The notes under the pieces were generated by a model. That model worked only from the letters and a program-made list of their open reading frames with translations, did not search any database and had not been told where the DNA came from. Positions 1 to 64,000 of a stretch of 64,000 nucleotides of DNA are shown in pieces. Within the stretch, counting starts at the first letter, position 1; each line of letters begins with the position of its first letter. The DNA comes from Clostridiales bacterium (GTDB lineage: Bacteria; Bacillota; Clostridia; Christensenellales; Aristaeellaceae): positions 1-64,000 of the forward strand of contig DUQF01000017.1 of NCBI GenBank assembly GCA_012837965.1, written 5' to 3'. Both the position numbers and the translations under genes were made by a program.

Positions 1-244
1 AGTCCACGTGGGCGTAGTGACGGTTTTCCGTCTCGTACTCTACGTGAGAGGTGTTGATGGTGATTCCACGGGCCTTCTCTTCGGGGGCCTTGTCAATCTC
101 ATCATAGTGCTTGGCCTGGGCGTGGCCACCGGCGGACAGCACCATGGTGATGGCGGCGGTCAGGGTGGTCTTGCCGTGGTCAACGTGACCGATCGTGCCG
201 ATGTTGACGTGAGGCTTGGTGCGTTCGAATTTTGCTTTTGCCAT
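1..244 (-). CDS. tuf: Elongation factor Tu, N-terminal part (cut by window edge)
   Basis: Translation GTPase that carries aminoacyl-tRNA to the ribosomal A site. Only the first 81 residues lie in the window. They carry the EF-Tu start [20 protein letters not shown], the P-loop GHVDHGKT at about residues 19-26, and the switch I region ending in RGITI. The ATG at 244 is 41 bp after the fusA stop, with an aaagaac stretch just upstream as a weak ribosome site. It is the last visible gene of the rpsL-rpsG-fusA-tuf string, so it is probably co-transcribed with those genes. The C-terminal four fifths are outside the window. Confidence 0.97.
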
Positions 245-285
245 TGTTCTTTATCCTTTCGCCGCTATATCGCGGCCATTCATTT

Positions 286-2355
286 TTATTTGCCGAGTAT
301 CTTATCGGCGATGGACTTGGGCACTTCTTCAAAATGGTCAAAAACCATGGTGAACATGCCTCGTCCTTGGGTACGGGATCTGAGGTCGGTAGCATAGCCA
401 AACATTTGGCTAAGCGGTATGAAAGAGCGTACAACCTGGTCGTGCTGCCTTGCTTCCATGGAGTCGACACGGCCTCGGCGGCTGTTAATGTCACCGATAA
501 CGTCGCCCAGGTATTGGTCGGGCACGATGACTTCCACCATCATCACAGGCTCAAGCAGCTTGGGTTCGGCGTTCTTCAGGGCCTCTTTAAAGGCCAGGGA
601 GCCCGCGATCTTGAAGGCGATTTCGGACGAGTCCACCTCGTGGTAGGAGCCATCTATCACAGCCACCTTGAAATCAACCACTTCGTAGCCGCCTAAAACG
701 CCGGCGCTCGCAGCTTCCTGAATGCCGTTGTCGATGGGGGCAATGTATTCCCTGGGAATGACGCCGCCAACGATTTTGTTTTCAAAGCTGTAGCCTTCAC
801 CGGGCTCTGTAGGCATAATCTCAATAATGCAGTGACCATACTGGCCGTGACCGCCGGTCTGGCGCACATAACGGCCTTCGCCCCGGGCTTGGCGGGAAAT
901 GGTTTCCTTATAGGCAACCTGCGGCTTGCCAACGCTGGCTTCCACCTTGAACTCCCGCACCATGCGGTCAACAATAATTTCAAGGTGCAATTCGCCCATG
1001 CCGGCAATGATGGTCTGACCCGTTTCCTCGTCGGTGTAGGACTTAAAAGTAGGGTCTTCCTCGGCCAGGCGCATTAGAGCGTTGGTCATCCTTTCTTGGC
1101 CGGCCTTGGTTTTAGGCTCTATGGCTACACGGATAACGGGCTCGGGGAACTCCATATCTTCAAGAATGATAGGGTTTTTCTCATCGCAAAGGGTGTCGCC
1201 TGTGGTGGTATCTCGAAGGCCCACAGCCGCGGCGATATCGCCGGTGCAAACGCCGACCACATCTTCCCGGTGGTTGGCGTGCATCTTGAGAATACGACTG
1301 AAGCGCTCACGCTTGCCCTTGGTTGAGTTGTAAACGTAGGTGTTGGTTTCGACCATGCCCGAATAGACACGGAAGAAAGCCAACTTGCCAACAAAAGGAT
1401 CGACCGCGATTTTAAAGGCGAGGGCAGAAAAAGGCTCGTCATCGGAAGGATGGCGCTCCATCACCTTTTCGGGATTACGGGGATGGGTGCCGGTAATCGC
1501 GGGAATGTCCACAGGTGAGGGCATATACTTGACAATGCCGTCAAGCAATGGCTGAACACCCTTGTTGCGGTAACTGGTGCCACAAAACACAGGGGTCATT
1601 TTGTTGGCGATGGTGGTCTTTCGGATAGCGGCGTCCATCTCTTCCTCGGTGATGGTTTCGCCCGCAAAGAACTTTTCCATCAGGGTGTCATCGGTTTCGG
1701 CGACCGCTTCCAAAAGCTTCATGTGATATTCGTCGGCAAGCTCACGAAGGTCGGCGGGAATCTCCTCGTCACGTACATCGTTGCCATCATCGTCATAGTA
1801 GACTTCGGCACGCATTCTGACCAGGTCGATAATGCCGGTAAAATCGCTTTCCTTGCCAATGGGTAACTGTACTGCAACCGCGTTCGCGTGCAGGCGGTTT
1901 TTCATCATTTCGATGGAATGAAAAAAGTCCGCGCCTACGGTGTCCATCTTGTTGACATAAGCCATACGGGGTACCTTGTAGGTTTCGGCTTGTTTCCAGA
2001 CCATTTCACTTTGGGGCTCAACGCCTGCTTTAGCATCAAACACCGCAACGGCACCGTCCAGAACACGCAAAGAACGCTCCACTTCGACGGTAAAGTCGAC
2101 GTGGCCCGGGGTGTCGATGATGTTGATGGTATGACCCTTCCAGACGCAGGTGGTTGCAGCGGATGTAATGGTGATACCGCGCTCCTTCTCCTGTGCCATC
2201 CAGTCCATGGTGGCTGCGCCTTCGTGGGTTTCTCCTACACGGTGCACACGGCCTGTATAGTACAGAATTCGCTCGGTGGTGGTTGTTTTACCGGCGTCGA
2301 TGTGAGCCATGATGCCGATATTGCGCACCTTATCAAGCGGATGTGTTCTGAGCAT
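286..2355 (-). CDS. fusA: Elongation factor G
   Basis: Ribosomal translocase GTPase. The 689-residue length fits the family. The P-loop [13 protein letters not shown] lies near residue 17, followed by RGITITSAA (switch I), DTPGHVDF (G3) and NKMD (G4). Domain IV/V sequences such as GGVIPREYI and [12 protein letters not shown] are also present. Its position between rpsG and tuf is the classical str arrangement and argues for the translational EF-G rather than a ribosome-protection paralogue. A clear aggaaag ribosome site precedes the ATG. No truncation or odd residue was noticed. Confidence 0.98.
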
Positions 2356-2400
2356 ACGGGTTTCTTTCCTCCAGTTTGGGGGCCTATTGGCCCACCGTTT

Positions 2401-2871
2401 TTACCAACGATAGTGGGCAAAAGCCTTGTTGGCCTCGGCCATGCGATGCATTTCTTCCTTGCGGCGAACAGCGTTGCCGGCGTTGTTGGATGCATCGATC
2501 AGTTCGTTAGCCAGGCGTTCGTACATTTTCCTTTCGCTGCGTTTGCGGCTAAAGTCGACGATCCAGCGCAGGGCCAAGGTCTGACGGCGCTCTTCACGGA
2601 TTTCGATGGGCACCTGGTAAGTAGCGCCGCCGACACGGCGAGCCTTGACTTCCAGCTGCGGCATCACGTTGTTGAGCGCTTCCTGAAACACTTCGATGGG
2701 TTCTTTTTTGGTTTTTTCTCTAATCATTTCGAAAGCAGAGTAGCAAATGCCTTGCGCAATGCCACGCTTGCCATCAAGCATAATTTGGTTAATAAGCTTG
2801 GTTACTACCGTGGTTCCATATAACGGATCCGGCAGAACCTCCCGCTTTGGGATAAAGCCACGACGGGGCAT
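2401..2871 (-). CDS. rpsG: 30S ribosomal protein S7
   Basis: Primary 16S rRNA-binding protein that nucleates assembly of the small-subunit head. The 156 residues match the family length. The start [16 protein letters not shown] and the motifs [18 protein letters not shown] and [20 protein letters not shown] are typical of S7. It lies between rpsL and fusA on the same strand, with an aaggagg ribosome site directly upstream. A gap of about 156 bp separates it from the rpsL stop. S7 is the autoregulatory protein of the str operon in Escherichia coli; I cannot show the same control here. Confidence 0.98.
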
Positions 2872-3027
2872 GATTGTTCCTCCTTAAAAATGTGGGGCAA
2901 ACACCTATTGGGACCAGCACGTCAGCATCGCGCCGTTTCATAAAAGAAAAGCTATTGTCCAAGACCTTGCCTTGATCGTTCGTTCCATCAATCAGGGCAG
3001 ATAGCCGCCTTTTAGATGAATGGTCCT

Positions 3028-3402
3028 TTACTTCTTCGGGCGCTTTGCGCCATAGAGCGAACGGCCCTGATTGCGCTTGGCAACCCCCGCCGTATCAAGT
3101 GCGCCCCTGATAACATGGTAGCGCACGCCGGGAAGGTCGCGAACACGGCCGCCGCGAATGAGCACGACCGAGTGCTCCTGCAAGTTATGACCAATGCCGG
3201 GAATGTAGCAAGTACCTTCGTATTGGTTGGTCAAGCGGATTCTCGCAATTTTGCGCAAAGCCGAATTGGGCTTCTTGGGCGTTGTGGTCCTGACACTCAG
3301 GCAAACGCCGCGCTTTTGCGGGCACCCTTGCAGGATGGGCACGTCAGATTTTTTGACTACCTTCTTCCTTCCCTTGCGGATCAATTGATTGATCGTGGGC
3401 AT
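3028..3402 (-). CDS. rpsL: 30S ribosomal protein S12
   Basis: Decoding-centre protein of the small subunit, 124 residues. The family start [14 protein letters not shown], the loop [12 protein letters not shown] and the C-terminal [12 protein letters not shown] are all present. The lysines whose change gives streptomycin resistance in other bacteria (in PKKPNSAL and in [13 protein letters not shown]) have the wild-type form. It is the first gene of the str operon in the window. A strong aggaggtg ribosome site precedes the ATG, and a good promoter lies about 165 bp upstream. Confidence 0.98.
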
Positions 3403-3563
3403 GGAACACCTCCTGATAATTAATCGGAGCCGGTCTAAGCGGTCTCCTCCTATAAAATGCTCTCAACCCTATGAGCATATATAGTCTAAGTAATCTGGAC
3501 GAAAAACGCCCAAGCTGCCCATTTTTGTCCACCCAAAAAGAGCGCACAGGGGGCAACTTGGGA

Positions 3564-3593
3564 ATAATACCACAGAAAGTCAAGGTATGTCAA
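3564..3593 (-). promoter_or_regulatory. Sigma-A-type promoter of the str operon
   Basis: Read on the minus strand: -35 TTGACA (3593-3588), an 18-bp spacer and -10 TATTAT (3569-3564). A leader of roughly 150 nt follows before rpsL. The leader contains a possible hairpin at 3530-3497 (GGAC/GTCC plus an A5/T5 arm) and a small TGCTC/GAGCA hairpin nearer the gene. These may be part of a ribosomal-protein leader, but I recognise no known class. Confidence 0.7.
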
Positions 3594-3670
3594 GCGTTTT
3601 AAGGTTTTTGCATGTAAATTTCATGTAAGAGTACCATGCATATTGAACAGTATATAGGAAATAGGGAGGC

Positions 3671-3841
3671 ATGAGAAAAAGAAAGAGAAAGAGTTCTCAT
3701 CATGGCGATCAATTAAACATGAAATATCGTCAATCTATTCTTAGTATTGCTCAAAGACATGGTATAAACAAGGCTTTCGGAAAGTATAACAAAGTAAGGT
3801 TATATATTTTTTTTGACTCGGCAATTATGACTGAACCTTAG
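3671..3841 (+). pseudogene. Transposase helix-turn-helix remnant
   Basis: A 56-residue reading frame, preceded by gggaggc, that ends abruptly. The middle part (SIAQRHGINKAFGKYNK) resembles the N-terminal helix-turn-helix of IS3/IS481-type transposases, where a 'YAxxHGVxKAxxKYNxxRxYIYxW' pattern is usual. Here it stops just after the RLYIFF stretch and no DDE core follows. The surrounding DNA is clearly more AT-rich than its neighbours. I read it as the decayed 5' end of an insertion sequence. The family assignment rests on pattern resemblance only. A short expressed DNA-binding peptide is a less likely alternative. Confidence 0.5.
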
Positions 3842-3963
3842 AATCTTTTACTTGTCATTCCAGACATTCTTACAGCCACAAACCAATGGTGTTCCTCTGT
3901 TGATTAAATTCCTTCATTTGAATAAATCAAAAATAATGCCTTTGTATTTCATATTGAATTTAT
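3842..3963. other. AT-rich gap with no recognisable gene
   Basis: AT-rich spacer between the transposase remnant and the 3' end of the glycosidase gene. On the plus strand, near 3865-3890, there is a TFLQPQTNG-like stretch that faintly recalls an integrase core end, too weak to annotate. I saw no strong intrinsic terminator for the minus-strand glycosidase operon that ends here; only a short TGAAT/ATTCA palindrome is present. Confidence 0.4.
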
Positions 3964-5745
3964 TCACTCATCATAATGACGCATTAGAGCAAAAGCAAGA
4001 AATCCGGCGCAGGTTGCAAACGCAGCGCCGGTTACGCAAGCGCCGGTATCTTCATCAACGCTTTCACAGGCTACGCCGTTATCCATCCGAGTCCGCCGCA
4101 AATGCTCCAAAGCTGTCTTAGAAAACCCAGCAAGCAAGCTGTTGCAGATGGACAGCACCCAGGGATGCGGAGCGTGCTTGCAGCCGATTTCGGCAATGTG
4201 ATGGCCAGCAAACGATAAAGGATAGGATTTATCTCGAATAAGAGAAACCGTGTTTTGCCAGACAGAATCTTCCGCTTTGCAAAAACCATAGAAAGGCAAC
4301 AGTTGCAGGCTTCCTGGCGGCTCATCGTAAATATCCCAATGACCGTTCAAATCGACAGACCAGGCATAAATAGGTTTCCCTTCATGCATGTGAACGCAAT
4401 GTGTTTGAATGGCTTTTTTTACCTTTTCAGCCCGCACCGCCAGCTCAGGCTGATTCAGCCAGACAGAAAGAATATTTAATGTTTTCCAAGCTAATACGTT
4501 ATTGTATGTTAGATATGGATACAGGTGCATGTCATCCGTGGGTTGCAGGAAAGTACTATACAGATCCACTTCAGGGTGCTTACGATTGTTCAGTTTCTCT
4601 AAAATGCCGGTAAGCGATTCCTGAATTTCCGCCCGTTGCAAAATACCCTTGTCGCCTGTTTTTTGAACGTACCGTTCCAACGCAATAACCGGTGCGCAAA
4701 GTTCATCCAGCTCAAAACCCGGCTCCAATACTGTGCCGTCAATAAATCGGCTATGAATACCGAAGTTTCGCCCCTGCAAATGAAATACGGAGAGGAGCAG
4801 TTCTCTTGCATAGCAGACATCAGCTTCCACAATCGCCGGAAATGCCCACAGCAGGCTGTCGCGATCCCAGTATGCCGCAGAAACATAATAGCGTGGGCTG
4901 CGGGAAGTCATCATGCACAGTTCTTCCGTATCAATGGTACGGCCGGAGGCATAAAAGAAAGAAAAGAAGAGATTGATGTTTAAAAGCGTTTCGATTACAG
5001 GGTCATCAATGCGCTTTTCACGCTCATAAAGCCATGATGCTGTGCGCTGTAATAGCGTGTCAAACCCCTGCCTGAGCATTTCTTTTGCGGAGGTTGCCGC
5101 AGATACTTCCTCATAGCCGATACCAAAGAAAATATCAAGCTGTATGCTTGTATCAGGAGGCAGGGTAGCGCTTTTAAAAATTCTGTATTCATAATCCCTG
5201 CGTTCCCACTCCGCTCCCTGGTCGATTTCACTGAAGGGTTGATTATCCCCGATGATGGGGGCAAAGGCAATTAGAGGGATTCCGGGAACCTGCTGGAATA
5301 CAAACATATGATTCCAGCCAGAGTCTTTCACCATTCGGCCGGTATCCAGACAGATACTTTCATTGACTGTGTGAAGCGTTTGCGACCAATCGCCGGTAAC
5401 GCCTATGGTAAATTTATGTGGTGCTGTATCCTTATTCAAAACGGAGAGCCGTAGGCCGAAGCCACGTTCTCCAATCGGCGCCAGATATGTACAACGAAAA
5501 GAAAAGTCATTTGTAGTGGATTCAAAGGACGGAATCCAGAAATGCTCACGGGACCACACCGGAGAAACAGCTATTTGTTTTCCGTATAGCTCTATGTAAG
5601 GCTGGATGAATCTACCTTGCCCTTTCATTTCCAGCATTCCTTTTAGCCGCATGAATAAACAGGAGATACCTTCAATGGCTCCATCGGATTCCCTGATCGT
5701 GGGCAGTGATACATATTCGTTTCCCGTTACTTGGTAGTGTTCCAT
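3964..5745 (-). CDS. Glycoside hydrolase with (alpha/alpha)6-barrel, family unassigned
   Basis: 593 residues with no signal peptide, so probably cytoplasmic. Residues 1 to about 230 look like an N-terminal beta-sandwich. Residues from about 240 to the end look like an (alpha/alpha)6 catalytic barrel. Likely active-site stretches are AYWDRDSLLWAF (residues 291-302) and GFELDELCAP (343-352). These are reminiscent of glucoamylase/debranching-type and GH125-like enzymes, in which acidic residues in such loops act as catalyst. It is the last gene of the GH31-GH65-ABC operon, 71 bp after the solute-binding protein gene, with a perfect 10-bp hairpin between them. The role inferred is trimming of the imported oligosaccharide. 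The exact family and linkage are not recognised. Confidence 0.7.
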   Translation of the reverse strand: MEHYQVTGNEYVSLPTIRESDGAIEGISCLFMRLKGMLEMKGQGRFIQPYIELYGKQIAVSPVWSREHFWIPSFESTTNDFSFRCTYLAPIGERGFGLRLSVLNKDTAPHKFTIGVTGDWSQTLHTVNESICLDTGRMVKDSGWNHMFVFQQVPGIPLIAFAPIIGDNQPFSEIDQGAEWERRDYEYRIFKSATLPPDTSIQLDIFFGIGYEEVSAATSAKEMLRQGFDTLLQRTASWLYEREKRIDDPVIETLLNINLFFSFFYASGRTIDTEELCMMTSRSPRYYVSAAYWDRDSLLWAFPAIVEADVCYARELLLSVFHLQGRNFGIHSRFIDGTVLEPGFELDELCAPVIALERYVQKTGDKGILQRAEIQESLTGILEKLNNRKHPEVDLYSTFLQPTDDMHLYPYLTYNNVLAWKTLNILSVWLNQPELAVRAEKVKKAIQTHCVHMHEGKPIYAWSVDLNGHWDIYDEPPGSLQLLPFYGFCKAEDSVWQNTVSLIRDKSYPLSFAGHHIAEIGCKHAPHPWVLSICNSLLAGFSKTALEHLRRTRMDNGVACESVDEDTGACVTGAAFATCAGFLAFALMRHYDE

Positions 5746-5767
5746 GGATCATCCTCCTTTTGGGAAG

Positions 5768-5794
5768 AGGGGGAAGGCCTTTGACCTTCCCCCT
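5768..5794 (-). promoter_or_regulatory. Intercistronic GC-rich hairpin after the binding-protein gene
   Basis: Perfect 10-bp inverted repeat (5768-5777 with 5785-5794) and a 7-nt loop, located between the solute-binding protein stop and the last glycosidase gene. No T-run follows on the minus strand, so it is unlikely to be a simple terminator. Such hairpins often protect the 3' end of binding-protein mRNA and raise its level over distal genes. That role is an inference here. Confidence 0.6.
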
Positions 5795-5816
5795 TGAAAT
5801 GCTTAATTACTGGTCA

Positions 5817-7046
5817 TTACAGAAGACCGGCATCTTCCAGCTGGGCCTGGATATCATCTAGCGCTTCCTGTGCGGTGACATCGTTCATCTCCAGCGTGCT
5901 CAGTACGTTATTGATAATTTCGCTGGCAGCGCCGGATTCTTTCAGAGCCGGGGGTGCGGCTGCGTAATCCATGCTGTCAAATACAGCGGCACGGTTGGCG
6001 GGAGGGGTAATTTCCAGATACTGGGTCAGCTTGCTCTGATCGGCGATGGTGGGCAGCTCCCAGCTGGCGTCAAGACGCAGCTGCACGATGTCGGGATCGG
6101 AACCCATGGCATCGGCGAACTTGGCCGCAGCTTCCTTCTTGTTGCTGGAAGGAGATACGCAGTTCACGTTGGCAAAGAAGAACGTGCTCTTATCGGCATA
6201 GCCGGGCTCAACCACGATATCCCAATCAAAGGCGCACTTTTCAGTATAGGTTGGGAAAGCCCAAATGCCGGTAATGATCATGCCCAGTTTGCCCTCGATG
6301 AACATATCCCAGTCACCGCGGCCGGCCATTTCTTCAGCAGTGGGCTGCACATGGTTTTCGCCACGGACACGCTTGATCATCGCTTCCAAAACAGCAACAT
6401 TTTCCGGGCTGTTGGCAGTGAAGGCGGTATAGTCTTCATTCAATAGGCTGCCGCCGTTACCCTTGACGGACTTGTAGAACTCGTGATAGGTAATTGGCTG
6501 AAAGGCTCCCCAGATATCGTCGCCCAAGGCTTTGATAGCTTCGGCGGCGGTCTGGATGTCAGCCCAGGTCCAGTCGTCGGCAGGATAAGCAATGCCTGCC
6601 TGGTCGAATAGCGCCTTGTTGTAGATCAAAACACAGGTAGAAAAGCTCATGGGCACAGCATAGAGCTTACCAGCGGAGCTGACCGCTTCAAGCGTACCGG
6701 CAGAATAGCTTTCTGCGTTGACAAGACCCGTCAAATCGGCACAGGCATCGCGCAGCATATAGGCCAGGTAGTTTTCCATGTTCATCTCAAACACGTCCGG
6801 CGCATTGCCGCCGCCTACTGTGGTGGCCAGCTTAGTAAAGTAATCATTGTAACCGGTAATCTGCAGGTCGATCTTGATGTCGGGGTTCTTTTCTTCAAAG
6901 ACCGCAATCATCTTCTTGAGGGTCTCCTCCTGGGCGCCAGAGCCGGAGAAGTGGGCATAGGTGATGGTGACGGGCTCTGCCAGCGCAGAAACAGTCAGAG
7001 TCAATACCATAGCCAATGCCAGAAATAGGGCGAGAATTTTCTTCAT
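5817..7046 (-). CDS. ABC transporter sugar-binding protein (extracellular solute-binding family 1)
   Basis: 409 residues from the ATG at 7046, chosen because aaaggaggc sits just upstream. An in-frame start 33 bp earlier has no ribosome site. The N-terminus MKKILALFLALAMVLTLTVSALA is a signal peptide. No lipobox cysteine is evident, which is unusual for a Gram-positive binding protein. The mature part (VTITYAHFSG..., DIKIDLQITGYNDYFTKL, GGGNAPDVFEMN) is typical of family 1 sugar-binding proteins of CUT1 importers. It lies directly downstream of two cognate permease genes and next to three sugar-active enzymes. The ligand is probably an alpha-linked oligosaccharide or glucoside, unproven. No ATPase gene is in the operon. 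Confidence 0.9.
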   Translation of the reverse strand: MKKILALFLALAMVLTLTVSALAEPVTITYAHFSGSGAQEETLKKMIAVFEEKNPDIKIDLQITGYNDYFTKLATTVGGGNAPDVFEMNMENYLAYMLRDACADLTGLVNAESYSAGTLEAVSSAGKLYAVPMSFSTCVLIYNKALFDQAGIAYPADDWTWADIQTAAEAIKALGDDIWGAFQPITYHEFYKSVKGNGGSLLNEDYTAFTANSPENVAVLEAMIKRVRGENHVQPTAEEMAGRGDWDMFIEGKLGMIITGIWAFPTYTEKCAFDWDIVVEPGYADKSTFFFANVNCVSPSSNKKEAAAKFADAMGSDPDIVQLRLDASWELPTIADQSKLTQYLEITPPANRAAVFDSMDYAAAPPALKESGAASEIINNVLSTLEMNDVTAQEALDDIQAQLEDAGLL

Positions 7047-7097
7047 GGGAAAAGCCTCCTTTAATATTTGCAAAGGCATCCGAAGCCTTTACATTCA

Positions 7098-7940
7098 TTA
7101 TTTGAGTCCGCCCAAGCTGATGCCCTGATCCACATATCGCTGGGAGATCAGGTACACAACTAAAATGGGCAGGATGGTGAGCACTGCGCCTGCCATCAGC
7201 ACATGCTCATTATTCTTGTAAATTCCATTCATATTACCCAACACCACCTGCAGCGTTTGCTTGTTGGTAGAGGTTAAAACAATCAGCGGCCACAAATAAC
7301 TGTTCCAACTGCCCATGAAGGACAGAAGAACCATTGTCGCCAGTGTTGGCATGACCATAGGTAACATAATTTGAAAGAAGATCCGGTAGAGCGAAGCGCC
7401 ATCCAGATAAGCGGATTCCATATACGCATCATTGACGCTCATCATGCTTTGGCGCATTAGGAACACGCCGAAAGCATTGGCAAGAGAGGGAAGGATTAAG
7501 CCCGTATAGGTGTCCAGCAATCGAAGAATCCTGAGAATGATATAATTGGGTACCATGGTTACCGTACCTGGAATCATCATCGTTGCCAGGTACACAGCAA
7601 ACAGCTTGCCGCTGCCCTTAAAGGAAATCTTGGCGAATACGAAGGCCGCCATGGTAGCGGACGAAACCGCAACAAAAGTACTCGTGATGGCCAGAAGCAG
7701 GCTGTTAAGGCTGGAGCGGGTAAAAGAGAAACCCTGCATATTAAATACACGCTGATAACCTTCAATGGTTGGACGCTCCGGAATCCAGCGGATGGGAATG
7801 GTACGGATGGCTTCCGACCCTTTAAAGGAAGAGGATACCATCCACGCAAAGGGCAGAACAGTCAGCAGCACAATCACCAGCAACATTAAATAAAATAGAA
7901 TGGTACGCAGAGCTTTACGAACAGTGGGCGCCTTACGCAT
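7098..7940 (-). CDS. ABC sugar permease, MalG/CUT1 type
   Basis: 280 residues with about six hydrophobic segments. The EAA loop around EESAYLDGASLYRIFFQIMLP-type residues (seen here as ESAYLDGASLYRIFF) is the docking site for the shared ATPase. The N-terminal part includes LPFAWMVSSSFK, typical of MalG-like permeases. The start overlaps the end of the upstream permease by 8 bp, indicating translational coupling, and the binding-protein gene follows about 50 bp later. It would form the membrane channel together with the 7933-8826 product. The importer lacks a local nucleotide-binding subunit, so an MsmX-like shared ATPase is expected elsewhere. Confidence 0.93.
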   Translation of the reverse strand: MRKAPTVRKALRTILFYLMLLVIVLLTVLPFAWMVSSSFKGSEAIRTIPIRWIPERPTIEGYQRVFNMQGFSFTRSSLNSLLLAITSTFVAVSSATMAAFVFAKISFKGSGKLFAVYLATMMIPGTVTMVPNYIILRILRLLDTYTGLILPSLANAFGVFLMRQSMMSVNDAYMESAYLDGASLYRIFFQIMLPMVMPTLATMVLLSFMGSWNSYLWPLIVLTSTNKQTLQVVLGNMNGIYKNNEHVLMAGAVLTILPILVVYLISQRYVDQGISLGGLK

Positions 7941-8826
7941 CGTAATTCACCCACTTTTTTTGAAGCCTGAACTGGATTGCCGTGAAAATAAGGATCAGCG
8001 CAAACAGAATCCAGGAATATGCGCTGGCAAGTCCCATCTTGTACTGCTTGAAAGCGTACTTGTAAATGCGTTCCAGAAAAACCGTGGTTGCGCCACCCGG
8101 GCCGCCATTGGTCATGATGAGCACGGAATCAAAAACCTGGAGACCGTAAATGATGTTGATAACTATCAGAAAAAACAAGGTCGGAGAAATCAGCGGCAGC
8201 GTAATGGCTGTCAGTTTTTTGAAACCACTGGCTCCATCAATGTCCGCTGCCTCATAGCAGGTGGAATCAATGGATTTGAGCGCAGCGAGCACCATCAAGG
8301 CATAATAGCCTGTATCTTTCCAAACTGCCGCAATTACAATGCCGGGCATTGCCCAATCTTTACTGTTCAACCAAGCCGGGCCTGTGATGCCAATTGCGGC
8401 AAGCATTTGATTTAATAAGCCATATTTACCGCTTAGCACCCATTGCCATACCACGGCAGCCGCCACCCATGAGGTGATGACTGGCGTATAGCAGATGGTG
8501 CGAAACAGTCTGTGCCCTTTGAAGGATTTGTTAAGAATCAACGCCTCACCCACGCTGGTCAACAAAATCAGAGGCAGATAAAGGCCCAAATAGGTAAAGG
8601 TATGCTTAAGCACTTTGGGAAATTCGCTGCCCTTGAGGATACGGGTAAAGTTATCAATGCCCACGAATTTCATGGTGTTCATAGGCATTAGTAAATCATA
8701 GTCCATCACACTAAATATTGCTGACGCCAAAATGGGAAGTAGGCAAAAGCCAATAACGCCAATCAAAGAAGGCAACAGAAACAGAATGGTCGTCCGACGC
8801 TTACTAGCATTGTTTGGAATATACAC
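7933..8826 (-). CDS. ABC sugar permease, MalF/UgpA type
   Basis: 297 residues and six predicted membrane segments, starting with LFLLPSLIGVIGFCLLPILAS. The EAA loop is CYEAADIDGASGFKKLTAI near residue 200. The usual partner motif ITNGGPGGATTVF is present near the C-terminus. The gene follows the GH65 gene by 4 bp and overlaps the next permease by 8 bp, so the transport genes are part of the enzyme operon. It pairs with the MalG-type permease to import the sugar captured by the binding protein. Confidence 0.93.
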   Translation of the reverse strand: MYIPNNASKRRTTILFLLPSLIGVIGFCLLPILASAIFSVMDYDLLMPMNTMKFVGIDNFTRILKGSEFPKVLKHTFTYLGLYLPLILLTSVGEALILNKSFKGHRLFRTICYTPVITSWVAAAVVWQWVLSGKYGLLNQMLAAIGITGPAWLNSKDWAMPGIVIAAVWKDTGYYALMVLAALKSIDSTCYEAADIDGASGFKKLTAITLPLISPTLFFLIVINIIYGLQVFDSVLIMTNGGPGGATTVFLERIYKYAFKQYKMGLASAYSWILFALILIFTAIQFRLQKKWVNYDA

Positions 8827-8830
8827 GAAC

Positions 8831-10834
8831 CTACCCCTCCTTTATAATCAGCGTCTGTTCATGCGTTGCGGTAATTTTGTGTTTCTGTCCCCGATGCCAG
8901 ACGGAAAGTGAGATGGAGCGTATTTCGTCCGGTAGTTGCGCATGAGCAGTAATCGTTCCGTCCTGCGCCCATAATCCAAGCATGCCATACACTAACGCCT
9001 GCCATGTTGCGCCAAGAGACGCCATGTGCACGCCTTCGCGTCCTGTGTTATGCATCACATCTTTTAAGTCTAAAAACAGGGAACGCATAAAGTAATCCCA
9101 TGCTTTTTCCTTCAAACCCAGTTGAAAAGCCAGATGCGCATGAACGCCAAAGCTTAGACTACTGTCATGGACGGTGAGTGGCTCGTATTTTTCCCAAACT
9201 GCGCACTTTTCTTTTTCAGAAAAGCGGTTCGGAAACAGTACCATTAACTGTACTAAATCCGCCTGCTTCAAAGCACGGTATCGTTGCATCCTGTCAAAAC
9301 AGATTATGCGGTAAAGCGGTTCGCCACCAACCATGGTTACAGGCAATGGCTCAAGCCTATCAAATAGTTCATCCTGTTGGTACAGCGCATTTTCCGGCTC
9401 ATACAGGATTGTGATGTGATCCGCAAAGAACCGAAGCGCCTTCCGTTCTTTTTCATCCAGCAAGTCATTTGCGTATTGAAGCGCAAGTTCCACGTTGTGC
9501 TTTGCCATGAAGTTCGTAAAAGTATTGTTGATTGCCGCACCGCAATACTCATCCGGTCCCTTGACAAAAAAGCTGGAATACTGCTGCTTTTCTTCTTCCC
9601 AGGTAAAACGACTTTTCCAGTAGTGCGCAGTATCGGCTAAAAGCTGTCGCATGTCCTCCGTCATAGGCGTACCTGTAATTTCAAGCATACGTTCAAGCGC
9701 ATAGGCCACATCCGCCGTGACATGCACTTCACAAAAGCCGATGTCCCAGCTTTCGCACTGCTCGTCGCCATCCACAGCGCACATCCAAGGATACCGAGCG
9801 CCATCCAGGTTTTGCTTCTTCGCCAGCTTCTTGGCCTCCGGCAAAAGGTCCACTCGATATTGCATGAGGTTTTGAGCCGCTTTCGGACGGTGCCAGCAAT
9901 AAAACGGCAGTAGGAAAATATCCGTGTCCCAAAAAGTGTTGCCCTTATATCGGCCATGCGTCAGACCGCGCGCTCCGATGGAAACACGAGAATCGTCTGC
10001 CGCATTATTGCACAGCATCTGAAAAATATTCCACCGAAGCGCCCCTTGAATTTCTTCATCGGCGTCCAACTCAATATCGCAATCCTGCCAAAGCGCCTCC
10101 CATGTCTTAGCATGCGCTTCCCATGGGTCAGTATCGACTGCATTGGCGGATTCTCCATCAAACAGCACCCTGACCCGCTTTTCAACAGTAACCGGTTCCC
10201 CTGTTTTCAATTTTAGACGAAGCGTGGATTCTGAAACGGGCTCACCGCTAATGAGCACAGTCTGGATAAACTGAATCATGCGTCCACTGTGAACGGCGCA
10301 CATTTTTAGCGCATTGCTTGTATGCGAAACAGTTTCCAGCAATCGGACGGTTTCCGTTTCATTAATCATCTGGTCGTCATGTACGGGCAGATTGGCCACT
10401 TGGTCGTTCATGCTTACTTGAACAGTTACCAATTGATCTTTTTCTGACCGCAGCGTCATGCGAACGCAAATCAATTGCTTATCCGCCATGCTGACCATTC
10501 TCTCGGCAGAAACGGTCAAACCCTCAGCCTGCCAACGCTGGGTTAAAACTCCCTGCCTAAGATCCAATGACTGCGTGACGCTTTCCTGCCGGTAGCCCTG
10601 CACAATCATTCCCAGCACGTCGGGAAGCTGCACCATATCGGTAATCCCCGGCTTGACCGGCTCAAAGAACCCCGCACGGAATATAGCGTGTTCTTGAAGC
10701 TTTGTTTTAGGTGTCTGTAGAGAATAGCCACGAATGCCTATATAACCATTCCCGATAGAAAATATGCTTTCAAAGTAGTCTGTAATCGGCCCCTCTAAAT
10801 TGATTTGCCAGGAATGAATATTTGGAATCGCCAT
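8831..10834 (-). CDS. Glycoside hydrolase family 65 disaccharide phosphorylase
   Basis: 667 residues from the ATG at 10834, just after a gagagg site. A longer in-frame extension would run into the GH31 gene and gives no family sequence. Family marks: FESIFSIGNGYIGIRGY (21-37), ARGLTHGRYKGNTFWDTDIF (288-307), ARYPW (346-350), GPDEY (426-430) with E429 as the expected general acid, and HDSSLS further on, the phosphate-site loop. GH65 enzymes invert and usually split alpha-glucosides with phosphate to beta-glucose 1-phosphate. They act on maltose, trehalose, kojibiose, nigerose or glucosylglycerol, and the substrate cannot be read here. No beta-phosphoglucomutase gene is adjacent, which is unusual for a GH65 locus. 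Confidence 0.92.
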   Translation of the reverse strand: MAIPNIHSWQINLEGPITDYFESIFSIGNGYIGIRGYSLQTPKTKLQEHAIFRAGFFEPVKPGITDMVQLPDVLGMIVQGYRQESVTQSLDLRQGVLTQRWQAEGLTVSAERMVSMADKQLICVRMTLRSEKDQLVTVQVSMNDQVANLPVHDDQMINETETVRLLETVSHTSNALKMCAVHSGRMIQFIQTVLISGEPVSESTLRLKLKTGEPVTVEKRVRVLFDGESANAVDTDPWEAHAKTWEALWQDCDIELDADEEIQGALRWNIFQMLCNNAADDSRVSIGARGLTHGRYKGNTFWDTDIFLLPFYCWHRPKAAQNLMQYRVDLLPEAKKLAKKQNLDGARYPWMCAVDGDEQCESWDIGFCEVHVTADVAYALERMLEITGTPMTEDMRQLLADTAHYWKSRFTWEEEKQQYSSFFVKGPDEYCGAAINNTFTNFMAKHNVELALQYANDLLDEKERKALRFFADHITILYEPENALYQQDELFDRLEPLPVTMVGGEPLYRIICFDRMQRYRALKQADLVQLMVLFPNRFSEKEKCAVWEKYEPLTVHDSSLSFGVHAHLAFQLGLKEKAWDYFMRSLFLDLKDVMHNTGREGVHMASLGATWQALVYGMLGLWAQDGTITAHAQLPDEIRSISLSVWHRGQKHKITATHEQTLIIKEG

Positions 10835-10838
10835 CAAA

Positions 10839-12773
10839 TCACATCCTCTCAAACACGATGATTTCATCAAGGGGACAATTGAACTTAAGCCAAACTCCTC
10901 CGCCGTAGACCTCTTTAGTAAACCAATGCTTCCACGTTCCCCGCGGCAGCCACACACTGCGGCTTTTCTGCCCTTCTTCGACAATGGGGCAAATCAATAG
11001 GTCACGGCCCAGCATGTACTGATCGTTGCAGGCGCAGGCATTCTTGTCTTCAGGGTAGTCAAGACAGAGATGCGCCATCATCGGACGGTTTGTTTCCACG
11101 CAATGAGCCGCCTCCCGAATTAAGTAGGGCTGGAGCTTTTTGCGCAGTTTGGCAAACTTAGTGCCAATCGTCAGGATGCCGGGGTCATTCAGCTTATCCG
11201 CAAGATTCCAGGGACTGCGGTCGTTGTTGAAGCCGTCGCTATGGGTTACGTAAAACTGCCCGCTTCTCGGTTCGGAATGCCATTGCATGATAGGGCTAAA
11301 ACATCCGAAGGCTGTGGATCGCAGGTACAGTTCGGCGGTCGGGAGTTCCCCTGCAAACCCGCCAATATCAAAACCCCAGAATAGAACGCCGCTCATCCCA
11401 GCGCTGATTCCCGCATTAAGCTGTGCTTTTAACTCGCTCCAAAGACTCAGTTGATCCCCCGCCCAATGCAGAGGCCTCGTTTGCGCTCCGATATAATCCG
11501 CACGGCTAAAGGTGATGCCGTTTACGCCATTCTTTTTTAGAAAATCATGATAAGCGGAAATGTATTGGCCGGGATAGAGATTGTGCGCTTCTTTACCCGT
11601 CAGCCCATTATGCAGGATCACTGTTTCGTCCAGCAAAAACTCCCCGCCGTCTGTCTTAAAGCCCTCCACTCCCATATCCAGCAGGTATTGGCGTTTACCA
11701 AACCACCAATCCACTGTTTCAGGATTGGTAAAGTCGGGCAGCAGGCTGCCGCTGAACCATACACCGTCCGGGATGCGATAGGGCGTTCCGTCTTCCTTGA
11801 AAATACAATACTTCTTTTCTATGGCTTCCTGCTCGTCTTGCAACAGCTGTGCGCCAGGTTCGCCATCATGTTCCTGCTTAATCACGGGAATCTGCCACAG
11901 TACCGGATGCAGACCGGCGTCAATGATACGATTGATGGTTTTCTTGGGATCGGACCAATGCTCTGCGTCATTCCAAAGATAAAATGTTCTTTCATCGCTC
12001 CATGCTTCCAGCACCATCACGTCCGCAGGATAATCATATTGCTTCAATGCCGCCAATTGCGCGTTGACTTCGGCATCGCAATTCCAACCGTTTCCGCTAA
12101 TCCATACGCCAAAAGCCCAGTCGGGCGGCAGCACGGGTTTTCCCGTATGGCTGATAAACTGCCTAAGGATATTGGCCGGATTACCAAAAAACCAAAAGTC
12201 ACGAGCCAATACATTTCCTTGGGTTTGTTGTCTGACCATAAATTCATCCTTAAAACTCATCTGTACCGAAATGTTTGAATCCCGGAAATAACCGATACCC
12301 TGTTCCGTACAGAAAAAAGGCATGGGCAGATAGGTTTGTTCGCCCTGGCGGGTAAACTTCTCTGTTACAGCGCCTGAAGAATCGCTGTTTTTCAGGTCAA
12401 CAGCATGAAACCTTTCACCTGTGCCCCAAATATGAGTAACGTTCAGTTTTCCTCTTTGTTCCAAACAAATAACGTTGTTTTGTTCGTCCATGGAAACCCG
12501 ATATTCTTCAACGGAAACAATGATATTATCATTACGGGCGCTGCTTAAACGTTTCAGTAAAAAGCCTTTTTTATTGCCGGCCAAGGATAATTCATATCCT
12601 TCCGGCAATTCAATATGCGCTTGTGTGATTGCCTTCCCTGGTGGCGCAGGCCCTTGGATTACTGAAATTTCCAAGAACTCCTTCGCATGAAAAATAACAT
12701 GAAAGCTATCATAAACCTGACACCAGGAGGCTTCCGAAAGGAGCAATAGACCTCTTAACTTTGATTCAATCAT
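10839..12773 (-). CDS. Glycoside hydrolase family 31 alpha-glycosidase
   Basis: 644 residues from the ATG at 12773. That start is preceded by ggaggga and overlaps the LacI stop by 4 bp. Earlier in-frame starts lack a ribosome site. GH31 marks: PPDWAFGVWISGNGW (216-230), the nucleophile loop EGFKTDGGEF (370-379, D375) and the acid/base region HWAGDQLSLW (436-445, D440). SGVLFWGFDIGGFAGE follows. Retaining alpha-glucosidases, alpha-xylosidases and sulfoquinovosidases share this fold. The lack of a signal peptide places it in the cytoplasm with the GH65 enzyme. An alpha-glucoside or alpha-xyloside is the likely substrate; the exact linkage is open. Confidence 0.92.
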   Translation of the reverse strand: MIESKLRGLLLLSEASWCQVYDSFHVIFHAKEFLEISVIQGPAPPGKAITQAHIELPEGYELSLAGNKKGFLLKRLSSARNDNIIVSVEEYRVSMDEQNNVICLEQRGKLNVTHIWGTGERFHAVDLKNSDSSGAVTEKFTRQGEQTYLPMPFFCTEQGIGYFRDSNISVQMSFKDEFMVRQQTQGNVLARDFWFFGNPANILRQFISHTGKPVLPPDWAFGVWISGNGWNCDAEVNAQLAALKQYDYPADVMVLEAWSDERTFYLWNDAEHWSDPKKTINRIIDAGLHPVLWQIPVIKQEHDGEPGAQLLQDEQEAIEKKYCIFKEDGTPYRIPDGVWFSGSLLPDFTNPETVDWWFGKRQYLLDMGVEGFKTDGGEFLLDETVILHNGLTGKEAHNLYPGQYISAYHDFLKKNGVNGITFSRADYIGAQTRPLHWAGDQLSLWSELKAQLNAGISAGMSGVLFWGFDIGGFAGELPTAELYLRSTAFGCFSPIMQWHSEPRSGQFYVTHSDGFNNDRSPWNLADKLNDPGILTIGTKFAKLRKKLQPYLIREAAHCVETNRPMMAHLCLDYPEDKNACACNDQYMLGRDLLICPIVEEGQKSRSVWLPRGTWKHWFTKEVYGGGVWLKFNCPLDEIIVFERM

Positions 12774-13804
12774 GTCGGCTCCCTCCATTCTCGGACAGAA
12801 TCCCGTTCTACTAAGCGAAGCGGCAGGATGCACTCCGTATACCGGTGTTCTTTTGCCTTGGCGGCTTCCAATACCAGCTCCACAGCCTTCCTGCCCTTTT
12901 CGCCGATGTCTTGATGCACAGTTGTCAGGGAAGGATAAGTCATATTCGCAAGATATACATCATCAAAGCTGACGATAGAAATATCATCCGGCACGCAGAC
13001 TTTCTGCTCCCTGAGCCCTTTAATAAAGCCCATCGAAAGGACATCAGCAGTAATAAAAGCCGCTGTTTGTTGTCTCCCTCGATCCAGATACTGCTGAGCG
13101 GCCGTCAGGCCATATTCATAATCCACCGTGCCGGAATAAAACGCTGATTCATCGACTGTCAATCCCGCTTCCTGCAAAGCATCACAATACCCTTGATACC
13201 GCTTCATGTTAACGCCGTTTTCACGAATGGAACCGCTAATAAAAGCAATCCTTCGATGACCTTTCCCAATCAGGTATCGGGTCGCCATGCGCGCGCCTTC
13301 TTTATCTTCAATACCGATTGTATGAAAATCTTTGTCCATTACATAGCTGTCCACTAGCACAATCGGTACGCCCATGCGCTTGAGCTCATTCAGGTTTTCG
13401 CCGGGATATGTGCCCACGATGATAATCCCGTCAACATCACGATTCTGGGCGATATTCAAATAACAATGATCTTCCTGCGTACCGGACAGCAGCAAATGAT
13501 ACCCTTGCTGCCTGGCAGTGTATTCAATAGAAGAAAGCAATTCCCCATAAAAGGGGTTTGAAAACATAAATTCTTTTCCAGGTTCTGTTTGAGGAATCAG
13601 CACACCGATTAGGTTGCTGCGTCGGCTGGAAAGACTGCGGGCGTTCAGGTTAGGGACGTATCGTAACTTCTTTACTGCCGCCATGACTCGTTTTCTGGTA
13701 TCTTCGCTGATGCTTTCAGTAGGGGTGTTGTTCAGCACATAGCTAACAGTGCTGGCTGATACACCAGCTTCTTTTGCTACGTCTTTGATGCCGACACGCT
13801 GCAT
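12770..13804 (-). CDS. LacI-family transcriptional regulator of the glycosidase operon
   Basis: 344 residues from the ATG at 13804, chosen because ggggga precedes it and MQRVGIKDVAKEAGVSAS is the usual family start. An ATG 21 bp earlier has no ribosome site. The helix-turn-helix IKDVAKEAGVSASTVSYVLN is at residues 5-24, then the hinge RYVPNLNARSLSSRRSN. A periplasmic-binding-protein-like sensor follows (IGVLIPQTEPGK..., HRRIAFISGS, DISIVSFDDVYLA). As first gene of the operon it probably represses its own promoter and releases it on binding the imported sugar or a product. Two AAACGTTT boxes flank the promoter. Confidence 0.93.
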   Translation of the reverse strand: MQRVGIKDVAKEAGVSASTVSYVLNNTPTESISEDTRKRVMAAVKKLRYVPNLNARSLSSRRSNLIGVLIPQTEPGKEFMFSNPFYGELLSSIEYTARQQGYHLLLSGTQEDHCYLNIAQNRDVDGIIIVGTYPGENLNELKRMGVPIVLVDSYVMDKDFHTIGIEDKEGARMATRYLIGKGHRRIAFISGSIRENGVNMKRYQGYCDALQEAGLTVDESAFYSGTVDYEYGLTAAQQYLDRGRQQTAAFITADVLSMGFIKGLREQKVCVPDDISIVSFDDVYLANMTYPSLTTVHQDIGEKGRKAVELVLEAAKAKEHRYTECILPLRLVERDSVREWREPT

Positions 13805-13831
13805 GCTTATTCCCCCGCCAATCATTTACTT

Positions 13832-13897
13832 AAACGTTTCAGTTAAATCAAGAATACACCTCTTTTTTTACTTTGTCAAGTACCAAGTGAAACGTTT
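13832..13897 (-). promoter_or_regulatory. Promoter of the glycosidase operon flanked by two LacI-type operators
   Basis: Minus strand: -35 TTGACA (13879-13874), a 17-bp spacer and -10 TATTCT (13856-13851). The 8-bp palindrome AAACGTTT occurs at 13890-13897, upstream of -35, and again at 13832-13839, downstream of -10, with centres 58 bp apart. The CG-centred palindrome is what LacI/GalR-family repressors bind. The pair spaced by about 5.5 helical turns could support looping. A CcpA-type cre function is an alternative for the upstream box (TGAAACGTTTTC). Confidence 0.72.
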
Positions 13898-14133
13898 TCT
13901 ACCAAAAAGTGTAAGAGAAGCGCATAGTGCGGGAAATAAGGAGGAAATAAGAAAAAGAAAGGGTTTTATCACGTTACCCTCCTCAACAATTTTGCCAAAC
14001 AGTGAGCTGCCCGGCAAACAAAAAGTAATCATCTGCCGATGGGGTCTCTCGCCTTTTTCTCCCAATGAATTTCTTATACAAAACAATATCCAAGACAAAC
14101 TTACTGTTGTAGTTTTTGTGTATAAAATTCTTG

Positions 14134-15162
14134 TTACAAGCTGTCCGCCATATCCAGCACCAACCTTTCGCTCTTTTCCCAACCCAGGCAGGGGTCGGTA
14201 ATAGACTTGCCATAAATGCCTTCACCGATTTTTTGGGCGCCGTCTTCCAAATAGCTTTCCACCATGAAACCCTTGACCAGTTTCTTGATATTGGAATCCC
14301 AGGCCATGGATGCCATGACGTCACGGATAATACGTACCTGCTCAAAGGGGTTTTTGTTGGAATTGTCGTGGTTTGTATCGATTAAAACAGCCGGATTTTT
14401 CAAGCCCCACTCCTGATAAAGCTCATTTAATAACAAGAGGTCTTCATAGTGGTAGTTGGGCAAGGCATTTCCATGCTTGGAACGATAGCCCCTTAAAATG
14501 CAGTGGGTGTAGGGGTTGCCCTGGGAATGCGCTTCCCAGCCACGGTAAATAAAGGTGTGCTTTTGCTGGGCGGCAAAAACGGCATTGAGCATGACAGACA
14601 GGTCGCCGCCGGTCGGGTTTTTCATGCCCACCGCCGTTTCAAGGCCGCTGGCCGTCAGGCGGTGCTGCTGGTTTTCAACCGAGCGGGCGCCTACGGCGCT
14701 GTAGCACATGAGGTCGTCCAGATACTTGGCGTTTTCAGGGTAGAGCATTTCATCGGCGCAGGAAAAACCCGTTTCTTCCAAAGCGCGCATGTGCATTTTA
14801 CGAATGGCGACAATGCCTTTGAACATGTCCGGCTTATTGTTGGGGTCGGGTTGATGCAGCATGCCCTTATACCCTTCGCCCGTTGTACGGGGCTTGTTGG
14901 TATAGAGCCTTGGGACAATGTAAATTTTGTCTTTGACCTTTTCTTGCAGTTCCCGCAGGCGCTGAAGGTATTCCATGACGCTGTCTTCATTGTCGGCAGA
15001 GCAGGGACCGATGATAAGCAGCAGTTTGTCCGACCGGCCCGCAATAATGTCGCACACCTCTAACATGCGCTTTTGCACAATGTCAGACAGTTTCACCGAC
15101 AGCGGGTACATTTCCTTCACTTCCATGGGGATGGCGAGCTTGCGCTCAAAATACATATTCAT
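14134..15162 (-). CDS. aroF: 3-deoxy-D-arabino-heptulosonate 7-phosphate synthase (AroG/AroF-like)
   Basis: First step of the shikimate pathway: condenses phosphoenolpyruvate and erythrose 4-phosphate. The 342 residues and motifs LLIIGPCSADNEDSVMEYL, YTNKPRTTGEGYKG, GARSVENQQHR, GLETAVGMKNPTGGD, LIDTNHDNSNK and KGFMVESYLEDGAQ match the type I-alpha (E. coli AroF/G/H-like) class. Many Firmicutes instead use the I-beta form, often fused to chorismate mutase, so this class is worth noting. A gagagga site precedes the ATG. It is the last gene of the operon, 26 bp after tyrA. Allosteric specificity (Phe or Tyr) cannot be read by eye. Confidence 0.95.
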   Translation of the reverse strand: MNMYFERKLAIPMEVKEMYPLSVKLSDIVQKRMLEVCDIIAGRSDKLLLIIGPCSADNEDSVMEYLQRLRELQEKVKDKIYIVPRLYTNKPRTTGEGYKGMLHQPDPNNKPDMFKGIVAIRKMHMRALEETGFSCADEMLYPENAKYLDDLMCYSAVGARSVENQQHRLTASGLETAVGMKNPTGGDLSVMLNAVFAAQQKHTFIYRGWEAHSQGNPYTHCILRGYRSKHGNALPNYHYEDLLLLNELYQEWGLKNPAVLIDTNHDNSNKNPFEQVRIIRDVMASMAWDSNIKKLVKGFMVESYLEDGAQKIGEGIYGKSITDPCLGWEKSERLVLDMADSL

Positions 15163-15188
15163 ACAACTTTCCTCTCGATAGGTTGGTT

Positions 15189-16046
15189 TTACTTTTTATC
15201 AAACAGGGCACGGCGCTTGGTAGACAGGCGCATTTTTTCCCGCATACCTTCTACGTCACCAGAAGCAAGCAGGTTTCGAAAACAGGTAAATTCTTTTAGG
15301 AACTTGTCCATCTCATCAAGCAGGGCAGGCCTATTGAGCATAAACAGCTCGCTCCACATCTCATCGTTAATGCGGGCGATGCGGGTCAGGTCCCGGAAAG
15401 AATCGCCCGTATAGTCGACCAAATGGGTATTGTCACCGCAGGTCATCAGGCTAACGGCGATGCAGTGAGTCAGCTGGGACACAAAGCCTATCATCTTATC
15501 GTGGTCTTCGGGCGACAAGCGGGTAATGGTTTGAAAGCCTAAAATCCTGCCCAAGTCTTCGCACCAGCGGATGGCCCTTTGCGTGTTCTTTTCGGTGGGA
15601 ACCACAATGTAGTTGGCCTCCCTGAACATGGCGGGATCGGCGTTTTCAACACCATAGACTTCCTTGCCGGCCATGGGGTGGGCGGCGATAAACTCCACCG
15701 TATCAGGCAGCATGTCCTGAATGTCATAAACGACGGGCGCTTTAACGCCCGTGACATCGGTAAGCAGGGCGCCGGGCTTAAAGCAGTCTTTCCATTCTTT
15801 CATCCAATCCATCAGGATGGTCGGGTAGAGGCCAAAGACGACCGCATCGGCCCCTTTTAAAATGGAAGCCTCCGTATTGGTATGGCCCTTATCGATAATG
15901 CCGTTTTTGAGCGCATAGTCGATGGCTTCCTTGCGGGTGTCAATGGCCGATACATGATAGCCCAGACGCTTTAAGCCCATGGCATAGCTGCCGCCCATCA
16001 TGCCAAGGCCGACAATTAAAATTTGGCTTTGACTAATCCATTGCAT
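15189..16046 (-). CDS. tyrA: Prephenate dehydrogenase
   Basis: NAD(P)-dependent oxidative decarboxylation of prephenate to 4-hydroxyphenylpyruvate, the tyrosine branch. 285 residues. The Rossmann motif ILIVGLGMMGGSYAMGLKRLGY spans roughly residues 8-29 (GxGxxG as GLGMMG). HPMAGKEVYGVENAD and SPEDHDKMIGFVSQLTHCIA are typical TyrA active-site stretches. There is no C-terminal ACT domain, so Tyr feedback through ACT is unlikely. The start overlaps the aroA end by 14 bp, and a gagg site lies upstream of the ATG. Confidence 0.94.
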   Translation of the reverse strand: MQWISQSQILIVGLGMMGGSYAMGLKRLGYHVSAIDTRKEAIDYALKNGIIDKGHTNTEASILKGADAVVFGLYPTILMDWMKEWKDCFKPGALLTDVTGVKAPVVYDIQDMLPDTVEFIAAHPMAGKEVYGVENADPAMFREANYIVVPTEKNTQRAIRWCEDLGRILGFQTITRLSPEDHDKMIGFVSQLTHCIAVSLMTCGDNTHLVDYTGDSFRDLTRIARINDEMWSELFMLNRPALLDEMDKFLKEFTCFRNLLASGDVEGMREKMRLSTKRRALFDKK

Positions 16047-17250
16047 GAAGCTGAACCTCTACTTTCAGGGAGCGCAAAAGCTCCCAAAATTCCGGAAAAC
16101 TCTTGTTGACCGCCTCCGCCCCGTCGATTTCGGCTCCATACCTGGTGCCCAAAACCGCAAGGCTCATGGCAATTCGGTGGTCGTTGTGGCTGGACAGGCT
16201 TTCGCTTGGCGCATGCAGCTTGGCCGGATGAACGATGACCTCATTTTCTTCAATGGTGAGCTTTGCGCCAAATTTTTCAAGCTCCTCTTTCATGGCATTG
16301 GCGCGGTCGCTTTCCTTGATTTTCAGCCGCCTTGTACCAATAAAATGCGCCCCCTTTCCGTCCGCTGCCGCTATGGTAAACAGAATTGGCCCAAGATCGG
16401 GGCAGTCGGATAGGTCAATGGGCCACTCCCCCGCTTTGATTTTTCTAAAGTACTGGGGATACACGCTGTCGCCCTGCAAACTGTATTTCCAAAGCCCCTG
16501 CACATTGACCTTGCCGTCAAGCTCACCCAGCGCCGAGAGGAAGGCGGCGTTGGAATAGTCGCCCTCTACTCTTACACATTGCGGCTTGTAGCTTTGATTG
16601 CCGGGGATGCGGCAATCAAAGTGGCTCTCCCTCTTTATTTCAATACCGAATCGCTCCAGCGCTTGCACGGTTAAATCAAGGTAACTGGCGCTTTCAAAGG
16701 GCGGGAGAATTTTTAAGACGCTATCTTTTTCAAGCAAGGGAAGCGCAAACAGAAGCCCTGTCATAAATTGACTGGAAATATCGCCGGGCACAACAAATTT
16801 CCCTGCCTGTAAGGGGCCTTGCACCTGTAAGCCTTGCTTGTCCTTCATAAACAGAAGACCTTGCTTTTGGCAGATATCTTCATACACCGATAAGGGACGG
16901 GACAAAAGCTTTCCGGCGCCCGAAAGGCGCATCACTTCATTTGAAAGAAGACACAGGGGCACAAAAAACCTAAGGGTTGAGCCCGACTCATTGCAAAAAA
17001 GGCTGGCAGACCGGGCTTTTTTAACGTCCGCCCCCTCCACCAAAACGCCCTTTTGCGTTTTGGTAACCCGTGCGCCCAAAGCTTCTAAGCAACTAATGGT
17101 AGCCTTGATGTCCTCGGAAAAGCTGAGGTTATTAATACGGCTTTGTCCCTTAGATAGCCCTGCCGCAATCAGTAAGCGATGGGCAACCGACTTTGACGGC
17201 GGCGCAACAGCTATGCCCTCCGCCCTGCTTTTTTTAACAATGGCCCGCAT
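16033..17250 (-). CDS. aroA: 3-phosphoshikimate 1-carboxyvinyltransferase (EPSP synthase)
   Basis: Transfers enolpyruvyl from phosphoenolpyruvate to shikimate 3-phosphate. 405 residues from the ATG at 17250, which has a gcgaggaaaa site; a start 27 bp earlier has none. Motifs: PPSKSVAHRLLIAAGLSKG, NESGSTLRFFVPL, SSQFMTGLLFALPL, VEGDYSNAAFLSA, IKESDRANAMKEEL and SHNDHRIAMSLAVLG. The stretch after the first substrate loop (LSKGQSRINN) differs from plant-type enzymes, so class I or II glyphosate response is uncertain. It overlaps aroQ by 17 bp and tyrA by 14 bp. Confidence 0.95.
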   Translation of the reverse strand: MRAIVKKSRAEGIAVAPPSKSVAHRLLIAAGLSKGQSRINNLSFSEDIKATISCLEALGARVTKTQKGVLVEGADVKKARSASLFCNESGSTLRFFVPLCLLSNEVMRLSGAGKLLSRPLSVYEDICQKQGLLFMKDKQGLQVQGPLQAGKFVVPGDISSQFMTGLLFALPLLEKDSVLKILPPFESASYLDLTVQALERFGIEIKRESHFDCRIPGNQSYKPQCVRVEGDYSNAAFLSALGELDGKVNVQGLWKYSLQGDSVYPQYFRKIKAGEWPIDLSDCPDLGPILFTIAAADGKGAHFIGTRRLKIKESDRANAMKEELEKFGAKLTIEENEVIVHPAKLHAPSESLSSHNDHRIAMSLAVLGTRYGAEIDGAEAVNKSFPEFWELLRSLKVEVQLHAMD

Positions 17251-17680
17251 CTTTTCCTCGCTTGACAAATAAATCAATAGCCTCTAAATAGCCTTGCACA
17301 CCCTTACCGCTGATGGTCGCAAAAGAGGCTAAGCGAATGAAGCTGACTTGTCGAAAATCTTCCCGCTTTGTAACATCCGACAAATGTACCTCAACGCACG
17401 GGAGGTTTACGGCCTTTAAGGCGTCCAAAAGAGCGATGCTGGTGTGGGTATAGGCAGCAGGGTTAAAAACTATGCCGTCATAGCGCCCGTGCGCCTCTTG
17501 AATCCAGTCGACCAAAACGCCTTCGTGGTTGCTTTGACGAATGTCCACCAAAACGCCCGCATCTTGGGCATGACGCTCAATGCGCTCACACAAGCTTTGG
17601 TAGGTTTCCCGCCCGTAAATATCGGGTTCCCGAAGCCCCAAAAGATTTAGGTTAGGGCCGTTTAATACAAGTAATTTCAT
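17234..17680 (-). CDS. aroQ: Type II 3-dehydroquinate dehydratase
   Basis: Dehydrates 3-dehydroquinate to 3-dehydroshikimate. 148 residues with the type II marks LVLNGPNLNLLGLREPDIYG (the flexible lid with its catalytic Tyr and Arg), RQSNHEGVLVDWIQEA, FNPAAYTHTSIALLDAL and CVEVHLSDVTKREDFRQVS (the His of EVHLS). The start overlaps the aroE/K stop by 4 bp, and the end overlaps aroA. Clostridia often use type I (aroD), so the dodecameric type II enzyme here is a small point of interest. Confidence 0.96.
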   Translation of the reverse strand: MKLLVLNGPNLNLLGLREPDIYGRETYQSLCERIERHAQDAGVLVDIRQSNHEGVLVDWIQEAHGRYDGIVFNPAAYTHTSIALLDALKAVNLPCVEVHLSDVTKREDFRQVSFIRLASFATISGKGVQGYLEAIDLFVKRGKDAGHC

Positions 17681-18915
17681 GAGCTAATCCTATCTATAAT
17701 AGTTTGAGCCGCCGATTGAAAGCCATTTTGTTGATGGATGACCACATCGGCCGCTGCCCAGTAAACGGGAGCGCGTTGTTTGTAAAGGTTCATGATCTTT
17801 TCCTTGGTATCGGCAAGGGGCCGATCTCTTGTGGGCACAATGTTTTGCGGAGGGCGGTTAAGGAAGTATAGTCGCCCGCTTTGTTTCAGGCTCAAAACAT
17901 TTTCATCTCGCAACACAGTGCCGCCGCCCGTTGCGATAATGAGGCCTGAGCGCAAAGACAGCTCCTTGACAGCTTCAAACTCCAAGCGGCGGAAGCCTTC
18001 TTCGCCTTGAGTGCGAAAAATGTCGGAAATTTCCATTCCCGCCTTTTGCTTGATATAGCCGTCCACATCCACAAAGGGTCTGCCCATCGCATCCCTAATC
18101 ATCCTGCCGACGGTGGATTTGCCGCTGCCCGGCATACCAATCAAGACAATGTTTTCCTTTTGGTTTAAAAGCTCCTGATGGATGCGGGTTATCAGTTTTT
18201 CGTCCATAGGTTCGCCAAGGAACAATTCCGCCGCCTTAACGGCCTGGGCCACCAACATCAACAGCCCGCCTGAAGCCTTGGCATTCCTTTCCTGTGCGCT
18301 TAAAACAAGCGGCGTGCGCAAGGGGTTGTAAATAGCATCCACCACCCCTTCAAGCCAGTTAAAGGGCGCAAGGTCAATGGGGCTTTGACCAAGGTTTGGG
18401 AACATACCCATGGGCGTTGTGTTGATGATGATTTGGCTGCGCCGATAGTCGCTTGCAGCCTGTTCGTAAGTGATGGCGCCCGTTTTTACTGTGCGGCTGA
18501 CAATGGTCACGCTGTATGCGCCAAGGCTGTCCGCCACTGCCTTCGCGGTCTTGGCGGTGCCGCCCGAACCTAATATCAAAACGTCCTTGCCTCTTAAATC
18601 AAGCCCCACGCCATGAATGAGAGCCTTCATACCATCAAAATCGGTATTGTAGCCAAAAAGCTTGCCGTTTTGGTTGACCACTGTGTTGACAGCGCCAATA
18701 GCCTTTGCCTTGGGGCAGATTTCATCCAGCAAAGGCATGACCTGCTGCTTGTAGGGGATGGTAATGTTTAAGCCCCGAAAGTTTCTCCGAATAATAAAGC
18801 TGTCAAAATCTTCCCTTGCAACTTCAAACAACTGATAATCATAGCGCCCAAGGGCTTCATGAATGGTTTTGGAGTAGCTGTGCCCCAGCTTTTCTCCGAC
18901 TAAACCATAGCTCAT
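17677..18915 (-). CDS. aroE/aroK: Bifunctional shikimate dehydrogenase-shikimate kinase fusion
   Basis: 412 residues in two parts. Residues 1 to about 250 are AroE: GHSYS (11-15), IPYK with K56, AVNT (N77), YNTDFDG (D92), the NADPH loop LGSGGTAKT (115-123) and NTTPMGM. Residues 253 to 412 are AroK: Walker A GMPGSGKST (260-268), DVDGYI, the RTQGEEGFRRLE region, GGG (330-332) and the lid RDRPL (363-367). The fused enzyme reduces dehydroshikimate and phosphorylates shikimate, consecutive except that the intermediate must pass between the two sites. It overlaps aroB and aroQ by 4 bp each. The frame is continuous with no stop between the domains. Confidence 0.95.
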   Translation of the reverse strand: MSYGLVGEKLGHSYSKTIHEALGRYDYQLFEVAREDFDSFIIRRNFRGLNITIPYKQQVMPLLDEICPKAKAIGAVNTVVNQNGKLFGYNTDFDGMKALIHGVGLDLRGKDVLILGSGGTAKTAKAVADSLGAYSVTIVSRTVKTGAITYEQAASDYRRSQIIINTTPMGMFPNLGQSPIDLAPFNWLEGVVDAIYNPLRTPLVLSAQERNAKASGGLLMLVAQAVKAAELFLGEPMDEKLITRIHQELLNQKENIVLIGMPGSGKSTVGRMIRDAMGRPFVDVDGYIKQKAGMEISDIFRTQGEEGFRRLEFEAVKELSLRSGLIIATGGGTVLRDENVLSLKQSGRLYFLNRPPQNIVPTRDRPLADTKEKIMNLYKQRAPVYWAAADVVIHQQNGFQSAAQTIIDRISS

Positions 18916-19928
18916 GACCCCACCTCCAAAATATAGAGGGCATCCGTCAGCTGCTCCTCTGTTCGCTGTTCAAAGGAAAAGCGACCGACTTCCCCACAGT
19001 ACACCACCGTGATGGCGTCGCCCTCCCGCTTCTTGTCGTGCATGACCTTATCGATAACGGCTTGTTTATCCACCTTGATTTGGGTGGGCAGGCCGTATTT
19101 TTTGAGCGCCTTGTTTAGGCGTACCCGAACTTCCGGCGCACACATGGGCAGCATGCCAAGGGCGACGCACTCGCCGTGGTATAAGCCCTCTTGTCCCTGA
19201 ATGGCCTCAATGCCATGCCCCAAGGTATGGCCAAAGTTGAGAACCTTGCGCAGGCTCTCTTCCCTCTCGTCCCGTTCCACAACTTCCTGTTTTAGCAAAA
19301 CAGCCTGCCTGACAGCTTCCTCAATCCGTGCGAAAGGCGGTGAGTTTTCCAGCATTTCAAACAGACTTGCGTCCCGTGTTAAGGCGATTTTGATGATTTC
19401 AGCATAGCCGTTGTTCATCTGCCGTTTGGGTAAGGTTTGCAAAAGCTCGCTATCTATCAACACGCCTTTGGGTGGGTAAAAACAGCCTACAATGTTTTTG
19501 ACGCCTTGGAGATTGACAGCGGTTTTTCCGCCGATGGAAGAATCCACCTGGGATAGCACAGTGGTAGGCACGTTATAAAAGTCGATACCCCGCATATAGC
19601 AAGCAGCGGCAAAGCCGGCCGCATCGCCTACCACCCCGCCGCCCACAGCGACCACACAGTCCTTGCGGGTAAAGGAGCGATTTAACATAGCCAATTGCAG
19701 CTGTTCAAAATAGTGCAAACTCTTGGCTTCCTCCCCTTGAGGCAGGGTAAAAAGCGCCCCCTCCTTGCACATGGAAAGCAAGCTTTGTGCATAGCTTTCA
19801 GGAACGCCCGTGTCGGTTACCACCAGCGCCTTGCGGTTTAAGTTAAAGTATTCACTTGCCTTTCCAAGGCCGCCCTGTTCAAAAATGATGGGGTATGTAC
19901 CTGTGGATGTGCATACTTCAACCCTCAT
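18912..19928 (-). CDS. aroB: 3-dehydroquinate synthase
   Basis: NAD- and metal-dependent cyclisation of DAHP to 3-dehydroquinate. Motifs: LPQGEEAKSLHYFEQL, VAVGGGVVGDAAGFAAACYMRG, PTTVLSQVDSSIGGKTAVN, GCFYPPKGVLID, NNGYAEIIKIAL and the metal-binding LNFGHTLGHGIE. The start is uncertain. ATG at 19928 (MRVEVCTS) has agggctt upstream, while ATGs at 19949 and 19946 lie a little earlier. All overlap the end of pheA. The stop overlaps aroE/K by 4 bp. Confidence 0.95.
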   Translation of the reverse strand: MRVEVCTSTGTYPIIFEQGGLGKASEYFNLNRKALVVTDTGVPESYAQSLLSMCKEGALFTLPQGEEAKSLHYFEQLQLAMLNRSFTRKDCVVAVGGGVVGDAAGFAAACYMRGIDFYNVPTTVLSQVDSSIGGKTAVNLQGVKNIVGCFYPPKGVLIDSELLQTLPKRQMNNGYAEIIKIALTRDASLFEMLENSPPFARIEEAVRQAVLLKQEVVERDEREESLRKVLNFGHTLGHGIEAIQGQEGLYHGECVALGMLPMCAPEVRVRLNKALKKYGLPTQIKVDKQAVIDKVMHDKKREGDAITVVYCGEVGRFSFEQRTEEQLTDALYILEVGS

Positions 19929-21030
19929 AAGCCCTGTACCCTTCATCATCCCTGAGGTGAAAATGTCCCACCACCTTCACGGTGGAGCAGTGACGTCGCA
20001 AGTTTTGTAGCATCGCTTGCCCTTGTTCGCTTGTTTCATCGCCCTCGGCCTCCACGTAGAAATAATACTGCCAGGGCACGTTTTTCACAGGACGGGAGCG
20101 AAGCACCCGCATGTTAAACCCGTAGTCGGAAATAACTTGCACAGCCTTTGCCAGAGCGCCCGTTACGTTATTGACCATAAACAACAACAGGAAACCGCCG
20201 GGGTGTCCTGCCTTTAAGTTAAGCTCCCTTGCAGCAAACACCGCAAAACGGGTGGTGTTCAGGCTATTTTCCTGGATATTGTCTTTCAATACCTTGAGGC
20301 CGTACAGCTCGGCCGCCTCAAGGCTTGCGATAGCGGCAAGCTGTTTATCGCCCCTTTCTTTGACCATCTTGGCGGCAACAGCGGTGTTCACCGCCTCGGC
20401 CTGCTCATAGCCCCTATCTCTGATGAAAGCAGCGCACTGGGACAGCGCCTGCGGGTGGCTGATAACCCGCTTTACATCGTCCAAATTGCTTTCCTTCACG
20501 CCAAGCAAGTGCTGAGTAACCGGCAGGGAATACATGCCGTTAACGATTAAATCTCCTTTGAGCATTAAATCCATCACCTGACCCACTTCACCGGCAAAGC
20601 TGTTTTCAACCGGCAGGACGCAGCAGTCGCAGTCCCCTTTTTCCACCGCCTCGTAGGCAGCCTGAAAGTCGGGGTAAGAGGCGGCCGTACCGTCGGGAAA
20701 GACCCACCTGACCATGCGGTGAGCAAAGGCGCCCTCCACGCCTGAATAAGCGATGCGCATATTTTCAAGAAGCAGGCGCTGATATTTTCTTGATAACTTC
20801 ATCTCTTCTTGTAAAAAGCGAGCATAGTATTCTCTAAGCACGGGGTCGGAAATGTCAGCGGAGTTTTTCTCAATCACTTCTTTTTCCCGTGACGTGTCCA
20901 AAACAGGCAATCCCCGCTCCTTTTTATACTGCGCAACCCGCTTGACAGCCTCCATGCGCTCCAAAAATAACTGCGCCATTTCCTTGTCTACCCGGTTAAT
21001 CTGCGCACGTGCCTTTAATAATTCGTCCAT
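19918..21030 (-). CDS. pheA: Bifunctional chorismate mutase-prephenate dehydratase (P-protein)
   Basis: First gene of the aromatic operon. 370 residues from the ATG at 21030, chosen for its aaaggacgg site; an in-frame TTG lies 18 bp upstream. Residues 1 to about 85 form an AroQ-type chorismate mutase helix bundle (INRVDKEMAQLFLERM, LREYYARFLQEEMKLSR). The prephenate dehydratase follows (AYSGVEGAFAH, DCCVLPVENSFAGEVGQVMD, the TTRFAVF region). A C-terminal ACT domain (GALAKAVQVISDYGFNMRVLRSRPVKN) normally gives Phe feedback. It converts chorismate to phenylpyruvate. The Phe/Tyr-codon leader just upstream suggests control by attenuation. Confidence 0.95.
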   Translation of the reverse strand: MDELLKARAQINRVDKEMAQLFLERMEAVKRVAQYKKERGLPVLDTSREKEVIEKNSADISDPVLREYYARFLQEEMKLSRKYQRLLLENMRIAYSGVEGAFAHRMVRWVFPDGTAASYPDFQAAYEAVEKGDCDCCVLPVENSFAGEVGQVMDLMLKGDLIVNGMYSLPVTQHLLGVKESNLDDVKRVISHPQALSQCAAFIRDRGYEQAEAVNTAVAAKMVKERGDKQLAAIASLEAAELYGLKVLKDNIQENSLNTTRFAVFAARELNLKAGHPGGFLLLFMVNNVTGALAKAVQVISDYGFNMRVLRSRPVKNVPWQYYFYVEAEGDETSEQGQAMLQNLRRHCSTVKVVGHFHLRDDEGYRAYEG

Positions 21031-21049
21031 TTCGTCCGTCCTTTTCAAT

Positions 21050-21083
21050 AAAAAACCACCACTCCATGCAAACGAAGCGGTGG
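21050..21083 (-). terminator. Intrinsic terminator in the pheA leader (attenuator)
   Basis: Minus strand: an 8-bp stem (21083-21076 with 21063-21056, one G-U pair) and a 12-nt loop, then T6 at 21055-21050. It ends 20 bp before the pheA start codon, so it must be read through for operon expression. Its 5' arm (21088-21079) can instead pair with 21128-21119 over 8 perfect base pairs, giving a mutually exclusive antiterminator. That in turn competes with a 21155-21150/21135-21130 stem inside the leader peptide gene. Confidence 0.8.
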
Positions 21084-21103
21084 ATTGTTGTAGCTATAAC
21101 CTC

Positions 21104-21172
21104 TTAGGCAAGCAAGGCACAATCCATCGCAACCGTAAAATAAAATGAGCGGTTGTAAGCAATTTGCCTCAT
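21104..21172 (-). CDS. Phe/Tyr-codon leader peptide of the aromatic operon
   Basis: A 22-residue reading frame with an aggaggg site 7 nt upstream of its ATG, placed between a strong promoter and the terminator in front of pheA. It begins MRQIAYNRSFYFTVAM, so codon 6 is Tyr and codons 10-12 are Phe-Tyr-Phe (TTT TAT TTT). These codons lie in the loop of a CAACCG/CGGTTG stem. This is the layout of pheA-type leader-peptide attenuation known from enterobacteria. A ribosome stalled for charged Phe or Tyr tRNA would free segment 2 to form the antiterminator. An ATG 5 nt earlier is in another frame and stops at once. The function is inferred from layout. Confidence 0.75.
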   Translation of the reverse strand: MRQIAYNRSFYFTVAMDCALLA

Positions 21173-21202
21173 CGCATTGCCCTCCTGTAAGTAATTGTGT
21201 GA

Positions 21203-21231
21203 ATTGTACTGCTAAAGTCGACGGCTGTCAA
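21203..21231 (-). promoter_or_regulatory. Promoter of the aromatic amino acid operon
   Basis: Minus strand: -35 TTGACA (21231-21226), a 17-bp spacer and -10 TACAAT (21208-21203). It lies only 24 bp downstream of the stop of the preceding gene on the same strand. Transcription would start near 21197, giving a leader of about 165 nt that contains the leader peptide and attenuator. No separate terminator divides it from the upstream transcription unit. Confidence 0.8.
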
Positions 21232-21254
21232 GCAAAGTACAGGATAAATACCTT

Positions 21255-22172
21255 TCACGGAGCAGGCTGGGTAGTCACATACCACAGCTTACCATTTGTT
21301 TCAAGGCGAATGGTCCTGTTGATGTAGTATCGGGGAACCCTGCGATTTTGGAGAGCCTTTTCCAGCCTCTCCGCACTGGATTTTTGATTGGTGATAATGA
21401 CAAGCTGCGGCGCCACCGTATCGAAATACGGATAAAACAATCTATCAATGCCATGATGGGGAATTTTATAAATATCGCTTTTAAACAAAGAGTGATCAAA
21501 ATTCTCCAGCATCCACTTTTGGGCATCGGCGCCAATATCGGCTGTCAGCAAAATCTTGGCGTCGCCAAATTCTACCATGGTCACCAAGCAATGGTTGTTA
21601 ATGTCAATACCCTTTTTGTCCCAGCGCCAAACGGTCATCTTCGCCCCGCCAAAGTCAATCACATCCCCCGTCACAAGCTTCCTGTGCTCAATGCCGCTTT
21701 TTTCAAGCTTGGGCACGTACTGTCGCCACAGTTCGTAGGTGGATTCCAAATTATAGGGGGAATATTGAACAGCCGGTTGATAGCCCTTGCCAAGTAAAAT
21801 ACCCGGCACCTCGATATGATCATCGTGGGCATGGGTTAAAAGAAAGGCGTCAAATGCGTCCTTCCCTTCGATTTGATTAAACTGCAAATACCGCTCAACA
21901 GCGCCAATCTTAAACTCCGGGCCTCCGTCAATGAGCATGCGCTTGCCGCCGCAGGAAATAACGATGCTGTCGCCCCGATAGATGCCAAGAAAATCGATGG
22001 TTAATATGGCCTCATCTTCTTCAAACGGGCAATGGGCGATAAATTCCACCTCATCTACTTCCGGCGCTTTTGTTCCAAGCTGATAATAAATGGGCAGCCC
22101 CTGGGCTGAAGCCTGACATAAAAGCATAGTCACAAGCAAAAACAGAATGATACGTAGCATCGTCTTTTTCAT
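21255..22172 (-). CDS. Secreted metallo-beta-lactamase-fold hydrolase (ComEC C-domain-like)
   Basis: 305 residues from the ATG at 22172, which follows aaggaga. The N-terminus MKKTMLRIILFLLVTMLLCQASAQG is a signal peptide or anchor. The metal motif THAHDDHIEVPG (HxHxDH) is clear, preceded by LTIDFLGIYRGDSIVISCGGKRMLIDGGPE and followed by LLTADIGADAQKWML and KIPHHGID. This order is typical of the MBL domain of ComEC/Rec2-like proteins found as stand-alone secreted enzymes. The substrate is unknown, with nucleic acid or phosphodiester hydrolysis the usual guess. It starts 11 bp after PBP1A and is probably co-transcribed with it. Confidence 0.8.
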   Translation of the reverse strand: MKKTMLRIILFLLVTMLLCQASAQGLPIYYQLGTKAPEVDEVEFIAHCPFEEDEAILTIDFLGIYRGDSIVISCGGKRMLIDGGPEFKIGAVERYLQFNQIEGKDAFDAFLLTHAHDDHIEVPGILLGKGYQPAVQYSPYNLESTYELWRQYVPKLEKSGIEHRKLVTGDVIDFGGAKMTVWRWDKKGIDINNHCLVTMVEFGDAKILLTADIGADAQKWMLENFDHSLFKSDIYKIPHHGIDRLFYPYFDTVAPQLVIITNQKSSAERLEKALQNRRVPRYYINRTIRLETNGKLWYVTTQPAP

Positions 22173-22182
22173 GATTTTCTCC

Positions 22183-24855
22183 TTACTGAACACCCAAGTT
22201 GGCCATTGCCTGGGTTAAATTGTACATGGCCGTGTAAATTTGCATATCATCATTGGTGGATAGTACGCTATTTAGTTGGTTGATGGCGTCAATCAAGCCA
22301 ACATACCCCGGTGTATCGGCCGGATACTGGCCAAGCAGTCCGCTGGCCGTTTCAAGCAAGGCAACCGCTTCCCCGTAAAGTCCGCTTACCTCCGGCTCCG
22401 GAGGTTCTTCAATTTGCGGACTTAGGTGAACGTTGCACGTTTCCATCAGCCCCGTGCCCGACACAATAGCGTTTCCAAGGTAATCCCGCAAAACCCCTTC
22501 ATAGGAGGTGCCGATAAATTTTTCAAGCGGATGCCCCGTTGGCAAAATAACCGCCGACTTGACCGTCACGCTCTCCGGCGGGCAGTAAGGCCCCACTGCC
22601 ATGCCGGACATCATACAAACCTGCATTTGCCTGTGCATCTGGCAGGAAACAGTGGGTACGGTATGGCTTGGGTAGTAGTCGGTCACGGTACCATAGCCGT
22701 TGATGTCATTGCGGCAGGCATCGGTAGCAAGCTGTCCCGAAACCTTGCAGGTCGTCACCCGTACCAGCCCGTAGCTGGCAGGATCGCCTTCTAAAATATC
22801 TCGGTTGCCTAAACCCTTTTGTTGGTGAATGGCGCTCATATATTTTTGCCAGAGTTTAGCAGCGCTGTTGCCGCCGGTGGTTTTGCTTGATAGCTGCTTA
22901 TAGTTGTCGTGCCCAATCCAAATGGAAGAAGCGTACCAGCCCGTCAACCCTGAGAAAAACACGCCCCGCTGGTCGGAGTTGGTGCCCGTCTTGCCCGCGA
23001 CTGTCTGCCCCTTGATTTGGGCGGAGCGTCCCGTGCCCCGGCTCACGGCCTCTTTTAAAATATCGATGGTCAGCCAAGAAGTAGCGGGATTAAACACCTG
23101 CCTTCTATCCTGGTGTTGGTGGGCATCATAAATGACATTGTCGTCCCTATCTAAAATACCGATAAAGGATAAGGGCTGCTGGTAGACGCCACCGTTTCCC
23201 AAAACACCGAAAGCCACCGTCATTTCCAAGGGAGTAATGCCGCTTGAGCCGAGCGCCACACCAAAGGGCGTTTTATCAATGCGCTTGGGACTCACGCCAA
23301 GCCGCAATAAAAAGTCGGCCGAGCGCTCCACCCCTACATAGGTTTGGAGAGCTTGAGCGGTGGCGGTATTATAGCTTTTCACAAGAGCCGTGCGCAAAGT
23401 TTCAGGGCCGGTATAGCCGCCACCCCCGTAGTTTTTGGGGAAAGAGTCCTTTCCATCGGCACCCCTCCAGCCTTCGATAGGCAAGGGCATATTATACGCA
23501 ATGGAACCGGCGCCTGCCCCCAATTCAAAGGCGGGTGCATAAACACCAAGCGGTTTGATGGCAGAACCCACGGGCATATCCATGTCGGTGGCACGGTTCA
23601 GGGTGCGCCGCTGCGTAGGCGGGGTGCGGGAGCCTACAATGGCTTTCAGCTCACCCGTGCGGTAGTCAATCACCACCGCGGCGGCTTGCGGCTGAACAAT
23701 TTCTTCGTAAGTCCCGTCCTTGTTGGCGGAGCGGTAGGTTTTGTCCTGCGGATCTCTTAAAGCCGGGTAGCTATCATAACCGGCCAAGGTATCTTCCAAA
23801 AGTTGCTGAATCTCGGTATCCAAGGCCAGATATACCTTGTATCCGCCCGTCCTGAGTTCATTTTCCATCAGGTTGCGGTTGGCACGGGTGTTTTCAAGCC
23901 CCCGCATCTTCAGGAAAGTTTGTACCACGTCGCTAACGGCATATTCCACATAGTGGGCATAGGGGTACATCTCCTGCCCCCCCGATTTTTCCAACACGTT
24001 AGCGGTAGCGGGGTTGAGCGCCTGTTCATATTCTTCCCTGGTAATAAACTGATTCTCCATCATCTGCCGCAGGGCATAGTCAGTGCGGTTGTTGGTGATA
24101 GCCCGATAATCGATAGACTCGGAAGAGCGCAAATAATAGTTGCGCCGGGGGTTGTAGCGGTAAGGGTTGGTGGTAAGTCCGGCCAGCATGGCGCACTCGC
24201 GCAAGGTAAGCTCGTGCAGTTCCTTGCCAAAGTAGCCCAGCGCCGCCACCTTGACCCCGTAATAGTTTTCGCCAAGGTAAATGGTATTCAGGTAGCTTTC
24301 CAATATTTCATCCTTGGTGTACTTGGCCTCCAGCTGCATGGCAAGATAGGCTTCCTGAATTTTCCGCTTGTAGCTGACTTCATTGGTTAGAACTGTATTT
24401 TTAATCAGCTGCTGGGTGATGGTGGAGCCCCCCTGCTGGCTGCCGGTGGTAAAATTTTTGATAAAAGCGCCTATGATACGCTTGATATCCACACCCTTAT
24501 GGGTGTAAAAACGGGAGTCCTCCACCGCCACAAAGGCCTTTTGCAGGCGGTCAGGCATGGCGGCGATGGACACCATGATCCTGTCTTCCGTGCCCTTAAA
24601 GTCGGTAATCAGTTTACCGTTTCGGTCATAAAAGAAAGAAGTTTCCGCCTGCTCGTCAATTTTGGCAAGATCAAGTACGGGAGCAGTTTCCACATAGCCC
24701 TTGGCAATGCCCACAATAGCGCCTATGCCCGCCAAAGCGGCAATGAGCAGGGTTAAAAAACTTAGGCGCACGAACTGAACCAAAACCGCCAAAACAAAAG
24801 GCGGTCTGGTTGTGCGCTTTTTAAAAATACTTCTTTTATGTCCGGATTTTTTCAC
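22183..24855 (-). CDS. Penicillin-binding protein 1A-type transglycosylase/transpeptidase
   Basis: Class A PBP, 890 residues, GTG start with aaagga upstream. A basic cytoplasmic tail (1-20) precedes a membrane segment at about 28-52. The GT51 glycosyltransferase has VAVEDSRFYTHKGVD (catalytic E112) and GGSTITQQLIKN (142-153). The transpeptidase has SAIK (S431-K434), SYN (494-496) and KTGT (622-625). It polymerises and crosslinks peptidoglycan outside the membrane. After residue about 820 there is a helical, Ala/Leu-rich tail (GLYGEAVALLETASGLLG...) with no PASTA repeats, unlike many Firmicute PBPs. Neighbours are an SH3-repeat protein and an MBL hydrolase. Confidence 0.95.
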   Translation of the reverse strand: MKKSGHKRSIFKKRTTRPPFVLAVLVQFVRLSFLTLLIAALAGIGAIVGIAKGYVETAPVLDLAKIDEQAETSFFYDRNGKLITDFKGTEDRIMVSIAAMPDRLQKAFVAVEDSRFYTHKGVDIKRIIGAFIKNFTTGSQQGGSTITQQLIKNTVLTNEVSYKRKIQEAYLAMQLEAKYTKDEILESYLNTIYLGENYYGVKVAALGYFGKELHELTLRECAMLAGLTTNPYRYNPRRNYYLRSSESIDYRAITNNRTDYALRQMMENQFITREEYEQALNPATANVLEKSGGQEMYPYAHYVEYAVSDVVQTFLKMRGLENTRANRNLMENELRTGGYKVYLALDTEIQQLLEDTLAGYDSYPALRDPQDKTYRSANKDGTYEEIVQPQAAAVVIDYRTGELKAIVGSRTPPTQRRTLNRATDMDMPVGSAIKPLGVYAPAFELGAGAGSIAYNMPLPIEGWRGADGKDSFPKNYGGGGYTGPETLRTALVKSYNTATAQALQTYVGVERSADFLLRLGVSPKRIDKTPFGVALGSSGITPLEMTVAFGVLGNGGVYQQPLSFIGILDRDDNVIYDAHQHQDRRQVFNPATSWLTIDILKEAVSRGTGRSAQIKGQTVAGKTGTNSDQRGVFFSGLTGWYASSIWIGHDNYKQLSSKTTGGNSAAKLWQKYMSAIHQQKGLGNRDILEGDPASYGLVRVTTCKVSGQLATDACRNDINGYGTVTDYYPSHTVPTVSCQMHRQMQVCMMSGMAVGPYCPPESVTVKSAVILPTGHPLEKFIGTSYEGVLRDYLGNAIVSGTGLMETCNVHLSPQIEEPPEPEVSGLYGEAVALLETASGLLGQYPADTPGYVGLIDAINQLNSVLSTNDDMQIYTAMYNLTQAMANLGVQ

Positions 24856-24910
24856 AAAAATGATTTTTCCTTTAAACGATTATAAAACGATGAGCAATTG
24901 AAATAAATAA

Positions 24911-26059
24911 CTATTTCAAAAACCAGCTCATCATGTAACCTACGCTGTTGCCGTAGCGCACCTGCGTCCAGTTCCCCTGAGGCGCAATAACGCTAACGTA
25001 GGTACCATGGGGCACCTTGGTAATAATGGTACCTGTTGACTGAGAGGGTCTGGCGCGCAGGTAAACAAAGGTTCCCTGAGGATGCACCACCCGTTTTGAA
25101 GCGCCCGCCTGCGTTCCGTAGACCGTTAGATAACGGGACATCATGTAGCCCCGGGCGCCCGTTAAGGGAATATACACCCTGCACCATTCGTTGCCGTGCT
25201 CCAAAATCCGCACTTCTGTCCCACCATGATACTGCCCCAAAACACGGGCGTTCAGGGAAGCGGTCTCCCGCAGGTTGAGCCTTTTGCCGGTATTGGTTAC
25301 AACGCCCCGGACACCGCCTGAAGGAATGGAGGGCGTCGGAGCCGATGGACCTACATAGCTGCCCATACGGATGAAGTTGGCATCCATAAAACCGGTCTGC
25401 CCGCCGGCGGTCACGTACCAATAGTCGTTGCCTTGCAAGTGAGCGGAAATAGCGGAGCCGGAGGGCACTTGGATCAGTACGGGATTGCCGGTACCTGGCC
25501 CCGACCGAAGGTTAATGCCCCCGCCATTTTTGGCATAAGCGGTGGCAGGTGTTGAACCATAGCCCGAACCGCCGAGCCTTAAATACTCGCCCCGAAAATA
25601 ACCGGTTTTTCCACCAATTTCCACATGGTACCAGTTGCCGTTGACATCCAATATATTGCCCATGGCGCCATTATAGTAGATGCCGAGGACGGGCGCTGAA
25701 TAGGATGGAAAAGAGCGCAGGTTCAAGTACTGCCCGCTTGAAGGATTACTCACGGTAAAGCTTGAGCCTGACGAGCCGGAAGAAGCCGTCTTCAGGTAGC
25801 TGGCGCTCATATAACCGGATAGGGGCTTATCGATAAAATTAACCAAGTACCAGTCGCCATAGTTTTGCAGCACCTCTACCCATTCGCCCCGCTTCAAGGC
25901 GCCTAGCCATTGATAATTGGTGCCGGGGCCGGAGCGCAGGTTCAGCTGCTTGGTATTATAAACAAGGGCATAGAGTTTGCCTTGCCCCAAAACCGAAGCG
26001 GTTGGCAATAAAAGCACGCACATAAAGGCGATAGCGATGATTTTTTTCATTGTTTTCAT
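24911..26059 (-). CDS. Secreted protein of five bacterial SH3 repeats
   Basis: 382 residues from the ATG at 26059 (taggagga 5 nt before). Signal peptide MKTMKKIIAIAFMCVLLLP... Five SH3b-like repeats follow, each opening with an LNLR or INLR-type strand (LNLRSGPGTNYQW, LNLRSFPSYSAP, INLRSGPGTGNP, LNLRETASLNAR, VYLRARPSQSTG) and closing with a GYM/GYF-x-YL turn. There is no catalytic domain. SH3b repeats commonly bind peptidoglycan or its peptides, so a wall-associated adaptor acting near PBP1A is a fair guess. It lies 55 bp upstream of PBP1A on the same strand. Confidence 0.85.
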   Translation of the reverse strand: MKTMKKIIAIAFMCVLLLPTASVLGQGKLYALVYNTKQLNLRSGPGTNYQWLGALKRGEWVEVLQNYGDWYLVNFIDKPLSGYMSASYLKTASSGSSGSSFTVSNPSSGQYLNLRSFPSYSAPVLGIYYNGAMGNILDVNGNWYHVEIGGKTGYFRGEYLRLGGSGYGSTPATAYAKNGGGINLRSGPGTGNPVLIQVPSGSAISAHLQGNDYWYVTAGGQTGFMDANFIRMGSYVGPSAPTPSIPSGGVRGVVTNTGKRLNLRETASLNARVLGQYHGGTEVRILEHGNEWCRVYIPLTGARGYMMSRYLTVYGTQAGASKRVVHPQGTFVYLRARPSQSTGTIITKVPHGTYVSVIAPQGNWTQVRYGNSVGYMMSWFLK

Positions 26060-26127
26060 CGGTGTTCCTCCTATGGGCTTGATACTGATACAACGAACGA
26101 GGCATCCAATTTTTTGCATTCCCCCGA

Positions 26128-27264
26128 TTATTTTAGGCAATCATCGTCCATCAAGTCAAGCAACACCTGATTCATTAAGTCCATGCCCCGGCGGGTTAAA
26201 AAAACATGGGTGTTCGTTTCCTTAACCAATCCCTTGTTGATGGAAGCATCAAACCTCTGCTCAAAAACCTCCTTGAGGCTTTTGCCATAGTATTCTTTGA
26301 AAACCTGTTTGGATACGCCTTTGGTCATACGAAGACCGAGCATGAGGCTTTCAAACATTTGCTCTTTTTGGGAAAGGGTCTGGATTTCCGCTTCTTTTCC
26401 CAACAAGTAATCATCAAAGCTTAAAACATTTTGTCGCCTGATGTCTTTCGCGATAAGGCCAGCCGCCCCCACCCCATAGCCGTGGTACATCTGCCTTGTC
26501 CATGTACCAAGGTTGTGGCGGCATTCTTTACCGGGCTTTGAAAAGTTGGAAATTTCATACTGCCTGTAACCGTTTTGCGAAAGCTTTTTGAGCGCCAAGT
26601 CATACATAGCCCTTTCTTCTTCCTGGCTTGGTAAAAAATAGGTTCCCTCTTCTACCCAAGCAAACATGGGCGTTCCTTCTTCCACAATCAAGCCGTAAAC
26701 GGACAGATGTTCTACTTCTAAAGATAGGGCAAAGTTTAGTGTGTTTTCAAAATCCTGCAGGGTTTGTGTGGGCAGCCCGAACATTAAATCAAGGTTGATG
26801 TTTTGAAAGCCGGCCTTTCGACTCATGGCAACGACCGCTTGCACCTGCTCCTTAGTATGCCGCCTGCCCAAAATGGAAAGCAGCCTTGGCTGGGTGGCTT
26901 GTACGCCCATGGACAGACGATTAACGCCCGACGCAATAGCCGTATCTAAAAAACTTTCCCTTAGCGATTCGGGGTTTGATTCCATGGAAATTTCGCAGTC
27001 GTCAGACAAGAAGTAGTTGTCCTTAACGGATCGCATCAAGCGCCTTAGTTGCTCATCTTTCAGTAGCGAAGGCGTCCCCCCGCCGATAAACACGGTGTTG
27101 GCTTCTTCCTTTTTGCCCCGGGTAAAGCCGCGCATTTCTTGAATCAGCCGGTCAAGGTACTCGTCCCGCAGGCTAAGCTTTCTTTCCCTGGAGGGAAAGT
27201 CGCAATAATGGCACTTTCGGGCGCAAAAAGGGATATGGATATACACCCCAAGGTTTTGGTTCAC
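26128..27264 (-). CDS. hemW: HemW-like radical SAM protein (coproporphyrinogen oxidase-like)
   Basis: 378 residues from the GTG at 27264, which overlaps the esterase stop as GTGA. A GTG 15 bp earlier is the alternative. LGVYIHIPFCARKCHYCDF holds the radical SAM CxxxCxxC with the extra Cys, followed by FIGGGTPSLL, SMESNPESL, GVNRLSMGVQ and LMFGLPTQTL. The C-terminal HemN-like winged part ends LMNQVLLDLM. HemW proteins are haem chaperones rather than oxidases, and annotation as HemN is a common error. No other haem gene is nearby. Confidence 0.9.
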   Translation of the reverse strand: MNQNLGVYIHIPFCARKCHYCDFPSRERKLSLRDEYLDRLIQEMRGFTRGKKEEANTVFIGGGTPSLLKDEQLRRLMRSVKDNYFLSDDCEISMESNPESLRESFLDTAIASGVNRLSMGVQATQPRLLSILGRRHTKEQVQAVVAMSRKAGFQNINLDLMFGLPTQTLQDFENTLNFALSLEVEHLSVYGLIVEEGTPMFAWVEEGTYFLPSQEEERAMYDLALKKLSQNGYRQYEISNFSKPGKECRHNLGTWTRQMYHGYGVGAAGLIAKDIRRQNVLSFDDYLLGKEAEIQTLSQKEQMFESLMLGLRMTKGVSKQVFKEYYGKSLKEVFEQRFDASINKGLVKETNTHVFLTRRGMDLMNQVLLDLMDDDCLK

Positions 27265-28076
27265 AGCCGCTTTAACCACGCATGCATTAAGTCAGGCCAT
27301 ACGGCAAAGTCTTTATAGTAAGGCTGCATCCTATCTTCGGGAAAGGTTTCTTCGCTGGCAAGGGACAGGCCGTGAGGGCCGCTGCCAAAGAGGTGCAATT
27401 CCATGGGAACTTTGTTAGCTCTGAGCGCCTTTGAAAACAGGAGGGTGTTTTCGACAGGCACAGCCATGTCTGTCACCGTTCCCCAAAGAAAGGTGGGCGG
27501 CGTATCCGCCGACACCTGTTTTTCAAGGCTTAGGGTATGCCGCTTTACATCAAGCTCGCCGCCCGCATAGCGCTTCACGGTAGGCTCGTGCGTAAATTCG
27601 CCCGCCGTTAATACCGCGTAGCACAAAATCAAAGCATTGGGACGCACCTCGTTGGGGGTTAGGGACAATTTGCCCGCATAGTAAGGCTTATGCCAAAACA
27701 CACCCGTCTGTCCCGCAAGGTGGCCGCCGGCTGAAAAGCCCATGACATAGATTTTGTCAGGGTTAATATGATATTCGTCCGCATGTTGCCTGAAATAGGC
27801 AATGGCCGCAAAAGCCTGCAAAAGTTGAGCCGGAAAGGCTGCAGGCTCGCAGGAATATTCAAGCACCGCCACATGGTAGCCAAGGGACAGGAGCTTGACG
27901 GCGACAGGTTCTTCCTCTCGAAAAGATCGGTAGGTCATTCCCCCTCCGGCGCACACCAAAATGAGGGGGCGCTTGCGATTTTCTTCAATTTCGGCGCTGT
28001 TTTCATGAAAATAAGTCTGCACAGCACAGTCCGGCGCCTGACCCTTTAAATCAAGGTTGATTTTTTGATAGATCAT
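27261..28076 (-). CDS. Alpha/beta-hydrolase esterase
   Basis: 271 residues with no signal peptide and an aaggagc site. The oxyanion region is LVCAGGGMTYRSFREEE (the GGG motif of hormone-sensitive-lipase-like and carbohydrate-esterase folds). The nucleophile elbow is GFSAGGHLAGQTG. A late LWGTVTDMAVPVENTLLFSKAL stretch carries the Asp, and the SGPHGLSLA region carries the His. This pattern is common in acetyl-xylan or feruloyl-type esterases and in peptidase-like hydrolases. It sits between an M29 aminopeptidase and HemW. The acyl substrate is unknown, though a peracylated sugar is plausible. Confidence 0.82.
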   Translation of the reverse strand: MIYQKINLDLKGQAPDCAVQTYFHENSAEIEENRKRPLILVCAGGGMTYRSFREEEPVAVKLLSLGYHVAVLEYSCEPAAFPAQLLQAFAAIAYFRQHADEYHINPDKIYVMGFSAGGHLAGQTGVFWHKPYYAGKLSLTPNEVRPNALILCYAVLTAGEFTHEPTVKRYAGGELDVKRHTLSLEKQVSADTPPTFLWGTVTDMAVPVENTLLFSKALRANKVPMELHLFGSGPHGLSLASEETFPEDRMQPYYKDFAVWPDLMHAWLKRL

Positions 28077-28087
28077 CCTGCCGCTCC

Positions 28088-29203
28088 TTATTTCAAGTTT
28101 TCAGGATTCAATCCCTTCAGTTCATCCAAAACAAACAAGCCGTCCTTTCGTATCAAGACGCCGTCAAAATACATTTCGCCGCCGCCCCATTCCTTGGTTT
28201 GGTTGACAATCATATCCCAGTGAACAGCGCTCTTGTTACCGTTGGAGGCTTCGTCATAGCAGTTGCCGGGCGTAAAGTGGAAAGAGCCGGCAATCTTTTC
28301 ATCAAACAAGGTGTCCTTTATGGGGAAGGTGATATAGGGGTTCACGCCGATGGCGAATTCACCAATGTACCTGGCGCCTTCGTCGGTGTCCAAAACCTGA
28401 TTGAAAATCTCCGTCTGGCTGGAAGTGGCTTCCACAATGCGGCCCTTTTCAAACACAAGGCGCATATTTTCATGCGTCACGCCCTGATACAGGGTGGGTA
28501 TATTGTAGCAAAGCACGCCTTGGACGGAGTCTTTGACGGGCGCCGTGTATATCTCGCCGTCGGGTACATTCAAACGCCCATCGCACTTGATAGCGGGAAT
28601 GTTCTTAATGGAAAAACGCAGGTCCGTTCCCGGCCCCACAATATGTACCTTGTCGGTGCGGTTCATAAGTTCCACCAAAGGATTCATGGCTTGGCTCATT
28701 TTTTCATAGTCCAGCATGCACACGTCAAAATAATAGTCTTCAAACTGGCGGGTGCTCATGCCTGCCGACTGGGCCATGGCGGGCGTGGGGTAGCGCAGCG
28801 CCACCCACTTAGTATGTGGCACCCTGATTTTGGAATGAACAGGCTGACTATAGTAGGTGCTGTACAGCTTCTTTTGTTCTTGGGGTACATCGGCATTGTA
28901 CATGGCGTTGTTGCCGCCGCGAATGCCAATATAGGCCTGCACTTCCCGCATACGCTTGGCATCATTTTCCGCCATCCACATGAGCTGCTCCTTGGTGGCG
29001 CCCATCATGACGGCCCGCTCAATATCAAGGTCAATGGACCGCACCACGGGTATACCGCCCACACGGTAAACGGCCTCCACCAGCGCTTCGGTCAGTTCGG
29101 TCTGAATGCCCCTATCTTCAATCAGGATTTTTTCCCCAGGCTGCAAAGAGCAGGAATACTCGACCAGCATTTTGGCAAATCGGGTTAGTCGTTCGTCTCG
29201 CAT
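28088..29203 (-). CDS. Aminopeptidase, M29 family (AmpS/aminopeptidase T-like)
   Basis: 371 residues, cytoplasmic, with a ggagaa site before the ATG. Family M29 marks: the MLVEYSCSLQPGEKILIE start, the NVPDGEIYTAPV Glu, YIGEFAIGVNP, and the SFHFTPGNCYDEASNGNKSAVHWDMI stretch, whose His and Asp complete the dinuclear metal site. It removes N-terminal residues from peptides. It lies in the same-strand run with an esterase and an acyltransferase, but no functional link is evident. Confidence 0.9.
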   Translation of the reverse strand: MRDERLTRFAKMLVEYSCSLQPGEKILIEDRGIQTELTEALVEAVYRVGGIPVVRSIDLDIERAVMMGATKEQLMWMAENDAKRMREVQAYIGIRGGNNAMYNADVPQEQKKLYSTYYSQPVHSKIRVPHTKWVALRYPTPAMAQSAGMSTRQFEDYYFDVCMLDYEKMSQAMNPLVELMNRTDKVHIVGPGTDLRFSIKNIPAIKCDGRLNVPDGEIYTAPVKDSVQGVLCYNIPTLYQGVTHENMRLVFEKGRIVEATSSQTEIFNQVLDTDEGARYIGEFAIGVNPYITFPIKDTLFDEKIAGSFHFTPGNCYDEASNGNKSAVHWDMIVNQTKEWGGGEMYFDGVLIRKDGLFVLDELKGLNPENLK

Positions 29204-29227
29204 TCTATTCTCCTTCTATGTCAATTA

Positions 29228-30412
29228 TTAATTCTTTCGCAAACGTTTGGATATGGGGCGTTCAAACAGGTAAGTCAGCGCAATGGCAAACAAAAGGGCA
29301 AGCAGAAGGCTCAGCGCCGTATACGAGCGCTGCCAGACCCTGTCGCCTGCTTGGTTTGGGTTTGGGTAAATGGAAGCGGGAATGCCCCATTTTTTCAATC
29401 GCACCGCCAACACTTGGTGATAAATATAAAACTGCATGGACACCGAAGACAAATAGTAGGTGAGTTTATTGCCAAAAATCACCCGAATAAGCCCCGGCCC
29501 CAAGGAAACTGCAATCAGCACCACCGCGGAGTAAACGCTTTGCATAAAGCGGATACGCATCTGCCCCTGCTGAATGAGGGTATGGTCCGTGGGCTGCGCC
29601 TGCCTAAGAACAAGGGAATACAGGGCGGCCACGGCAGCCAAAAACGAAAATAACAACAAATTGCGTATCCAAGGCGATTCATCGGCCTTGGCTTTCAGTT
29701 CCTTATAAACAACAGCCGCCACAAAGCCGTTGGCGTATACGTCCAAAAAGGCAGGCATCTGGTTAAAAAACATTTGCGGAGAGGGTAAACTCAGAGCGTA
29801 TAGCCTAAAAGCCCAAGCCGTTCCCGCCATGAGGCCGTAGGTGAATAGCGGCCTGCGCCTAAAAGACCGTGCAAGGAAAGGGAAAATCAAATAAAACTGC
29901 ATTTCCACCGCCAACGTCCAAAGAGCGCCGTTGAGCGGCGTTCTCAGGTGGGTTTTAGGAAACCAGTTAAAGGTAAAACTGAGGTGAGCCAAGATATCCT
30001 TGGCCATATCGCCCGTATCGGGGTAGGCTTTTTCCGGCAATGCCACAAATAATAGCATCACCAAAACACACAGGTACACCGATGGCACCACCCGTGCTAT
30101 CCTCGCCTTATAAAAGGGCCAAAGAGGCGGATTGGGCTTGTTTTTCTGTTGTGCCTCCACATAAGGCAGGTACAACAAAAAGGCGCTGAGCAGCAAGGTC
30201 ATGTCCACCCACAAATAACCCGTGCGGAAAATGGGATAAACGTTAATCACACGGCTGCCAATACGAATATCCATAAGCCAGGCCTGCTGGTAGGCTACAT
30301 GAAAAAAGGCAACCAGCAGGATGCACAAAACCCTAATCCCGTCCAACGGGGGAATCCTTGTGCCGTGGTCGCCATAAGCGTTTTTTTTGTACCAGGCAAT
30401 CAGTCGGGTCAT
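29228..30412 (-). CDS. Membrane acyltransferase family 3
   Basis: 394 residues with about ten hydrophobic segments. The acyltransferase 3 start IPPLDGIRVLCILLVAFFHV is present, with its His in the first membrane helix. FPKTHLRTPLNGALWTLAVEMQFYLIFPFL is the conserved RxxxxxLWxL(xx)E(xx)FYL region. These enzymes O-acylate cell-surface sugars or lipids such as peptidoglycan and polysaccharides. The ATG overlaps the stop of the upstream repeat-protein gene (ATGA), so the two are translationally coupled and may act on the same surface material. Confidence 0.88.
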   Translation of the reverse strand: MTRLIAWYKKNAYGDHGTRIPPLDGIRVLCILLVAFFHVAYQQAWLMDIRIGSRVINVYPIFRTGYLWVDMTLLLSAFLLYLPYVEAQQKNKPNPPLWPFYKARIARVVPSVYLCVLVMLLFVALPEKAYPDTGDMAKDILAHLSFTFNWFPKTHLRTPLNGALWTLAVEMQFYLIFPFLARSFRRRPLFTYGLMAGTAWAFRLYALSLPSPQMFFNQMPAFLDVYANGFVAAVVYKELKAKADESPWIRNLLLFSFLAAVAALYSLVLRQAQPTDHTLIQQGQMRIRFMQSVYSAVVLIAVSLGPGLIRVIFGNKLTYYLSSVSMQFYIYHQVLAVRLKKWGIPASIYPNPNQAGDRVWQRSYTALSLLLALLFAIALTYLFERPISKRLRKN

Positions 30413-33216
30413 TGGAGCCTCGACATCCTAAAGATTTTCTTGGTTTTAGCGTCCGTCAAAGTAAGCTGATTGTCCGTCACCCTCGTAATATTATAGGCGT
30501 AGCGCAGCGACAGCTCGCTGTCGCCAAGGGATAGGCTGTACTGAATGGCGCTGAAATAGTAGTCCTTGCCGTCGATGGTACAGGTGCCGTCCTCACGAAA
30601 CTCCATTTGAACGCCTTTGGTGCTTTCCCACTTGCCAAGCACCCGGTAAGAATTGCGGGACAGTTTCTTTTTGACGATGTCGGGTTCATCGGCCAGCTCC
30701 CGATAATAAGGCAGCGCAAGGTAAGGCTGCCCACCATTGTAATAGTGTTCGGCCAAGGCGTACACGCTGTTCCGGTAGAGAGTGGCGGCCTCCTTATAAG
30801 CTTCGGGCAGGTTTTCAAGATCAAGGTCCTTTAAGGCGTCCACTGCCTTTTGATACTCCTTGCGGTTGTAGGCTTCCCTGGCAGTCAGCACAGCTGAAGC
30901 GTAATAGGTATCATAGGCATTTTGCGCCTGTAACTTGGCATCAGCGTAATCGCCAAGTGCGCTAAAGGCAAGGGCGCTTGTCAGGTAATTGCCCTGCTCC
31001 CTTTGCTCCATGGCCCAATTGTAGCTGATTTGGCCCCACTTGACCTTTGAATCCAAGTAGTGGGGAATTTGCGCGTACAGAGCAGCCGCTTCAGGCGCCA
31101 TGCCCTTTTCTTCCAGGGCCTTGGCTTCGGCATAAACGGAAGCATCGTACTTTTCTTTGGCATCTAAATAGTCGCCGGCTTTTAAGAAAGAATCCGCCGC
31201 CGCCTGGTATTCGGCCCTGTCAAACAGCTGCCTGCCTAATTGATAGTAGCCGAAAGATAACTTATCTAAACTATCAAGGTAGCCATCCAGCGCGCCAAAC
31301 TGGCTGATAGCGGAAACGTATTCCCCCGCTTCAAGCGCTTGCTTGGCCCGCGCATACATGGCCTGCTTTAAGTAGTCGGCACTGTCTTCGTAGCTTCCGA
31401 GGGTAAGGAATACTTCCACCGCCTTGTCAAGGTCGCCAGCTTCAAGCTTCTCTTTGCCAAGCAGGTACCTGGCCTGGCTGGCGCTGTCTTTGGCGTTTTC
31501 ATAATCGCCCGCCAAATCAAAGTGCGCAGCCGCCTGTTCATAACTTTTTTCACTTAGCAAGTGCTGGCCGTAAACAAGGTGCGCCTCCTGTAAAGCTATA
31601 GCCGCCAAGGGGACGGCCTTCGCTTCTTCAAACAAGGCAATGGCTTGCTCATAATTTTTATCCCGCAAATCAATCAGACCCTGCTCATAAGCGCACTGCT
31701 GGCTAAGCTGGGCAGCGTCCCTGAAAGCGGGTATTTTATCAAACATTTCTTTGGCGGCCGAATAGTCTTTGGCCTCCATTTTTTCGGTAGCGGGCTGGTA
31801 CAGGCATTCAGTCGCCCTGTCCCAAGCGTCCTGATAATCGCCCACGGCCAAAAATTGCTCAGCAGCCTCCGAGTACTTGCCTTCAATAAACAATTGCTCT
31901 GCGTACAGGTACCTGATTTCCGTCAATCTGCTTTGGCCTTGAATGGAATCGGGAATTTGACTAAGCCAGCCGATGGCGCCAAGATAATCCTTTTGGGTTA
32001 CCGCGTTTTCGGCGGCTTCTAAAGCGCACTGCTCCTGAAGACTTTGCGCCTGGTCATAGTCGCCCAAGGCGATAAACTTAGCGCGTGCTTCTTCGTACTT
32101 GAGTTGGCCCATGAGCGCCTTGGCCCAAAGGTAGTCGGTTTCCTTCACCTGATTGGCAGCATCGGAATGCTTGCCAAGAGATTGGAATACCTCTTTGGCG
32201 CCCTCATAGTCGCCGCCCTTGCGCATGCACTGCGCCCGTAAATAACGGATGCGTAAGATTTCACCGGGGCTGTCTTTATAGTCGCCCAAGGCTTCCAAGG
32301 TAGTTTCGGCGGCCTTGAACGCCGTTAGGGTACCTGCTTTCGCCTGCTCAAGCGCGCCCAAATAGTCGGCCTCCTTAACCATGGTTTGGCTGTCTTTATA
32401 GTCGCCAAGCAAGAGGAAACCCTCCTTGGCCTGTTCATACTCACCCAGCATCAATTGCAGGCTGTATTGGCGGTAATGATAGGCGGGCAGCGCCCAAAAC
32501 TTGACTGCCGCGGCCAAGGCAGACAACACTAAGACAGACATAAAGCTAATGCGCAGCCGCTTACGAAGCTTTTGGCGCCTTTCCTGCTTGCGCTTTTTAA
32601 GGGCGGCAAGCCTTTCTTCCTTTTCTTGGCGCTTTCTTTCTTCCTCCTCCCGGGCGTTCTTTTTTTCAATCAAAACGCCCTGTACCGCCGCCTGGTTAAA
32701 GTTGGTAAAGGTGGCGTGCTTATCCCTGCGGCAGCGCATACAACTGACATCATCCGCCCCGTTTGGCCTTCCGCAAATACACAGCCACACCGTCCCCTGG
32801 TCGGAGGGGTAGGAAAGGGCATCGCCGCCCGCCATCAGGCGCAGTTGTTCCAGCTCTTCTCCGTCAAGCGGAACGGCTTCCTTGTACTCAACGGCGTTTT
32901 TATCAAGGCGCCGCCAAAGGGTGCCATCCTCAAACCATACCTTTTGGATAACCATGTCAATGGCATCAGCCTGTAAGCCATCATCCAGCTCACACACCAT
33001 TTCAAAAGCATGGTGGCTGTCTCCCATCAGGTCTCTGACACGAATAATCTGGCGGGAAAGCTTTTCCCCTTCTTCATTATAAGACACAAAGGCGGCCAGC
33101 ACACTGACCACCTTTGTGTCTTGTAAATTATACAGTTGCAGGCGCACAAAACTGTCCTGCTCATCGGGCAGCTTAAAATGCCACAGTTCAATGGGGCATG
33201 TTAAATCAATTAGCAC
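30409..33216 (-). CDS. Membrane-anchored zinc-ribbon protein with tandem GDYxD[SA] helical repeats
   Basis: 935 residues, not a family I recognise as a whole. Residues 1-140 form a beta-rich domain. Residues about 143-163 (WLCICGRPNGADDVSCMRCRR) make a small CxC/CxxC zinc ribbon. Residues 180-220 are a charged Glu/Lys/Arg coil. Residues about 222-243 are the single membrane helix, positive-inside, which puts the rest outside. Residues about 250-860 hold around a dozen TPR/SEL1-like helical repeats of about 40 residues, each closing with GDYKDS, GDYQDA, GDYENA, GSYEDS, GDYLDA, GDYADA or a variant. The last 70 residues (GKWES..., GTCTIDGKDYYF) resemble a lipocalin-like beta domain. It is coupled to the acyltransferase gene. 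Confidence 0.72.
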   Translation of the reverse strand: MLIDLTCPIELWHFKLPDEQDSFVRLQLYNLQDTKVVSVLAAFVSYNEEGEKLSRQIIRVRDLMGDSHHAFEMVCELDDGLQADAIDMVIQKVWFEDGTLWRRLDKNAVEYKEAVPLDGEELEQLRLMAGGDALSYPSDQGTVWLCICGRPNGADDVSCMRCRRDKHATFTNFNQAAVQGVLIEKKNAREEEERKRQEKEERLAALKKRKQERRQKLRKRLRISFMSVLVLSALAAAVKFWALPAYHYRQYSLQLMLGEYEQAKEGFLLLGDYKDSQTMVKEADYLGALEQAKAGTLTAFKAAETTLEALGDYKDSPGEILRIRYLRAQCMRKGGDYEGAKEVFQSLGKHSDAANQVKETDYLWAKALMGQLKYEEARAKFIALGDYDQAQSLQEQCALEAAENAVTQKDYLGAIGWLSQIPDSIQGQSRLTEIRYLYAEQLFIEGKYSEAAEQFLAVGDYQDAWDRATECLYQPATEKMEAKDYSAAKEMFDKIPAFRDAAQLSQQCAYEQGLIDLRDKNYEQAIALFEEAKAVPLAAIALQEAHLVYGQHLLSEKSYEQAAAHFDLAGDYENAKDSASQARYLLGKEKLEAGDLDKAVEVFLTLGSYEDSADYLKQAMYARAKQALEAGEYVSAISQFGALDGYLDSLDKLSFGYYQLGRQLFDRAEYQAAADSFLKAGDYLDAKEKYDASVYAEAKALEEKGMAPEAAALYAQIPHYLDSKVKWGQISYNWAMEQREQGNYLTSALAFSALGDYADAKLQAQNAYDTYYASAVLTAREAYNRKEYQKAVDALKDLDLENLPEAYKEAATLYRNSVYALAEHYYNGGQPYLALPYYRELADEPDIVKKKLSRNSYRVLGKWESTKGVQMEFREDGTCTIDGKDYYFSAIQYSLSLGDSELSLRYAYNITRVTDNQLTLTDAKTKKIFRMSRLQ

Positions 33217-33235
33217 GCCTGTCTCCTTTTAAGTT

Positions 33236-34396
33236 TTAGTCAAGCTGTACCCTATCGCAGTCGATAGATACAACCAAGTCATTGATTAAAGTAAAGGTGA
33301 CCAGCGCTCCGCCCTCGGGCAAGGGCACATAGCAAATCACATCCTGGTTACCCACATAACGGTTAAAGACGGCAAAGGGCGTCGAGGTGTCTTCGGGGTT
33401 GCCATAAAGGACGGCCTTGGTTTGGTTGATTTCAGGCACTGTATCGGACAGGGTTTCAAGCAACGATGAGAGGGGTGAACCCATGCGCACACCCCTTGGT
33501 CCCTCTCCCAAACCCGATAGCCCCAAATGAATCAGCGTACGACTTTCGCTGGTGTCAAGGAAAGTAAGCTCCAACCCCTCCCACTGGGCGATGAAATATT
33601 TTTCGCCACCGTCTTCATTGACCTGAGTGGCAACGGGGTCGTTAAACAGGGCGACAGCCTGCTCATAGCTTGCGTCCAAAAAGTCAAGCCCGGCAAAGCT
33701 CAGGTCTTCACGGGTAAGAGGCGCAGCTTCGGCTAACCGGTGGGAAACATAGTCCTTGGTTTCCTGCAGCTTGGCAAGGTCGGACAACTCCTGCTCGGCT
33801 TGCGCAAGGGAGAGGGTATCGCCGCCAAAATAGACAATGGCGTCAATCAGTCCCTCAGATATGACAAACTGAAGGCCGCTTCTATCCACCTGATCGCCCG
33901 ACTGCACATAGGCGCAGTATTCGATCAAGGTAAGGGTTTGCCCATCCCTCACCACCTTGCCGGTATATACATTTTGCGGCAGCTGGCCCCTGATATACAA
34001 AACAGCCGAATGCATGTTGCCCGCAAGCTCGGGGTTGTCGTTGGGGAAAGACGCCAGCGCCGCCCCGGCCGATTGCGTGGGTATCAGGGTGCGGGGGGCG
34101 ATCAGCTGGCCTGCAGCGACGGCCTCATCGTCAACGGTGGCTTGCAAAAGCAAGGTATCTTCCGATAAATCTTTGTCAGAAAGTATAAGCTTATAGCCTA
34201 CTCCTTCCACCACATTGCCTTCCTCGGTTACCTGCACCTGGGCGCCTTGCGATAGCGCGTGGTGAACAAGCATTTGTGTAAAGGCATTCAGCTCCCCTTC
34301 GGTAAGCGGCGGGGCGAGCTCTTCAGGATTTTCTTGAGCGCTTACTACCCCTAAAAGCATGATGAGCGCCAACAAAAGGGTCAGTCGTTTTTTCAT
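33236..34396 (-). CDS. Secreted protein of unknown function
   Basis: 386 residues from the ATG at 34396 (aaaggaga upstream, overlapping the polyferredoxin stop by 4 bp). Signal peptide MKKRLTLLLALIMLLGVVSAQ. The mature part is acidic and probably alpha/beta, with two similar halves (LGLSGLGEGPRGVRMGSPLSSLL and the earlier strands). GVRMGSPLSSLLETL recalls a repeated 'GvxlGds..dvl' pattern seen in small secreted domains. No catalytic motif or cysteine pair is obvious. It sits between a redox module and a giant anchored repeat protein. I recognise no family. Confidence 0.65.
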   Translation of the reverse strand: MKKRLTLLLALIMLLGVVSAQENPEELAPPLTEGELNAFTQMLVHHALSQGAQVQVTEEGNVVEGVGYKLILSDKDLSEDTLLLQATVDDEAVAAGQLIAPRTLIPTQSAGAALASFPNDNPELAGNMHSAVLYIRGQLPQNVYTGKVVRDGQTLTLIEYCAYVQSGDQVDRSGLQFVISEGLIDAIVYFGGDTLSLAQAEQELSDLAKLQETKDYVSHRLAEAAPLTREDLSFAGLDFLDASYEQAVALFNDPVATQVNEDGGEKYFIAQWEGLELTFLDTSESRTLIHLGLSGLGEGPRGVRMGSPLSSLLETLSDTVPEINQTKAVLYGNPEDTSTPFAVFNRYVGNQDVICYVPLPEGGALVTFTLINDLVVSIDCDRVQLD

Positions 34397-35391
34397 GATT
34401 GTTCTCCTTTCAAAGGGGTCTTGCCCCGTGCAGCGGGTCGTTCTGCCGGCTTTTTGTGGGTAAAGCCCATGGTAATTGCACCCGTTGGGCAAGCCGCAAC
34501 GCAGTCGCCGCAGCGCACACATTCAGCATGGTTGGTTTGCCGTACAGGGTCAAGCCCCATACCGCAGGCATTTTCACATCCGGAACAATGGATACAAGCG
34601 TTTTCATGGTACTTGAGCCGGTAGAGGCTCAAAGGATTAAATAGCCCGTAAAAGGCGCCCAAGGGGCACAGGTACTTACAAAAGGGTCGGTACGTCATCA
34701 GCGATATAAGAAGGGTAAGCGCTAAAATACCTATCTTCCACCAATAAAGGAGGCCGACTTTGAGCCTGCCCATCGACAAGGTCTCGGGCGTAAGCAGGGC
34801 GCTTTGAAGCGACAAGCTACCGCTACTATCAAGGGGCGCTACTACCTGCTTGCCCGCCTGAAGTCTATCACACAGCACATGGGGGATGCCCGCTTCCAGG
34901 CTGCCCGCAGGGCAGACATACTTACAAAAGTATGGGTCGGCATCCTGCCCGCCGGAAAACATGATAGGCAGCGTTATCACCAATAGGATGAGGACAACAT
35001 ACTTTAACCGCCTTGCCCAGCCATCGTTTTTGAAGGACTTCACCTTCTTCAAAAAGGGAATCTTGTACACCAATTCCTGAATCAGGCCAAAGGGGCAAAG
35101 AAAGCCGCAGACCATGCGCCCAAGGACGGCGCCAAAAAGCATCAAAAGACCAAAGACATAGGTGGACAATACAAAGGATTTAGAGCCAAGCACCGCCTGC
35201 AGGGAACCAATGGGGCAAGAGAGCAGCGCTCCCGGGCAGGAATAGCAGTTAAGCCCCGGCGCGCACACCATTTTAAGGTTGCCTTGGTAAAGCTTGCCGG
35301 CAGCAAAGCCCGTTACATAACTATTGGACGCGGCGGCCCAGAAAAGCTGGATGAGGCGCCGTGTAGGCACCTTCTTTTTCTTCTTAGCCAA
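34393..35391 (-). CDS. NapH/NosR-like membrane polyferredoxin
   Basis: 332 residues if the TTG at 35391 is used (ggag 10 nt upstream, overlapping the small CXXC gene by 8 bp). The true start is uncertain, with GTG at about 35373 possible. Four or five membrane segments carry several Cys pairs: NCYSCPGALLSCPIG, VCGFLCPFG, CKYVCPAGS and CKYLCPLGA. Two 4Fe-4S clusters follow near the C-terminus: CIHCSGCENAC (266-276) and CVRCGDCVAAC (291-301). Such proteins pass electrons across or along the membrane, as in NapH, NosR and CcoG-type proteins. Next to a TlpA-type thioredoxin and a CXXC peptide, an electron route to extracytoplasmic thiols is a reasonable inference. Confidence 0.88.
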   Translation of the reverse strand: MAKKKKKVPTRRLIQLFWAAASNSYVTGFAAGKLYQGNLKMVCAPGLNCYSCPGALLSCPIGSLQAVLGSKSFVLSTYVFGLLMLFGAVLGRMVCGFLCPFGLIQELVYKIPFLKKVKSFKNDGWARRLKYVVLILLVITLPIMFSGGQDADPYFCKYVCPAGSLEAGIPHVLCDRLQAGKQVVAPLDSSGSLSLQSALLTPETLSMGRLKVGLLYWWKIGILALTLLISLMTYRPFCKYLCPLGAFYGLFNPLSLYRLKYHENACIHCSGCENACGMGLDPVRQTNHAECVRCGDCVAACPTGAITMGFTHKKPAERPAARGKTPLKGEQS

Positions 35392-35557
35392 TGCCGATAC
35401 ACTCCAAACACATGTAAATTGCCTTGCGCAAAACAATGTTCACTTCCCCTGAATAGATGCCGTAAACTATCAGTCCAAGGGAAAGGGCGATAAGCGCCCG
35501 GCGCAGAGCTTTCGGGTCTTTTGGCTTACCGGTACTTTTCGGGGTTTTTGTTGGCAT
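35384..35557 (-). CDS. Small CXXC membrane peptide, CD1871A-like
   Basis: 57 residues. The ATG at 35557 lies inside the end of the TlpA-like gene in another frame, and the stop overlaps the TTG of the polyferredoxin gene. A basic Lys/Pro-rich N-terminus (1-20) leads to a membrane helix, ALIALSLGLIVYGIYSGEV (21-39). The C-terminus KAIYMCLECIGIG contains a CxxC at 50-53. This VYGIYSGEV...CLECIG pattern matches the thioredoxin-associated CXXC peptides named after Clostridioides difficile CD1871A, as I recall the family. It probably shuttles thiol electrons between the membrane polyferredoxin and the thioredoxin. The gene is easily missed because it is short and overlaps both neighbours. Confidence 0.82.
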   Translation of the reverse strand: MPTKTPKSTGKPKDPKALRRALIALSLGLIVYGIYSGEVNIVLRKAIYMCLECIGIG

Positions 35558-36218
35558 CAATCATAACCTCAATCAATTTACGCCAGCCGGCTTCCTCCAA
35601 GGCGCCCTGCTGTACATGGAGGATTTGGCCTTGGCTGTTAACAAACCAGGTGGTAGGAAAGGCCCGCACCGCAAGGCCTGATTCCTGCGAAAACATGGCG
35701 GAAGCTAAGATTTTTTCGGGCACAATGGAGGCATAAGTGACTTTTAAATCGGCAACCACCTTTTTGGCGGCATCAATGATCTCTTCGTTGCGCACGATGT
35801 TGCCGTTTTCATCGCCCTTGATGCCTTCAAAGAGTACGCCAACCAGTAAAAGGTCGTCCGCAAATTCTTGTTGCAGCTTTTCAAAGGCGGGCATTTCCAT
35901 CCGGCAGGGACCGCACCAGTCCGCCCAGACATTGAGCATGAGCACCCTGTCGCCCTGATTCGAAAAATCAAAGGGCTGGTTATCAAGGTCGGTGGTTTTA
36001 ATCTGTTGGAAAAGGTTGGCTGTTCCATCAACCTCCGGGGTGTCGGTGGCTTCCTCCGCCTCCTCAGGCTGCGGAGTATCGGTCGGTTGAAGTGTTTCCG
36101 TTGCCTGCGGGACTTCGGTCGCTTGGGGTTTCTTGGAGTCGGTCAGTTTAGTTGCCAGAAAAATGAATAAAAGAGCCAGCAAAATGAGAGCGATGATTCC
36201 AATGGTGGATTTTTTCAT
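35526..36218 (-). CDS. Membrane-anchored TlpA-type thioredoxin
   Basis: 230 residues. An N-terminal membrane anchor (about 5-24) is followed by an acidic Thr/Pro/Glu-rich linker (28-66), then a thioredoxin fold (about 70-230). The linker contains repeated ATE, QPTDTPQPEE and ATDTPE units. LMLNVWADWCGPCRMEMPAF holds the redox CxxC (C102, C105). FPTTWFVNSQGQI is the usual cis-Pro loop region. It acts outside the membrane as a thiol-disulfide oxidoreductase. The ATG overlaps the nucleoside phosphorylase stop by 4 bp. The small CXXC peptide gene starts inside its 3' end. Confidence 0.93.
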   Translation of the reverse strand: MKKSTIGIIALILLALLFIFLATKLTDSKKPQATEVPQATETLQPTDTPQPEEAEEATDTPEVDGTANLFQQIKTTDLDNQPFDFSNQGDRVLMLNVWADWCGPCRMEMPAFEKLQQEFADDLLLVGVLFEGIKGDENGNIVRNEEIIDAAKKVVADLKVTYASIVPEKILASAMFSQESGLAVRAFPTTWFVNSQGQILHVQQGALEEAGWRKLIEVMIDANKNPEKYR

Positions 36219-37540
36219 GGGTATATCTCCGTATTGTTTTTGGTAATACGCCCATAAATCAGCTTGGCTTTTGGCGGCTGCTCCTTACCTATCTTGACCG
36301 CGTCAAGGAGGGAAGACTGCGCCGACGCCGCTTTTTGTTCATCGTTGTGGTAGATGGTGGCAAGGGGGTCGCCCTTTCGTACCCTATCACCAATGCGCCT
36401 GTGCATTACAAGGCCTACCGAAAGGTCGAGAATATCGTCCTTTCGCGTACGCCCCGCGCCAAGTTGTCTTGCGGCTTCGCCGATTGCTTGAGCGTCTACG
36501 CTAAGAATATACCCATCCACAGGACAGAGTACCTCTTTGGTGTATTTAGCCTGCGGCAGCAGGCTTATATTATCGCAGACAGCGGGGTTACCGCCCTGTG
36601 CGGCAATCATTTCTTTAAATTTTTTTAATCCCCTGCCCTCATTCAGGGCGCTCACCAATTGATGATGTGCGTCTTCCTCGTCTTTGGCAAGGCCTGAAAG
36701 AATGAGCATTTGTTCGCCCAGGCGAAGGCTTACTTCAAGCAGCGGGCCTTCGGTGCGCCCTGCCAAAACGTCGATGGCGTCCTTGACTTCAAGGGCATTG
36801 CCCACATGGCTGCCAAGAGGCTCTTCCATGCCGGTAATAAAGGCGACAACTTCCCGGCCGATACCGGCACCGATACCCACCATGGTTTGGGCAAGCTCCA
36901 CGCAGTCATCCAAAGTTTTCATCATGGCGCCGGCGCCAAGCTTTACGTCAAGCACAATAGCCTCGGCCCCGCCGGCAATTTTCTTGGACATAATGCTGGA
37001 CGCAATCAGCGGAATTGAATCCACGGTGCTTGTTACATCCCGCAGGGCATACAAGCGCTTATCGGCAGGCACCAAGTCGCCCGTTTGGCCAACAACGCAG
37101 CAGCCAATCCGGCGGACATTGTCCATCATCTCTTCTTCAGAAAGTTCCACCCGCATACCCGGGATGCTTTCCATTTTATCGATAGTACCGCCCGTGTGGC
37201 CAAGGCCGCGCCCGCTCATTTTTACTACCCTGCCGCCGCAAGCCGCGACCAAGGGAACCAAAATGAGGGTGGTCGTGTCGCCAACGCCGCCGGTTGAGTG
37301 CTTATCAACCGCGACGCCGTCCACATCGGGGGACAAAATATCGCCGGTCTTGGCCATAGCTATGGTAAGGGCGGTCGTTTCCTCGATACTCATGCCGTTT
37401 AGCCTGATGGCCATCAAAAGCGCCGCCAGCTGATAATCCAAAGATTTAGAAGAGGCGGCTTGATTGGCAAAAAAGGCAATCTGCTCGGGACTGAGCTGTT
37501 TGCCCAGCTTTTTGGTTTCGATAATATCGATCAAATTCAT
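36215..37540 (-). CDS. pdp: Pyrimidine-nucleoside phosphorylase
   Basis: Splits uridine, deoxyuridine or thymidine with phosphate. 441 residues. Phosphate and base sites: VDKHSTGGVGDTTTLILVPLVAACG, KMSGRGLGHTGGTIDKMESIPG, ALRDVTSTVDSIPLIASSIMSKK and LDVKLGAGAMMKT. The aggaggc site is clear. It leads a long same-strand run and sits just after the 19-bp inverted-repeat element. A plus-strand 5'-nucleotidase diverges from it, so nucleotide scavenging may link the pair. Deciding between a broad Pdp and a narrow thymidine phosphorylase (DeoA) by sequence alone is not safe. Confidence 0.92.
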   Translation of the reverse strand: MNLIDIIETKKLGKQLSPEQIAFFANQAASSKSLDYQLAALLMAIRLNGMSIEETTALTIAMAKTGDILSPDVDGVAVDKHSTGGVGDTTTLILVPLVAACGGRVVKMSGRGLGHTGGTIDKMESIPGMRVELSEEEMMDNVRRIGCCVVGQTGDLVPADKRLYALRDVTSTVDSIPLIASSIMSKKIAGGAEAIVLDVKLGAGAMMKTLDDCVELAQTMVGIGAGIGREVVAFITGMEEPLGSHVGNALEVKDAIDVLAGRTEGPLLEVSLRLGEQMLILSGLAKDEEDAHHQLVSALNEGRGLKKFKEMIAAQGGNPAVCDNISLLPQAKYTKEVLCPVDGYILSVDAQAIGEAARQLGAGRTRKDDILDLSVGLVMHRRIGDRVRKGDPLATIYHNDEQKAASAQSSLLDAVKIGKEQPPKAKLIYGRITKNNTEIYP

Positions 37541-37562
37541 CGCTTGCCTCCTATGCCGTTCT

Positions 37563-37722
37563 TAATATTACATTGCCTTTAGAACAGCGATTTTATCGCA
37601 GCGAATTTTTTGGTTTGGCAAAGCCTTGTGAAAGAAGCATAGCGGCTCCTATGCCGATCAAGACAAAGCCAAAGAGGAAAAGACGCACGAGGAAACGCTG
37701 GCTTAAAGGCAATGTAATATTA
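37563..37722. repeat. 160-bp element with perfect 19-bp terminal inverted repeats
   Basis: The 19 bp at 37563-37581 (taatattacattgccttta) recur exactly as the reverse complement at 37704-37722, 122 bp apart. No clear target-site duplication flanks it beyond a shared 'ct'-like context. The outermost 8 bases (taatatta) are themselves palindromic. It lies between the promoter of the nucleoside phosphorylase gene and its ribosome site. Transcription would begin at or next to the distal arm and the two arms could fold together in the mRNA. A miniature inverted-repeat element or a leader structure are both possible. Confidence 0.7.
37593..37712 (-). CDS. Possible 39-residue membrane peptide
   Basis: Opens with TTG at 37712, which lies inside the distal inverted repeat, with gggaag 10 nt upstream. 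It reads a basic start (PLSQRFLVR), a hydrophobic helix LFLFGFVLIGIGAAMLLSQ and a basic tail ending KNSLR. It lies directly downstream of a promoter and 53 bp before the nucleoside phosphorylase gene. The composition looks like a genuine membrane peptide, but the rare start and lack of a recognised family keep confidence low. Confidence 0.35.
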   Translation of the reverse strand: MPLSQRFLVRLFLFGFVLIGIGAAMLLSQGFAKPKNSLR

Positions 37723-37729
37723 CTTCCCA

Positions 37730-37758
37730 AGTATACCATAAAGAAAGTATTTGGTAAA
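37730..37758 (-). promoter_or_regulatory. Promoter ahead of the nucleoside phosphorylase operon
   Basis: Minus strand: -35 TTTACC (37758-37753), a 17-bp spacer and -10 TATACT (37735-37730). Transcription would begin near 37724, directly beside the distal 19-bp repeat. It is the only good promoter I see ahead of the same-strand run that extends to about 21.25 kb. Confidence 0.55.
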
Positions 37759-37859
37759 GGTTTTGTAACAAAAAAGCCCCCGACACAGCGAGTGCCACTA
37801 CAAACACATATTTTTCAAAACAGGGATGATTTTTTAATAAACGTCAAACAAAAAACTTC

Positions 37860-37954
37860 TATAATTAAGTCGTCAAGCCCAATGGCGGAAACCACATGTT
37901 TGTCCGCTTGCTTTAATATTTTCTGCTAAAAAGCAAGAGAAAGTCTGTGGTTTC
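37860..37954 (+). promoter_or_regulatory. Probable -10 box and structured leader ahead of the 5'-nucleotidase gene
   Basis: A TATAAT at 37860-37865 has no good -35 partner. The leader then holds nested perfect inverted repeats: an outer 9-bp stem (37888-37896 with 37946-37954, GAAACCACA/TGTGGTTTC) and an inner 8-bp stem (37907-37914 with 37930-37937). The aaaaggagg ribosome site follows 6-8 nt after the outer stem. No T-run follows, so it is not a plain terminator. I do not recognise a known riboswitch class. Confidence 0.5.
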
Positions 37955-37978
37955 AATAAGAAAAGGAGGTCTAAATCC

Positions 37979-39931
37979 ATGAAACAACGAATCCTGTCTG
38001 TTTTACTGATGCTTTCCATACTCGTACTCTGTCTACCCGCTATGGCAACAGATGTGAGCGCCTATACCGGTGACCTCGTTTTGATGCTTACCAATGATCT
38101 TCACTCCAACCTTGGTCCTTCAAAAATCATGGACGACAACGGAAAGACTGTTGTCATCGGTGGAGCGGCCCGCTTGGCTGCAGCTTTAACGCAGGAGCGC
38201 AACAAGGCTGAGGGCAAGGTGCTCACACTTGATGGCGGCGACTATTCCCAAGGTACTCCCTATCAAGATGGCTACCAGCAAGGCTGGGAGCTCTTAGGCA
38301 TGGCGGCGCTGGGTGTTGATTACGTCACCCTTGGCAACCATGAATTTGACGTGGGTGACCAAGCCATCGAAAACTCCTATGTGAACGCACGCTCCAACGC
38401 CGAAAAATATGGTGTAAATAATCCGTTGCCTCAACCAATCATATCCAATATCTTTATCAAGTACGATGAAAACGGCAACGTTATAGAATACACTGATGCT
38501 TCCATCGTGCCTGACGACCTTGGCGCCAACGCTTTTGCCTCCGGTGAATTTGCTGAAACAGGCGCCGTCAACTATGTTGTGACCGAAGTGAACGATATCA
38601 AAGTTGGTCTGTTCGGCTTAATAGGCGCCAGCGCCTACGGCTATTGCAAAAATTCCGACCTGACTCGTTTAGAGTGTGTGCCTGTAGCTAATACCTACGC
38701 TAAATTCCTTAAAGAAGAAAAGGGCTGTGATATTGTTATCTGCATCAGCCACTGCGGCAACAGTGAAGACAAGGCGATTGCTGAGGGAAGCGAAGGCTAC
38801 TTGGATGTCATCCAAAGCGCTCATAGCCATACACTGTACACAGAACCTATCACCGTCAACGGCGTCATTATCACTTCCGCCGGTTGTTATGCCCAGCGTT
38901 TGGGCGTACTAAGCCTCAAAAAGGGCAATAGCGGTTGGGAATGGGTAAAGGACGAAACGCGTGTTATCAACCTGACTGACACCTATGTACATAACGCCGA
39001 TGCCGATACGCCCGAAGCAAAAGCCTATGCCAAGCTTGATGCGCTGGTCAAACAGTTTGATGCCGAACTCACCGCTGATAACGGCTACTTTTCCAAACTC
39101 GGCCTTCAAGGTATAAATGGCAACACTGTATTGCTGAATGTTCCCCAAGCCATGCCCTATGTTCAAAAAGTGGACGGGAAAGCCTATGGTTATACTTACG
39201 TGCAGTCGCCCCTAACCGCCTTTATCGGCGATTCCTTTAATTACGCAGGCGACTCTGACGTATCCTTTTTCTTTGGCGGTTATGTGCGTTCTTCCGTCTT
39301 CGAAGGCGAATTTACCGTATCCGACGCTTTCAACATCCAGTCCACCGGCGAATCCGCTATCGACCGTAGCGCCGGCTCCAGTCTAATTGTCGCCCCGCTT
39401 TCCGGTCTGCAGCTGAAGGGTATTTGCATTTTTGATGCTATGTGTTCCCGCGTGGCAGCCGATGGCGCTATTTTGTACGGCGGCGCAGGGACGCTTCACA
39501 CTGCCGGTATGCGTTATGGTTACACGATAACGGATGGGAAACTCGGCTGTGACACCGACTCCATTGAAATCTTTAGCAAAGAAAAACAGGTGTGGGAACC
39601 TCTAAATCCAGACAAAGCCTATCTATGCTCCTTTACCTTTGAATCCTCACAAAACTTGGTTTCCTATATGCCCAAGCTGGTTGAAGTGCCTTTTGCGCCC
39701 TATGATGAGGCTACCGGCACCTATGCCGCCGTACCCGCCGACAATACCTCTGAAGAATATTACGCTTTCTGGGCCCCTTATGCCAAAGGCGTAGGAGTGC
39801 TAAAAGGTACTGAAACCGAACTAAAAAGCTGGACAGCTATGTATTACTACGCACAAACCATGGATGGTCAGATGAGCGACATGTATTTGCCCGAAAATGT
39901 TATTCAAACTCGTTATCCTGCGACAAAATAA
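37979..39931 (+). CDS. Secreted 5'-nucleotidase / 2',3'-cyclic phosphodiesterase family protein
   Basis: 650 residues. The signal peptide MKQRILSVLLMLSILVLCLPAMA comes before a calcineurin-like metal domain: TNDLHSNLG (D40, H42), LDGGDYSQG (D88), LGNHEFDVG (N120, H121), CISHCGNSEDK and SAHSHTLYTE. A C-terminal 5'-nucleotidase domain binds the nucleotide (from about residue 380; GDSFNYAGDSDVSFFFGG, FNIQSTGESAIDRS). It dephosphorylates external nucleotides so that nucleosides can be taken up. No LPxTG or repeat anchor is seen. It is a single plus-strand gene, divergent from the nucleoside phosphorylase operon, which fits a scavenging role. The ribosome site aaaaggagg is strong. Confidence 0.9.
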   Translation: MKQRILSVLLMLSILVLCLPAMATDVSAYTGDLVLMLTNDLHSNLGPSKIMDDNGKTVVIGGAARLAAALTQERNKAEGKVLTLDGGDYSQGTPYQDGYQQGWELLGMAALGVDYVTLGNHEFDVGDQAIENSYVNARSNAEKYGVNNPLPQPIISNIFIKYDENGNVIEYTDASIVPDDLGANAFASGEFAETGAVNYVVTEVNDIKVGLFGLIGASAYGYCKNSDLTRLECVPVANTYAKFLKEEKGCDIVICISHCGNSEDKAIAEGSEGYLDVIQSAHSHTLYTEPITVNGVIITSAGCYAQRLGVLSLKKGNSGWEWVKDETRVINLTDTYVHNADADTPEAKAYAKLDALVKQFDAELTADNGYFSKLGLQGINGNTVLLNVPQAMPYVQKVDGKAYGYTYVQSPLTAFIGDSFNYAGDSDVSFFFGGYVRSSVFEGEFTVSDAFNIQSTGESAIDRSAGSSLIVAPLSGLQLKGICIFDAMCSRVAADGAILYGGAGTLHTAGMRYGYTITDGKLGCDTDSIEIFSKEKQVWEPLNPDKAYLCSFTFESSQNLVSYMPKLVEVPFAPYDEATGTYAAVPADNTSEEYYAFWAPYAKGVGVLKGTETELKSWTAMYYYAQTMDGQMSDMYLPENVIQTRYPATK

Positions 39932-40042
39932 ATAGTCTGTCCGCCATTGCACAAACTAATCGATTTTTAATTTGCTGTGCGGTTTGCGTAAACAGGGACG
40001 TAAAGACAAAACAGCTTTAAAAAAGTTCTTAAACAAACAAAG

Positions 40043-40080
40043 AACCTCGTTTTTGCTCATTTGCAAAACGAGGTTTTTTA
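40043..40080. terminator. Bidirectional intrinsic terminator
   Basis: An 11-bp stem (40043-40053 with 40065-40075) rich in CCTCG/CGAGG is followed by T6 on the plus strand. On the minus strand the run of A before it supplies a weaker U-tract. It separates the convergent 5'-nucleotidase and ksgA ends. Confidence 0.8.
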
Positions 40081-40085
40081 GTGGC

Positions 40086-40931
40086 TCATTGCTTTTCTTC
40101 TATTAATGTGTACAACCGCCTAAAAGTATCAACATCCACCTCTTCCGCCCTGACAGTGGGCGGCAAATCAAGATTTTGGAAAATATCCATCCAAGTTTCC
40201 CTGGGCAGGCTTTTGTAAGATTGTAAGTTGTTATACAAGGTCTTTCTTTTTTGCAAAAAACATTGCCGGATGAATTTTATCAATTTTTGCCTATCTTCGT
40301 AAGCCATCAGATTTTCGTAAAAGGGAATGTGTAAAAACACACTATCCACCTTGGGGGGCGGCGAAAAAAGCCGGGCCGGTACTTCCTTGGCCACCTCCGG
40401 CTCCCCGTGCAGGCGGACAAGCGCCCCGAGCGGACCAAAGAGGCTGGTGCCTCTATCTGCGCAAATGCGCTCTCCCGCCTCCTTTTGCACCATAACGCTG
40501 ACCGACTTTAGAGGTGTTTGCATGGAAAAAAATCTTTCCATCAGCGGTGTTGTCAGGTGGTAAGGCAGGTTGCCTACAATGCGTATGTTTTGATAAGGGG
40601 ACAAGATTTCATCCAAATCAAGCGTCAAAGCATCCCCTTGAATGATGCTGACGTTTTCATGCCCCTCTAACTTGATTTTAAGATAGGGGAGCAAATCGCC
40701 ATCCAGCTCAACGCAAATAAGTTTTCCTGCCCGCTTTGCTATCGGCAGGCTAAGGCCGCCAGGCCCCGCGCCGATTTCAAGCACGCAATCGTCGCTTGAC
40801 GCTTGCGTCAGTTCGGCCAACTCATCCAGCAAATGCTCATCGGTTAAAAAGTTTTGCCCGAGCGCTTTTTTAGCGGGCGGTATAGTGCCTTTTCGGCGCT
40901 TTTTTCGTGCTTTCAGGTAGGATTTTTTCAA
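40086..40931 (-). CDS. rsmA (ksgA): 16S rRNA dimethyladenosine transferase
   Basis: Dimethylates two adjacent adenosines near the 3' end of 16S rRNA. 281 residues. TTG start at 40931 overlapping the rpe stop (TTGA) with ggaag upstream. KKALGQNFLTDEHLLDEL, LEIGAGPGGLS (SAM loop), VELDGDLLPYL and the catalytic IVGNLPYHLTTPL (NLPY) identify it. Its basic N-terminal extension (KKSYLKARKKRRKG) is a little longer than usual. It is the last gene of the gmk-to-ksgA operon, ending just before the terminator. Confidence 0.95.
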   Translation of the reverse strand: MKKSYLKARKKRRKGTIPPAKKALGQNFLTDEHLLDELAELTQASSDDCVLEIGAGPGGLSLPIAKRAGKLICVELDGDLLPYLKIKLEGHENVSIIQGDALTLDLDEILSPYQNIRIVGNLPYHLTTPLMERFFSMQTPLKSVSVMVQKEAGERICADRGTSLFGPLGALVRLHGEPEVAKEVPARLFSPPPKVDSVFLHIPFYENLMAYEDRQKLIKFIRQCFLQKRKTLYNNLQSYKSLPRETWMDIFQNLDLPPTVRAEEVDVDTFRRLYTLIEEKQ

Positions 40932-41578
40932 CTAATCTTCCTTGCTTCTTCAATAACCAAGGCGGGATTTGGCGAACCGAAAAGGCCCGTTCCCATTATC
41001 AGGCGTTCACCTCCTTTTCGTATAACCAGTCCCATGGTTTCCTGGTTAATGCCGCCATCCACCGAAAGAAGGCCTTTGTAGCCATGTTCGCGCAGGTAGA
41101 CTAACTTGTCCAGCGTTTCAGGAATAATTTTTTGCCCGCCAAGACCCGGCTCAACGCTCATGATCATAATCAAATCGCAAAGCGGAAGATAGGGAAGCAA
41201 CTCTTCGGCGCTTGTTTTAGGGCGTAACGATAGGCCGGCCTTCAAACCCCTTTCTCTGATATAACGAAGCATGCCTTCAACATCTCCTGCCACCTCCACA
41301 TGGATGGTGAGTTCGTCGGCGCCCGCTTCGATAAAATCATCGATGTGATCTTCCGGGTAGCTCATCATCAGGTGCACATCATGAACAATGTTGGGAAAAC
41401 CCTTTTTCAGCGCCTTCACCATCCCCCGCCCGTATGTAACGTTGGGGACAAAATGCCCGTCCATGATGTCGACGTGCAAAAGGTCGGCGCCAAATTCCAG
41501 CATCATTTTTACTTCCCGGCCGATGTGCAGGGGGTCGGCAGCCAATACCGAGGGGGCAATTTGCAAACGATTAGTCAT
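40928..41578 (-). CDS. rpe: Ribulose-phosphate 3-epimerase
   Basis: Interconverts ribulose 5-phosphate and xylulose 5-phosphate, pentose phosphate pathway. 216 residues. Motifs: APSVLAADPLHIGREVKMML, LLHVDIMDGHFVPN, HDVHLMMSYPEDHI, MSVEPGLGGQKI and LSVDGGINQET, with the two catalytic Asp and metal His/Asp of the TIM barrel in these stretches. It overlaps rsgA by 8 bp and ksgA by 4 bp. The order rsgA-rpe after prkC is common in Firmicutes. Confidence 0.96.
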   Translation of the reverse strand: MTNRLQIAPSVLAADPLHIGREVKMMLEFGADLLHVDIMDGHFVPNVTYGRGMVKALKKGFPNIVHDVHLMMSYPEDHIDDFIEAGADELTIHVEVAGDVEGMLRYIRERGLKAGLSLRPKTSAEELLPYLPLCDLIMIMSVEPGLGGQKIIPETLDKLVYLREHGYKGLLSVDGGINQETMGLVIRKGGERLIMGTGLFGSPNPALVIEEARKIS

Positions 41579-42437
41579 AACGTTTCCTCCATTTTTCTTT
41601 CAATTCATTTAAAAGGATCTGATAGTTTTGCAAGCGTTCTTTGGAAATTTCACCGAACTCCGCCGCCTCAATGACCCGGCAGTCGGGCTCAGTGTCGTGG
41701 TAGCAAGGGTTAAACTTGCACATACCCAAATATGGCGTAAAGTCAGGATAATGCCCGCTTAGTTCTTCTGGCGGAATGACAGGCAAATCCAACAGGGAAA
41801 AACCGGCGGTGTCTACTAATTCAAGGTCTCGATAGTATAAAAGGGTTGTGTGGCGGGTGGTTTGCTTACCCCTGTCGGTCTTTTTAGACAGGGGACCCGT
41901 TTCAAGGTCTTCGCCGGTAAGCCTTGAAAGAATAGAGCTTTTGCCCACCCCTGACTGTCCCGCAAGGCAGCACAGCCCACCTGAGAGCGCCTCTTCTAAT
42001 TTTTCAAAGCCTTCCCCCGTCAGGGCGCTAACGCCCAGCACCTTCAGCGGCGTTGCCCTATACAGTTTCTCCGCCCTTTTTAAGGTATCAGAAGCCATGT
42101 CTTGCTTGTTTACAATCAATAACGGCTCGATTCCCTCACGGTGACTGATAATCAGCAGCTTTTCTACCAGCATCCAATCAGGTTCAGGCAGCGCCGCCAC
42201 CACCAGCGCGATCTTTTTCACATTGGCAACGGGTGGTCGCCTTAGGAAGGAGGTTCTGGGCAAAATTTCTTCCAGCCAACCGTGCTTTTCCCCTTTGCCG
42301 GGGGTAAAAATTACCCGGTCGCCCGTTAAGGGCCGCCCTTGGCGGCGCAGCTTTTTTTGCGCCCTGAGGGTATACAGCCGCCCATCGCTGCGGACAGTAT
42401 AAAAACCGCCCCGACCTTCAACCACTGTTCCCGTCAT
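41571..42437 (-). CDS. rsgA: Small-subunit ribosome GTPase RsgA
   Basis: Circularly permuted GTPase that helps late 30S assembly. 288 residues. It starts with an OB-fold, then the GTPase motifs come in permuted order: G4 LLIVNKQD, G5 region, G1 GQSGVGKSSI and G3 DTAGF. A C-terminal zinc module CKFNPCYHDTEPDCRV (Cys, His, Cys) follows. It overlaps prkC by 4 bp, the usual kinase-RsgA-epimerase order. Confidence 0.96.
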   Translation of the reverse strand: MTGTVVEGRGGFYTVRSDGRLYTLRAQKKLRRQGRPLTGDRVIFTPGKGEKHGWLEEILPRTSFLRRPPVANVKKIALVVAALPEPDWMLVEKLLIISHREGIEPLLIVNKQDMASDTLKRAEKLYRATPLKVLGVSALTGEGFEKLEEALSGGLCCLAGQSGVGKSSILSRLTGEDLETGPLSKKTDRGKQTTRHTTLLYYRDLELVDTAGFSLLDLPVIPPEELSGHYPDFTPYLGMCKFNPCYHDTEPDCRVIEAAEFGEISKERLQNYQILLNELKEKWRKRYD

Positions 42438-44035
42438 GGGGAAAACTCCGTCTTGGTTTCTACGTATACCGCCAAAACAACCTCTGTGTCTTCACCGCCC
42501 GGCATAAACACGGAACCCGCTTCAGGGCTTTGAACTTCTACTTTTTCAAAAAGTGTTTGGTCTTTGGTTTCCACTTCGTCCACCCGTATTTTTTCGATAG
42601 GCAGGCCGCATAATTGCAAAAGACGTATGGCATCCTGCCGGTTTTCTCCTTGCACATCGGGCATGGTCATCTGCCCGCCTGACAGGGTCACCTGCACAAT
42701 TTCGCCCTGGGACAGGTTCCATTCGGCCGGCGGGTTTTGCGACAGTACCGTACCGATGGGGGTGATATCCATCTTGGTTTCTTCAACCAGCATGTGCAGG
42801 CCATAGGTCCGTAACAAGGCTTCCGCCTCTACTTGGGACAGGCCAATCAAATAGGGCACCACCTTTTCTTTCGGGCCTGTAGAAATGGTGACCAAAATGG
42901 TTTCGCCCTTCTTGAGGCTATACCCGTGGTCGTAAGATTGAAGCGCCACCGTGCCCGCCTTCTGGTTAGACGACTGGTAAATGAATTTCACCTTCAGATA
43001 ACTCTTTTCTGCAAGGCGGCGGGCATTTTCTTCCGTTTCGCCAAGGAGGTATGGGACGGTTGTGTGGTTGACAACACGGCGGATAATAGCCCGCCCGCCA
43101 AAAAACAGCACTAAGATAGTGAACGCTGCCGTCACGCCCACTATAATATGGTGGCGCACATGCCTTGAAATATTGCGACGTGACTTCTTTTCTATCTTGT
43201 CCTCTTTGCGCTTTTGCGATTGAATCCTTGCCTCAATCAATGCGTTTGCCATTTCTTCCGCGCTGTGATAGCGGTCTTCCGGGTTTTTGTTCAGCGCGCG
43301 CATGACCACCCGGTCGATGGCAGGGGGGACATCGGGACTGAACAGACGAACGGACTTTGGCATCTCGTCCAAGTGCTTGCGGGCGATTTCATCTACCTGT
43401 TCCCCGTCAAAAGGCAAAACGCCGGTAAGCATTTCATAAAACACAACACCCGCCGAATATATATCGCTCTGCTCGCTGCCGCCTTCGCCCCGTGCCCGCT
43501 CCGGCGAAAAATAATGCACCGAACCCAGCACCAATTTTTCTTTGTCATTTTCTTCCCTGGTATTGGTCATACGGGCGATGCCAAAGTCCGCCACCTTGAT
43601 ATGCCCTTCGCCAACCAGTACGTTTTGCGACTTGATGTCCCTGTGGATGATATGGTTTTTATGCGCATGGTCAAGGGCGGCAAGAATACGCAGCATCACT
43701 TCAACGGCTGTGTGTACATCCAGTTTTCCCTTGTCAAAAATCAGGTCTTTGAGCGTTGCTCCGTGGACATACTCAATAACGATATAGGGATCATCGCTCT
43801 CTTCTCCCACGTCTATGAGGTTGACGATATTATGATGGCTCATCTTTTTGGCCGCCAAGGCCTCCCGTTTGAAAGATTCCCTTATTTGCTGGTTGTCGTG
43901 AAATTTTTCTCGCAAAAACTTGACGGCCACAATATGGTCGGTACGGGTATCCTGCGCCTTATACACCACCGCCATACCGCCTTCGCCGATCTTTTCCAGC
44001 ACCTTATAGCGCCCGTCCAGCAGCTTGCCGATCAT
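42434..44035 (-). CDS. prkC: PASTA-domain Ser/Thr protein kinase
   Basis: 533 residues. The cytoplasmic kinase (1 to about 265) has GEGGMAVVYKA (17-27), VAVKFL (K39), HRDIKSQNV and DFGIARM. A basic juxtamembrane stretch (SQKRKEDKIEKKSRRN) leads to a membrane segment (about 290-312). Three extracellular PASTA units (VPYLLGETEENARRL, VPYLIGLSQVEAEALL, MPDVQGENRQDAIRLL) bind muropeptides or lipid II in relatives. The kinase regulates growth, wall synthesis and dormancy exit. It overlaps its phosphatase prpC by 4 bp. Confidence 0.96.
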   Translation of the reverse strand: MIGKLLDGRYKVLEKIGEGGMAVVYKAQDTRTDHIVAVKFLREKFHDNQQIRESFKREALAAKKMSHHNIVNLIDVGEESDDPYIVIEYVHGATLKDLIFDKGKLDVHTAVEVMLRILAALDHAHKNHIIHRDIKSQNVLVGEGHIKVADFGIARMTNTREENDKEKLVLGSVHYFSPERARGEGGSEQSDIYSAGVVFYEMLTGVLPFDGEQVDEIARKHLDEMPKSVRLFSPDVPPAIDRVVMRALNKNPEDRYHSAEEMANALIEARIQSQKRKEDKIEKKSRRNISRHVRHHIIVGVTAAFTILVLFFGGRAIIRRVVNHTTVPYLLGETEENARRLAEKSYLKVKFIYQSSNQKAGTVALQSYDHGYSLKKGETILVTISTGPKEKVVPYLIGLSQVEAEALLRTYGLHMLVEETKMDITPIGTVLSQNPPAEWNLSQGEIVQVTLSGGQMTMPDVQGENRQDAIRLLQLCGLPIEKIRVDEVETKDQTLFEKVEVQSPEAGSVFMPGGEDTEVVLAVYVETKTEFSP

Positions 44036-44736
44036 TGCTGTACCTCCCCAAAAATCAGGGTGATATTGTCATGCCCGCCAAGTTGCAGGGCGTATTGAAG
44101 GAGCCTGTCCGCCCCCTCTTCTAAATTATCCATCAAAAGAATGTCATTAAGCGCTTCATCTTTCACATACTCGGTTAAGCCATCGCTGCAAAGAAGGATG
44201 CGATCGCCGGGTTTTTTGTCCCAGCATAAATAATCCACCTTGACACGCCGCTGTGTGCCCACGGCTCTGGTAATGACGTTGCGATAAGGATAAACAGCAG
44301 CCGACTCTTCGCTTATTAGCCCCTTGCGCAACAGGTCGCCCACCACGCTATGGTCGGTGGATTGCAAAAACAATCGACCTTTGCGCATGAGGTAGCAGCG
44401 GCTATCGCCTACATGGGCTAAGAAAAAATCTTTTTGCCCTTCCCAAAGACAGGTGAGGGTGGTGCCCATGCCTCTGAGGCTATCATCTGACAGTTGTTTT
44501 TCGTAAATAATTTGGTTGGCCTTGGAAAAAGCAAACGCTAAAACCTCCCGACAGGGGGAACCATCGAGAAATTTGGTAAGCGCTTTAATGGCCGTTGCGC
44601 TGGCAACCGCCCCGCCCCTGTGCCCACCCATGCCGTCGGCCACCGCGTAAACGGGAAATAGGCCTTCTTTGTGCAAATAGGCGTCCTGATTGGTTTGCAT
44701 GACCAGCCCTACATGGCTGCGGATAGCAACGTTCAT
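44032..44736 (-). CDS. prpC (stp): PP2C-type Ser/Thr phosphatase
   Basis: 234 residues. PP2C metal motifs: HVGLVMQTNQDAYLH, AVADGMGGHRGGAVASATA, FLAHVGDSRCYLMRKG, STDHSVVGDLLRKG, CSDGLTEYV and GGHDNITLIF. It removes phosphate from the PrkC kinase and its substrates. Overlaps of 4 bp with rlmN upstream and prkC downstream couple the pair. Confidence 0.96.
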   Translation of the reverse strand: MNVAIRSHVGLVMQTNQDAYLHKEGLFPVYAVADGMGGHRGGAVASATAIKALTKFLDGSPCREVLAFAFSKANQIIYEKQLSDDSLRGMGTTLTCLWEGQKDFFLAHVGDSRCYLMRKGRLFLQSTDHSVVGDLLRKGLISEESAAVYPYRNVITRAVGTQRRVKVDYLCWDKKPGDRILLCSDGLTEYVKDEALNDILLMDNLEEGADRLLQYALQLGGHDNITLIFGEVQQ

Positions 44737-45791
44737 CCCTCTCTCTCCTCAAAAGATTCCTGCTGTAGGCGACAAGCTCGCAATTGACCGCAGGCCCCGT
44801 CAATGTCTTCGCCCATTGTGCGCCTGATGGAAGCGCTGATGTGTAAATTTTCAAGCCAAGCGCAAAATTCCTTGGCCTGCTTTGCGCTCACGCCCTGTAA
44901 GTCCCGCTCCTTAACATCGTTTAAGGGGATTAAATTCACATGGCACTGCAAGCCTCTAAGCCGTGAAGCTAATTCTTTGGCGCAGGCTTCGCCGGCGTTA
45001 AGACCGTTTATCAATGCATACTCAAACACGATGCGCCGCCCCGTTTTTTTAACCCAGTTGCGGCAAGACACCATCAGCTTTTCGATAGGATAGGTCTTGG
45101 CAACAGGCATAATTTGTCGGCGAATCCGGTCGTTTGGGGCATGCAGCGACACCGACAGGGTAACGGGCAGCCCTTCATTTGCCAAGCGATCCATTTGCTC
45201 GCACAGCCCGCAGGTGGATAGCGAAACATTGCGAAGGCCGATGTTCAAGCTTTCCTTGCTTGAAACCAAGCGCAAAAAGCGCACGACTTGGTCGTAGTTA
45301 TCAAGCGGCTCGCCCGAACCCATCAGCACAATGCGGCTAACCCGCCCATGTTCGGGCAAAAGGGTACCCGCCATGACCGTTTGCCCTAACATTTCTTCAG
45401 CGGTAAGGTTGCGGATACAGCCATCCAAGGCGCTCGCGCAAAAGATACAGCCCATTCGGCATCCCACCTGCGTTGAAATGCACAGGGTGTCGCCGTAGCG
45501 GTAGCGCATTAAAACGCCCTCAACGCAAGTGCCATCAAGTAAACTAAATAGCATTTTCTGCGTATCGTCTTTTTGGGACCTAGCGGTGTGCACAATCCGC
45601 ACAGGCTGGTCGATAAAGCTTTCCTTAAGCTTTTCCCGCAAGGAAAGGGGCAGGTTGTTCATCTTATCAAAGGAAACGCCTTTTAATAGCCATTCCTTGA
45701 CCTGCATTCCCCGAAATGCGGGGGCGCCAAGCCCCTGCAAGGTTGTCCGAAGCTCTTGTTCACTTAGGCCAAGCAGGGTTTGTTTAGGCAT
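44733..45791 (-). CDS. rlmN: 23S rRNA/tRNA adenine-C2 methyltransferase RlmN
   Basis: Radical SAM enzyme that methylates C2 of A2503 in 23S rRNA and A37 of some tRNAs. 352 residues. GCRMGCIFCAS holds the CxxxCxxC cluster motif. VLMGSGEPLDNYDQV and SLHAPNDRIR are standard, and TMGEDIDGACGQL carries the methyl-carrying Cys near the C-terminus, characteristic of RlmN. It overlaps prpC by 4 bp and rsmB by 8 bp. Confidence 0.96.
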   Translation of the reverse strand: MPKQTLLGLSEQELRTTLQGLGAPAFRGMQVKEWLLKGVSFDKMNNLPLSLREKLKESFIDQPVRIVHTARSQKDDTQKMLFSLLDGTCVEGVLMRYRYGDTLCISTQVGCRMGCIFCASALDGCIRNLTAEEMLGQTVMAGTLLPEHGRVSRIVLMGSGEPLDNYDQVVRFLRLVSSKESLNIGLRNVSLSTCGLCEQMDRLANEGLPVTLSVSLHAPNDRIRRQIMPVAKTYPIEKLMVSCRNWVKKTGRRIVFEYALINGLNAGEACAKELASRLRGLQCHVNLIPLNDVKERDLQGVSAKQAKEFCAWLENLHISASIRRTMGEDIDGACGQLRACRLQQESFEEREG

Positions 45792-47520
45792 CTTTCACCA
45801 TACGGGCGATGAAGAAGCCCTCCATCCTATCGATACCGGGTAGGATTTGCAGGCCGTAATCGCCGGACTTTAGCCGCAAACGTTCAGGAATACTGTCAGG
45901 CAGTTTATCCATCTTAAATTCCGGGTGCCTTTGAAGAAAGGCCTCTACCTGTTGCCCATTTTCTTCGGGCAAAACGGAGCAGGTCGCATACACCAGCGTT
46001 CCGCCAGGCTTGATGTAAGCGCAGCAGGTATCCAGCAGACTTGCTTGAAGGCGAATGAGCTCCTCCACCTTTTCATCGCTATAGCGGTACTTGGCATCGG
46101 GCTTATCGCCCAAAACGCCCGTGCCTGAGCAAGGCGCGTCCAAGATCACGGCGTCCATGGTATCCACCATGTGGTCACGCAGCTGGGTCGCATCCCTGAC
46201 CATGGGGCGTACGTTGTACAGGCGCAGGCGCTCGGCATTTTTGCCAATCAGCTCCACCCGATGCGGGTGAATATCCCAGGCCTGCACACGGCCGGTGTTT
46301 TCCATGGTTTCGGCAAGGTAGGCTGTCTTGCCCCCGGGCGCCGCGCAGCAGTCCAGCACCATCATGCCCGTTTGGGCATCCACCGCACGGGCCGCCAGTA
46401 CGCTGCTTTCGCCCTGAACAGAGAAGCGCCCCTTTTGAAAGTCGGGGTCCTGGGCAATATCGCCTGCGCCCGATACATACCAACAGCCGTCAAGCTGCGC
46501 CTTTTCAACACGCCAGCCTTCTTTTTTGGAAAGCATCTGCTCAAAGGCCGCATTGTCGTGGCGCATTTTATTGGGTCGCACGGTGACGTAGCGGTGGCTG
46601 CGATTGCCTTTGATAATTTCCTCGGCCTGTTCCTCGCCGTAAATGTCGATAAACTTTTCCACCAACTTTTCAGGCATGGAGTAAATAATCGAAAGATAGT
46701 GAACGAGGCCGTCGTCCCGCTCGGGCCAGGCAATAATGGCCGATTCCCGAAGGAAACTGCGAAGCACGGCATTGACAAGGCCGGTTAGCCCCTCATAGCC
46801 CCTGGCCCTTGCTAATTTAACCGCCTCGTTGACCACGGCGCTTTCGGGCACCCTGTCCATAAACAGAAGTTGGCAGGCGGACAGGCGCAAGAGAGTGCGG
46901 ATATGCTCATCCAAATTGTCGGCGTCTTTTAGAAAATGATTGAGAGCATAGTCGATGTAGTTAAGTTTTTCCACCGTTGTATAAACGATGTTGGTGCACA
47001 GTCTCTTATCCCGTGGGGATAGGCGCACTGAGCGCATTACGTCGCTGAGTGACAGGCTGGTAAAGCCATCGTCAATCAATATGCGGTCAAGCGCTTCCCA
47101 GGCAGCGGCACGGGCGCCGCCCTGCAAGGGGTCGGCAGGCGGCCGCTGGACATTGTTCCCGGCCGATTTTTTGCTCGCATCAAAGCGGCGGCTTTTGCTT
47201 TGACTGTTACTAAAACGGCGGGCATTGCCCCTATTATCTCGGCCGTCATCAAAGCGGCGATTTTTGTCCCGATTGCTTCTTGCGTCACGGCTTGTATCGG
47301 GGCGGCGGCTTTCCTTCGTCCCCTCTTTCTTGGAGCGCTCGCTGCGACCAGGCTTATCGCCCACTCGGCCGGAACGCTTATCGCCAAAAGAGCGGACGCC
47401 CGGCTTGCCCGGCCCGAATGAGCGGGTCTTAGGCTTTGAAAAGGGCTTGCCCTGAGGGCGGCGACCGCCTTTTTTTCCGGCGCCTTGTCCCTTATTGCTT
47501 GGTTTTTTTATCTGGTCCAT
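45784..47520 (-). CDS. rsmB: 16S rRNA cytosine-C5 methyltransferase RsmB with a long basic N-terminal extension
   Basis: 578 residues; the family is usually about 430-450. Residues 1 to about 133 are a low-complexity Arg/Lys/Ser/Gly/Asp-rich tail (repeated RSFG, SKSRRF and SRDARSNRDKNRRFD). The NusB-like domain follows (about 135-265), then the methyltransferase core with LDCCAAPGGKTAYLAE, the catalytic LDAPCSGTGVLGDKP and VYATCSVLPEENG (the Cys nucleophile). It methylates C967 of 16S rRNA. The extension is in frame with no start with a better ribosome site after it. Extra RNA contact or phase-like clustering is a guess. Confidence 0.94.
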   Translation of the reverse strand: MDQIKKPSNKGQGAGKKGGRRPQGKPFSKPKTRSFGPGKPGVRSFGDKRSGRVGDKPGRSERSKKEGTKESRRPDTSRDARSNRDKNRRFDDGRDNRGNARRFSNSQSKSRRFDASKKSAGNNVQRPPADPLQGGARAAAWEALDRILIDDGFTSLSLSDVMRSVRLSPRDKRLCTNIVYTTVEKLNYIDYALNHFLKDADNLDEHIRTLLRLSACQLLFMDRVPESAVVNEAVKLARARGYEGLTGLVNAVLRSFLRESAIIAWPERDDGLVHYLSIIYSMPEKLVEKFIDIYGEEQAEEIIKGNRSHRYVTVRPNKMRHDNAAFEQMLSKKEGWRVEKAQLDGCWYVSGAGDIAQDPDFQKGRFSVQGESSVLAARAVDAQTGMMVLDCCAAPGGKTAYLAETMENTGRVQAWDIHPHRVELIGKNAERLRLYNVRPMVRDATQLRDHMVDTMDAVILDAPCSGTGVLGDKPDAKYRYSDEKVEELIRLQASLLDTCCAYIKPGGTLVYATCSVLPEENGQQVEAFLQRHPEFKMDKLPDSIPERLRLKSGDYGLQILPGIDRMEGFFIARMVKDA

Positions 47521-47531
47521 GAATATTTTCC

Positions 47532-48458
47532 TTACTGTACTTTGGTAATGCTGCGTCCACGCAAAAAGTCGCTTGTCGCCATGGCCTTGGAGCCGCTTAG
47601 CTGCAAGTGCGTAATGTCAAGGACGCCGTTGCCGGCGGCCACCTGTAAGCCCTCCTTGGGGCCACTGGCAAGAACGGTACCGGGAGCGGCGGACGTTTCT
47701 TGGCCCAATACCTTTGCGCTGATGATTTTGATGGTTCCAATATCGCTTGCAAAGCTAACCCCCGGCCAAGGGCTTAATCCCCTGATGCGATTGACAATCT
47801 CCTGTGCGCTCAAGGACCAGTCCATCCTGCCCATGTCTTTGGTAAGCATAGGATAGTAGGTAGCCTGACTTTCATCCTGCGGGGTTGGGATAACAGCGCC
47901 GCTTTGCATGCCTTCGATGGTTGCTATCAGCAGTTTAGCTCCCTCAATAGAAAGCCGCTGTGTTAGGGAGGGGACGCCATCCTCAGGCAAAATCTCCACC
48001 TCTTTTTTTAAGAGAATGTCGCCCGTATCAACTCCCCTGTCGGTAAGCATGGTGGTAACGCCCGTGATTGTTTCACCGTTGATTAAGCACCAATTAATGG
48101 GCGAAGAGCCGCGGTACTTAGGCAAAAGAGAAGCGTGCACGTTGACGGTACCCATCGGGGGAACGTCTAGCGCCGCTCGAGGCAAAATTTGCCCAAAGGC
48201 GGCCGTTACACAAAGGTCGGGCTGTAATTCTTGCAAGATTTCAACACCCTCGCCCCGCATTTTGGCAGGCTGAAAAACCGGCAAGTTGTGTTCTTTCGCC
48301 CATTGTTTAACCGGACCGAACCTCACCTTTTTGCCCCTGCCGCTTGCCTTGTCGGGCTGGCAAAAAACGCCCGCCACCTGATGCCCTGCGTCCACAAGGC
48401 TTTTGAGCGAAGGCACGGCGTAGTCGGGCGTACCCATGAAAACGATGCGCAGGCTCAT
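47532..48458 (-). CDS. fmt: Methionyl-tRNA formyltransferase
   Basis: Formylates initiator Met-tRNA. 308 residues. Motifs: IVFMGTPDYAVPSLKSL, VNVHASLLPKYRGSSPINWCL (the HxSLLPxxRG signature), GVTTMLTDRGVDTGDIL and LSPWPGVSF. It overlaps def by 4 bp, the usual def-fmt pairing. The order in the operon is priA, def, fmt, rsmB, as in many Firmicutes. Confidence 0.97.
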   Translation of the reverse strand: MSLRIVFMGTPDYAVPSLKSLVDAGHQVAGVFCQPDKASGRGKKVRFGPVKQWAKEHNLPVFQPAKMRGEGVEILQELQPDLCVTAAFGQILPRAALDVPPMGTVNVHASLLPKYRGSSPINWCLINGETITGVTTMLTDRGVDTGDILLKKEVEILPEDGVPSLTQRLSIEGAKLLIATIEGMQSGAVIPTPQDESQATYYPMLTKDMGRMDWSLSAQEIVNRIRGLSPWPGVSFASDIGTIKIISAKVLGQETSAAPGTVLASGPKEGLQVAAGNGVLDITHLQLSGSKAMATSDFLRGRSITKVQ

Positions 48459-48934
48459 GGCTCGTCCTCTTCGTCGGCAAAGACTTCTTCGGTCATCTTA
48501 TCCACATACAAAATGCCATCCAAATGGTCTATTTCGTGCTGGATGCAACGGGCGTATAAACCCTCAGCCTCCACCTCAAAAAACTCACCAGTGCGGTCTT
48601 GCGCCCGAACCTTGATTTTTTCGGCGCGTGTCACATGGCCTGAACGCCCCGGCACGCTAAGACAGGCCTCCACCATGTCGCATTCGCCTTCTTCAAAAAT
48701 AATTTCGGGGTTAATAAACTCAATAGGTTCCGCACCTTTCTGTTCAACGTCTACCACAATAATACGGCGTTTGATGCCGATTTGCGGGGCGGCAAGGCCG
48801 ATGCCCTCCTTGTCGTACATGGTGTCGGCCATATCCCTGAGGATAAGGGGCAGACGAATCTTATCAAACTTGGTGATTGCGTGGCATTTGCCCCTGAGGG
48901 CTTTGTCGCCAATGGTCAGTACTTTGCGTATCAT
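48455..48934 (-). CDS. def: Peptide deformylase
   Basis: Removes the formyl group from nascent proteins. 159 residues, type I-like. Motif 1 is GIGLAAPQIG, motif 2 is EACLSVPGRSG (the usual EGCLS with G changed to A) and motif 3 is QHEIDHLDGILYVD (HExxH as HEIDH), supplying the metal Cys and two His. It is 12 bp after priA and overlaps fmt by 4 bp. The acidic C-terminal tail (FADEEDEP) is short. Confidence 0.97.
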   Translation of the reverse strand: MIRKVLTIGDKALRGKCHAITKFDKIRLPLILRDMADTMYDKEGIGLAAPQIGIKRRIIVVDVEQKGAEPIEFINPEIIFEEGECDMVEACLSVPGRSGHVTRAEKIKVRAQDRTGEFFEVEAEGLYARCIQHEIDHLDGILYVDKMTEEVFADEEDEP

Positions 48935-48946
48935 GTTTCTCCTTAT

Positions 48947-51169
48947 TTATGCCAGGGAGGGCGGGTTCACCTGTAAGGTGACGTCGCCTTCCGAGCGTTC
49001 CTGAAGGTCTGTTAGGTAGGCCATAAATGGGGACGGCTCCTTCTGCTCCAAAACCTTCATAAATACCTGCGCACGGTAACGCCCCATGAGCCTGCGGATG
49101 GGCGCCTCATCTTCCCTAACGAAAATGACTTCTTTTTTCCATCCGGGGTTGTTTTGAAGGGCCTTCCGTATTTCTATTAAAAGCTTGCCGCTCTTTTGCC
49201 TTGCCTTGTCAAGGCTGTCGTCCCGAACCAAAAAGCGCACCAACTTAGTAAAAGGCGGATACAGACCCCGCTTTCGCTTTTCAAACTCCACTTTGAAAAA
49301 ATCAAGGTAGTCTTGGGTGGCGGCCGCCTTAATGGCATAGTGTTCAGGCTTGTAGGTCTGCACAATCACCTGCCCTTGCCGCTGTGAGCGGCCCGCCCGC
49401 CCGGCAGCCTGCGTTAAAAGCTGAAAGGTGCGCTCGGCGCTCCTGAAGTCGGGAAGGTTGAGGGTTAAATCTGCCAGCACTGCGCCCACCAAGGTTACCG
49501 AGGGAAAATCCAGCCCCTTGGCAATCATTTGCGTGCCCACCATAACACGGGCCTTACCCTGCCTGAACCTGTCCAGCTGCCTTTTGTGGCCGTGCTTGCC
49601 TTGGGTGGTGTCGGCATCCACCCGCACGACTTCAACGTCCGGCAACAGCTTTTTCACTTCCTCCTCTACCCTTTGGGTGCCAACCCCCATGGGCTTAATG
49701 TAGGGGGACGCGCACTCCGGGCAAGTTTTAGGCAGCGGCTCTATCTTGCCGCAGTAGTGGCAGTGCAATTGTTGATCTTCCCGGTGAAAGGTCATGGCCA
49801 CTTCGCACGAAGGGCACTGGATGTTTTTACCGCAGTTTAGGCATTGAACGCTTGGCGCATAGCCCCTGCGGTTGACAAAAAGAATGGCTTGTTCGCCCCT
49901 TTGCACACATTCTTTGAGCTTGAATTGCAGCTGCGCCGAAAAAATGCCACGGTTGCCAAGGCGCAGTTCCTCTCGCATATCCACAAGCTCCACATGAGGC
50001 AGGGGTAAATTGTTCACCCGACGGGGCATTTCCAAAAGCATGTAACTGCCCCTGCGAGCCTTGGCGTAGCTGACAAGCGATGGGGTGGCGCTCGCGAGCA
50101 GCAAGGTCGCTCCCTCCCTCTGGCAGCGAAACTGCGCTACCTTTCGCGCATCATAGCTGGGCGTGTGTTCAGACAGGTAACTCTGTTCGTGCTCCTCATC
50201 TATGATAATAATACCCAAATCGGACACCGGCGCGAACACTGCGGATCTGGCGCCAATCACTACCCGCGCGTCACCCCTGCGGATGCGCCGCCACTCGTCG
50301 TACTTTTCGCCTGAAGATAGACGGCTGTGTAACACCGCCGCCACATCGCCAAAGCGGGAGCGGAACCAGGAAACAATCTGGGGCGTTAAGACAATTTCGG
50401 GCACCAGCACAATGGCCGTTTTGCCAAGGCGCAAACAGCGCCTGACGGCGCGAATGTACACCTCGGTCTTGCCCGAACCTGTTACGCCGTACAGGAGAAA
50501 AGAGCCCTTTCCTTTTTCAACGGAGGGCAAAATCTCCGACAGCGCTATCTCCTGATCGGAAGTGAGAACGGGGTCAGGCAAAAGCTCGGCCGCCCTTTGA
50601 AAGGGGCTTCGGAAAATTTCCCTTTCGCTTAAGTCTATAAGCCCCTGCTCACTTAAGTGTTTAAGGGCGGGCAAGGGGTCCCTAACCAGCAGCTTTAATT
50701 GAGATACGGCCTGTACCTGCCCATCCGATAGTAAATCAAGCAGGAGCTTGCGCTTTTGCGAGCGACCCTGCTGCTCTTTGGCGCTTTCAAGATCGCCGCC
50801 CAGCCACCTTGCCACCGTTTCGGTTTTGGGTTTGACCCTGTCCATGCGCATTTGCGCCGGAATCATCAGCCTAAGAGTGGCCGCCAAGGGACACTGTTCG
50901 CTTTGGGCCATTTCCATGGCTAAATCCATCAGCGGCTCCAAAATAGCGGGCTGTGGATCCAACTTTTTGAGAACAAACTTCATAACGGAAGGCTCAAGGT
51001 CACAGGTGTCTTTGAGCCTTAAAACGATGCCTTCAATTTTCCTGGGCCCAAAGGGAACAAGCACCCGATCGCCCTTTTGAAGGCGCATGTTTTCAGGTGC
51101 AAGGTAAGTAAAGGTTTTGTCCGTCTTGGAGGTGAGAATGTCCACAATGACATCGCAATAATCCGTCAT
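48947..51169 (-). CDS. priA: Primosomal helicase PriA
   Basis: Restart helicase that reloads the replisome at stalled forks. 740 residues. The 3'-DNA-binding domain is N-terminal (VDILTSKTDKTFTYLAP). The helicase has Walker A GVTGSGKTEVYI, the DEEH box IIDEEHEQSY and LLASATPS. A zinc-binding insert has four CxxC-type pairs (CLNCGKNIQCPSC, CHYCGK and CPECASPYI). QAAGRAGRSQRQG is motif VI. It overlaps coaBC by 4 bp. Confidence 0.97.
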   Translation of the reverse strand: MTDYCDVIVDILTSKTDKTFTYLAPENMRLQKGDRVLVPFGPRKIEGIVLRLKDTCDLEPSVMKFVLKKLDPQPAILEPLMDLAMEMAQSEQCPLAATLRLMIPAQMRMDRVKPKTETVARWLGGDLESAKEQQGRSQKRKLLLDLLSDGQVQAVSQLKLLVRDPLPALKHLSEQGLIDLSEREIFRSPFQRAAELLPDPVLTSDQEIALSEILPSVEKGKGSFLLYGVTGSGKTEVYIRAVRRCLRLGKTAIVLVPEIVLTPQIVSWFRSRFGDVAAVLHSRLSSGEKYDEWRRIRRGDARVVIGARSAVFAPVSDLGIIIIDEEHEQSYLSEHTPSYDARKVAQFRCQREGATLLLASATPSLVSYAKARRGSYMLLEMPRRVNNLPLPHVELVDMREELRLGNRGIFSAQLQFKLKECVQRGEQAILFVNRRGYAPSVQCLNCGKNIQCPSCEVAMTFHREDQQLHCHYCGKIEPLPKTCPECASPYIKPMGVGTQRVEEEVKKLLPDVEVVRVDADTTQGKHGHKRQLDRFRQGKARVMVGTQMIAKGLDFPSVTLVGAVLADLTLNLPDFRSAERTFQLLTQAAGRAGRSQRQGQVIVQTYKPEHYAIKAAATQDYLDFFKVEFEKRKRGLYPPFTKLVRFLVRDDSLDKARQKSGKLLIEIRKALQNNPGWKKEVIFVREDEAPIRRLMGRYRAQVFMKVLEQKEPSPFMAYLTDLQERSEGDVTLQVNPPSLA

Positions 51170-52371
51170 CGTTTTAGCTTTTTGAGCGCACGGGTGAGAA
51201 TTTTATCGGCAATTTCCCGTTTGCTGGAAAGGGGCCAATCTTCCCGCACCTGCCTGTCAATATAAGTTACGATATTGGTATCAGCGCCAAAGCCTGCGCC
51301 CTGTTTGGTTATATCGTTTAACATGATGAAATCAAGGTTTTTTTTATCTAATTTCTCTTGGGCGCTTTTGGTCCCATCGCCCGTTTCGGCTGCAAAACCC
51401 ACAAAAACCTGATCGGGACGCTTGGCTTCTCCAATGGCTTGAGCCACATCAGGCGCCGCCATCAGCTTAAGCAATAGGCTGTCCCTGCCCTCTTTTTTGA
51501 TTTTTTCGGGGCTTTGTTCCGCCACGGTAAAATCGGCGGGGGCCGCCGCCTGGATAACAATGTCGTTTTTTGGCGCCAGTTCCTGCATTAGGCTAAACAG
51601 GTCGTGCGTGCCGTGAAAGGGTTCCACCCGAACGGGCGGCTTTTGAAGAGCCGTTTGGCCGGACACAAGCGTTACCTCCGCCCCACGAAGATAGGCGGCC
51701 CGGGCAAGAGCATAGCCCATTTTGCCAGTTGAGCGGTTGGTAATATAGCGCACGGGATCGACAGTTTCCCTTGCGGCGCCGGCGGTCACCAACACTTTCA
51801 GTCCCTTCATGTCCTGCACGGTTAGGAGCTGCTCGGCCTTTTGCAAAATATCATCCGGCTCGCTCATGCGGCCTTTGCCCGCATCCCCGCAGGCAAGCAG
51901 ACCCCTTTCAGGCCCCACAAAGTGATAGCCCCGCTTTTGAAGGGTGGCGATATTTTCTTTCGTTGCGGGATTGTCCCACATGCCCGTGTTCATGGCAGGC
52001 GCTATGAGGATGGGCGCACGGGTTGCCAGCAGCACGGTGGATAACATATCGTCAGCAATGCCGTTTGCCATTTTGGCGATAATGTTGGCCGTCGCCGGCG
52101 CAACAATCATGAGGTCGGCCTTTTTGGCAAGAGCAACGTGTTTTATCTCCCAAAACTGCGGGGCATCAAAGGCGTTTAACACAACCGGCCTTGAAGACAA
52201 GGTTTGAAAAGTCAGGGGAGCCACAAAACGGGTGGCGTTTTGCGTCATAACAACGTCCACGCCCGCCCCCTGTTTTTTCAGGCTTGATACCAGCTGGCAT
52301 ACCTTATAGGCGGCTATGCCGCCCGTTACGCCAACAACGATATTTTTGTCTTGGAAGGACGAAGGACTCAC
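51166..52371 (-). CDS. coaBC: Bifunctional phosphopantothenoylcysteine decarboxylase/synthetase
   Basis: Coenzyme A pathway. 401 residues. The CoaC flavoprotein half (1 to about 190) has VGVTGGIAAYKVCQLVSSL, the PAMNTGMWDNPA motif with its Asn, and GLLACGDAGKGRM, whose Cys is the acid. The CoaB half starts near VLVTAGAARETVDPVRYITN and includes STGKMGYALA and KKNLDFIMLND. It overlaps rpoZ and priA by 4 bp each, a common Firmicute order. Confidence 0.96.
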   Translation of the reverse strand: MSPSSFQDKNIVVGVTGGIAAYKVCQLVSSLKKQGAGVDVVMTQNATRFVAPLTFQTLSSRPVVLNAFDAPQFWEIKHVALAKKADLMIVAPATANIIAKMANGIADDMLSTVLLATRAPILIAPAMNTGMWDNPATKENIATLQKRGYHFVGPERGLLACGDAGKGRMSEPDDILQKAEQLLTVQDMKGLKVLVTAGAARETVDPVRYITNRSTGKMGYALARAAYLRGAEVTLVSGQTALQKPPVRVEPFHGTHDLFSLMQELAPKNDIVIQAAAPADFTVAEQSPEKIKKEGRDSLLLKLMAAPDVAQAIGEAKRPDQVFVGFAAETGDGTKSAQEKLDKKNLDFIMLNDITKQGAGFGADTNIVTYIDRQVREDWPLSSKREIADKILTRALKKLKR

Positions 52372-52580
52372 TCGTCCGCCTCTAATTTCCTGTGAGCGGT
52401 GATAAGACCCCTGTTGATTTCTTCAATGGCAATGGCAAGGGGTTTGCGCTCCTTGGGGTCGATAAGGGGCTGCTTGCCCTCCACCAGTTCACGGGTACGC
52501 TTGGCAGTCGCCACAACCAAGGTGTAGGCGCTGGGCGTTTTTTCGAGCAGTTCGTCAATGTGCGGTTTGTTGATGGCCAA
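52368..52580 (-). CDS. rpoZ: RNA polymerase omega subunit
   Basis: 70 residues from the TTG at 52580, chosen because aaggagg lies 8 nt upstream. A longer frame from 52697 would run into gmk with no family sequence. NKPHIDELLEKTPSAYTLVV, VATAKRTRELVEG and KPLAIAIEEINRGLI are typical omega sequences. It assists beta' folding and polymerase assembly. The position after gmk is standard. Confidence 0.95.
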   Translation of the reverse strand: MAINKPHIDELLEKTPSAYTLVVATAKRTRELVEGKQPLIDPKERKPLAIAIEEINRGLITAHRKLEADE

Positions 52581-52593
52581 AATGAATGCCTCC

Positions 52594-53199
52594 TTATTGT
52601 TCTTCGATATGGGGAAAATAGCGGGTGGTACGCTGACGCTCAGCGCCAATAATATGCATGAGCTGTTCAAACGCCAAGTCCAGATTATCGTTAACAATAA
52701 CGTAACGATAGTGGTGCATTTGCTTCACCTCGCCCTTTGCGTTGGCAAGGCGGCGGGCTATCTCTTGCGGGTCATCAGTGTTGCGGGTATGAAGGCGCAC
52801 GCGCAGCGCCTCATAGCTTGGCGGAAGGATGAAAATAGACACACAGTCAGGACGAGTTTTCATGACATTCATGGCGCCCTGCGGATCGATGTCCAAAAGG
52901 TAGCTGCGGCCCTGTTTAATCCCCTCATCAATGGGACCGGCAGGCGTTCCGTAGCGATGACCGTGCACCGTCGCATGTTCCAAGAAGGCGCCGCTTTCAA
53001 GCAACTCATCGTATTCTTCTTCGGAAATAAAGCGATAATCCACCCCGTCAAGCTCGTTATCCCGCCGCTTACGGGTGGTGTAACTGATGGAAAATTGGAT
53101 GCTGGGGTCCACATCGAGTAGCTTTTTCACCAGCGTTCCCTTCCCCGTGCCTGATGGCCCGGAAATGACAATGAGCATGCCTTCTCGCCGTTCGGTCAT
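52594..53199 (-). CDS. gmk: Guanylate kinase
   Basis: Phosphorylates GMP to GDP. 201 residues from the ATG at 53199 (gggaggaggaa upstream); an in-frame ATG 18 bp earlier has no ribosome site. P-loop GPSGTGKGT is near residue 14. SYTTRKRRDNELDGVDYRFI is the GMP-binding loop, and FILPPSYEALRVRL follows. It is the first gene of the housekeeping operon. The usual yicC and remA (DUF370) neighbours are absent upstream. Confidence 0.97.
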   Translation of the reverse strand: MTERREGMLIVISGPSGTGKGTLVKKLLDVDPSIQFSISYTTRKRRDNELDGVDYRFISEEEYDELLESGAFLEHATVHGHRYGTPAGPIDEGIKQGRSYLLDIDPQGAMNVMKTRPDCVSIFILPPSYEALRVRLHTRNTDDPQEIARRLANAKGEVKQMHHYRYVIVNDNLDLAFEQLMHIIGAERQRTTRYFPHIEEQ

Positions 53200-53252
53200 T
53201 CCTTCCTCCTCCCTCAAAGAGCCCTTGTTTATCGTACAAGCGCCCAGATAGC

Positions 53253-53281
53253 ATTATACCACAATCATTCTTAACTGAAAA
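53253..53281 (-). promoter_or_regulatory. Promoter of the gmk-to-ksgA operon
   Basis: Minus strand: -35 TTTTCA (53281-53276), a 17-bp spacer and -10 TATAAT (53258-53253) with a TG one base before it (extended -10). Transcription would start near 53246, about 45 bp before the gmk ATG. This is the only good promoter seen ahead of the thirteen-gene run. Confidence 0.65.
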
Positions 53282-53586
53282 GCGAAGGTTCTGCTCCTGA
53301 CTTCATGAAACCGGGAAAAGAATCATGCCGTCAACAAGGTGAAGAAGATGGAAGCAGTATGCAATTTTCAAGCGATGTTTACTCAATCTGCGTCTCGCCA
53401 TGAAGAGAACACTGATGATGATATGGAATTATGTGAAAGTCCCTCCTAACGCGCAACACAACAGTTTGGCAATGACCAAGTACAGAGGGAAACGCTGGAA
53501 AAAGGACCAAACACTGCCTGATGCCATGGCTATCCCATAAACGCAGCCTAATCATTGCCTCCCTGACAAGTATTATCAAAACTCTT
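53282..53586. other. Gap with no recognisable gene
   Basis: About 305 bp between the gmk promoter and the racemase stop. A 46-residue plus-strand frame (53400-53540, no good ribosome site, Lys/Arg-rich end) and a 66-residue minus-strand frame are present, but neither shows a domain, signal peptide or ribosome site. No terminator hairpin with a T-run was found for the racemase gene. Treat as intergenic, possibly decayed coding DNA. Confidence 0.4.
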
Positions 53587-54252
53587 TTAAAGCTTCTGTC
53601 GCAGCAATTCTATGGCTCTATCTACCCCTGACTCCGGGCTTGAAAGAACCGGTTTCTTTATGTCATTTAAAACGGGCAATAAAATAATCATGCTCCCTTG
53701 AGCAAGAACAACCACATCGCATTCTTCAGCACATTGAATGACGGTATCTTTCACCAAAGCGTTATGTTTTGCTTGTCCTTCACGCATGAGCACATCAAGC
53801 GCACCGTTTACTAAATAAGGTATTACTTCCACTGGCTTGTTAGCTTTGACAGCCATATCTTTAATCAAATTGCAACTTGGCGTCACTGTTGACCCAACCG
53901 TCGCGACTACACCTATTCGTGTCCCCAGCTTGACCGCTTCCTCCGCCATGGGTTGGTCAATGCGCAAAACCGGAACATTTACCGTACGCGCGGCTATTTG
54001 CGCAGCTTCCCCAACGGACGAACATTGGTTCAAAATCAAATCTACACCAAGGGACGAAGCCGCGTCAAAGTATTTACACATCCTATTCACAATACCCGCA
54101 GTAATATGTCCGTTGGTACTCACTTCATGTAACAAGCTATCGTCTACTATGTTATAAACCTTAATATCCGGCGCCTTTTGCGCAAACATGGCATTTAGCT
54201 CTTTGTGACTCACCAGACTGGTTTGAACAATCGCGATTTTACTTTTCATCAT
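53587..54252 (-). CDS. Aspartate/glutamate racemase-family protein
   Basis: 221 residues, ATGATG start with ggaggaga upstream. LILNQCSSVGEAA keeps the first-site Cys region of Asp/Glu/hydantoin racemases. The second region reads VVVLAQGSMIILLP, where racemases have a Cys-Thr, so the usual second Cys is missing. This variant (LAQxSM) is common in a clade of uncharacterised members that may act as lyases or isomerases. It is followed by a transaldolase-like gene upstream on the same strand, 65 bp apart. Actual substrate unknown. Confidence 0.75.
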   Translation of the reverse strand: MMKSKIAIVQTSLVSHKELNAMFAQKAPDIKVYNIVDDSLLHEVSTNGHITAGIVNRMCKYFDAASSLGVDLILNQCSSVGEAAQIAARTVNVPVLRIDQPMAEEAVKLGTRIGVVATVGSTVTPSCNLIKDMAVKANKPVEVIPYLVNGALDVLMREGQAKHNALVKDTVIQCAEECDVVVLAQGSMIILLPVLNDIKKPVLSSPESGVDRAIELLRQKL

Positions 54253-54317
54253 AACTCTCCTCCGTTACTCCATTCATCTCAAAACCTCAAAGCGCCTCAG
54301 CGCCAAAGGATTCCCTG

Positions 54318-55358
54318 TTACGGCCGTCTGGAGCGAATTTCTGTCAGAGCCTTTTCCCAAGCGCTTTCAAACTGCGAGCGGAACAGAACAACCGGGCCAT
54401 ACGATTCGTATTCTTCAGGCGCTAAACCGCCCATGAAATAGGCTTTTCTAAAATCGGGTAACTTTACAATCAACTCGTCAATTACCGCAGTAGGTGTAGG
54501 GCTTAAAAAGCGTGACACCACAGGATAGTCGGCTTCCAAAAGCTTATCCGCGGTGCCGATCCAATTGATTGTAATCGCGCAGTCCCCGCCAACCATCTCG
54601 GTAAAATGATGAAGCCCTCTTGCGCCACCTCCAATGAAATGACAATCATACTTTTTGGCCTTGACAATTTCGTATGCCTTTTTCGCGACTGCTATACCGG
54701 CTTGCCACAAGACATCAGGCGAAATATCAATCTTGTCTTTTTCAACAGCGGTTTGTAAGTATTCATCAAAAATGCCGGTGATTACACTGTAATAAAGAGG
54801 AGCCGGATTCACCATGTTTCGGGTTGTCTTTTCGTACACTTCACATACGTCTATCACCTGTTGCAAGGCCATGCATTCCGTAGCGTTGATAGGAATATAT
54901 TCCTTGATAAGCGCTTCAATCGCCTGCAGTCCGCTCTCGACTACAGGTATTTTAACCATAATGTTTTCGCCCGCTTGACGGTTGAATCGGGCAAACTCCA
55001 GAATGGATTCGGCATCTTCCTGAAACGGATCTCCCTGAATGCTGACAAATCCATTTTTTCCATGACTCGCATCGTAAAGCGGCTTGAAAATCTTGGCGAC
55101 ATTCCCTATCAACTCACGCTGCAGGATGACAAGCGCCATATTGTCATCAGATTCGGTCGCAAGGATAGGTGACAACAACTCATCTACATACGCCTTCTCC
55201 TCAGCGTCATTCATCATTTTCCATACATAAGAAGGGTTCTGTGTGCATCCAATCGCTCCGGCGCTGATGGCTTGTGACGCCTGAGCGCGGGTCACATTGT
55301 TAATCCAAAAACGTGTCGCTGTCTGCTCGTGTACTCTTTGGAAATACTGTTTTTTCAT
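54318..55358 (-). CDS. Transaldolase-family protein
   Basis: 346 residues from the ATG at 55358, which follows taggagtga; longer in-frame starts lack a ribosome site. RFWINNVTRAQASQAISAGAIGCTQNP opens the barrel with the DxxxNPS-like start changed. ENIMVKIPVVESGLQAIEAL carries the Schiff-base Lys stretch, and INATECMALQQVIDVCEVYEKT and GARGLHHFTEMVGGD follow. It differs from housekeeping TalA/Tal. It is probably a sugar-specific aldolase of the family, paired with the racemase-like gene in a small catabolic operon. Function inferred. Confidence 0.78.
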   Translation of the reverse strand: MKKQYFQRVHEQTATRFWINNVTRAQASQAISAGAIGCTQNPSYVWKMMNDAEEKAYVDELLSPILATESDDNMALVILQRELIGNVAKIFKPLYDASHGKNGFVSIQGDPFQEDAESILEFARFNRQAGENIMVKIPVVESGLQAIEALIKEYIPINATECMALQQVIDVCEVYEKTTRNMVNPAPLYYSVITGIFDEYLQTAVEKDKIDISPDVLWQAGIAVAKKAYEIVKAKKYDCHFIGGGARGLHHFTEMVGGDCAITINWIGTADKLLEADYPVVSRFLSPTPTAVIDELIVKLPDFRKAYFMGGLAPEEYESYGPVVLFRSQFESAWEKALTEIRSRRP

Positions 55359-55439
55359 TTTTCTCACTCCTATATCAAAAATATTCCAAACAATATGTTT
55401 TGTTGTTTGCTCCACACCTGAAAACAACCATTTCTTACT

Positions 55440-55471
55440 ATGTTCACTGAACATTGCTTATTTTGAGTATA
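55440..55471 (-). promoter_or_regulatory. Operator-like palindrome beside a -10 box of the transaldolase operon
   Basis: Minus strand: -10 TATACT at 55471-55466 with only a weak -35. Immediately downstream lies the perfect 15-bp palindrome ATGTTCA-C-TGAACAT (55440-55454), where transcription would start. It is about 82 bp before the transaldolase ATG. This placement is typical of a repressor site. The regulator is unknown; no regulator gene is adjacent. Confidence 0.45.
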
Positions 55472-55681
55472 AAACCGCTAAGCATCCCTTGCCCAACTGG
55501 CCAAGAGTTTCAACAAATCCACATTTGTAAAAGCAGGCACGAAAGTATGCTGCCGCTTTTATTTCATGCCAAAAGCTTCTATAATGATAGATAAGTCAAG
55601 AATTATATTGCAAGGGTATTTTGTGTTTTTTTTGTTTTTGACTTCTCTACAATAAAAGCGGAGCAAAAACAAACTTCAGAA

Positions 55682-55739
55682 TTGACATTCCCCAAAATAT
55701 ATCCTATAATTTTACGGTAAGTTGTCTCATGTCGGACAA
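55682..55739 (+). promoter_or_regulatory. Consensus promoter and TTGTC-N8-GACAA repeat
   Basis: Plus strand: TTGACA (55682-55687), a 17-bp spacer and TATAAT (55705-55710), both hexamers exact consensus. An inverted repeat TTGTC/GACAA (55722-55726 and 55735-55739) begins about 11 bp after the -10, over the expected start. It precedes the C_GCAxxG_C_C/FMN protein. A redox-responsive repressor is plausible but not shown. Confidence 0.75.
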
Positions 55740-55771
55740 ATATACACAAATAACATTAGGAGGAATATATT

Positions 55772-56725
55772 TTGAAGAACATTGAACAAACCCGCCGCGA
55801 TTTTCTGCGCTTGGCAGGCAAAGGCGTTGTAGGCGCAGCCGCCCTGTCTTGCGTTCCCTCGGTGCTCAATCCCGTGATCGCAGAAACCATCGAAGCTCCC
55901 GGCTATCCCCTGGAGTACAAACAGCTTGACCCCCAAAAGGTTTTGGAAGAAGGCTACAAGCGCCTGTACACCCACGGCGGCTGCGGCGGCGGCGCTTTTT
56001 CCGCCATCGTTGACCTGATGGGCGAAGAGTACGGCTATCCCTACAACCAGTATGACGGCCGCGTGTTTGCCCACGCTGCCGCTGGATACGGCATCGGCGC
56101 CCTTTGCGGCTCCTTGGTCGGCGCCTGCGCTGCCATCGGCGTGTTCTGTGAACCCGCGGACGCCCGTGCCCTGCGCGATGACCTGTTTACCTGGTACAAA
56201 CAGCATGCTTTCCCCGGCTATCAGCCTGAGTTCAAGGCCGAAACCACCGTTTCCGGTTCTGTCCAGTGCGCCGATTCCGTCGGCATCTTCATGAAGCAGG
56301 CCAACCTGCAAATGGGCGATCCCCCCCGTGTTGCTCGCTGCGCAGCCGTGACCGGCGAAACCGCCGCCAAGGCCGTTGAGCTGCTCAACAAACACTTCGG
56401 CTTCACCGACAGCGTTGTAATTCTTGACAATCCTGACCTGCAGGGCGAAGAAACTCCCTTGGCCGAAAACGAGTATATCGGCGTTGGCACAAGCCCCCGC
56501 GGTGATATACGCGTAAAGGTCACCATGGATGGCGACAAGATTGCCAACATTGAAGTGCTCAGCCACAACGAAACCCCCAACTTTTTCGAACCCGCCCTTG
56601 ATACGCTGCCCGCAGCCGTCATCGCGGCCCAGTCAACTGAAGTAGACACGGTTACCAATTCCACTCAAACATCTGAAGCCTTCTTAGCTGCCGTCAACGA
56701 CGCGCTGAGCAAGGTGAAAAAGTAA
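55772..56725 (+). CDS. Tat-exported C_GCAxxG_C_C/FMN-binding fusion protein
   Basis: 317 residues, TTG start with taggagga 8 nt before. The twin-arginine motif TRRDFLRLAGKG (7-18) plus a hydrophobic stretch to about 35 marks Tat export. Residues about 48-195 match the C_GCAxxG_C_C redox family: C71 in THGGCGGGAF, GIGALCGSLVGACAAIG (C112, C119) and C126, with C166 and C190. Residues about 233-317 form an FMN_bind domain: GVGTSPRGDIRVKVTMDG and DTVTNSTQTSEAF, where the usual SGAT flavinylation site reads NSTQT and keeps a Thr at 297 or 300. A redox role outside the cell is likely, with cofactor acceptance by ApbE-type flavinylation uncertain. Terminator follows. Confidence 0.8.
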   Translation: MKNIEQTRRDFLRLAGKGVVGAAALSCVPSVLNPVIAETIEAPGYPLEYKQLDPQKVLEEGYKRLYTHGGCGGGAFSAIVDLMGEEYGYPYNQYDGRVFAHAAAGYGIGALCGSLVGACAAIGVFCEPADARALRDDLFTWYKQHAFPGYQPEFKAETTVSGSVQCADSVGIFMKQANLQMGDPPRVARCAAVTGETAAKAVELLNKHFGFTDSVVILDNPDLQGEETPLAENEYIGVGTSPRGDIRVKVTMDGDKIANIEVLSHNETPNFFEPALDTLPAAVIAAQSTEVDTVTNSTQTSEAFLAAVNDALSKVKK

Positions 56726-56745
56726 TTCCACTTTAAAACTTAAAC

Positions 56746-56775
56746 AAAAGAGCTCCGTTTAAGCGGGGCTCTTTT
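56746..56775 (+). terminator. Intrinsic terminator after the C_GCAxxG_C_C/FMN gene
   Basis: The AAAGAGC(T)CCG arm pairs with CGGGGCTCTTT across a TTTAAG loop, then T5. It lies 20 bp after the stop of the upstream gene. Confidence 0.8.
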
Positions 56776-56807
56776 TCATAAACATATTGCAGTCCTTGGT
56801 CCGAAGA

Positions 56808-56837
56808 TTGACTAAAAGCAATTTAAACGGGTATACT
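56808..56837 (+). promoter_or_regulatory. Promoter of the small-peptide/rubrerythrin unit
   Basis: TTGACT (56808-56813), an 18-bp spacer and TATACT (56832-56837). Transcription would start near 56844, about 35 bp before the small peptide ATG. Confidence 0.65.
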
Positions 56838-56878
56838 GCCTATGGAGTGTGATGAAAGTCTGAAGGAGCCTGTGAGCG

Positions 56879-56992
56879 ATGAAATTTGGTAAGCGTACCG
56901 AACGAAATAAAAAGCTAATGCGCATCATTTGCGCAATACTGGCTTTGCTCATTGCCGCCGGCACCCTCTCGACACTTTTCTATTATCTTTAG
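56879..56992 (+). CDS. 37-residue membrane peptide upstream of rubrerythrin
   Basis: ATG at 56879 with gaaggagc 11 nt upstream. The basic N-terminus MKFGKRTERNKKLMR (1-15) is followed by a membrane helix IICAILALLIAAGTLSTLFYYL (16-37). Size and shape recall the Prli42/DUF4044-type small membrane peptides, but identity is not shown. It ends 16 bp before the rubrerythrin ATG and shares its promoter. Confidence 0.6.
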   Translation: MKFGKRTERNKKLMRIICAILALLIAAGTLSTLFYYL

Positions 56993-57008
56993 GCATTAGG
57001 AGGAACAA

Positions 57009-57560
57009 ATGAAACTTAAAGGAAGCAAAACCGAACAAAACCTGTGGACAGCCTTCGCCGGCGAAAGCCAAGCCCGCACCAAGTACGACTTTTTCGCGTC
57101 TGCCGCCAAAAAGGAAGGCTACGAGCAGATTTCCGCTATCTTTGCCCAAACCGCCCTGAACGAAAAAGAACATGCCAAGCTTTGGCTGCGTGCCTTAAGC
57201 GGTTTTAAAGAAGGCAAGACCGAAGGCGACACCCTGCAAAACCTCAAAGACGCCGCCGCCGGCGAAAACTACGAGTGGACCGAAATGTACGCCGAGTTTG
57301 CCAAGGTTGCCCGTGAAGAAGGCTTTGATGAGATTGCCCGCCAGTTTGAAATGGTTGCCAAGGTGGAAGAAGAACACGAAATTCGCTACAACACCTTAGC
57401 CGCCCACATTGAGGACGGCTCCACCTTCAAGGCCGAGGAGTCCATCCTGTGGCATTGCCGTAACTGCGGCTTCATCCATGAAGGCAAAGAGGCCCCCGAA
57501 GAGTGTCCCGCCTGCGCCCATCCCCGCGCCCATTTTGAGCGCATGGCCAAAAACTATTAA
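57009..57560 (+). CDS. rbr: Rubrerythrin
   Basis: Non-haem di-iron peroxidase of anaerobes. 183 residues. The ferritin-like part has [16 protein letters not shown] (ExxxxxxY), [23 protein letters not shown] (second EExxH) and a C-terminal rubredoxin-like [20 protein letters not shown] (CxxC-x12-CxxC). It reduces hydrogen peroxide using NADH through rubredoxin. Tight ribosome site taggagga. Its neighbours, an exported FMN/Cys redox protein and a small membrane peptide, point to an oxidative-stress unit. Confidence 0.97.
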
Positions 57561-57581
57561 GCAAGACCTTTACAACAACTT

Positions 57582-57613
57582 AAACGCCCCGCAAAAAAGC
57601 GGGGCGTTTGTTT
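57582..57613. terminator. Intrinsic terminator between rubrerythrin and the NlpC/P60-like gene
   Basis: A perfect 11-bp stem AAACGCCCCGC/GCGGGGCGTTT (57582-57592 with 57599-57609) and an A6 loop, then T-rich. It can serve both converging genes, whose stops are 22 bp and 11 bp away. Confidence 0.88.
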
Positions 57614-57623
57614 GTTACCGCGA

Positions 57624-58511
57624 TTATAAACCCGTTTGGCGGAACCAGCAATAGCTGCTCACCACCCCTAAATCGAAAATGGTCATCACCTGACCGTTGC
57701 CCGGCAGCTTAAAGTAAGAAAAATTGCTAAGCTGCACACGCTCGTGGAAGGGGGCGGCTTCCAGCGGAACGCCAATGATGGATACATGAACGCCGCCGTC
57801 GGTGGTATTGCATCTGGAAAACTCGGGATTTTCGGCAATAAAATTACTAAACCTTTCTCCAAAAACCGGGCTGGTACCACAGTGAGCAACCAGGGGATAA
57901 TCCAGATAATCAGCCAACAGGGGGGCTTCTTTCTTTGTAAAGCTGTAATCCCGCAAGGTGCCGATAAACATTAATATATGGCGGGAACCGTTGCGATAAA
58001 CAATATAAAAATCGCCAACCTGAAGGTGCTGCGCGACCACGCTCCAGTCCGGCATGGGTTTTTTAACATTGCTGTTGGAAGTAAACACATAGTTGCGGCC
58101 GTACTTGCCATAGTTTGTAAGCGCGCTTGAGAGCGGCGGCACTTCCTCCAAGCCGTTTGATTCACAAATCCAATCGGCATAGCCCGCGCAGTCAAAGCCA
58201 AGAATATAGAGCTTGCCCGCCTTAAAAAAGCTGGTTGTTTCCAAGCTGTTTGCCCGACTGTAGTTGGGATAATTGGCCATCATTCTATCATAACTCTGTC
58301 CGCCATAAAAATAGGGAACGCCCAAGGGAAAGACCGCTTGGATATTAGAGCCCGTCAGCAAATTATACCTTTCAAGGAACATATTGCCCTGTTCCAACAT
58401 GGAAAGCGCTTTATCCAGCATGGGATTTTTCTGAACAAGAGCTTGCGCGCTTACCGAAACAAGGCATAAAATCACTAAAAAAAGAAGAAAGCAACAACGT
58501 AATTTTTTCAT
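57624..58511 (-). CDS. Secreted NlpC/P60-like peptidase domain protein
   Basis: 295 residues. The signal peptide MKKLRCCFLLFLVILCLVSVSAQA is followed by a mature part with a Cys-His arrangement of NlpC/P60-type folds: LGFDCAGYADWICESNG (C108) and later GSRHILMFIGTL (H178). The wall-hydrolase signature [G]xxFDCSGL is close (FDCAGY). There is no cell-wall-binding repeat. Probably hydrolyses peptide bonds in peptidoglycan stems, or is a related amidase. Alone on the minus strand with a divergent amidase gene upstream. Likely but unproven. Confidence 0.7.
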   Translation of the reverse strand: MKKLRCCFLLFLVILCLVSVSAQALVQKNPMLDKALSMLEQGNMFLERYNLLTGSNIQAVFPLGVPYFYGGQSYDRMMANYPNYSRANSLETTSFFKAGKLYILGFDCAGYADWICESNGLEEVPPLSSALTNYGKYGRNYVFTSNSNVKKPMPDWSVVAQHLQVGDFYIVYRNGSRHILMFIGTLRDYSFTKKEAPLLADYLDYPLVAHCGTSPVFGERFSNFIAENPEFSRCNTTDGGVHVSIIGVPLEAAPFHERVQLSNFSYFKLPGNGQVMTIFDLGVVSSYCWFRQTGL

Positions 58512-58571
58512 AAAAATACCGCCTTTCTTTATCGCGCCCAGTGTGTCAGGTCATGAAAGGTTCGTCAACGC

Positions 58572-58600
58572 TTGCCCTGACGCAATTTGTCATCTATAAT
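58572..58600 (+). promoter_or_regulatory. Promoter of the amidase operon
   Basis: TTGCCC (58572-58577), a 17-bp spacer and TATAAT (58595-58600). Transcription would start near 58607, 26 bp before the ATG. On the other strand a TTGACG at 58568-58563 may start the 58511 gene, but its -10 is poor. Confidence 0.6.
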
Positions 58601-58632
58601 TACTGGGAAGAAAAATAAACTTGGAGGGTTTT

Positions 58633-59991
58633 ATGCGAAAAAGATATATCCTTATCCCAACCGTCGCTTTGATTGCTTTGCTTTCTTTGGCGTTTGTTGG
58701 CATCTCAGAGATAAATAACCTATATTTAGATAAGCGTTTTATTCAATCTGTGGAGCTTAGCCCCTGCGTAGGGGGCGTGCAATACACCATTTGGGCGCCC
58801 GAGTATGAATATCTTTCGATGACTTATTCAACCAGAGACGAAAGCGGTCATATGGTGATGAAAGGTATCAACGGACTGTTCGGCGGCATATTGCCCCTTA
58901 GATACACAGCCGGCAACAAGAACCTTTCCTTTGAAATTCTCACCCCCATGCAGCGGAAAATAGCTTCCGGTAAATTGCCCCTAAGCTTCCCCGAGGTTGC
59001 CAAAGTTTTGCCCCAAAAAGGAGCGGCCCGCAAAATCAGCGACCTTGAGTTAAAAGCGAACGTCAACAGTGTATCCTTTTCTTTTTCCGCCCCGGGACAT
59101 ACGCAGGCAGTACTGAGCTTCCGCTCCGTTATGCAAAAGGGAAAAACCGTTATTCAATCGGACGGGGAAGGACAGTTTTCCGGAGAAATTCAACTGCCCT
59201 TAGCCTACGCCTCTGATTTAATCACTGTAAAAATCCATTCCCTGAAAAATAATTCTCTGCTGGGAGAAAAAGCGGTCAGGCTCGCCTTTGCGGAATTTAC
59301 CCTGAATGAACCCAACCCTCAAGGCCCGCTTTGGGGTGTGAAAGTATGCATGGACCCCGGTCACCAAGCGCAAAGCGCCAATGTGAAAAAAGTTTATCAT
59401 ATGCCCGGCAGCAATAAAAAGGTAAAAGGCGGCAGCGTCGGCATGGCTCAAGGCTGCGTTACCCTGCGCAAAGAGTCCGTTGTGGCGCTGGAAATTTCCT
59501 ACCGCGCCGCTATCAAGCTGCAAGCATTGGGAGCAGAGGTCATCATGACACGCACGGTCGAAGACACTTGCGTATCCAACATGGAACGGGCGGAGATTGC
59601 GAACAGCAACGAAGCCGATTACTTCATCCGTGTTCACCTGAATATGTTTGAAAACAAAAATACGCACGCCGTTTATGTCTACTGTCCCCGAAACAGCCCT
59701 TACGCCAAAGAAGCGGCGGACAAGGAAACTTACAATTTACTCGCCGAAGCCCTGCTTGAAGAATATATGCTGGCAACCGGCGCCGCTCCAGGATACACCC
59801 GTTTTTCCGACAAGTTTGTCGGCAATAACTGGGCAAAAATGCCTGCCTTTCTTGTTGAAACGGCCAATATGTCCACGCCCTCGGATGACCTCTTATCCTC
59901 CCAACCCTCTTATCAGGAAAAAATGGCCGAAGGCATCGCCAACGGGGTGCTGAAAATGTGGCAAATTACCCAGAACGCAGGGAGGGATTGA
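58633..59991 (+). CDS. Secreted N-acetylmuramoyl-L-alanine amidase (Amidase_3)
   Basis: 452 residues from the ATG at 58633 (ggaggg upstream; TTG 12 bp earlier overlaps it). N-terminal membrane anchor (about 5-25). Residues 30-225 form two beta-domains of unknown type. The amidase domain (about 235-450) has VCMDPGHQAQS (H244), LRKESVVALEIS (E281), RVHLNMFE (H335) and FLVETANMS (E409), the zinc ligands and catalytic Glu of the family. It cuts the bond between muramic acid and L-Ala. A serine-hydrolase gene follows 4 bp later. Confidence 0.9.
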   Translation: MRKRYILIPTVALIALLSLAFVGISEINNLYLDKRFIQSVELSPCVGGVQYTIWAPEYEYLSMTYSTRDESGHMVMKGINGLFGGILPLRYTAGNKNLSFEILTPMQRKIASGKLPLSFPEVAKVLPQKGAARKISDLELKANVNSVSFSFSAPGHTQAVLSFRSVMQKGKTVIQSDGEGQFSGEIQLPLAYASDLITVKIHSLKNNSLLGEKAVRLAFAEFTLNEPNPQGPLWGVKVCMDPGHQAQSANVKKVYHMPGSNKKVKGGSVGMAQGCVTLRKESVVALEISYRAAIKLQALGAEVIMTRTVEDTCVSNMERAEIANSNEADYFIRVHLNMFENKNTHAVYVYCPRNSPYAKEAADKETYNLLAEALLEEYMLATGAAPGYTRFSDKFVGNNWAKMPAFLVETANMSTPSDDLLSSQPSYQEKMAEGIANGVLKMWQITQNAGRD

Positions 59992-59994
59992 GCA

Positions 59995-61125
59995 ATGACA
60001 AAGCGCCTTCTTGTCCTGCTTGTCTGCCTATGCTTGCTGCCCCTGCAAGGACTTTGCGCTATTGACGCAGAAGAAATGCACCGCCGTTTTGCCCAAAACA
60101 GAACGGTCGGCGGGGCGGCTATCGTGTCCCTGCGCGGCAAGCCCGTGTTCTCCTATGCTTATGGCTTTAAGGACGCGCAAAAGCGCAATCCCGTTACCCT
60201 GGACACCTGTTTTCGCATCGCCTCCGTTACGAAATTAGTCACTGCTGTTGGCGTCATACAGCTGTGTGAAAAGTACGAGGTAAACCTTGACGCGCCGGTA
60301 AACGCCTATCTTGGCTACAACGTGTCAAACCCCGCCTATCCTAAAGCGCCTATTACCCTGCGGCAAATCCTCACACATACCACCGGCTTCGCGACAAGAA
60401 ACACCTACCACCCCGCTTGGGAAAAGATTGGAAAAAACAACAATCTTTTTATCAAAAACGTCGCCCCCGGGACAAAATATCACTACTCCAACCTGAACGG
60501 CAGCCTCCTTGCCCCTTTCATTGAGAATATGAGCGGACAAAGCATTAACTCTTATATGGCGCAAAATGTTTTCCTGCCGCTGAAAATGAACGCCGCCTAC
60601 CACCCCGCCCTGCTTCAGGATACGTCCGATATCTCGAGCCAGCTGTATAAAGACGGAACCAACCTGATAACCGCCAAAAGGGCGCTGGAATCTATTGATA
60701 AGTATGACGATACTTGCAATCCCCAGGCGCACACCGACTACTCCGTCGGTCAGCTTTATATCAGCGCCAACGCCTTGGACCGCCTGATGGCAATGTTTGT
60801 TTTGGGCGGCAAAGTAAATGAACACCAAATCTTATCCGAAGAAACCGTTGAGTTCATGCTTACCAGCCAAAATTTTCCGGGCAGCTCCGTCCAAGCACAA
60901 TCACCTTATACCCTTGGCCTTGATCGGGTTTTTGACCTGCCCGGCGGCACTTGGTACGGGCACCAAGGCAGAAAAGAGGGGTTGTGTTCCAATGCCTATT
61001 TCCAACCGGAAACCGGTCTGTCGGTCGTGGTCATCGCTAACGGCTCCGCGCCCAAGCTGCGAAATAACGTTTCCACCTTGGCTCTTTGGTTAATGGAGCA
61101 AGCCCAGGAATATCTTGTGCCTTAA
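59995..61125 (+). CDS. Secreted serine hydrolase, class C beta-lactamase-like fold
   Basis: 376 residues. Signal peptide MTKRLLVLLVCLCLLPLQGLCA. The catalytic pair is SVTK (S77-K80), the Tyr motif is HYSNLNG (Y164-S165-N166) and a late HQGRKEG replaces the K(T/S)G box. These are the marks of the class C beta-lactamase/DD-carboxypeptidase/esterase superfamily. Four bp after the amidase gene, so both are made together. DD-peptidase or esterase activity on the wall is the best guess; a true beta-lactamase is less likely. Confidence 0.88.
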   Translation: MTKRLLVLLVCLCLLPLQGLCAIDAEEMHRRFAQNRTVGGAAIVSLRGKPVFSYAYGFKDAQKRNPVTLDTCFRIASVTKLVTAVGVIQLCEKYEVNLDAPVNAYLGYNVSNPAYPKAPITLRQILTHTTGFATRNTYHPAWEKIGKNNNLFIKNVAPGTKYHYSNLNGSLLAPFIENMSGQSINSYMAQNVFLPLKMNAAYHPALLQDTSDISSQLYKDGTNLITAKRALESIDKYDDTCNPQAHTDYSVGQLYISANALDRLMAMFVLGGKVNEHQILSEETVEFMLTSQNFPGSSVQAQSPYTLGLDRVFDLPGGTWYGHQGRKEGLCSNAYFQPETGLSVVVIANGSAPKLRNNVSTLALWLMEQAQEYLVP

Positions 61126-61141
61126 AGGTATCTCTTCGTTC

Positions 61142-61180
61142 AAAACACCCCTGAAGACTTCAAAGCTTCAGGGGTGTTTT
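61142..61180. terminator. Bidirectional intrinsic terminator
   Basis: A 15-bp perfect stem (61142-61156 with 61166-61180, AAAACACCCCTGAAG and its complement) and a 9-nt loop, with A-rich and T-rich ends. Serves the converging serine-hydrolase and queT ends. Confidence 0.9.
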
Positions 61181-61192
61181 CGTTATCGCTTG

Positions 61193-61849
61193 TTATTTGC
61201 TTTTCACGTTGTTTTTAAGCAGCTTTACCAGTGGTAAGCCCAGCATGTAGCATACGGCCGCTTCGCCTAAAGCGACGGTGGCGGCGGTGGGCCAAAAAGG
61301 CAGTTTAAGCGTCGCGCTCAAAACACCGCCGACGACCAGGCCGTTTGTTATCACAGGCATGAGCGTTGCGAACCACGAAAACTTTCGCAAGACCCGGGTA
61401 AGCAGGGCGGCAATCAAGGTTGCCAAGGTACCAAAGACAATATCCATCCAGCCAAAGCCGCCGACAATGTTGGCAATCAGACAGCCGATGGTAAGCCCCG
61501 GGATGGCCGAGGGCGTGAGGATGGGAAGCACGGTGAGCGCTTCCGCTACGCGAAATTGAATGGTACCGTAGCTGATGGGAGCAAGCAGGATAGTGAGGGC
61601 CGCATACAGGGCCGCCTCCACTGCCCCTGTGACCAAGTATTCAAGGCTTAAAGCGGGGCGCTTCTTTTTGCCCACTTCAATTTTTGCCTTGCCAGGCGTC
61701 GCCTGCTCGGTGGCAGGTTGCTCTTCCTGAACAGTGTCCTGCGCCTCTACCTCTCCAGTTTTCCGGGAGGCAGGTTTGGTTTCTTGCGCCACTTCATCCA
61801 TTAAAGGATCTTCGGGCAACTTTAATTCAGGTGTGTTTGATTCTTTCAT
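61193..61849 (-). CDS. queT: QueT-like ECF transporter substrate subunit with an acidic N-terminal tail
   Basis: 218 residues from the ATG at 61849 (overlapping the phosphorylase stop as ATGA). Residues 1 to about 75 are an acidic, Glu/Thr/Pro-rich tail not usual in the family. The rest has five or six membrane helices with APISYGTIQFRVAEALTVLP, GLTIGCLIANIVGG and DIVFGTLATLIAALLTRVL, matching QueT proteins. These are the S component that takes up a queuosine precursor through the shared ECF module. No preQ1-like riboswitch was found ahead of it. The link to glycogen phosphorylase is positional only. Confidence 0.85.
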   Translation of the reverse strand: MKESNTPELKLPEDPLMDEVAQETKPASRKTGEVEAQDTVQEEQPATEQATPGKAKIEVGKKKRPALSLEYLVTGAVEAALYAALTILLAPISYGTIQFRVAEALTVLPILTPSAIPGLTIGCLIANIVGGFGWMDIVFGTLATLIAALLTRVLRKFSWFATLMPVITNGLVVGGVLSATLKLPFWPTAATVALGEAAVCYMLGLPLVKLLKNNVKSK

Positions 61850-64000
61850 AGATGCCAAATCTCCTGATTGTATTGACTAATGGTTCTGTCGGATGAGAAG
61901 AAGCCTGATCCGGCTACGTTGATGATGGCCTTTTTGAGCCAGTTGTCCTTATCGACAAAGTCGCGTCCTAAGCGCTGGTGCGCCATGGCGTAGGAGCCGA
62001 AGTCTTTGAGGACAAAGTAGGTATCCGCCATGCCGCCACGGGCGCCGATAAGCAGGTCATGGTACAGACCCTGCAATAAGGCAGGGCTTTCGGGGAACAA
62101 GGTGCCGTCAATCATTTGGGTAAGAGCTTTGCGAATTTCCGCGTTTGCCTCAAAAATGGACATGGGTGAGTAACTGCCTTCCTTGTAAAGGGCGGCCACC
62201 CGCCGGGCGCGCATACCGAAAATGTAAATGTTTTCCTCGCCCACCCGCTCAAAAATTTCCACGTTGGCTCCATCCTTGGTACCGATGGTTACAGCGCCGT
62301 TCATCATAAACTTCATGTTACCGGTGCCGCTGGCTTCCTTGCCGGCGGTGGAAAGCTGTTCGCTTACGTCGGTGGCGGGCATCAGGGACTCGGCGTAGGA
62401 TACGTCATAATTTTCAAGGAAGACCACTCGCAGCATCTTGCGGGCGCGGGGGCTGGCGTCGATTAGCCGCGCGACAGCCAAAATGAAGCGGATAATCATC
62501 TTGGCCTTGTGGTAGCCGGGGCTGGCCTTGGCGCCAAAGATAAAGGTACGGGGTTCCATGATAAAGTTGGGATTATCCATAATGCGGTTATACAGCACTA
62601 AGACATGCAGGGCATTGAGTAGCTGACGCTTGTATTCATGCAAACGCTTAACTTGAACGTCCAGCATAAAGTCGGGATCGATAGACATTTTCTGGCGGGC
62701 CATCAGCACCTGGTTGAACCTTTCCTTGTTGCGGCGCTTAATTTTGGCAAACTCTTCCCTAAAGGCAGCGTCACCGGCAAAGGGAGCAAGCTCACTCATC
62801 CTTTCGGGTTCTTTTTTCCAGCTTTCACCGATGGCATCGGTAATAAGGGCTGTTAATTCGGGATTACAGGCCATCAGCCACCTGCGATGGGTAATGCCGT
62901 TGGTAATGGCTGAAAATTTTTCGGGTGAAATAGAGTAATAATCCTTAAAAGTCTCTTTTTTAAGAATATTACCATGCAGTTGGCTCACGCCGTTAACGGA
63001 ATAGCAACTGGAAACGCAAAGATTGGCCATATGAATGTAATTGTGGGAAATTACGCTCATTTGAGCAATGCGGTCCCACTGGCCGGGGAACCGGTTCCAC
63101 AGCCTTTGGCCAAGGCGGCGGTTGACTTCTTCCAAAATCATGTAGATTCGGGGCAACTGACGGCGAACAAGATCCTCGGGCCATCTTTCAAGGGCCTCGG
63201 GCATGACGGTGTGGTTGGTATAGGCAATACTACGGGTGGTAATAGCCCAAGCCTCGTCCCAGCCGAGGCCTTCCTGGTCAATGAGCAATCGCATGAGCTC
63301 AGGAATGGCAAAACCGGGATGGGTATCGTTGATGTGGAATACCACCTTGTCGGGTAACAAACTCCAATTCGCGCCATGCTCCTTTTTAAAAGCCTTCAGG
63401 GCGTACTGCAGGGAGGCGGACACAAAGAAATAGCTTTGCGACAGGCGCAGGGACTTGCCTTCAAAGTGAGTGTCTTCGGGATAGAGAATTTTGCTGATCA
63501 GTTCAGCCATTTCTGTTTCCCGCATGGCATCCTGGTACTGACCGTTGGAAAAAGCGCTCAGGTCCAAGCTGTTTTTGGAACGGGCGCGCCACATACGCAG
63601 GCTATTCACAGTTTCGTTTTCATAGCCTACCATGGGCATATCGTAGGGAACGGCTTCGACCACACGGCTGTCTTCCAACTCGAAAACGGTGCGGCCATCC
63701 ACTTCCTTGGTAACTACACGGCCATCAAAGTGCACGTCCACCACATCGTCCACAGCGGGCACTTCCCAAATGTTGCCGTTTTCCAGCCAATCATCGGGCA
63801 CTTCCACCTGCTGTCCGCCGGTCAGCTTCTGACGAAACAGACCGTGCTCATAGCGGATAGTGCAACCCATGGCTTGCAAATCAAGGGCGGAGAGACTATC
63901 CATAAAACAGGCAGCCAAGCGGCCAAGACCGCCGTTTCCAAGGCCCGGGTCGGGTTCTTCCACGACAATATCCCGCCACTTGAGGCCAAGATCTTCAAGC
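61846..64000 (-). CDS. glgP: Glycogen/starch phosphorylase, C-terminal part (cut by window edge)
   Basis: PLP-dependent release of glucose 1-phosphate from alpha-1,4-glucans. The frame continues to the window edge; about 717 residues are visible and roughly the first 110 are missing. EPDPGLGNGGLGRLAACFMD, FHINDTHPGFAIPELMRLL, the PLP-Lys stretch EASGTGNMKFMMNGAVTIGT and KDGANVEI identify it. The stop overlaps queT by 4 bp. No other glg gene is visible in the window; upstream genes are outside. Confidence 0.96.
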   Translation of the reverse strand, partial: LEDLGLKWRDIVVEEPDPGLGNGGLGRLAACFMDSLSALDLQAMGCTIRYEHGLFRQKLTGGQQVEVPDDWLENGNIWEVPAVDDVVDVHFDGRVVTKEVDGRTVFELEDSRVVEAVPYDMPMVGYENETVNSLRMWRARSKNSLDLSAFSNGQYQDAMRETEMAELISKILYPEDTHFEGKSLRLSQSYFFVSASLQYALKAFKKEHGANWSLLPDKVVFHINDTHPGFAIPELMRLLIDQEGLGWDEAWAITTRSIAYTNHTVMPEALERWPEDLVRRQLPRIYMILEEVNRRLGQRLWNRFPGQWDRIAQMSVISHNYIHMANLCVSSCYSVNGVSQLHGNILKKETFKDYYSISPEKFSAITNGITHRRWLMACNPELTALITDAIGESWKKEPERMSELAPFAGDAAFREEFAKIKRRNKERFNQVLMARQKMSIDPDFMLDVQVKRLHEYKRQLLNALHVLVLYNRIMDNPNFIMEPRTFIFGAKASPGYHKAKMIIRFILAVARLIDASPRARKMLRVVFLENYDVSYAESLMPATDVSEQLSTAGKEASGTGNMKFMMNGAVTIGTKDGANVEIFERVGEENIYIFGMRARRVAALYKEGSYSPMSIFEANAEIRKALTQMIDGTLFPESPALLQGLYHDLLIGARGGMADTYFVLKDFGSYAMAHQRLGRDFVDKDNWLKKAIINVAGSGFFSSDRTISQYNQEIWHL

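Follow-up and report, generated by a model that had tools for sequence, protein, structure and literature searches.

How an operon for phenylalanine and tyrosine synthesis is controlled in a member of the class Clostridia is the question raised by the window analyzed here, a stretch of 64,000 nucleotides from contig DUQF01000017.1 of a gut-type Clostridiales bacterium (family Aristaeellaceae). Accounts of how Firmicutes control their amino-acid genes are usually built around T-boxes and RNA-binding proteins, and an earlier note, made from the sequence of this window, had proposed a pheA-type attenuator operated by the ribosome on a leader peptide. Our comparative analyses support this reading, and the region upstream of pheA very probably is a transcription attenuator of this kind, sensing charged tRNA-Phe and tRNA-Tyr.

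All of the features described for the window lie on the minus strand. The first structural gene is pheA (19918..21030), encoding a bifunctional chorismate mutase/prephenate dehydratase (matches to PRK10622 and TIGR01805). It is followed by aroB (3-dehydroquinate synthase, 18912..19949; TIGR01357, over cut-off), an aroE-aroK fusion (shikimate dehydrogenase and shikimate kinase, 17677..18915; profile match), an aroQ-like gene for a type II 3-dehydroquinate dehydratase (17234..17680; from the NGPNLN start of the sequence only), aroA (EPSP synthase, 16033..17277; TIGR01356), tyrA (prephenate dehydrogenase, 15189..16046; profile match) and, as the last gene, an aroF-type DAHP synthase gene (14134..15162; TIGR00034, over cut-off), giving the order pheA-aroB-aroEK-aroQ-aroA-tyrA-aroF. 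The start of pheA is most likely ATG 21030 rather than the TTG at 21048 given by the ORF finder, because an AGGA lies at the right distance before this ATG and the genes of the relatives start at the same place.

The elements of a leader are all found upstream of this gene, at the positions that the earlier note had given. A sigma-70-type promoter (21203..21231; TTGACA at 21231-21226, a 17-nt spacer and TACAAT at 21208-21203) matches the consensus at 11 of 12 positions and is the only promoter-like site within 20900-21400, where shuffled sequences lead one to expect 0.7. The Shine-Dalgarno sequence AGGAGG (21181..21186), which has a counterpart in most relatives, precedes a frame of 22 codons encoding MRQIAYNRSFYFTVAMDCALLA (21104..21172; ATG at 21172, TAA at 21106-21104), and this short frame between the promoter and the first structural gene would be translated. 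It carries a Tyr codon (TAC, 21155..21157) at codon 6 and the control codons TTT TAT TTT (Phe-Tyr-Phe, 21137..21145) at codons 10-12, which end two codons ahead of the GCGATGGAT segment as they do in relatives. Farther downstream an intrinsic terminator (21050..21083) is formed by a 12-bp stem, 21083-21072 with 21067-21056, and six T residues at 21055-21050. It is the single terminator in the gap before pheA, in keeping with the suggestion that transcripts coming in from the upstream gene end there too.

Four segments of this leader can pair in alternative ways. Segment 1 (GGCAAAUU...CAACCG, 21150..21168) can pair with segment 2 (CGGUUGCGAUGGAUUGUGCC, 21116..21135), placing the control codons in the loop, and 21155-21150 (CAACCG) pairs at every position with 21135-21130 (CGGUUG). 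Segment 2 contains the conserved antiterminator arm GCGAUGGAU (21130-21122), and segment 3 (ACAAUCCACCGC, 21077..21088) serves both as the 3' arm of the antiterminator and as the 5' arm of the terminator; in DNA terms, GCGATGGAT, which encodes A-M-D, is complementary to the terminator 5' arm ATCCACCGC. Two of the pairings had been drawn somewhat differently: the antiterminator proposed between 21128-21119 and 21088-21079 stands as nine pairs with one A.C mismatch (21127.21080) and extends to 21130:21077, and the terminator pairing of 21083-21076 with 21063-21056 is present together with its T6, in a stem that is longer than claimed (12 pairs). RNA folding of the leader, which had been suggested as a check, gave -46.9 kcal/mol against -37.2 +/- 3.8 for shuffled sequences (z -2.6), and the terminator piece by itself gave -19.7 kcal/mol (z -2.3). 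Such folding energies of a single sequence are modest evidence, and it is the comparison with relatives that is decisive.

No close copy of the window's pheA was found in the five congeners searched (G001-G005); therefore, a close-relative comparison was not available, and more distant pheA loci were used. The operon (14134-21048 of the window) is thus unevenly distributed in the genus, and its gain or loss may have involved the whole block. A DNA-level search with the window leader returned no match in 40 relatives, indicating that the leader is conserved as a pattern and not as a sequence. We gathered PheA relatives from whole genomes and from genome_contigs and scanned their upstream regions for short frames, taking as a motif match at least four Phe/Tyr in the six codons preceding xxA[M/I/V][D/E/G]. 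Of 80 upstream regions 25 matched, whereas the antisense strand matched once and shuffling predicts 0.05 matches; four further leaders (L048, L066, L093 and L101) were recognized by eye or by covariance search, bringing the pheA loci with the leader to 29 of the 80 closest in genome_contigs. In this family a short frame contains four to six Phe/Tyr codons, five or six being usual; two free codons later it continues with A-M-D, A-I-D or a close variant. The segment of the "AMD" codons reads GCGAUGGAU, lies exactly two codons past the aromatic codons and pairs with the 5' arm of the terminator. As the earlier note had predicted for homologous leaders, the frame and its Phe/Tyr codons are kept, at 165 of 186 control positions (six in each of 31 pheA leaders; 90 Tyr and 75 Phe); the 31 are the 29 leaders, the window, L116 and L123, with L075 omitted as a near-copy.

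The remaining loci among the 80 show that the control of pheA operons is varied in this group and seems to have been swapped often: nine have a second aromatic leader, 11 a palindrome and 31 none of these, in several cases because another gene comes before pheA. The palindrome, GTTAAC-N3-GTTAAC, lies within about 50 nt of pheA (L038, L064, L065, L070, L077, L081, L082, L087, L088, L099 and L108) and is probably the operator of a repressor that takes the place of the attenuator. The second aromatic leader is located 80-260 nt before pheA (L033, L044, L067, L083 and L084, with variants in L041, L047, L051 and L091) and has the residues FTF[A/V]RFFAG[F/W/Y]xFY. In L033, L067, L083 and L084 its TTTAC[A/G]TTCG has a possible pairing partner, CG[A/G]ATGTAA, at the stop codon, and in L084 there is, in addition, a match between CAGAGCCGC and the terminator arm GCGGCTCTG; this leader is possibly an independent attenuator family or a peptide-specific arrest. 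Two of its carriers, L047 and L051, come from MAGs labelled Spirochaetaceae/Treponema, and their pheA operons reflect either transfer from Clostridia or mis-binning. At L101, which belongs to the first family, a tRNA-Arg(CCT) gene (3739-3813) is located directly upstream of the pheA leader.

Evidence of a switch comes from the arm that the antiterminator and the terminator share. In an alignment of 28 leaders (A1), several rows of which are closely related, the antiterminator stem is 97.4% paired, with three of its seven pairs (8 cells) altered on both sides; none of 500 shuffles reached its pairing score, and slid registers were 30-63% paired. The terminator stem is 86.7% paired, with four pairs (9 cells) altered on both sides, so that compensatory changes, which the earlier note had named as supporting evidence, are found in both stems. 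In six leaders the three arms read GCGAUUGAU, UUCAACCGC and GCGGUU (terminator 3' arm), a change from G-C to U-A that is kept in both helices. A triple change in L074 (GUGAUGGA, UCCACCAC and GUGGUG) likewise keeps both helices, this leader also being given as GUGAUGGAA with CUCCACCAC and GUGGUG, and L101 shows another triple, ACGAUGGAA with GUCAUCGUU and GCGAUGAC. The A.C mismatch of the antiterminator is retained in most leaders, and in L066 and L093 it has become G-C with the neighbouring pair broken instead (GCGGCGGA). Because a change at one site is matched at two other sites, the leaders bear the signature of two mutually exclusive helices that would compete for one shared arm.

The pairing of segments 1 and 2 is more variable. 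In most relatives a duplex is possible between the region of the start codon (e.g., ACAAUGUUUUUCAAUUGC in L060) and the AMD arm together with the bases that follow it (GCGAUUGAUUAAACAUUGU), the Phe/Tyr codons being enclosed in its loop. The median duplex energy across the family is -21.7 kcal/mol, and the median z, calculated with shuffled partners, is -3.1. The window's own duplex, in which GGCAAAUU and CAACCG face CGGUUG, GAUU and UGCC, has -13.3 kcal/mol (leader piece); it falls short of those of the relatives and is not significant alone (z -1.6). Five leaders (L037, L116, L117, L118 and L123) lack the pairing; in these the stop codon lies within three codons past AMD, and the terminating ribosome itself would cover the arm or most of it. 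RNAalifold found no consensus structure in the 5' half of the leaders, probably owing to the variable distance from segment 1 to the control codons, and the per-sequence duplex tests with shuffles took its place for this segment. Taken together, the four-segment logic of pairings 1:2, 2:3 and 3:4 appears to be present, with 2:3 and 3:4 supported by covariation and 1:2 statistically at the level of the family.

We propose the following course of events. RNA polymerase would start at the promoter (21231-21203) and a ribosome would begin the leader peptide. When Phe- or Tyr-tRNA is scarce, the ribosome would stall at codon 6 or at codons 10-12, where it would sit on segment 1 and leave the GCGAUGGAU arm (21130-21122) free; segment 3, on emerging, would then pair with this arm as the antiterminator, the terminator would not form, and pheA-aroB-aroEK-aroQ-aroA-tyrA-aroF would be transcribed. 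When both tRNAs are charged, the ribosome would read on through segment 2 as far as the stop codon; segment 3 would be free, and the terminator would form ahead of pheA. The stalling, the co-transcriptional order and the response to starvation are what we infer from the arrangement of the leader.

Folding calculations indicate which parts of this scheme depend on timing. At equilibrium the full-length naked RNA of the window prefers the antiterminator side, and thus the default state would depend on kinetics and translation. Adding a ribosome footprint to the equilibrium folding did not tell the states apart, because many of the terminators win at full length, an indecision that can be expected for a kinetic switch. 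Truncated transcripts ending just past segment 3 were folded instead. The window's antiterminator segment alone has -20.4 kcal/mol and the terminator -17.7 kcal/mol. In the truncated transcripts, a ribosome on the fourth of the six control codons gives an antiterminator probability of 0.97 on average, and one on the last control codon gives 0.86 for the inner pairs, the model masking the outer GCG pairs of the arm when the last Phe codon is in the A site. Where the stop codon follows soon after AMD, a ribosome at the stop covers the arm fully (probability 0), and where it is distant, the simple masking model leaves the core arm uncovered. Because of the latter, release of the arm in distant-stop leaders would have to be prevented by segment 1, by the bulk of the ribosome in the loop or by further ribosomes close behind it.

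The conservation of the peptide itself invites another explanation, namely that the aromatic run and AMD stop the ribosome by programmed nascent-peptide arrest, sensing free Phe/Tyr or another small molecule in the way that TnaC senses tryptophan. The A-M-D positions after the aromatic run are conserved, and 29 of the 31 pheA leaders have UUU (Phe) as their last control codon, as such an arrest might require. However, pairing of the RNA accounts for the conservation of AMD, since its nucleotides covary with the terminator arm even where the residues change (GCGAUUGAU giving AID and GUGAUGGAA giving VME), and Phe and Tyr stand in for each other in the aromatic run, whose make-up changes with the gene that is controlled. 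We consider this explanation improbable. Still less probable is that the short frame is a mere by-product and that the terminator is constitutive or under protein control, through an RNA-binding protein like TRAP or a repressor acting at the promoter: control of the pheA operon by proteins probably does exist in the group, as the palindrome present near pheA instead of the leader in 11 of 80 relatives indicates, but no such palindrome is seen before the window's pheA, frame, codons and spacing are conserved beyond chance, and covariation of three segments calls for an RNA switch.

A T-box that binds tRNA, or some other riboswitch, hidden in the same region has the least claim of all and is very hard to credit, even though the genome does possess T-boxes before its tRNA-synthetase genes. 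The leader is only about 150 nt long, and neither it, nor the window, nor the relatives with the same leader gave a T-box or riboswitch match. A T-box in the leader was a finding that the earlier note had named as counting against the attenuator, and none appeared there even with permissive filters (E up to 5), nor in the search of the whole window. Likewise, no leader, T-box or riboswitch of Rfam 15 matched the window or the relatives' loci checked, with no match at gathering; matches to GcvB, NsiR1, CRISPR-DR36 and U6atac fell far under the cut-offs and were taken as chance. With frame, codons, spacing and two covarying helices kept in relatives, the ribosome-mediated attenuator is the reading with which we proceed.

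A covariance model of the family (R1) was used to search the window's genome and the genomes of its order, class and phylum. In the window's genome the leader described here was the sole confident match (E 7e-6; next best E 3.3). Besides the window, there were three convincing members in 297 genomes of the order and five in 391 of the class, and no member was found in 398 genomes of the phylum searched with stricter filters. A match in G037 (L119, E 0.007) was rejected, as it begins only at model position 34 and represents a terminator without the leader. In G219, from the window's family, a frame encoding MFAYSYFYFYSIAMDS precedes pheA in the same kind of operon, and in G649 one encoding MNKYSTKNFFFFRHAMDRSI precedes pheA-aroB-aroC-aroEK-aroA-aroF (gene names partly from sequence). 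Four genomes (G135, G291, G452 and G537) have the leader before a gene for a PaaK-type phenylacetate-CoA ligase, an assignment that rests on TIGR02155 with E about 1e-157 in the two tested, under the model's strict cut-off. The loci are L118/L133, L117/L134, L120 and L121/L135, and a small ACT-type protein follows PaaK in the three downstream regions read (L133, L134 and L135; G135, G291 and G452). In G609 and G692 the leader precedes a gene for a TrpX-type ABC substrate-binding protein (NF041285, E 4e-91 for G609, under cut-off).

The control codons follow the gene: Tyr and Phe for pheA, mostly Phe for paaK (12 Phe against 2 Tyr) and mostly Tyr for trpX (9 Tyr against 3 Phe). It is about an even chance, in our estimation, that these leaders are an undescribed Phe/Tyr attenuator family forming a small regulon in Clostridia, composed of the pheA operon, a TrpX-type transporter and a PaaK-type ligase with its ACT protein. 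If so, the PaaK enzymes would serve the synthesis of Phe from phenylacetate rather than its breakdown and would be switched on by Phe starvation. Phenylacetyl-CoA can undergo reductive carboxylation to phenylpyruvate, and hence yield Phe; a biosynthetic direction, at which the Phe-rich codons are hinting, would fit because the leader before PaaK is a putative Phe-starvation attenuator. At the trpX loci (L122/L136 and L124) the Tyr-rich attenuator precedes a TrpXYZ-type ABC transporter, which, though named for tryptophan, may carry tyrosine there. The family provides a search model for Phe/Tyr-controlled genes in uncultured gut Clostridia, in which the control codons suggest roles for the ligase and the transporter.

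In a comparative study of 2005, most synthetase genes of Firmicutes were under T-boxes and none under classical attenuation (PMC1262725). The window's genome (G000) bears out the contrast between T-boxes and attenuators that the earlier note had drawn: it has seven T-box matches (L125-L131), before Tyr-, Ile-, Phe-, His-, Val-, Ser- and Thr-tRNA synthetase genes (named from their protein sequences, PheS and TyrRS among them), and none of the seven precedes a biosynthetic operon. Within one genome, T-boxes thus appear to be used for the Phe and Tyr synthetases and a second system, a ribosome-sensing attenuator, for making these same amino acids.

In the literature searched, few leader-peptide attenuators are described in Firmicutes, namely those for His in Bacillus, the Leu/phe leader in Lactococcus lactis and a suspected one before aroF in Acholeplasma. 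A survey of attenuation across phyla by Lopatovskaya and colleagues in 2010, cited in PMC4833913, may include Firmicutes cases. Our literature search, thin in subscription papers, found no report of a pheA or Phe/Tyr leader in Clostridia. The Leu/phe leader (RF01743) is a listed leader motif reported only from L. lactis (PMC2864571); it shares with the window leader a Gram-positive host of the same phylum, and the window leader has no Rfam match to it. In Bacillus, His leader peptides before hisZ / hisS* are Firmicutes attenuators in place of T-boxes, and their authors knew of no earlier leader-peptide cases outside Proteobacteria and Actinobacteria, ermC aside (PMC2965389); compared by description only, they differ from the window leader in their His codons and in the genes that they precede. 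The uORFC-13-1 motif before aroF in Acholeplasma is a predicted short frame that lies beside a terminator and has one or more Phe codons (PMC8632094). Also compared by description only, it resembles the window leader in preceding a shikimate gene, but is confined to a single genus and to a different gene.

The closest counterpart is the enterobacterial pheL, known from E. coli, a short leader rich in Phe codons before pheA, with four-segment logic and a U-run terminator, which is represented in Rfam by the Phe leader family. Unlike pheL, the window leader matches no Rfam covariance model, mixes Tyr with Phe, heads a whole operon from shikimate to Phe/Tyr in a host of the class Clostridia, and has the conserved GCGAUGGAU arm two codons past its aromatic run. 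Like pheL, it places a short leader rich in aromatic codons before pheA and appears to follow the four-segment logic, with an antiterminator and a U-run terminator. The mechanism is classical; the family, its leader of mixed Phe and Tyr codons, its spread in Clostridia and its putative regulon are, to the extent searched, new.

Follow-up and report, generated by a model that had tools for sequence, protein, structure and literature searches.

The 160-bp unit at positions 37563–37722 of the window, that is, the whole 64,000-nucleotide stretch of Clostridiales bacterium contig DUQF01000017.1 analyzed here, has termini identical in reverse orientation and stands at the head of a long run of genes, raising the question of whether it is a miniature mobile element lodged in a leader, a regulatory RNA fold, or the frame of a small membrane peptide, all of which were proposed in the initial annotation. 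The inverted-repeat element as described there is confirmed. Perfect 19-bp repeats (37563–37581 and 37704–37722) were found by repeat search and by reading of the sequence, as the outer part of a longer pair (37563–37592 and 37693–37722; 30 nt, 87% complementary), and the extent of the whole unit was delimited by the same means together with BLAST and a family alignment. Judging from this alignment and the rule drawn from the site comparisons below, the two copies of a T-N-A target triplet make up the outer 3 bp of the arms (TAA at 37563–37565 and TTA at 37720–37722 on the plus strand, with unlike middle bases), leaving a perfect terminal inverted repeat of 16 bp (37566–37581 and 37704–37719). 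On the minus strand, the unit is placed, as had been stated, between a promoter-like site revealed by promoter scan (TTTACC and TATACT separated by 17 nt; 37758–37730) and the Shine-Dalgarno sequence AGGAGG (37547–37552), read from the sequence beyond the edge of the element, and ATG of the gene at 36215–37540, whose product we take to be pyrimidine-nucleoside phosphorylase-like (pdp). This first gene after the element is kept in relatives, according to the ORF map and comparison with them, and both promoter and ribosome site are intact on either side of the element. Because the −10 side of the promoter-like site stops about 8 nt short of the right arm, the transcript is expected to start at that arm, in agreement with the initial annotation. 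Every gene from pdp down to at least position 14134 is on the minus strand in the ORF map of the window, and the consecutive minus-strand genes downstream of the element thus span about 23 kb (14134–37540), including what is presumably a run of aro genes at 14134–21048.

The pdp leaders of congeners offer a direct view of the locus without the element. All five that were compared lack it and keep the promoter, with a −10 box of TATACT or TATAAT, and the distance from the −10 box to the ATG is 26–32 nt in these five versus 189 nt in the window; subtraction of 157 nt, corresponding to the element plus one triplet, brings the latter to 32 nt. For 15 further copies, the orthologous stretch of a sister genome was fetched, and 14 pairs were left after removal of one in which the sister also has the element sequence. 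By eye, nine of the 14 pairs have one T-N-A in the empty allele and a T-N-A on each side in the filled allele, the other five being ambiguous, and scoring of the joined flanks ranked the retention of one T-N-A first, by a small margin. Among 57 distant copies, 17 with other ends were set aside, and in 35 of the 40 scorable ones the middle base of the triplet is the same at both ends, versus 14.7 expected from base composition. On the strength of these site comparisons, the T-N-A pattern is a 3-bp target duplication; a single-strand, HUH-like insertion without duplication was also considered and set aside in view of the agreement of the middle base in the distant copies. In the window's genus (50 copies), the middle bases are the same in 22, complementary in 23, and otherwise in 5, with 17.2 and 21.4 expected for the first two classes, and the triplet pair of the window copy falls into the complementary class. 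Clean target duplication is confined to other subfamilies and genera. As a mere guess, the poorer triplet signal of the genus could come from a later change of the middle base, perhaps templated by the other arm.

The search of the own genome for other 19-mer pairs, suggested in the initial annotation, gave a divided answer. The exact 19-mer is confined to the present pair, matches elsewhere with up to three mismatches being only single, unpaired, or diverged, because the other family members have different arm sequences; related copies with such arms were indeed found. BLAST with the 160-bp unit detected three more full-length copies in the same genome (C44, C7, and C30; 74–77% identity), two degenerate copies, and two end fragments. 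With another copy as query, and with end-only and opposite-strand matches counted, two congeners had 37 and 38 matches, a third had 5, and the genome of the window itself had 8; two other genomes had none, and four of the six genomes of the genus were therefore positive. None of the 52 copies extracted for family analysis lies within an ORF of at least 80 codons in a crude ORF map. An exact arm pattern was met in 23 stretches of a public genome collection, all from two Christensenellaceae metagenome-assembled genomes (JAAYRU01 and DUQK01). A covariance model built from 30 copies of the genus (R1; E ≤ 0.01) found matches, mostly over the full model length, in 55 of the 150 genomes examined from the family, belonging to 24 of 50 genera. 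For a second model made from 23 copies, one per genome (R2; E ≤ 0.001), the genomes with matches numbered 40 out of 396 at the level of the order and 14 out of 391 at that of the class, these samples being overlapping and inclusive of the window's genome and genus, with rough E-values and a limited number of candidates scored per genome. Far from being a single copy without conservation, an outcome for which the initial annotation had allowed, the element belongs to a dispersed family with relatives in many genomes.

The dispersed copies, the T-N-A duplication, and the empty congeneric pdp leaders with their promoter lead us to conclude that the window feature is very probably a non-autonomous, MITE-like mobile element of about 154 bp, flanked by a 3-bp T-N-A duplication and inserted into the 5′ leader of pdp. 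Several properties by which a MITE is recognized are present: the element is short and non-coding, with terminal inverted repeats, dispersed copies, empty orthologous sites, and a target-site duplication. Of the ideas put forward in the initial annotation, that of a miniature mobile element in a leader is accordingly the one that has held, and its interpretation as a whole is partly supported.

The second feature of the family is its fold. In the window, the minus-strand RNA of the 160-bp unit is predicted to fold at −64.1 kcal/mol versus a shuffle mean of −32.1 (z = −9.85, equaled by none of 200 shuffles), and the plus strand at −62.8 kcal/mol (z = −8.21); with the recurrence of the unit elsewhere in the genome, the minus-strand value sets the repeat well apart from chance. 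Across the genus, the strand bearing AAGGAGG at its tip is the better-folding one in 49 of 50 copies (mean, −66.3 versus −49.2 kcal/mol), the exception being the window copy itself, which is without strand preference (−63.5 versus −64.9 kcal/mol); the same strand folds better in 22 of the 23 copies of a one-per-genome sample. To keep folding bias out of the mismatch counts, the left half of each element was aligned under strand-neutral scoring with the reverse complement of its right half, and the numbers of G.A, C.T, G.U, and A.C were 248, 12, 110, and 36 in the 23 one-per-genome elements; 362, 38, 317, and 86 in 50 copies found by BLAST; 159, 13, 65, and 44 in 18 copies that belong to the order but to other families; and 37, 3, 26, and 10 in 5 copies from other orders. 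G.A outnumbers C.T in all 96 entries of the four sets, with two own-genome copies counted in two sets, with the closely related genus copies not being independent, and with the orientation of distant copies set by the covariance model. Tandem G.A steps at fixed places amount to 79 in the 23 elements. An assessment of the outer pairs alone, according to which stem mismatches have no strand bias, was overturned by the whole-element counts. The arms of a copy pair with each other at −39.5 kcal/mol versus −16.5 kcal/mol for arms swapped between copies, and RNAalifold, given a structure-free alignment, predicted 49 consensus pairs, 36 of them with double compensatory changes. The compensatory changes and strand-specific non-canonical pairs are those of a structured RNA, and RNA and single-stranded DNA alike would fit them. 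Complementary ends are to be expected of any terminal inverted repeat, but a conserved tip, tandem G.A steps, and an excess of G.U are not. Since the G.A and G.U mismatches are those of one strand, often as tandem G.A, and the arms vary yet remain complementary, we infer from these sequence patterns that master elements have been selected as a folded single strand, either RNA or single-stranded DNA, and that the copies decay afterwards. A stretch of the form GAAGGAGGC..tip..GCYGACYG is conserved in the family, and its counterpart in the window copy is the apical domain at 37630–37664 (plus strand). There, the family alignment and the count of tandem steps show that 4 nt are deleted and that few of the tandem G.A steps are left.

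The fold invites the explanation that the unit is a cis-regulatory leader RNA, such as an attenuator, a riboswitch, or another ligand-binding fold, controlling the pdp operon. Its position in the 5′ leader, the very stable fold of the window unit, and the strong covariation of the family with conserved non-canonical pairs would all suit such a role, which is nevertheless very improbable, in that the element is absent from all five congeneric pdp leaders, most of the conserved apical traits of the family are lost in the window copy, and the better-folding strand of the family is antisense to pdp here. Moreover, the copies adjoin unrelated genes in either orientation: among those of the 50 genus copies (some of them orthologous) that lie within 100 nt of a gene, 21 in leaders and 20 in trailers are antisense to the better-folding strand, and 11 and 12, respectively, are sense. 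The antisense lean is weak, and the counts show no fixed role, nothing more. Because copies of both orientations occur upstream and downstream of genes and orthologous pdp leaders are empty, the element is not a dedicated pdp leader RNA; the regulatory fold of the initial annotation is borne out in part, by the strong strand-specific folding of the family. It is also conceivable, although very improbable, that the unit is a DNA palindrome in decay, the complementarity of its arms being upheld solely by template-switch (quasipalindrome) correction, with no selection on a folded strand. That process would account for the orthologous copy found inverted in place (locus L091 versus L114), for the short palindromes made of ends only, and for the arms of the window copy, which match perfectly even though both partners of three base pairs depart from the family consensus. 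Being blind to strand, however, it cannot yield 248 G.A against 12 C.T mismatches with an excess of G.A in each of the 23 elements, nor tandem G.A steps at fixed places, and the purine content of the G.A-rich strand (0.587) would explain a ratio of only about 2:1. Quasipalindrome correction may still shape the arms, with the core under selection at the same time.

Two further explanations have next to no probability. The small membrane-peptide gene or toxin supposed to lie within the repeats corresponds to a 39-codon TTG frame (37712–37593, minus strand), which does exist, starts in the distal repeat as had been noticed, and encodes a hydrophobic stretch. The hydrophobic reading in the window copy is, however, a product of its 4-nt deletion, and the same frame in 49 other copies gives products of 4 to 52 residues with differing sequences; TTG itself is found in 35 of 50 aligned copies, no ribosome site was seen for the frame, and its start is inside the repeat. 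We therefore judge the frame incidental. An assembly artefact at the repeat might be suspected in a draft genome of 44 contigs, but the element is internal to a contig of 71.8 kb with unique genes on both flanks, and copies of the same kind occur in independent genomes.

Returning to the MITE-like insertion, we assume that a DDE transposase would move the element in trans via its ends. Elements of the IS1031 group (IS5 family) insert at 5′-TNA-3′ with a 3-bp direct repeat, according to PMC12016507, a likeness in target and duplication that makes a transposase of that kind the obvious suspect. Of the two traits expected of an IS1031-group derivative, the 3-bp T-N-A duplication is present, and shared ends were seen neither with the DDE_Tnp_1 insertion sequences of the genus nor with the one published inverted repeat: the termini given for ISLrh are GAACCTGTCTAGTATCT (PMC12016507), as opposed to TACTA..TAGTA in the present family. 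At the DDE_Tnp_1 (PF01609) loci of six genomes, the insertion sequences of the genus have other ends, none of them matching. A larger unit with matching ends was found neither in 1.1 Mb made up of loci and the window nor in the first 20 kb of 40 contigs of genome G001; four spans exceeding 200 bp in the 1.1-Mb scan were read as neighboring copies. Lone ends were inspected as possible ends of a partner element and turned out to be truncated copies, mini-palindromes, or chance matches.

In this proposed mechanism, the master copies would need the folded strand, as RNA or single-stranded DNA, at some step, and individual copies would then decay. A hairpin some 160 nt long (modeled at −64 kcal/mol) would now form the start of the pdp mRNA, with the ribosome site left free. 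Since the predicted hairpin spares that site, an effect on mRNA processing or stability, such as cleavage of the RNase III type, would be likelier than a switch; by analogy with Correia and ERIC elements (PMC10969869, PMC2229807), a side effect of the element on pdp expression is possible, and RNase cleavage or altered mRNA stability would be its likeliest route. As to the family at large, we tentatively entertain the idea, which falls somewhat short of being probable, of a structure-dependent mobile element with a folded strand conserved across the class, in which an apical domain of tandem G.A is carried on a rod of exchangeable, matching arms. The folded strand acting as RNA or single-stranded DNA, either in mobility or in the cell, is part of this idea and is offered with the same reserve. 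If true, it would reverse the usual logic of MITEs, where conservation resides in the ends and the interior serves as filler. Integron attC sites and REP/RAYT units are single-stranded DNA hairpin substrates with a strand-specific fold, whose structure is conserved while the sequence diverges. The present family resembles them in its strand-specific folded hairpin and in its conserved structure with diverging sequence, but its target duplication with an agreeing middle base would not be expected of attC or of HUH insertion.

The Tourist/PIF-Harbinger MITEs of eukaryotes are likewise small, non-autonomous palindromes. The likeness consists in this form and in the 3-bp duplication; a duplication of 3 bp is given for canonical Harbinger elements (PMC12730594). 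Comparison is also afforded by the Correia/NEMIS, ERIC, and RUP repeats, which are described as small bacterial mobile repeats of less than 200 bp, non-coding and intergenic, with terminal inverted repeats and target duplication, whose transcripts are predicted to form long stems; some of them undergo RNase III cleavage or change the stability of mRNA (PMC10969869, PMC2229807). The present family is like them in size, lack of coding, inverted repeats, target duplication, intergenic location, and predicted long stem. It differs in having a T-N-A triplet where those termini are tabulated with TA (PMC2229807), and this type of target sets it apart from ERIC/IRU, defined by a TA target and a 127-bp enterobacterial consensus. 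It differs also in that the apical inside is conserved across genera and the arms diverge and co-vary, and in that the mismatches are G.A and G.U of one strand. No Rfam match reached the gathering score in six loci, and a second scan of six loci gave two matches, both below it; a literature search, covering mostly the openings of abstracts and few subscription journals or preprints, returned no description of this hairpin family. Apparently, then, it is a widespread hairpin family of Clostridia undescribed so far, and what was a curious repeat before one gene cluster now appears as one copy of a Clostridia-wide mobile hairpin family bearing the marks of structured RNA. Should the folded strand be needed for movement, or be a functional RNA, it would represent a mobile-element mechanism without description in that literature search. 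Direct tests are feasible, given a large set of copies in which the tip is fixed and the arms vary, and the copies also offer natural experiments on the changes in expression caused by a long hairpin in a leader or beside a stop codon.

The unity of the family becomes less certain with distance. In other families of the order, members often retain the tip CGTAGCAGCGCTACG, with T-Y-G-A after it in several, and beneath the tip a U run that pairs with A, but have different arms; in other orders, some copies share the TACTA ends and differ in the tip. The TACT-end rule is failed by 10 of the 19 copies that belong to the order but to other families, so that more than one mobile lineage may be present among the distant matches of the model, and by 4 of 14 from other orders; the assignment of the matches across order and class to one superfamily weakens correspondingly. 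At L237 and L248, a copy belonging to a different family of the order is bounded by a direct repeat longer than T-N-A, namely ACTTAGGT. Pattern searches of viral contigs (four patterns) and of plasmids gave no match, and the one match among phage records (L331, MT838918.1, named Bacteriophage sp., from human faeces, with one element copy) looks like a bacterial fragment, given the ABC-transporter-like genes aboard.

Several minor observations concern individual copies. Subfamilies with the same core and different arms were seen, the arms being of the type TACTWATCTCAGCC.. in genomes G001 and G005 and TACTAATCCAAATCG.. in G003 (at L118, L119, L122, and L104 as second copies, and at L065, L071, L074, and L077). 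Two congeners carry the element at an orthologous site (L091:2449–2617 and L114:5939–6107) in opposite orientations between the same flanks, an in-place inversion, and mini-palindromes of the two element ends only, perhaps products of hairpin deletion, occur at L142, L150, and L151; both observations suggest hairpin-mediated rearrangement. Finally, several copies adjoin a stop codon supplied by the element's own T-A-A or T-G-A end, and in the ORF map an element end seems to give the stop codon of the neighboring gene at L092, L097, L099, L102, L109, L110, L111, and L113.
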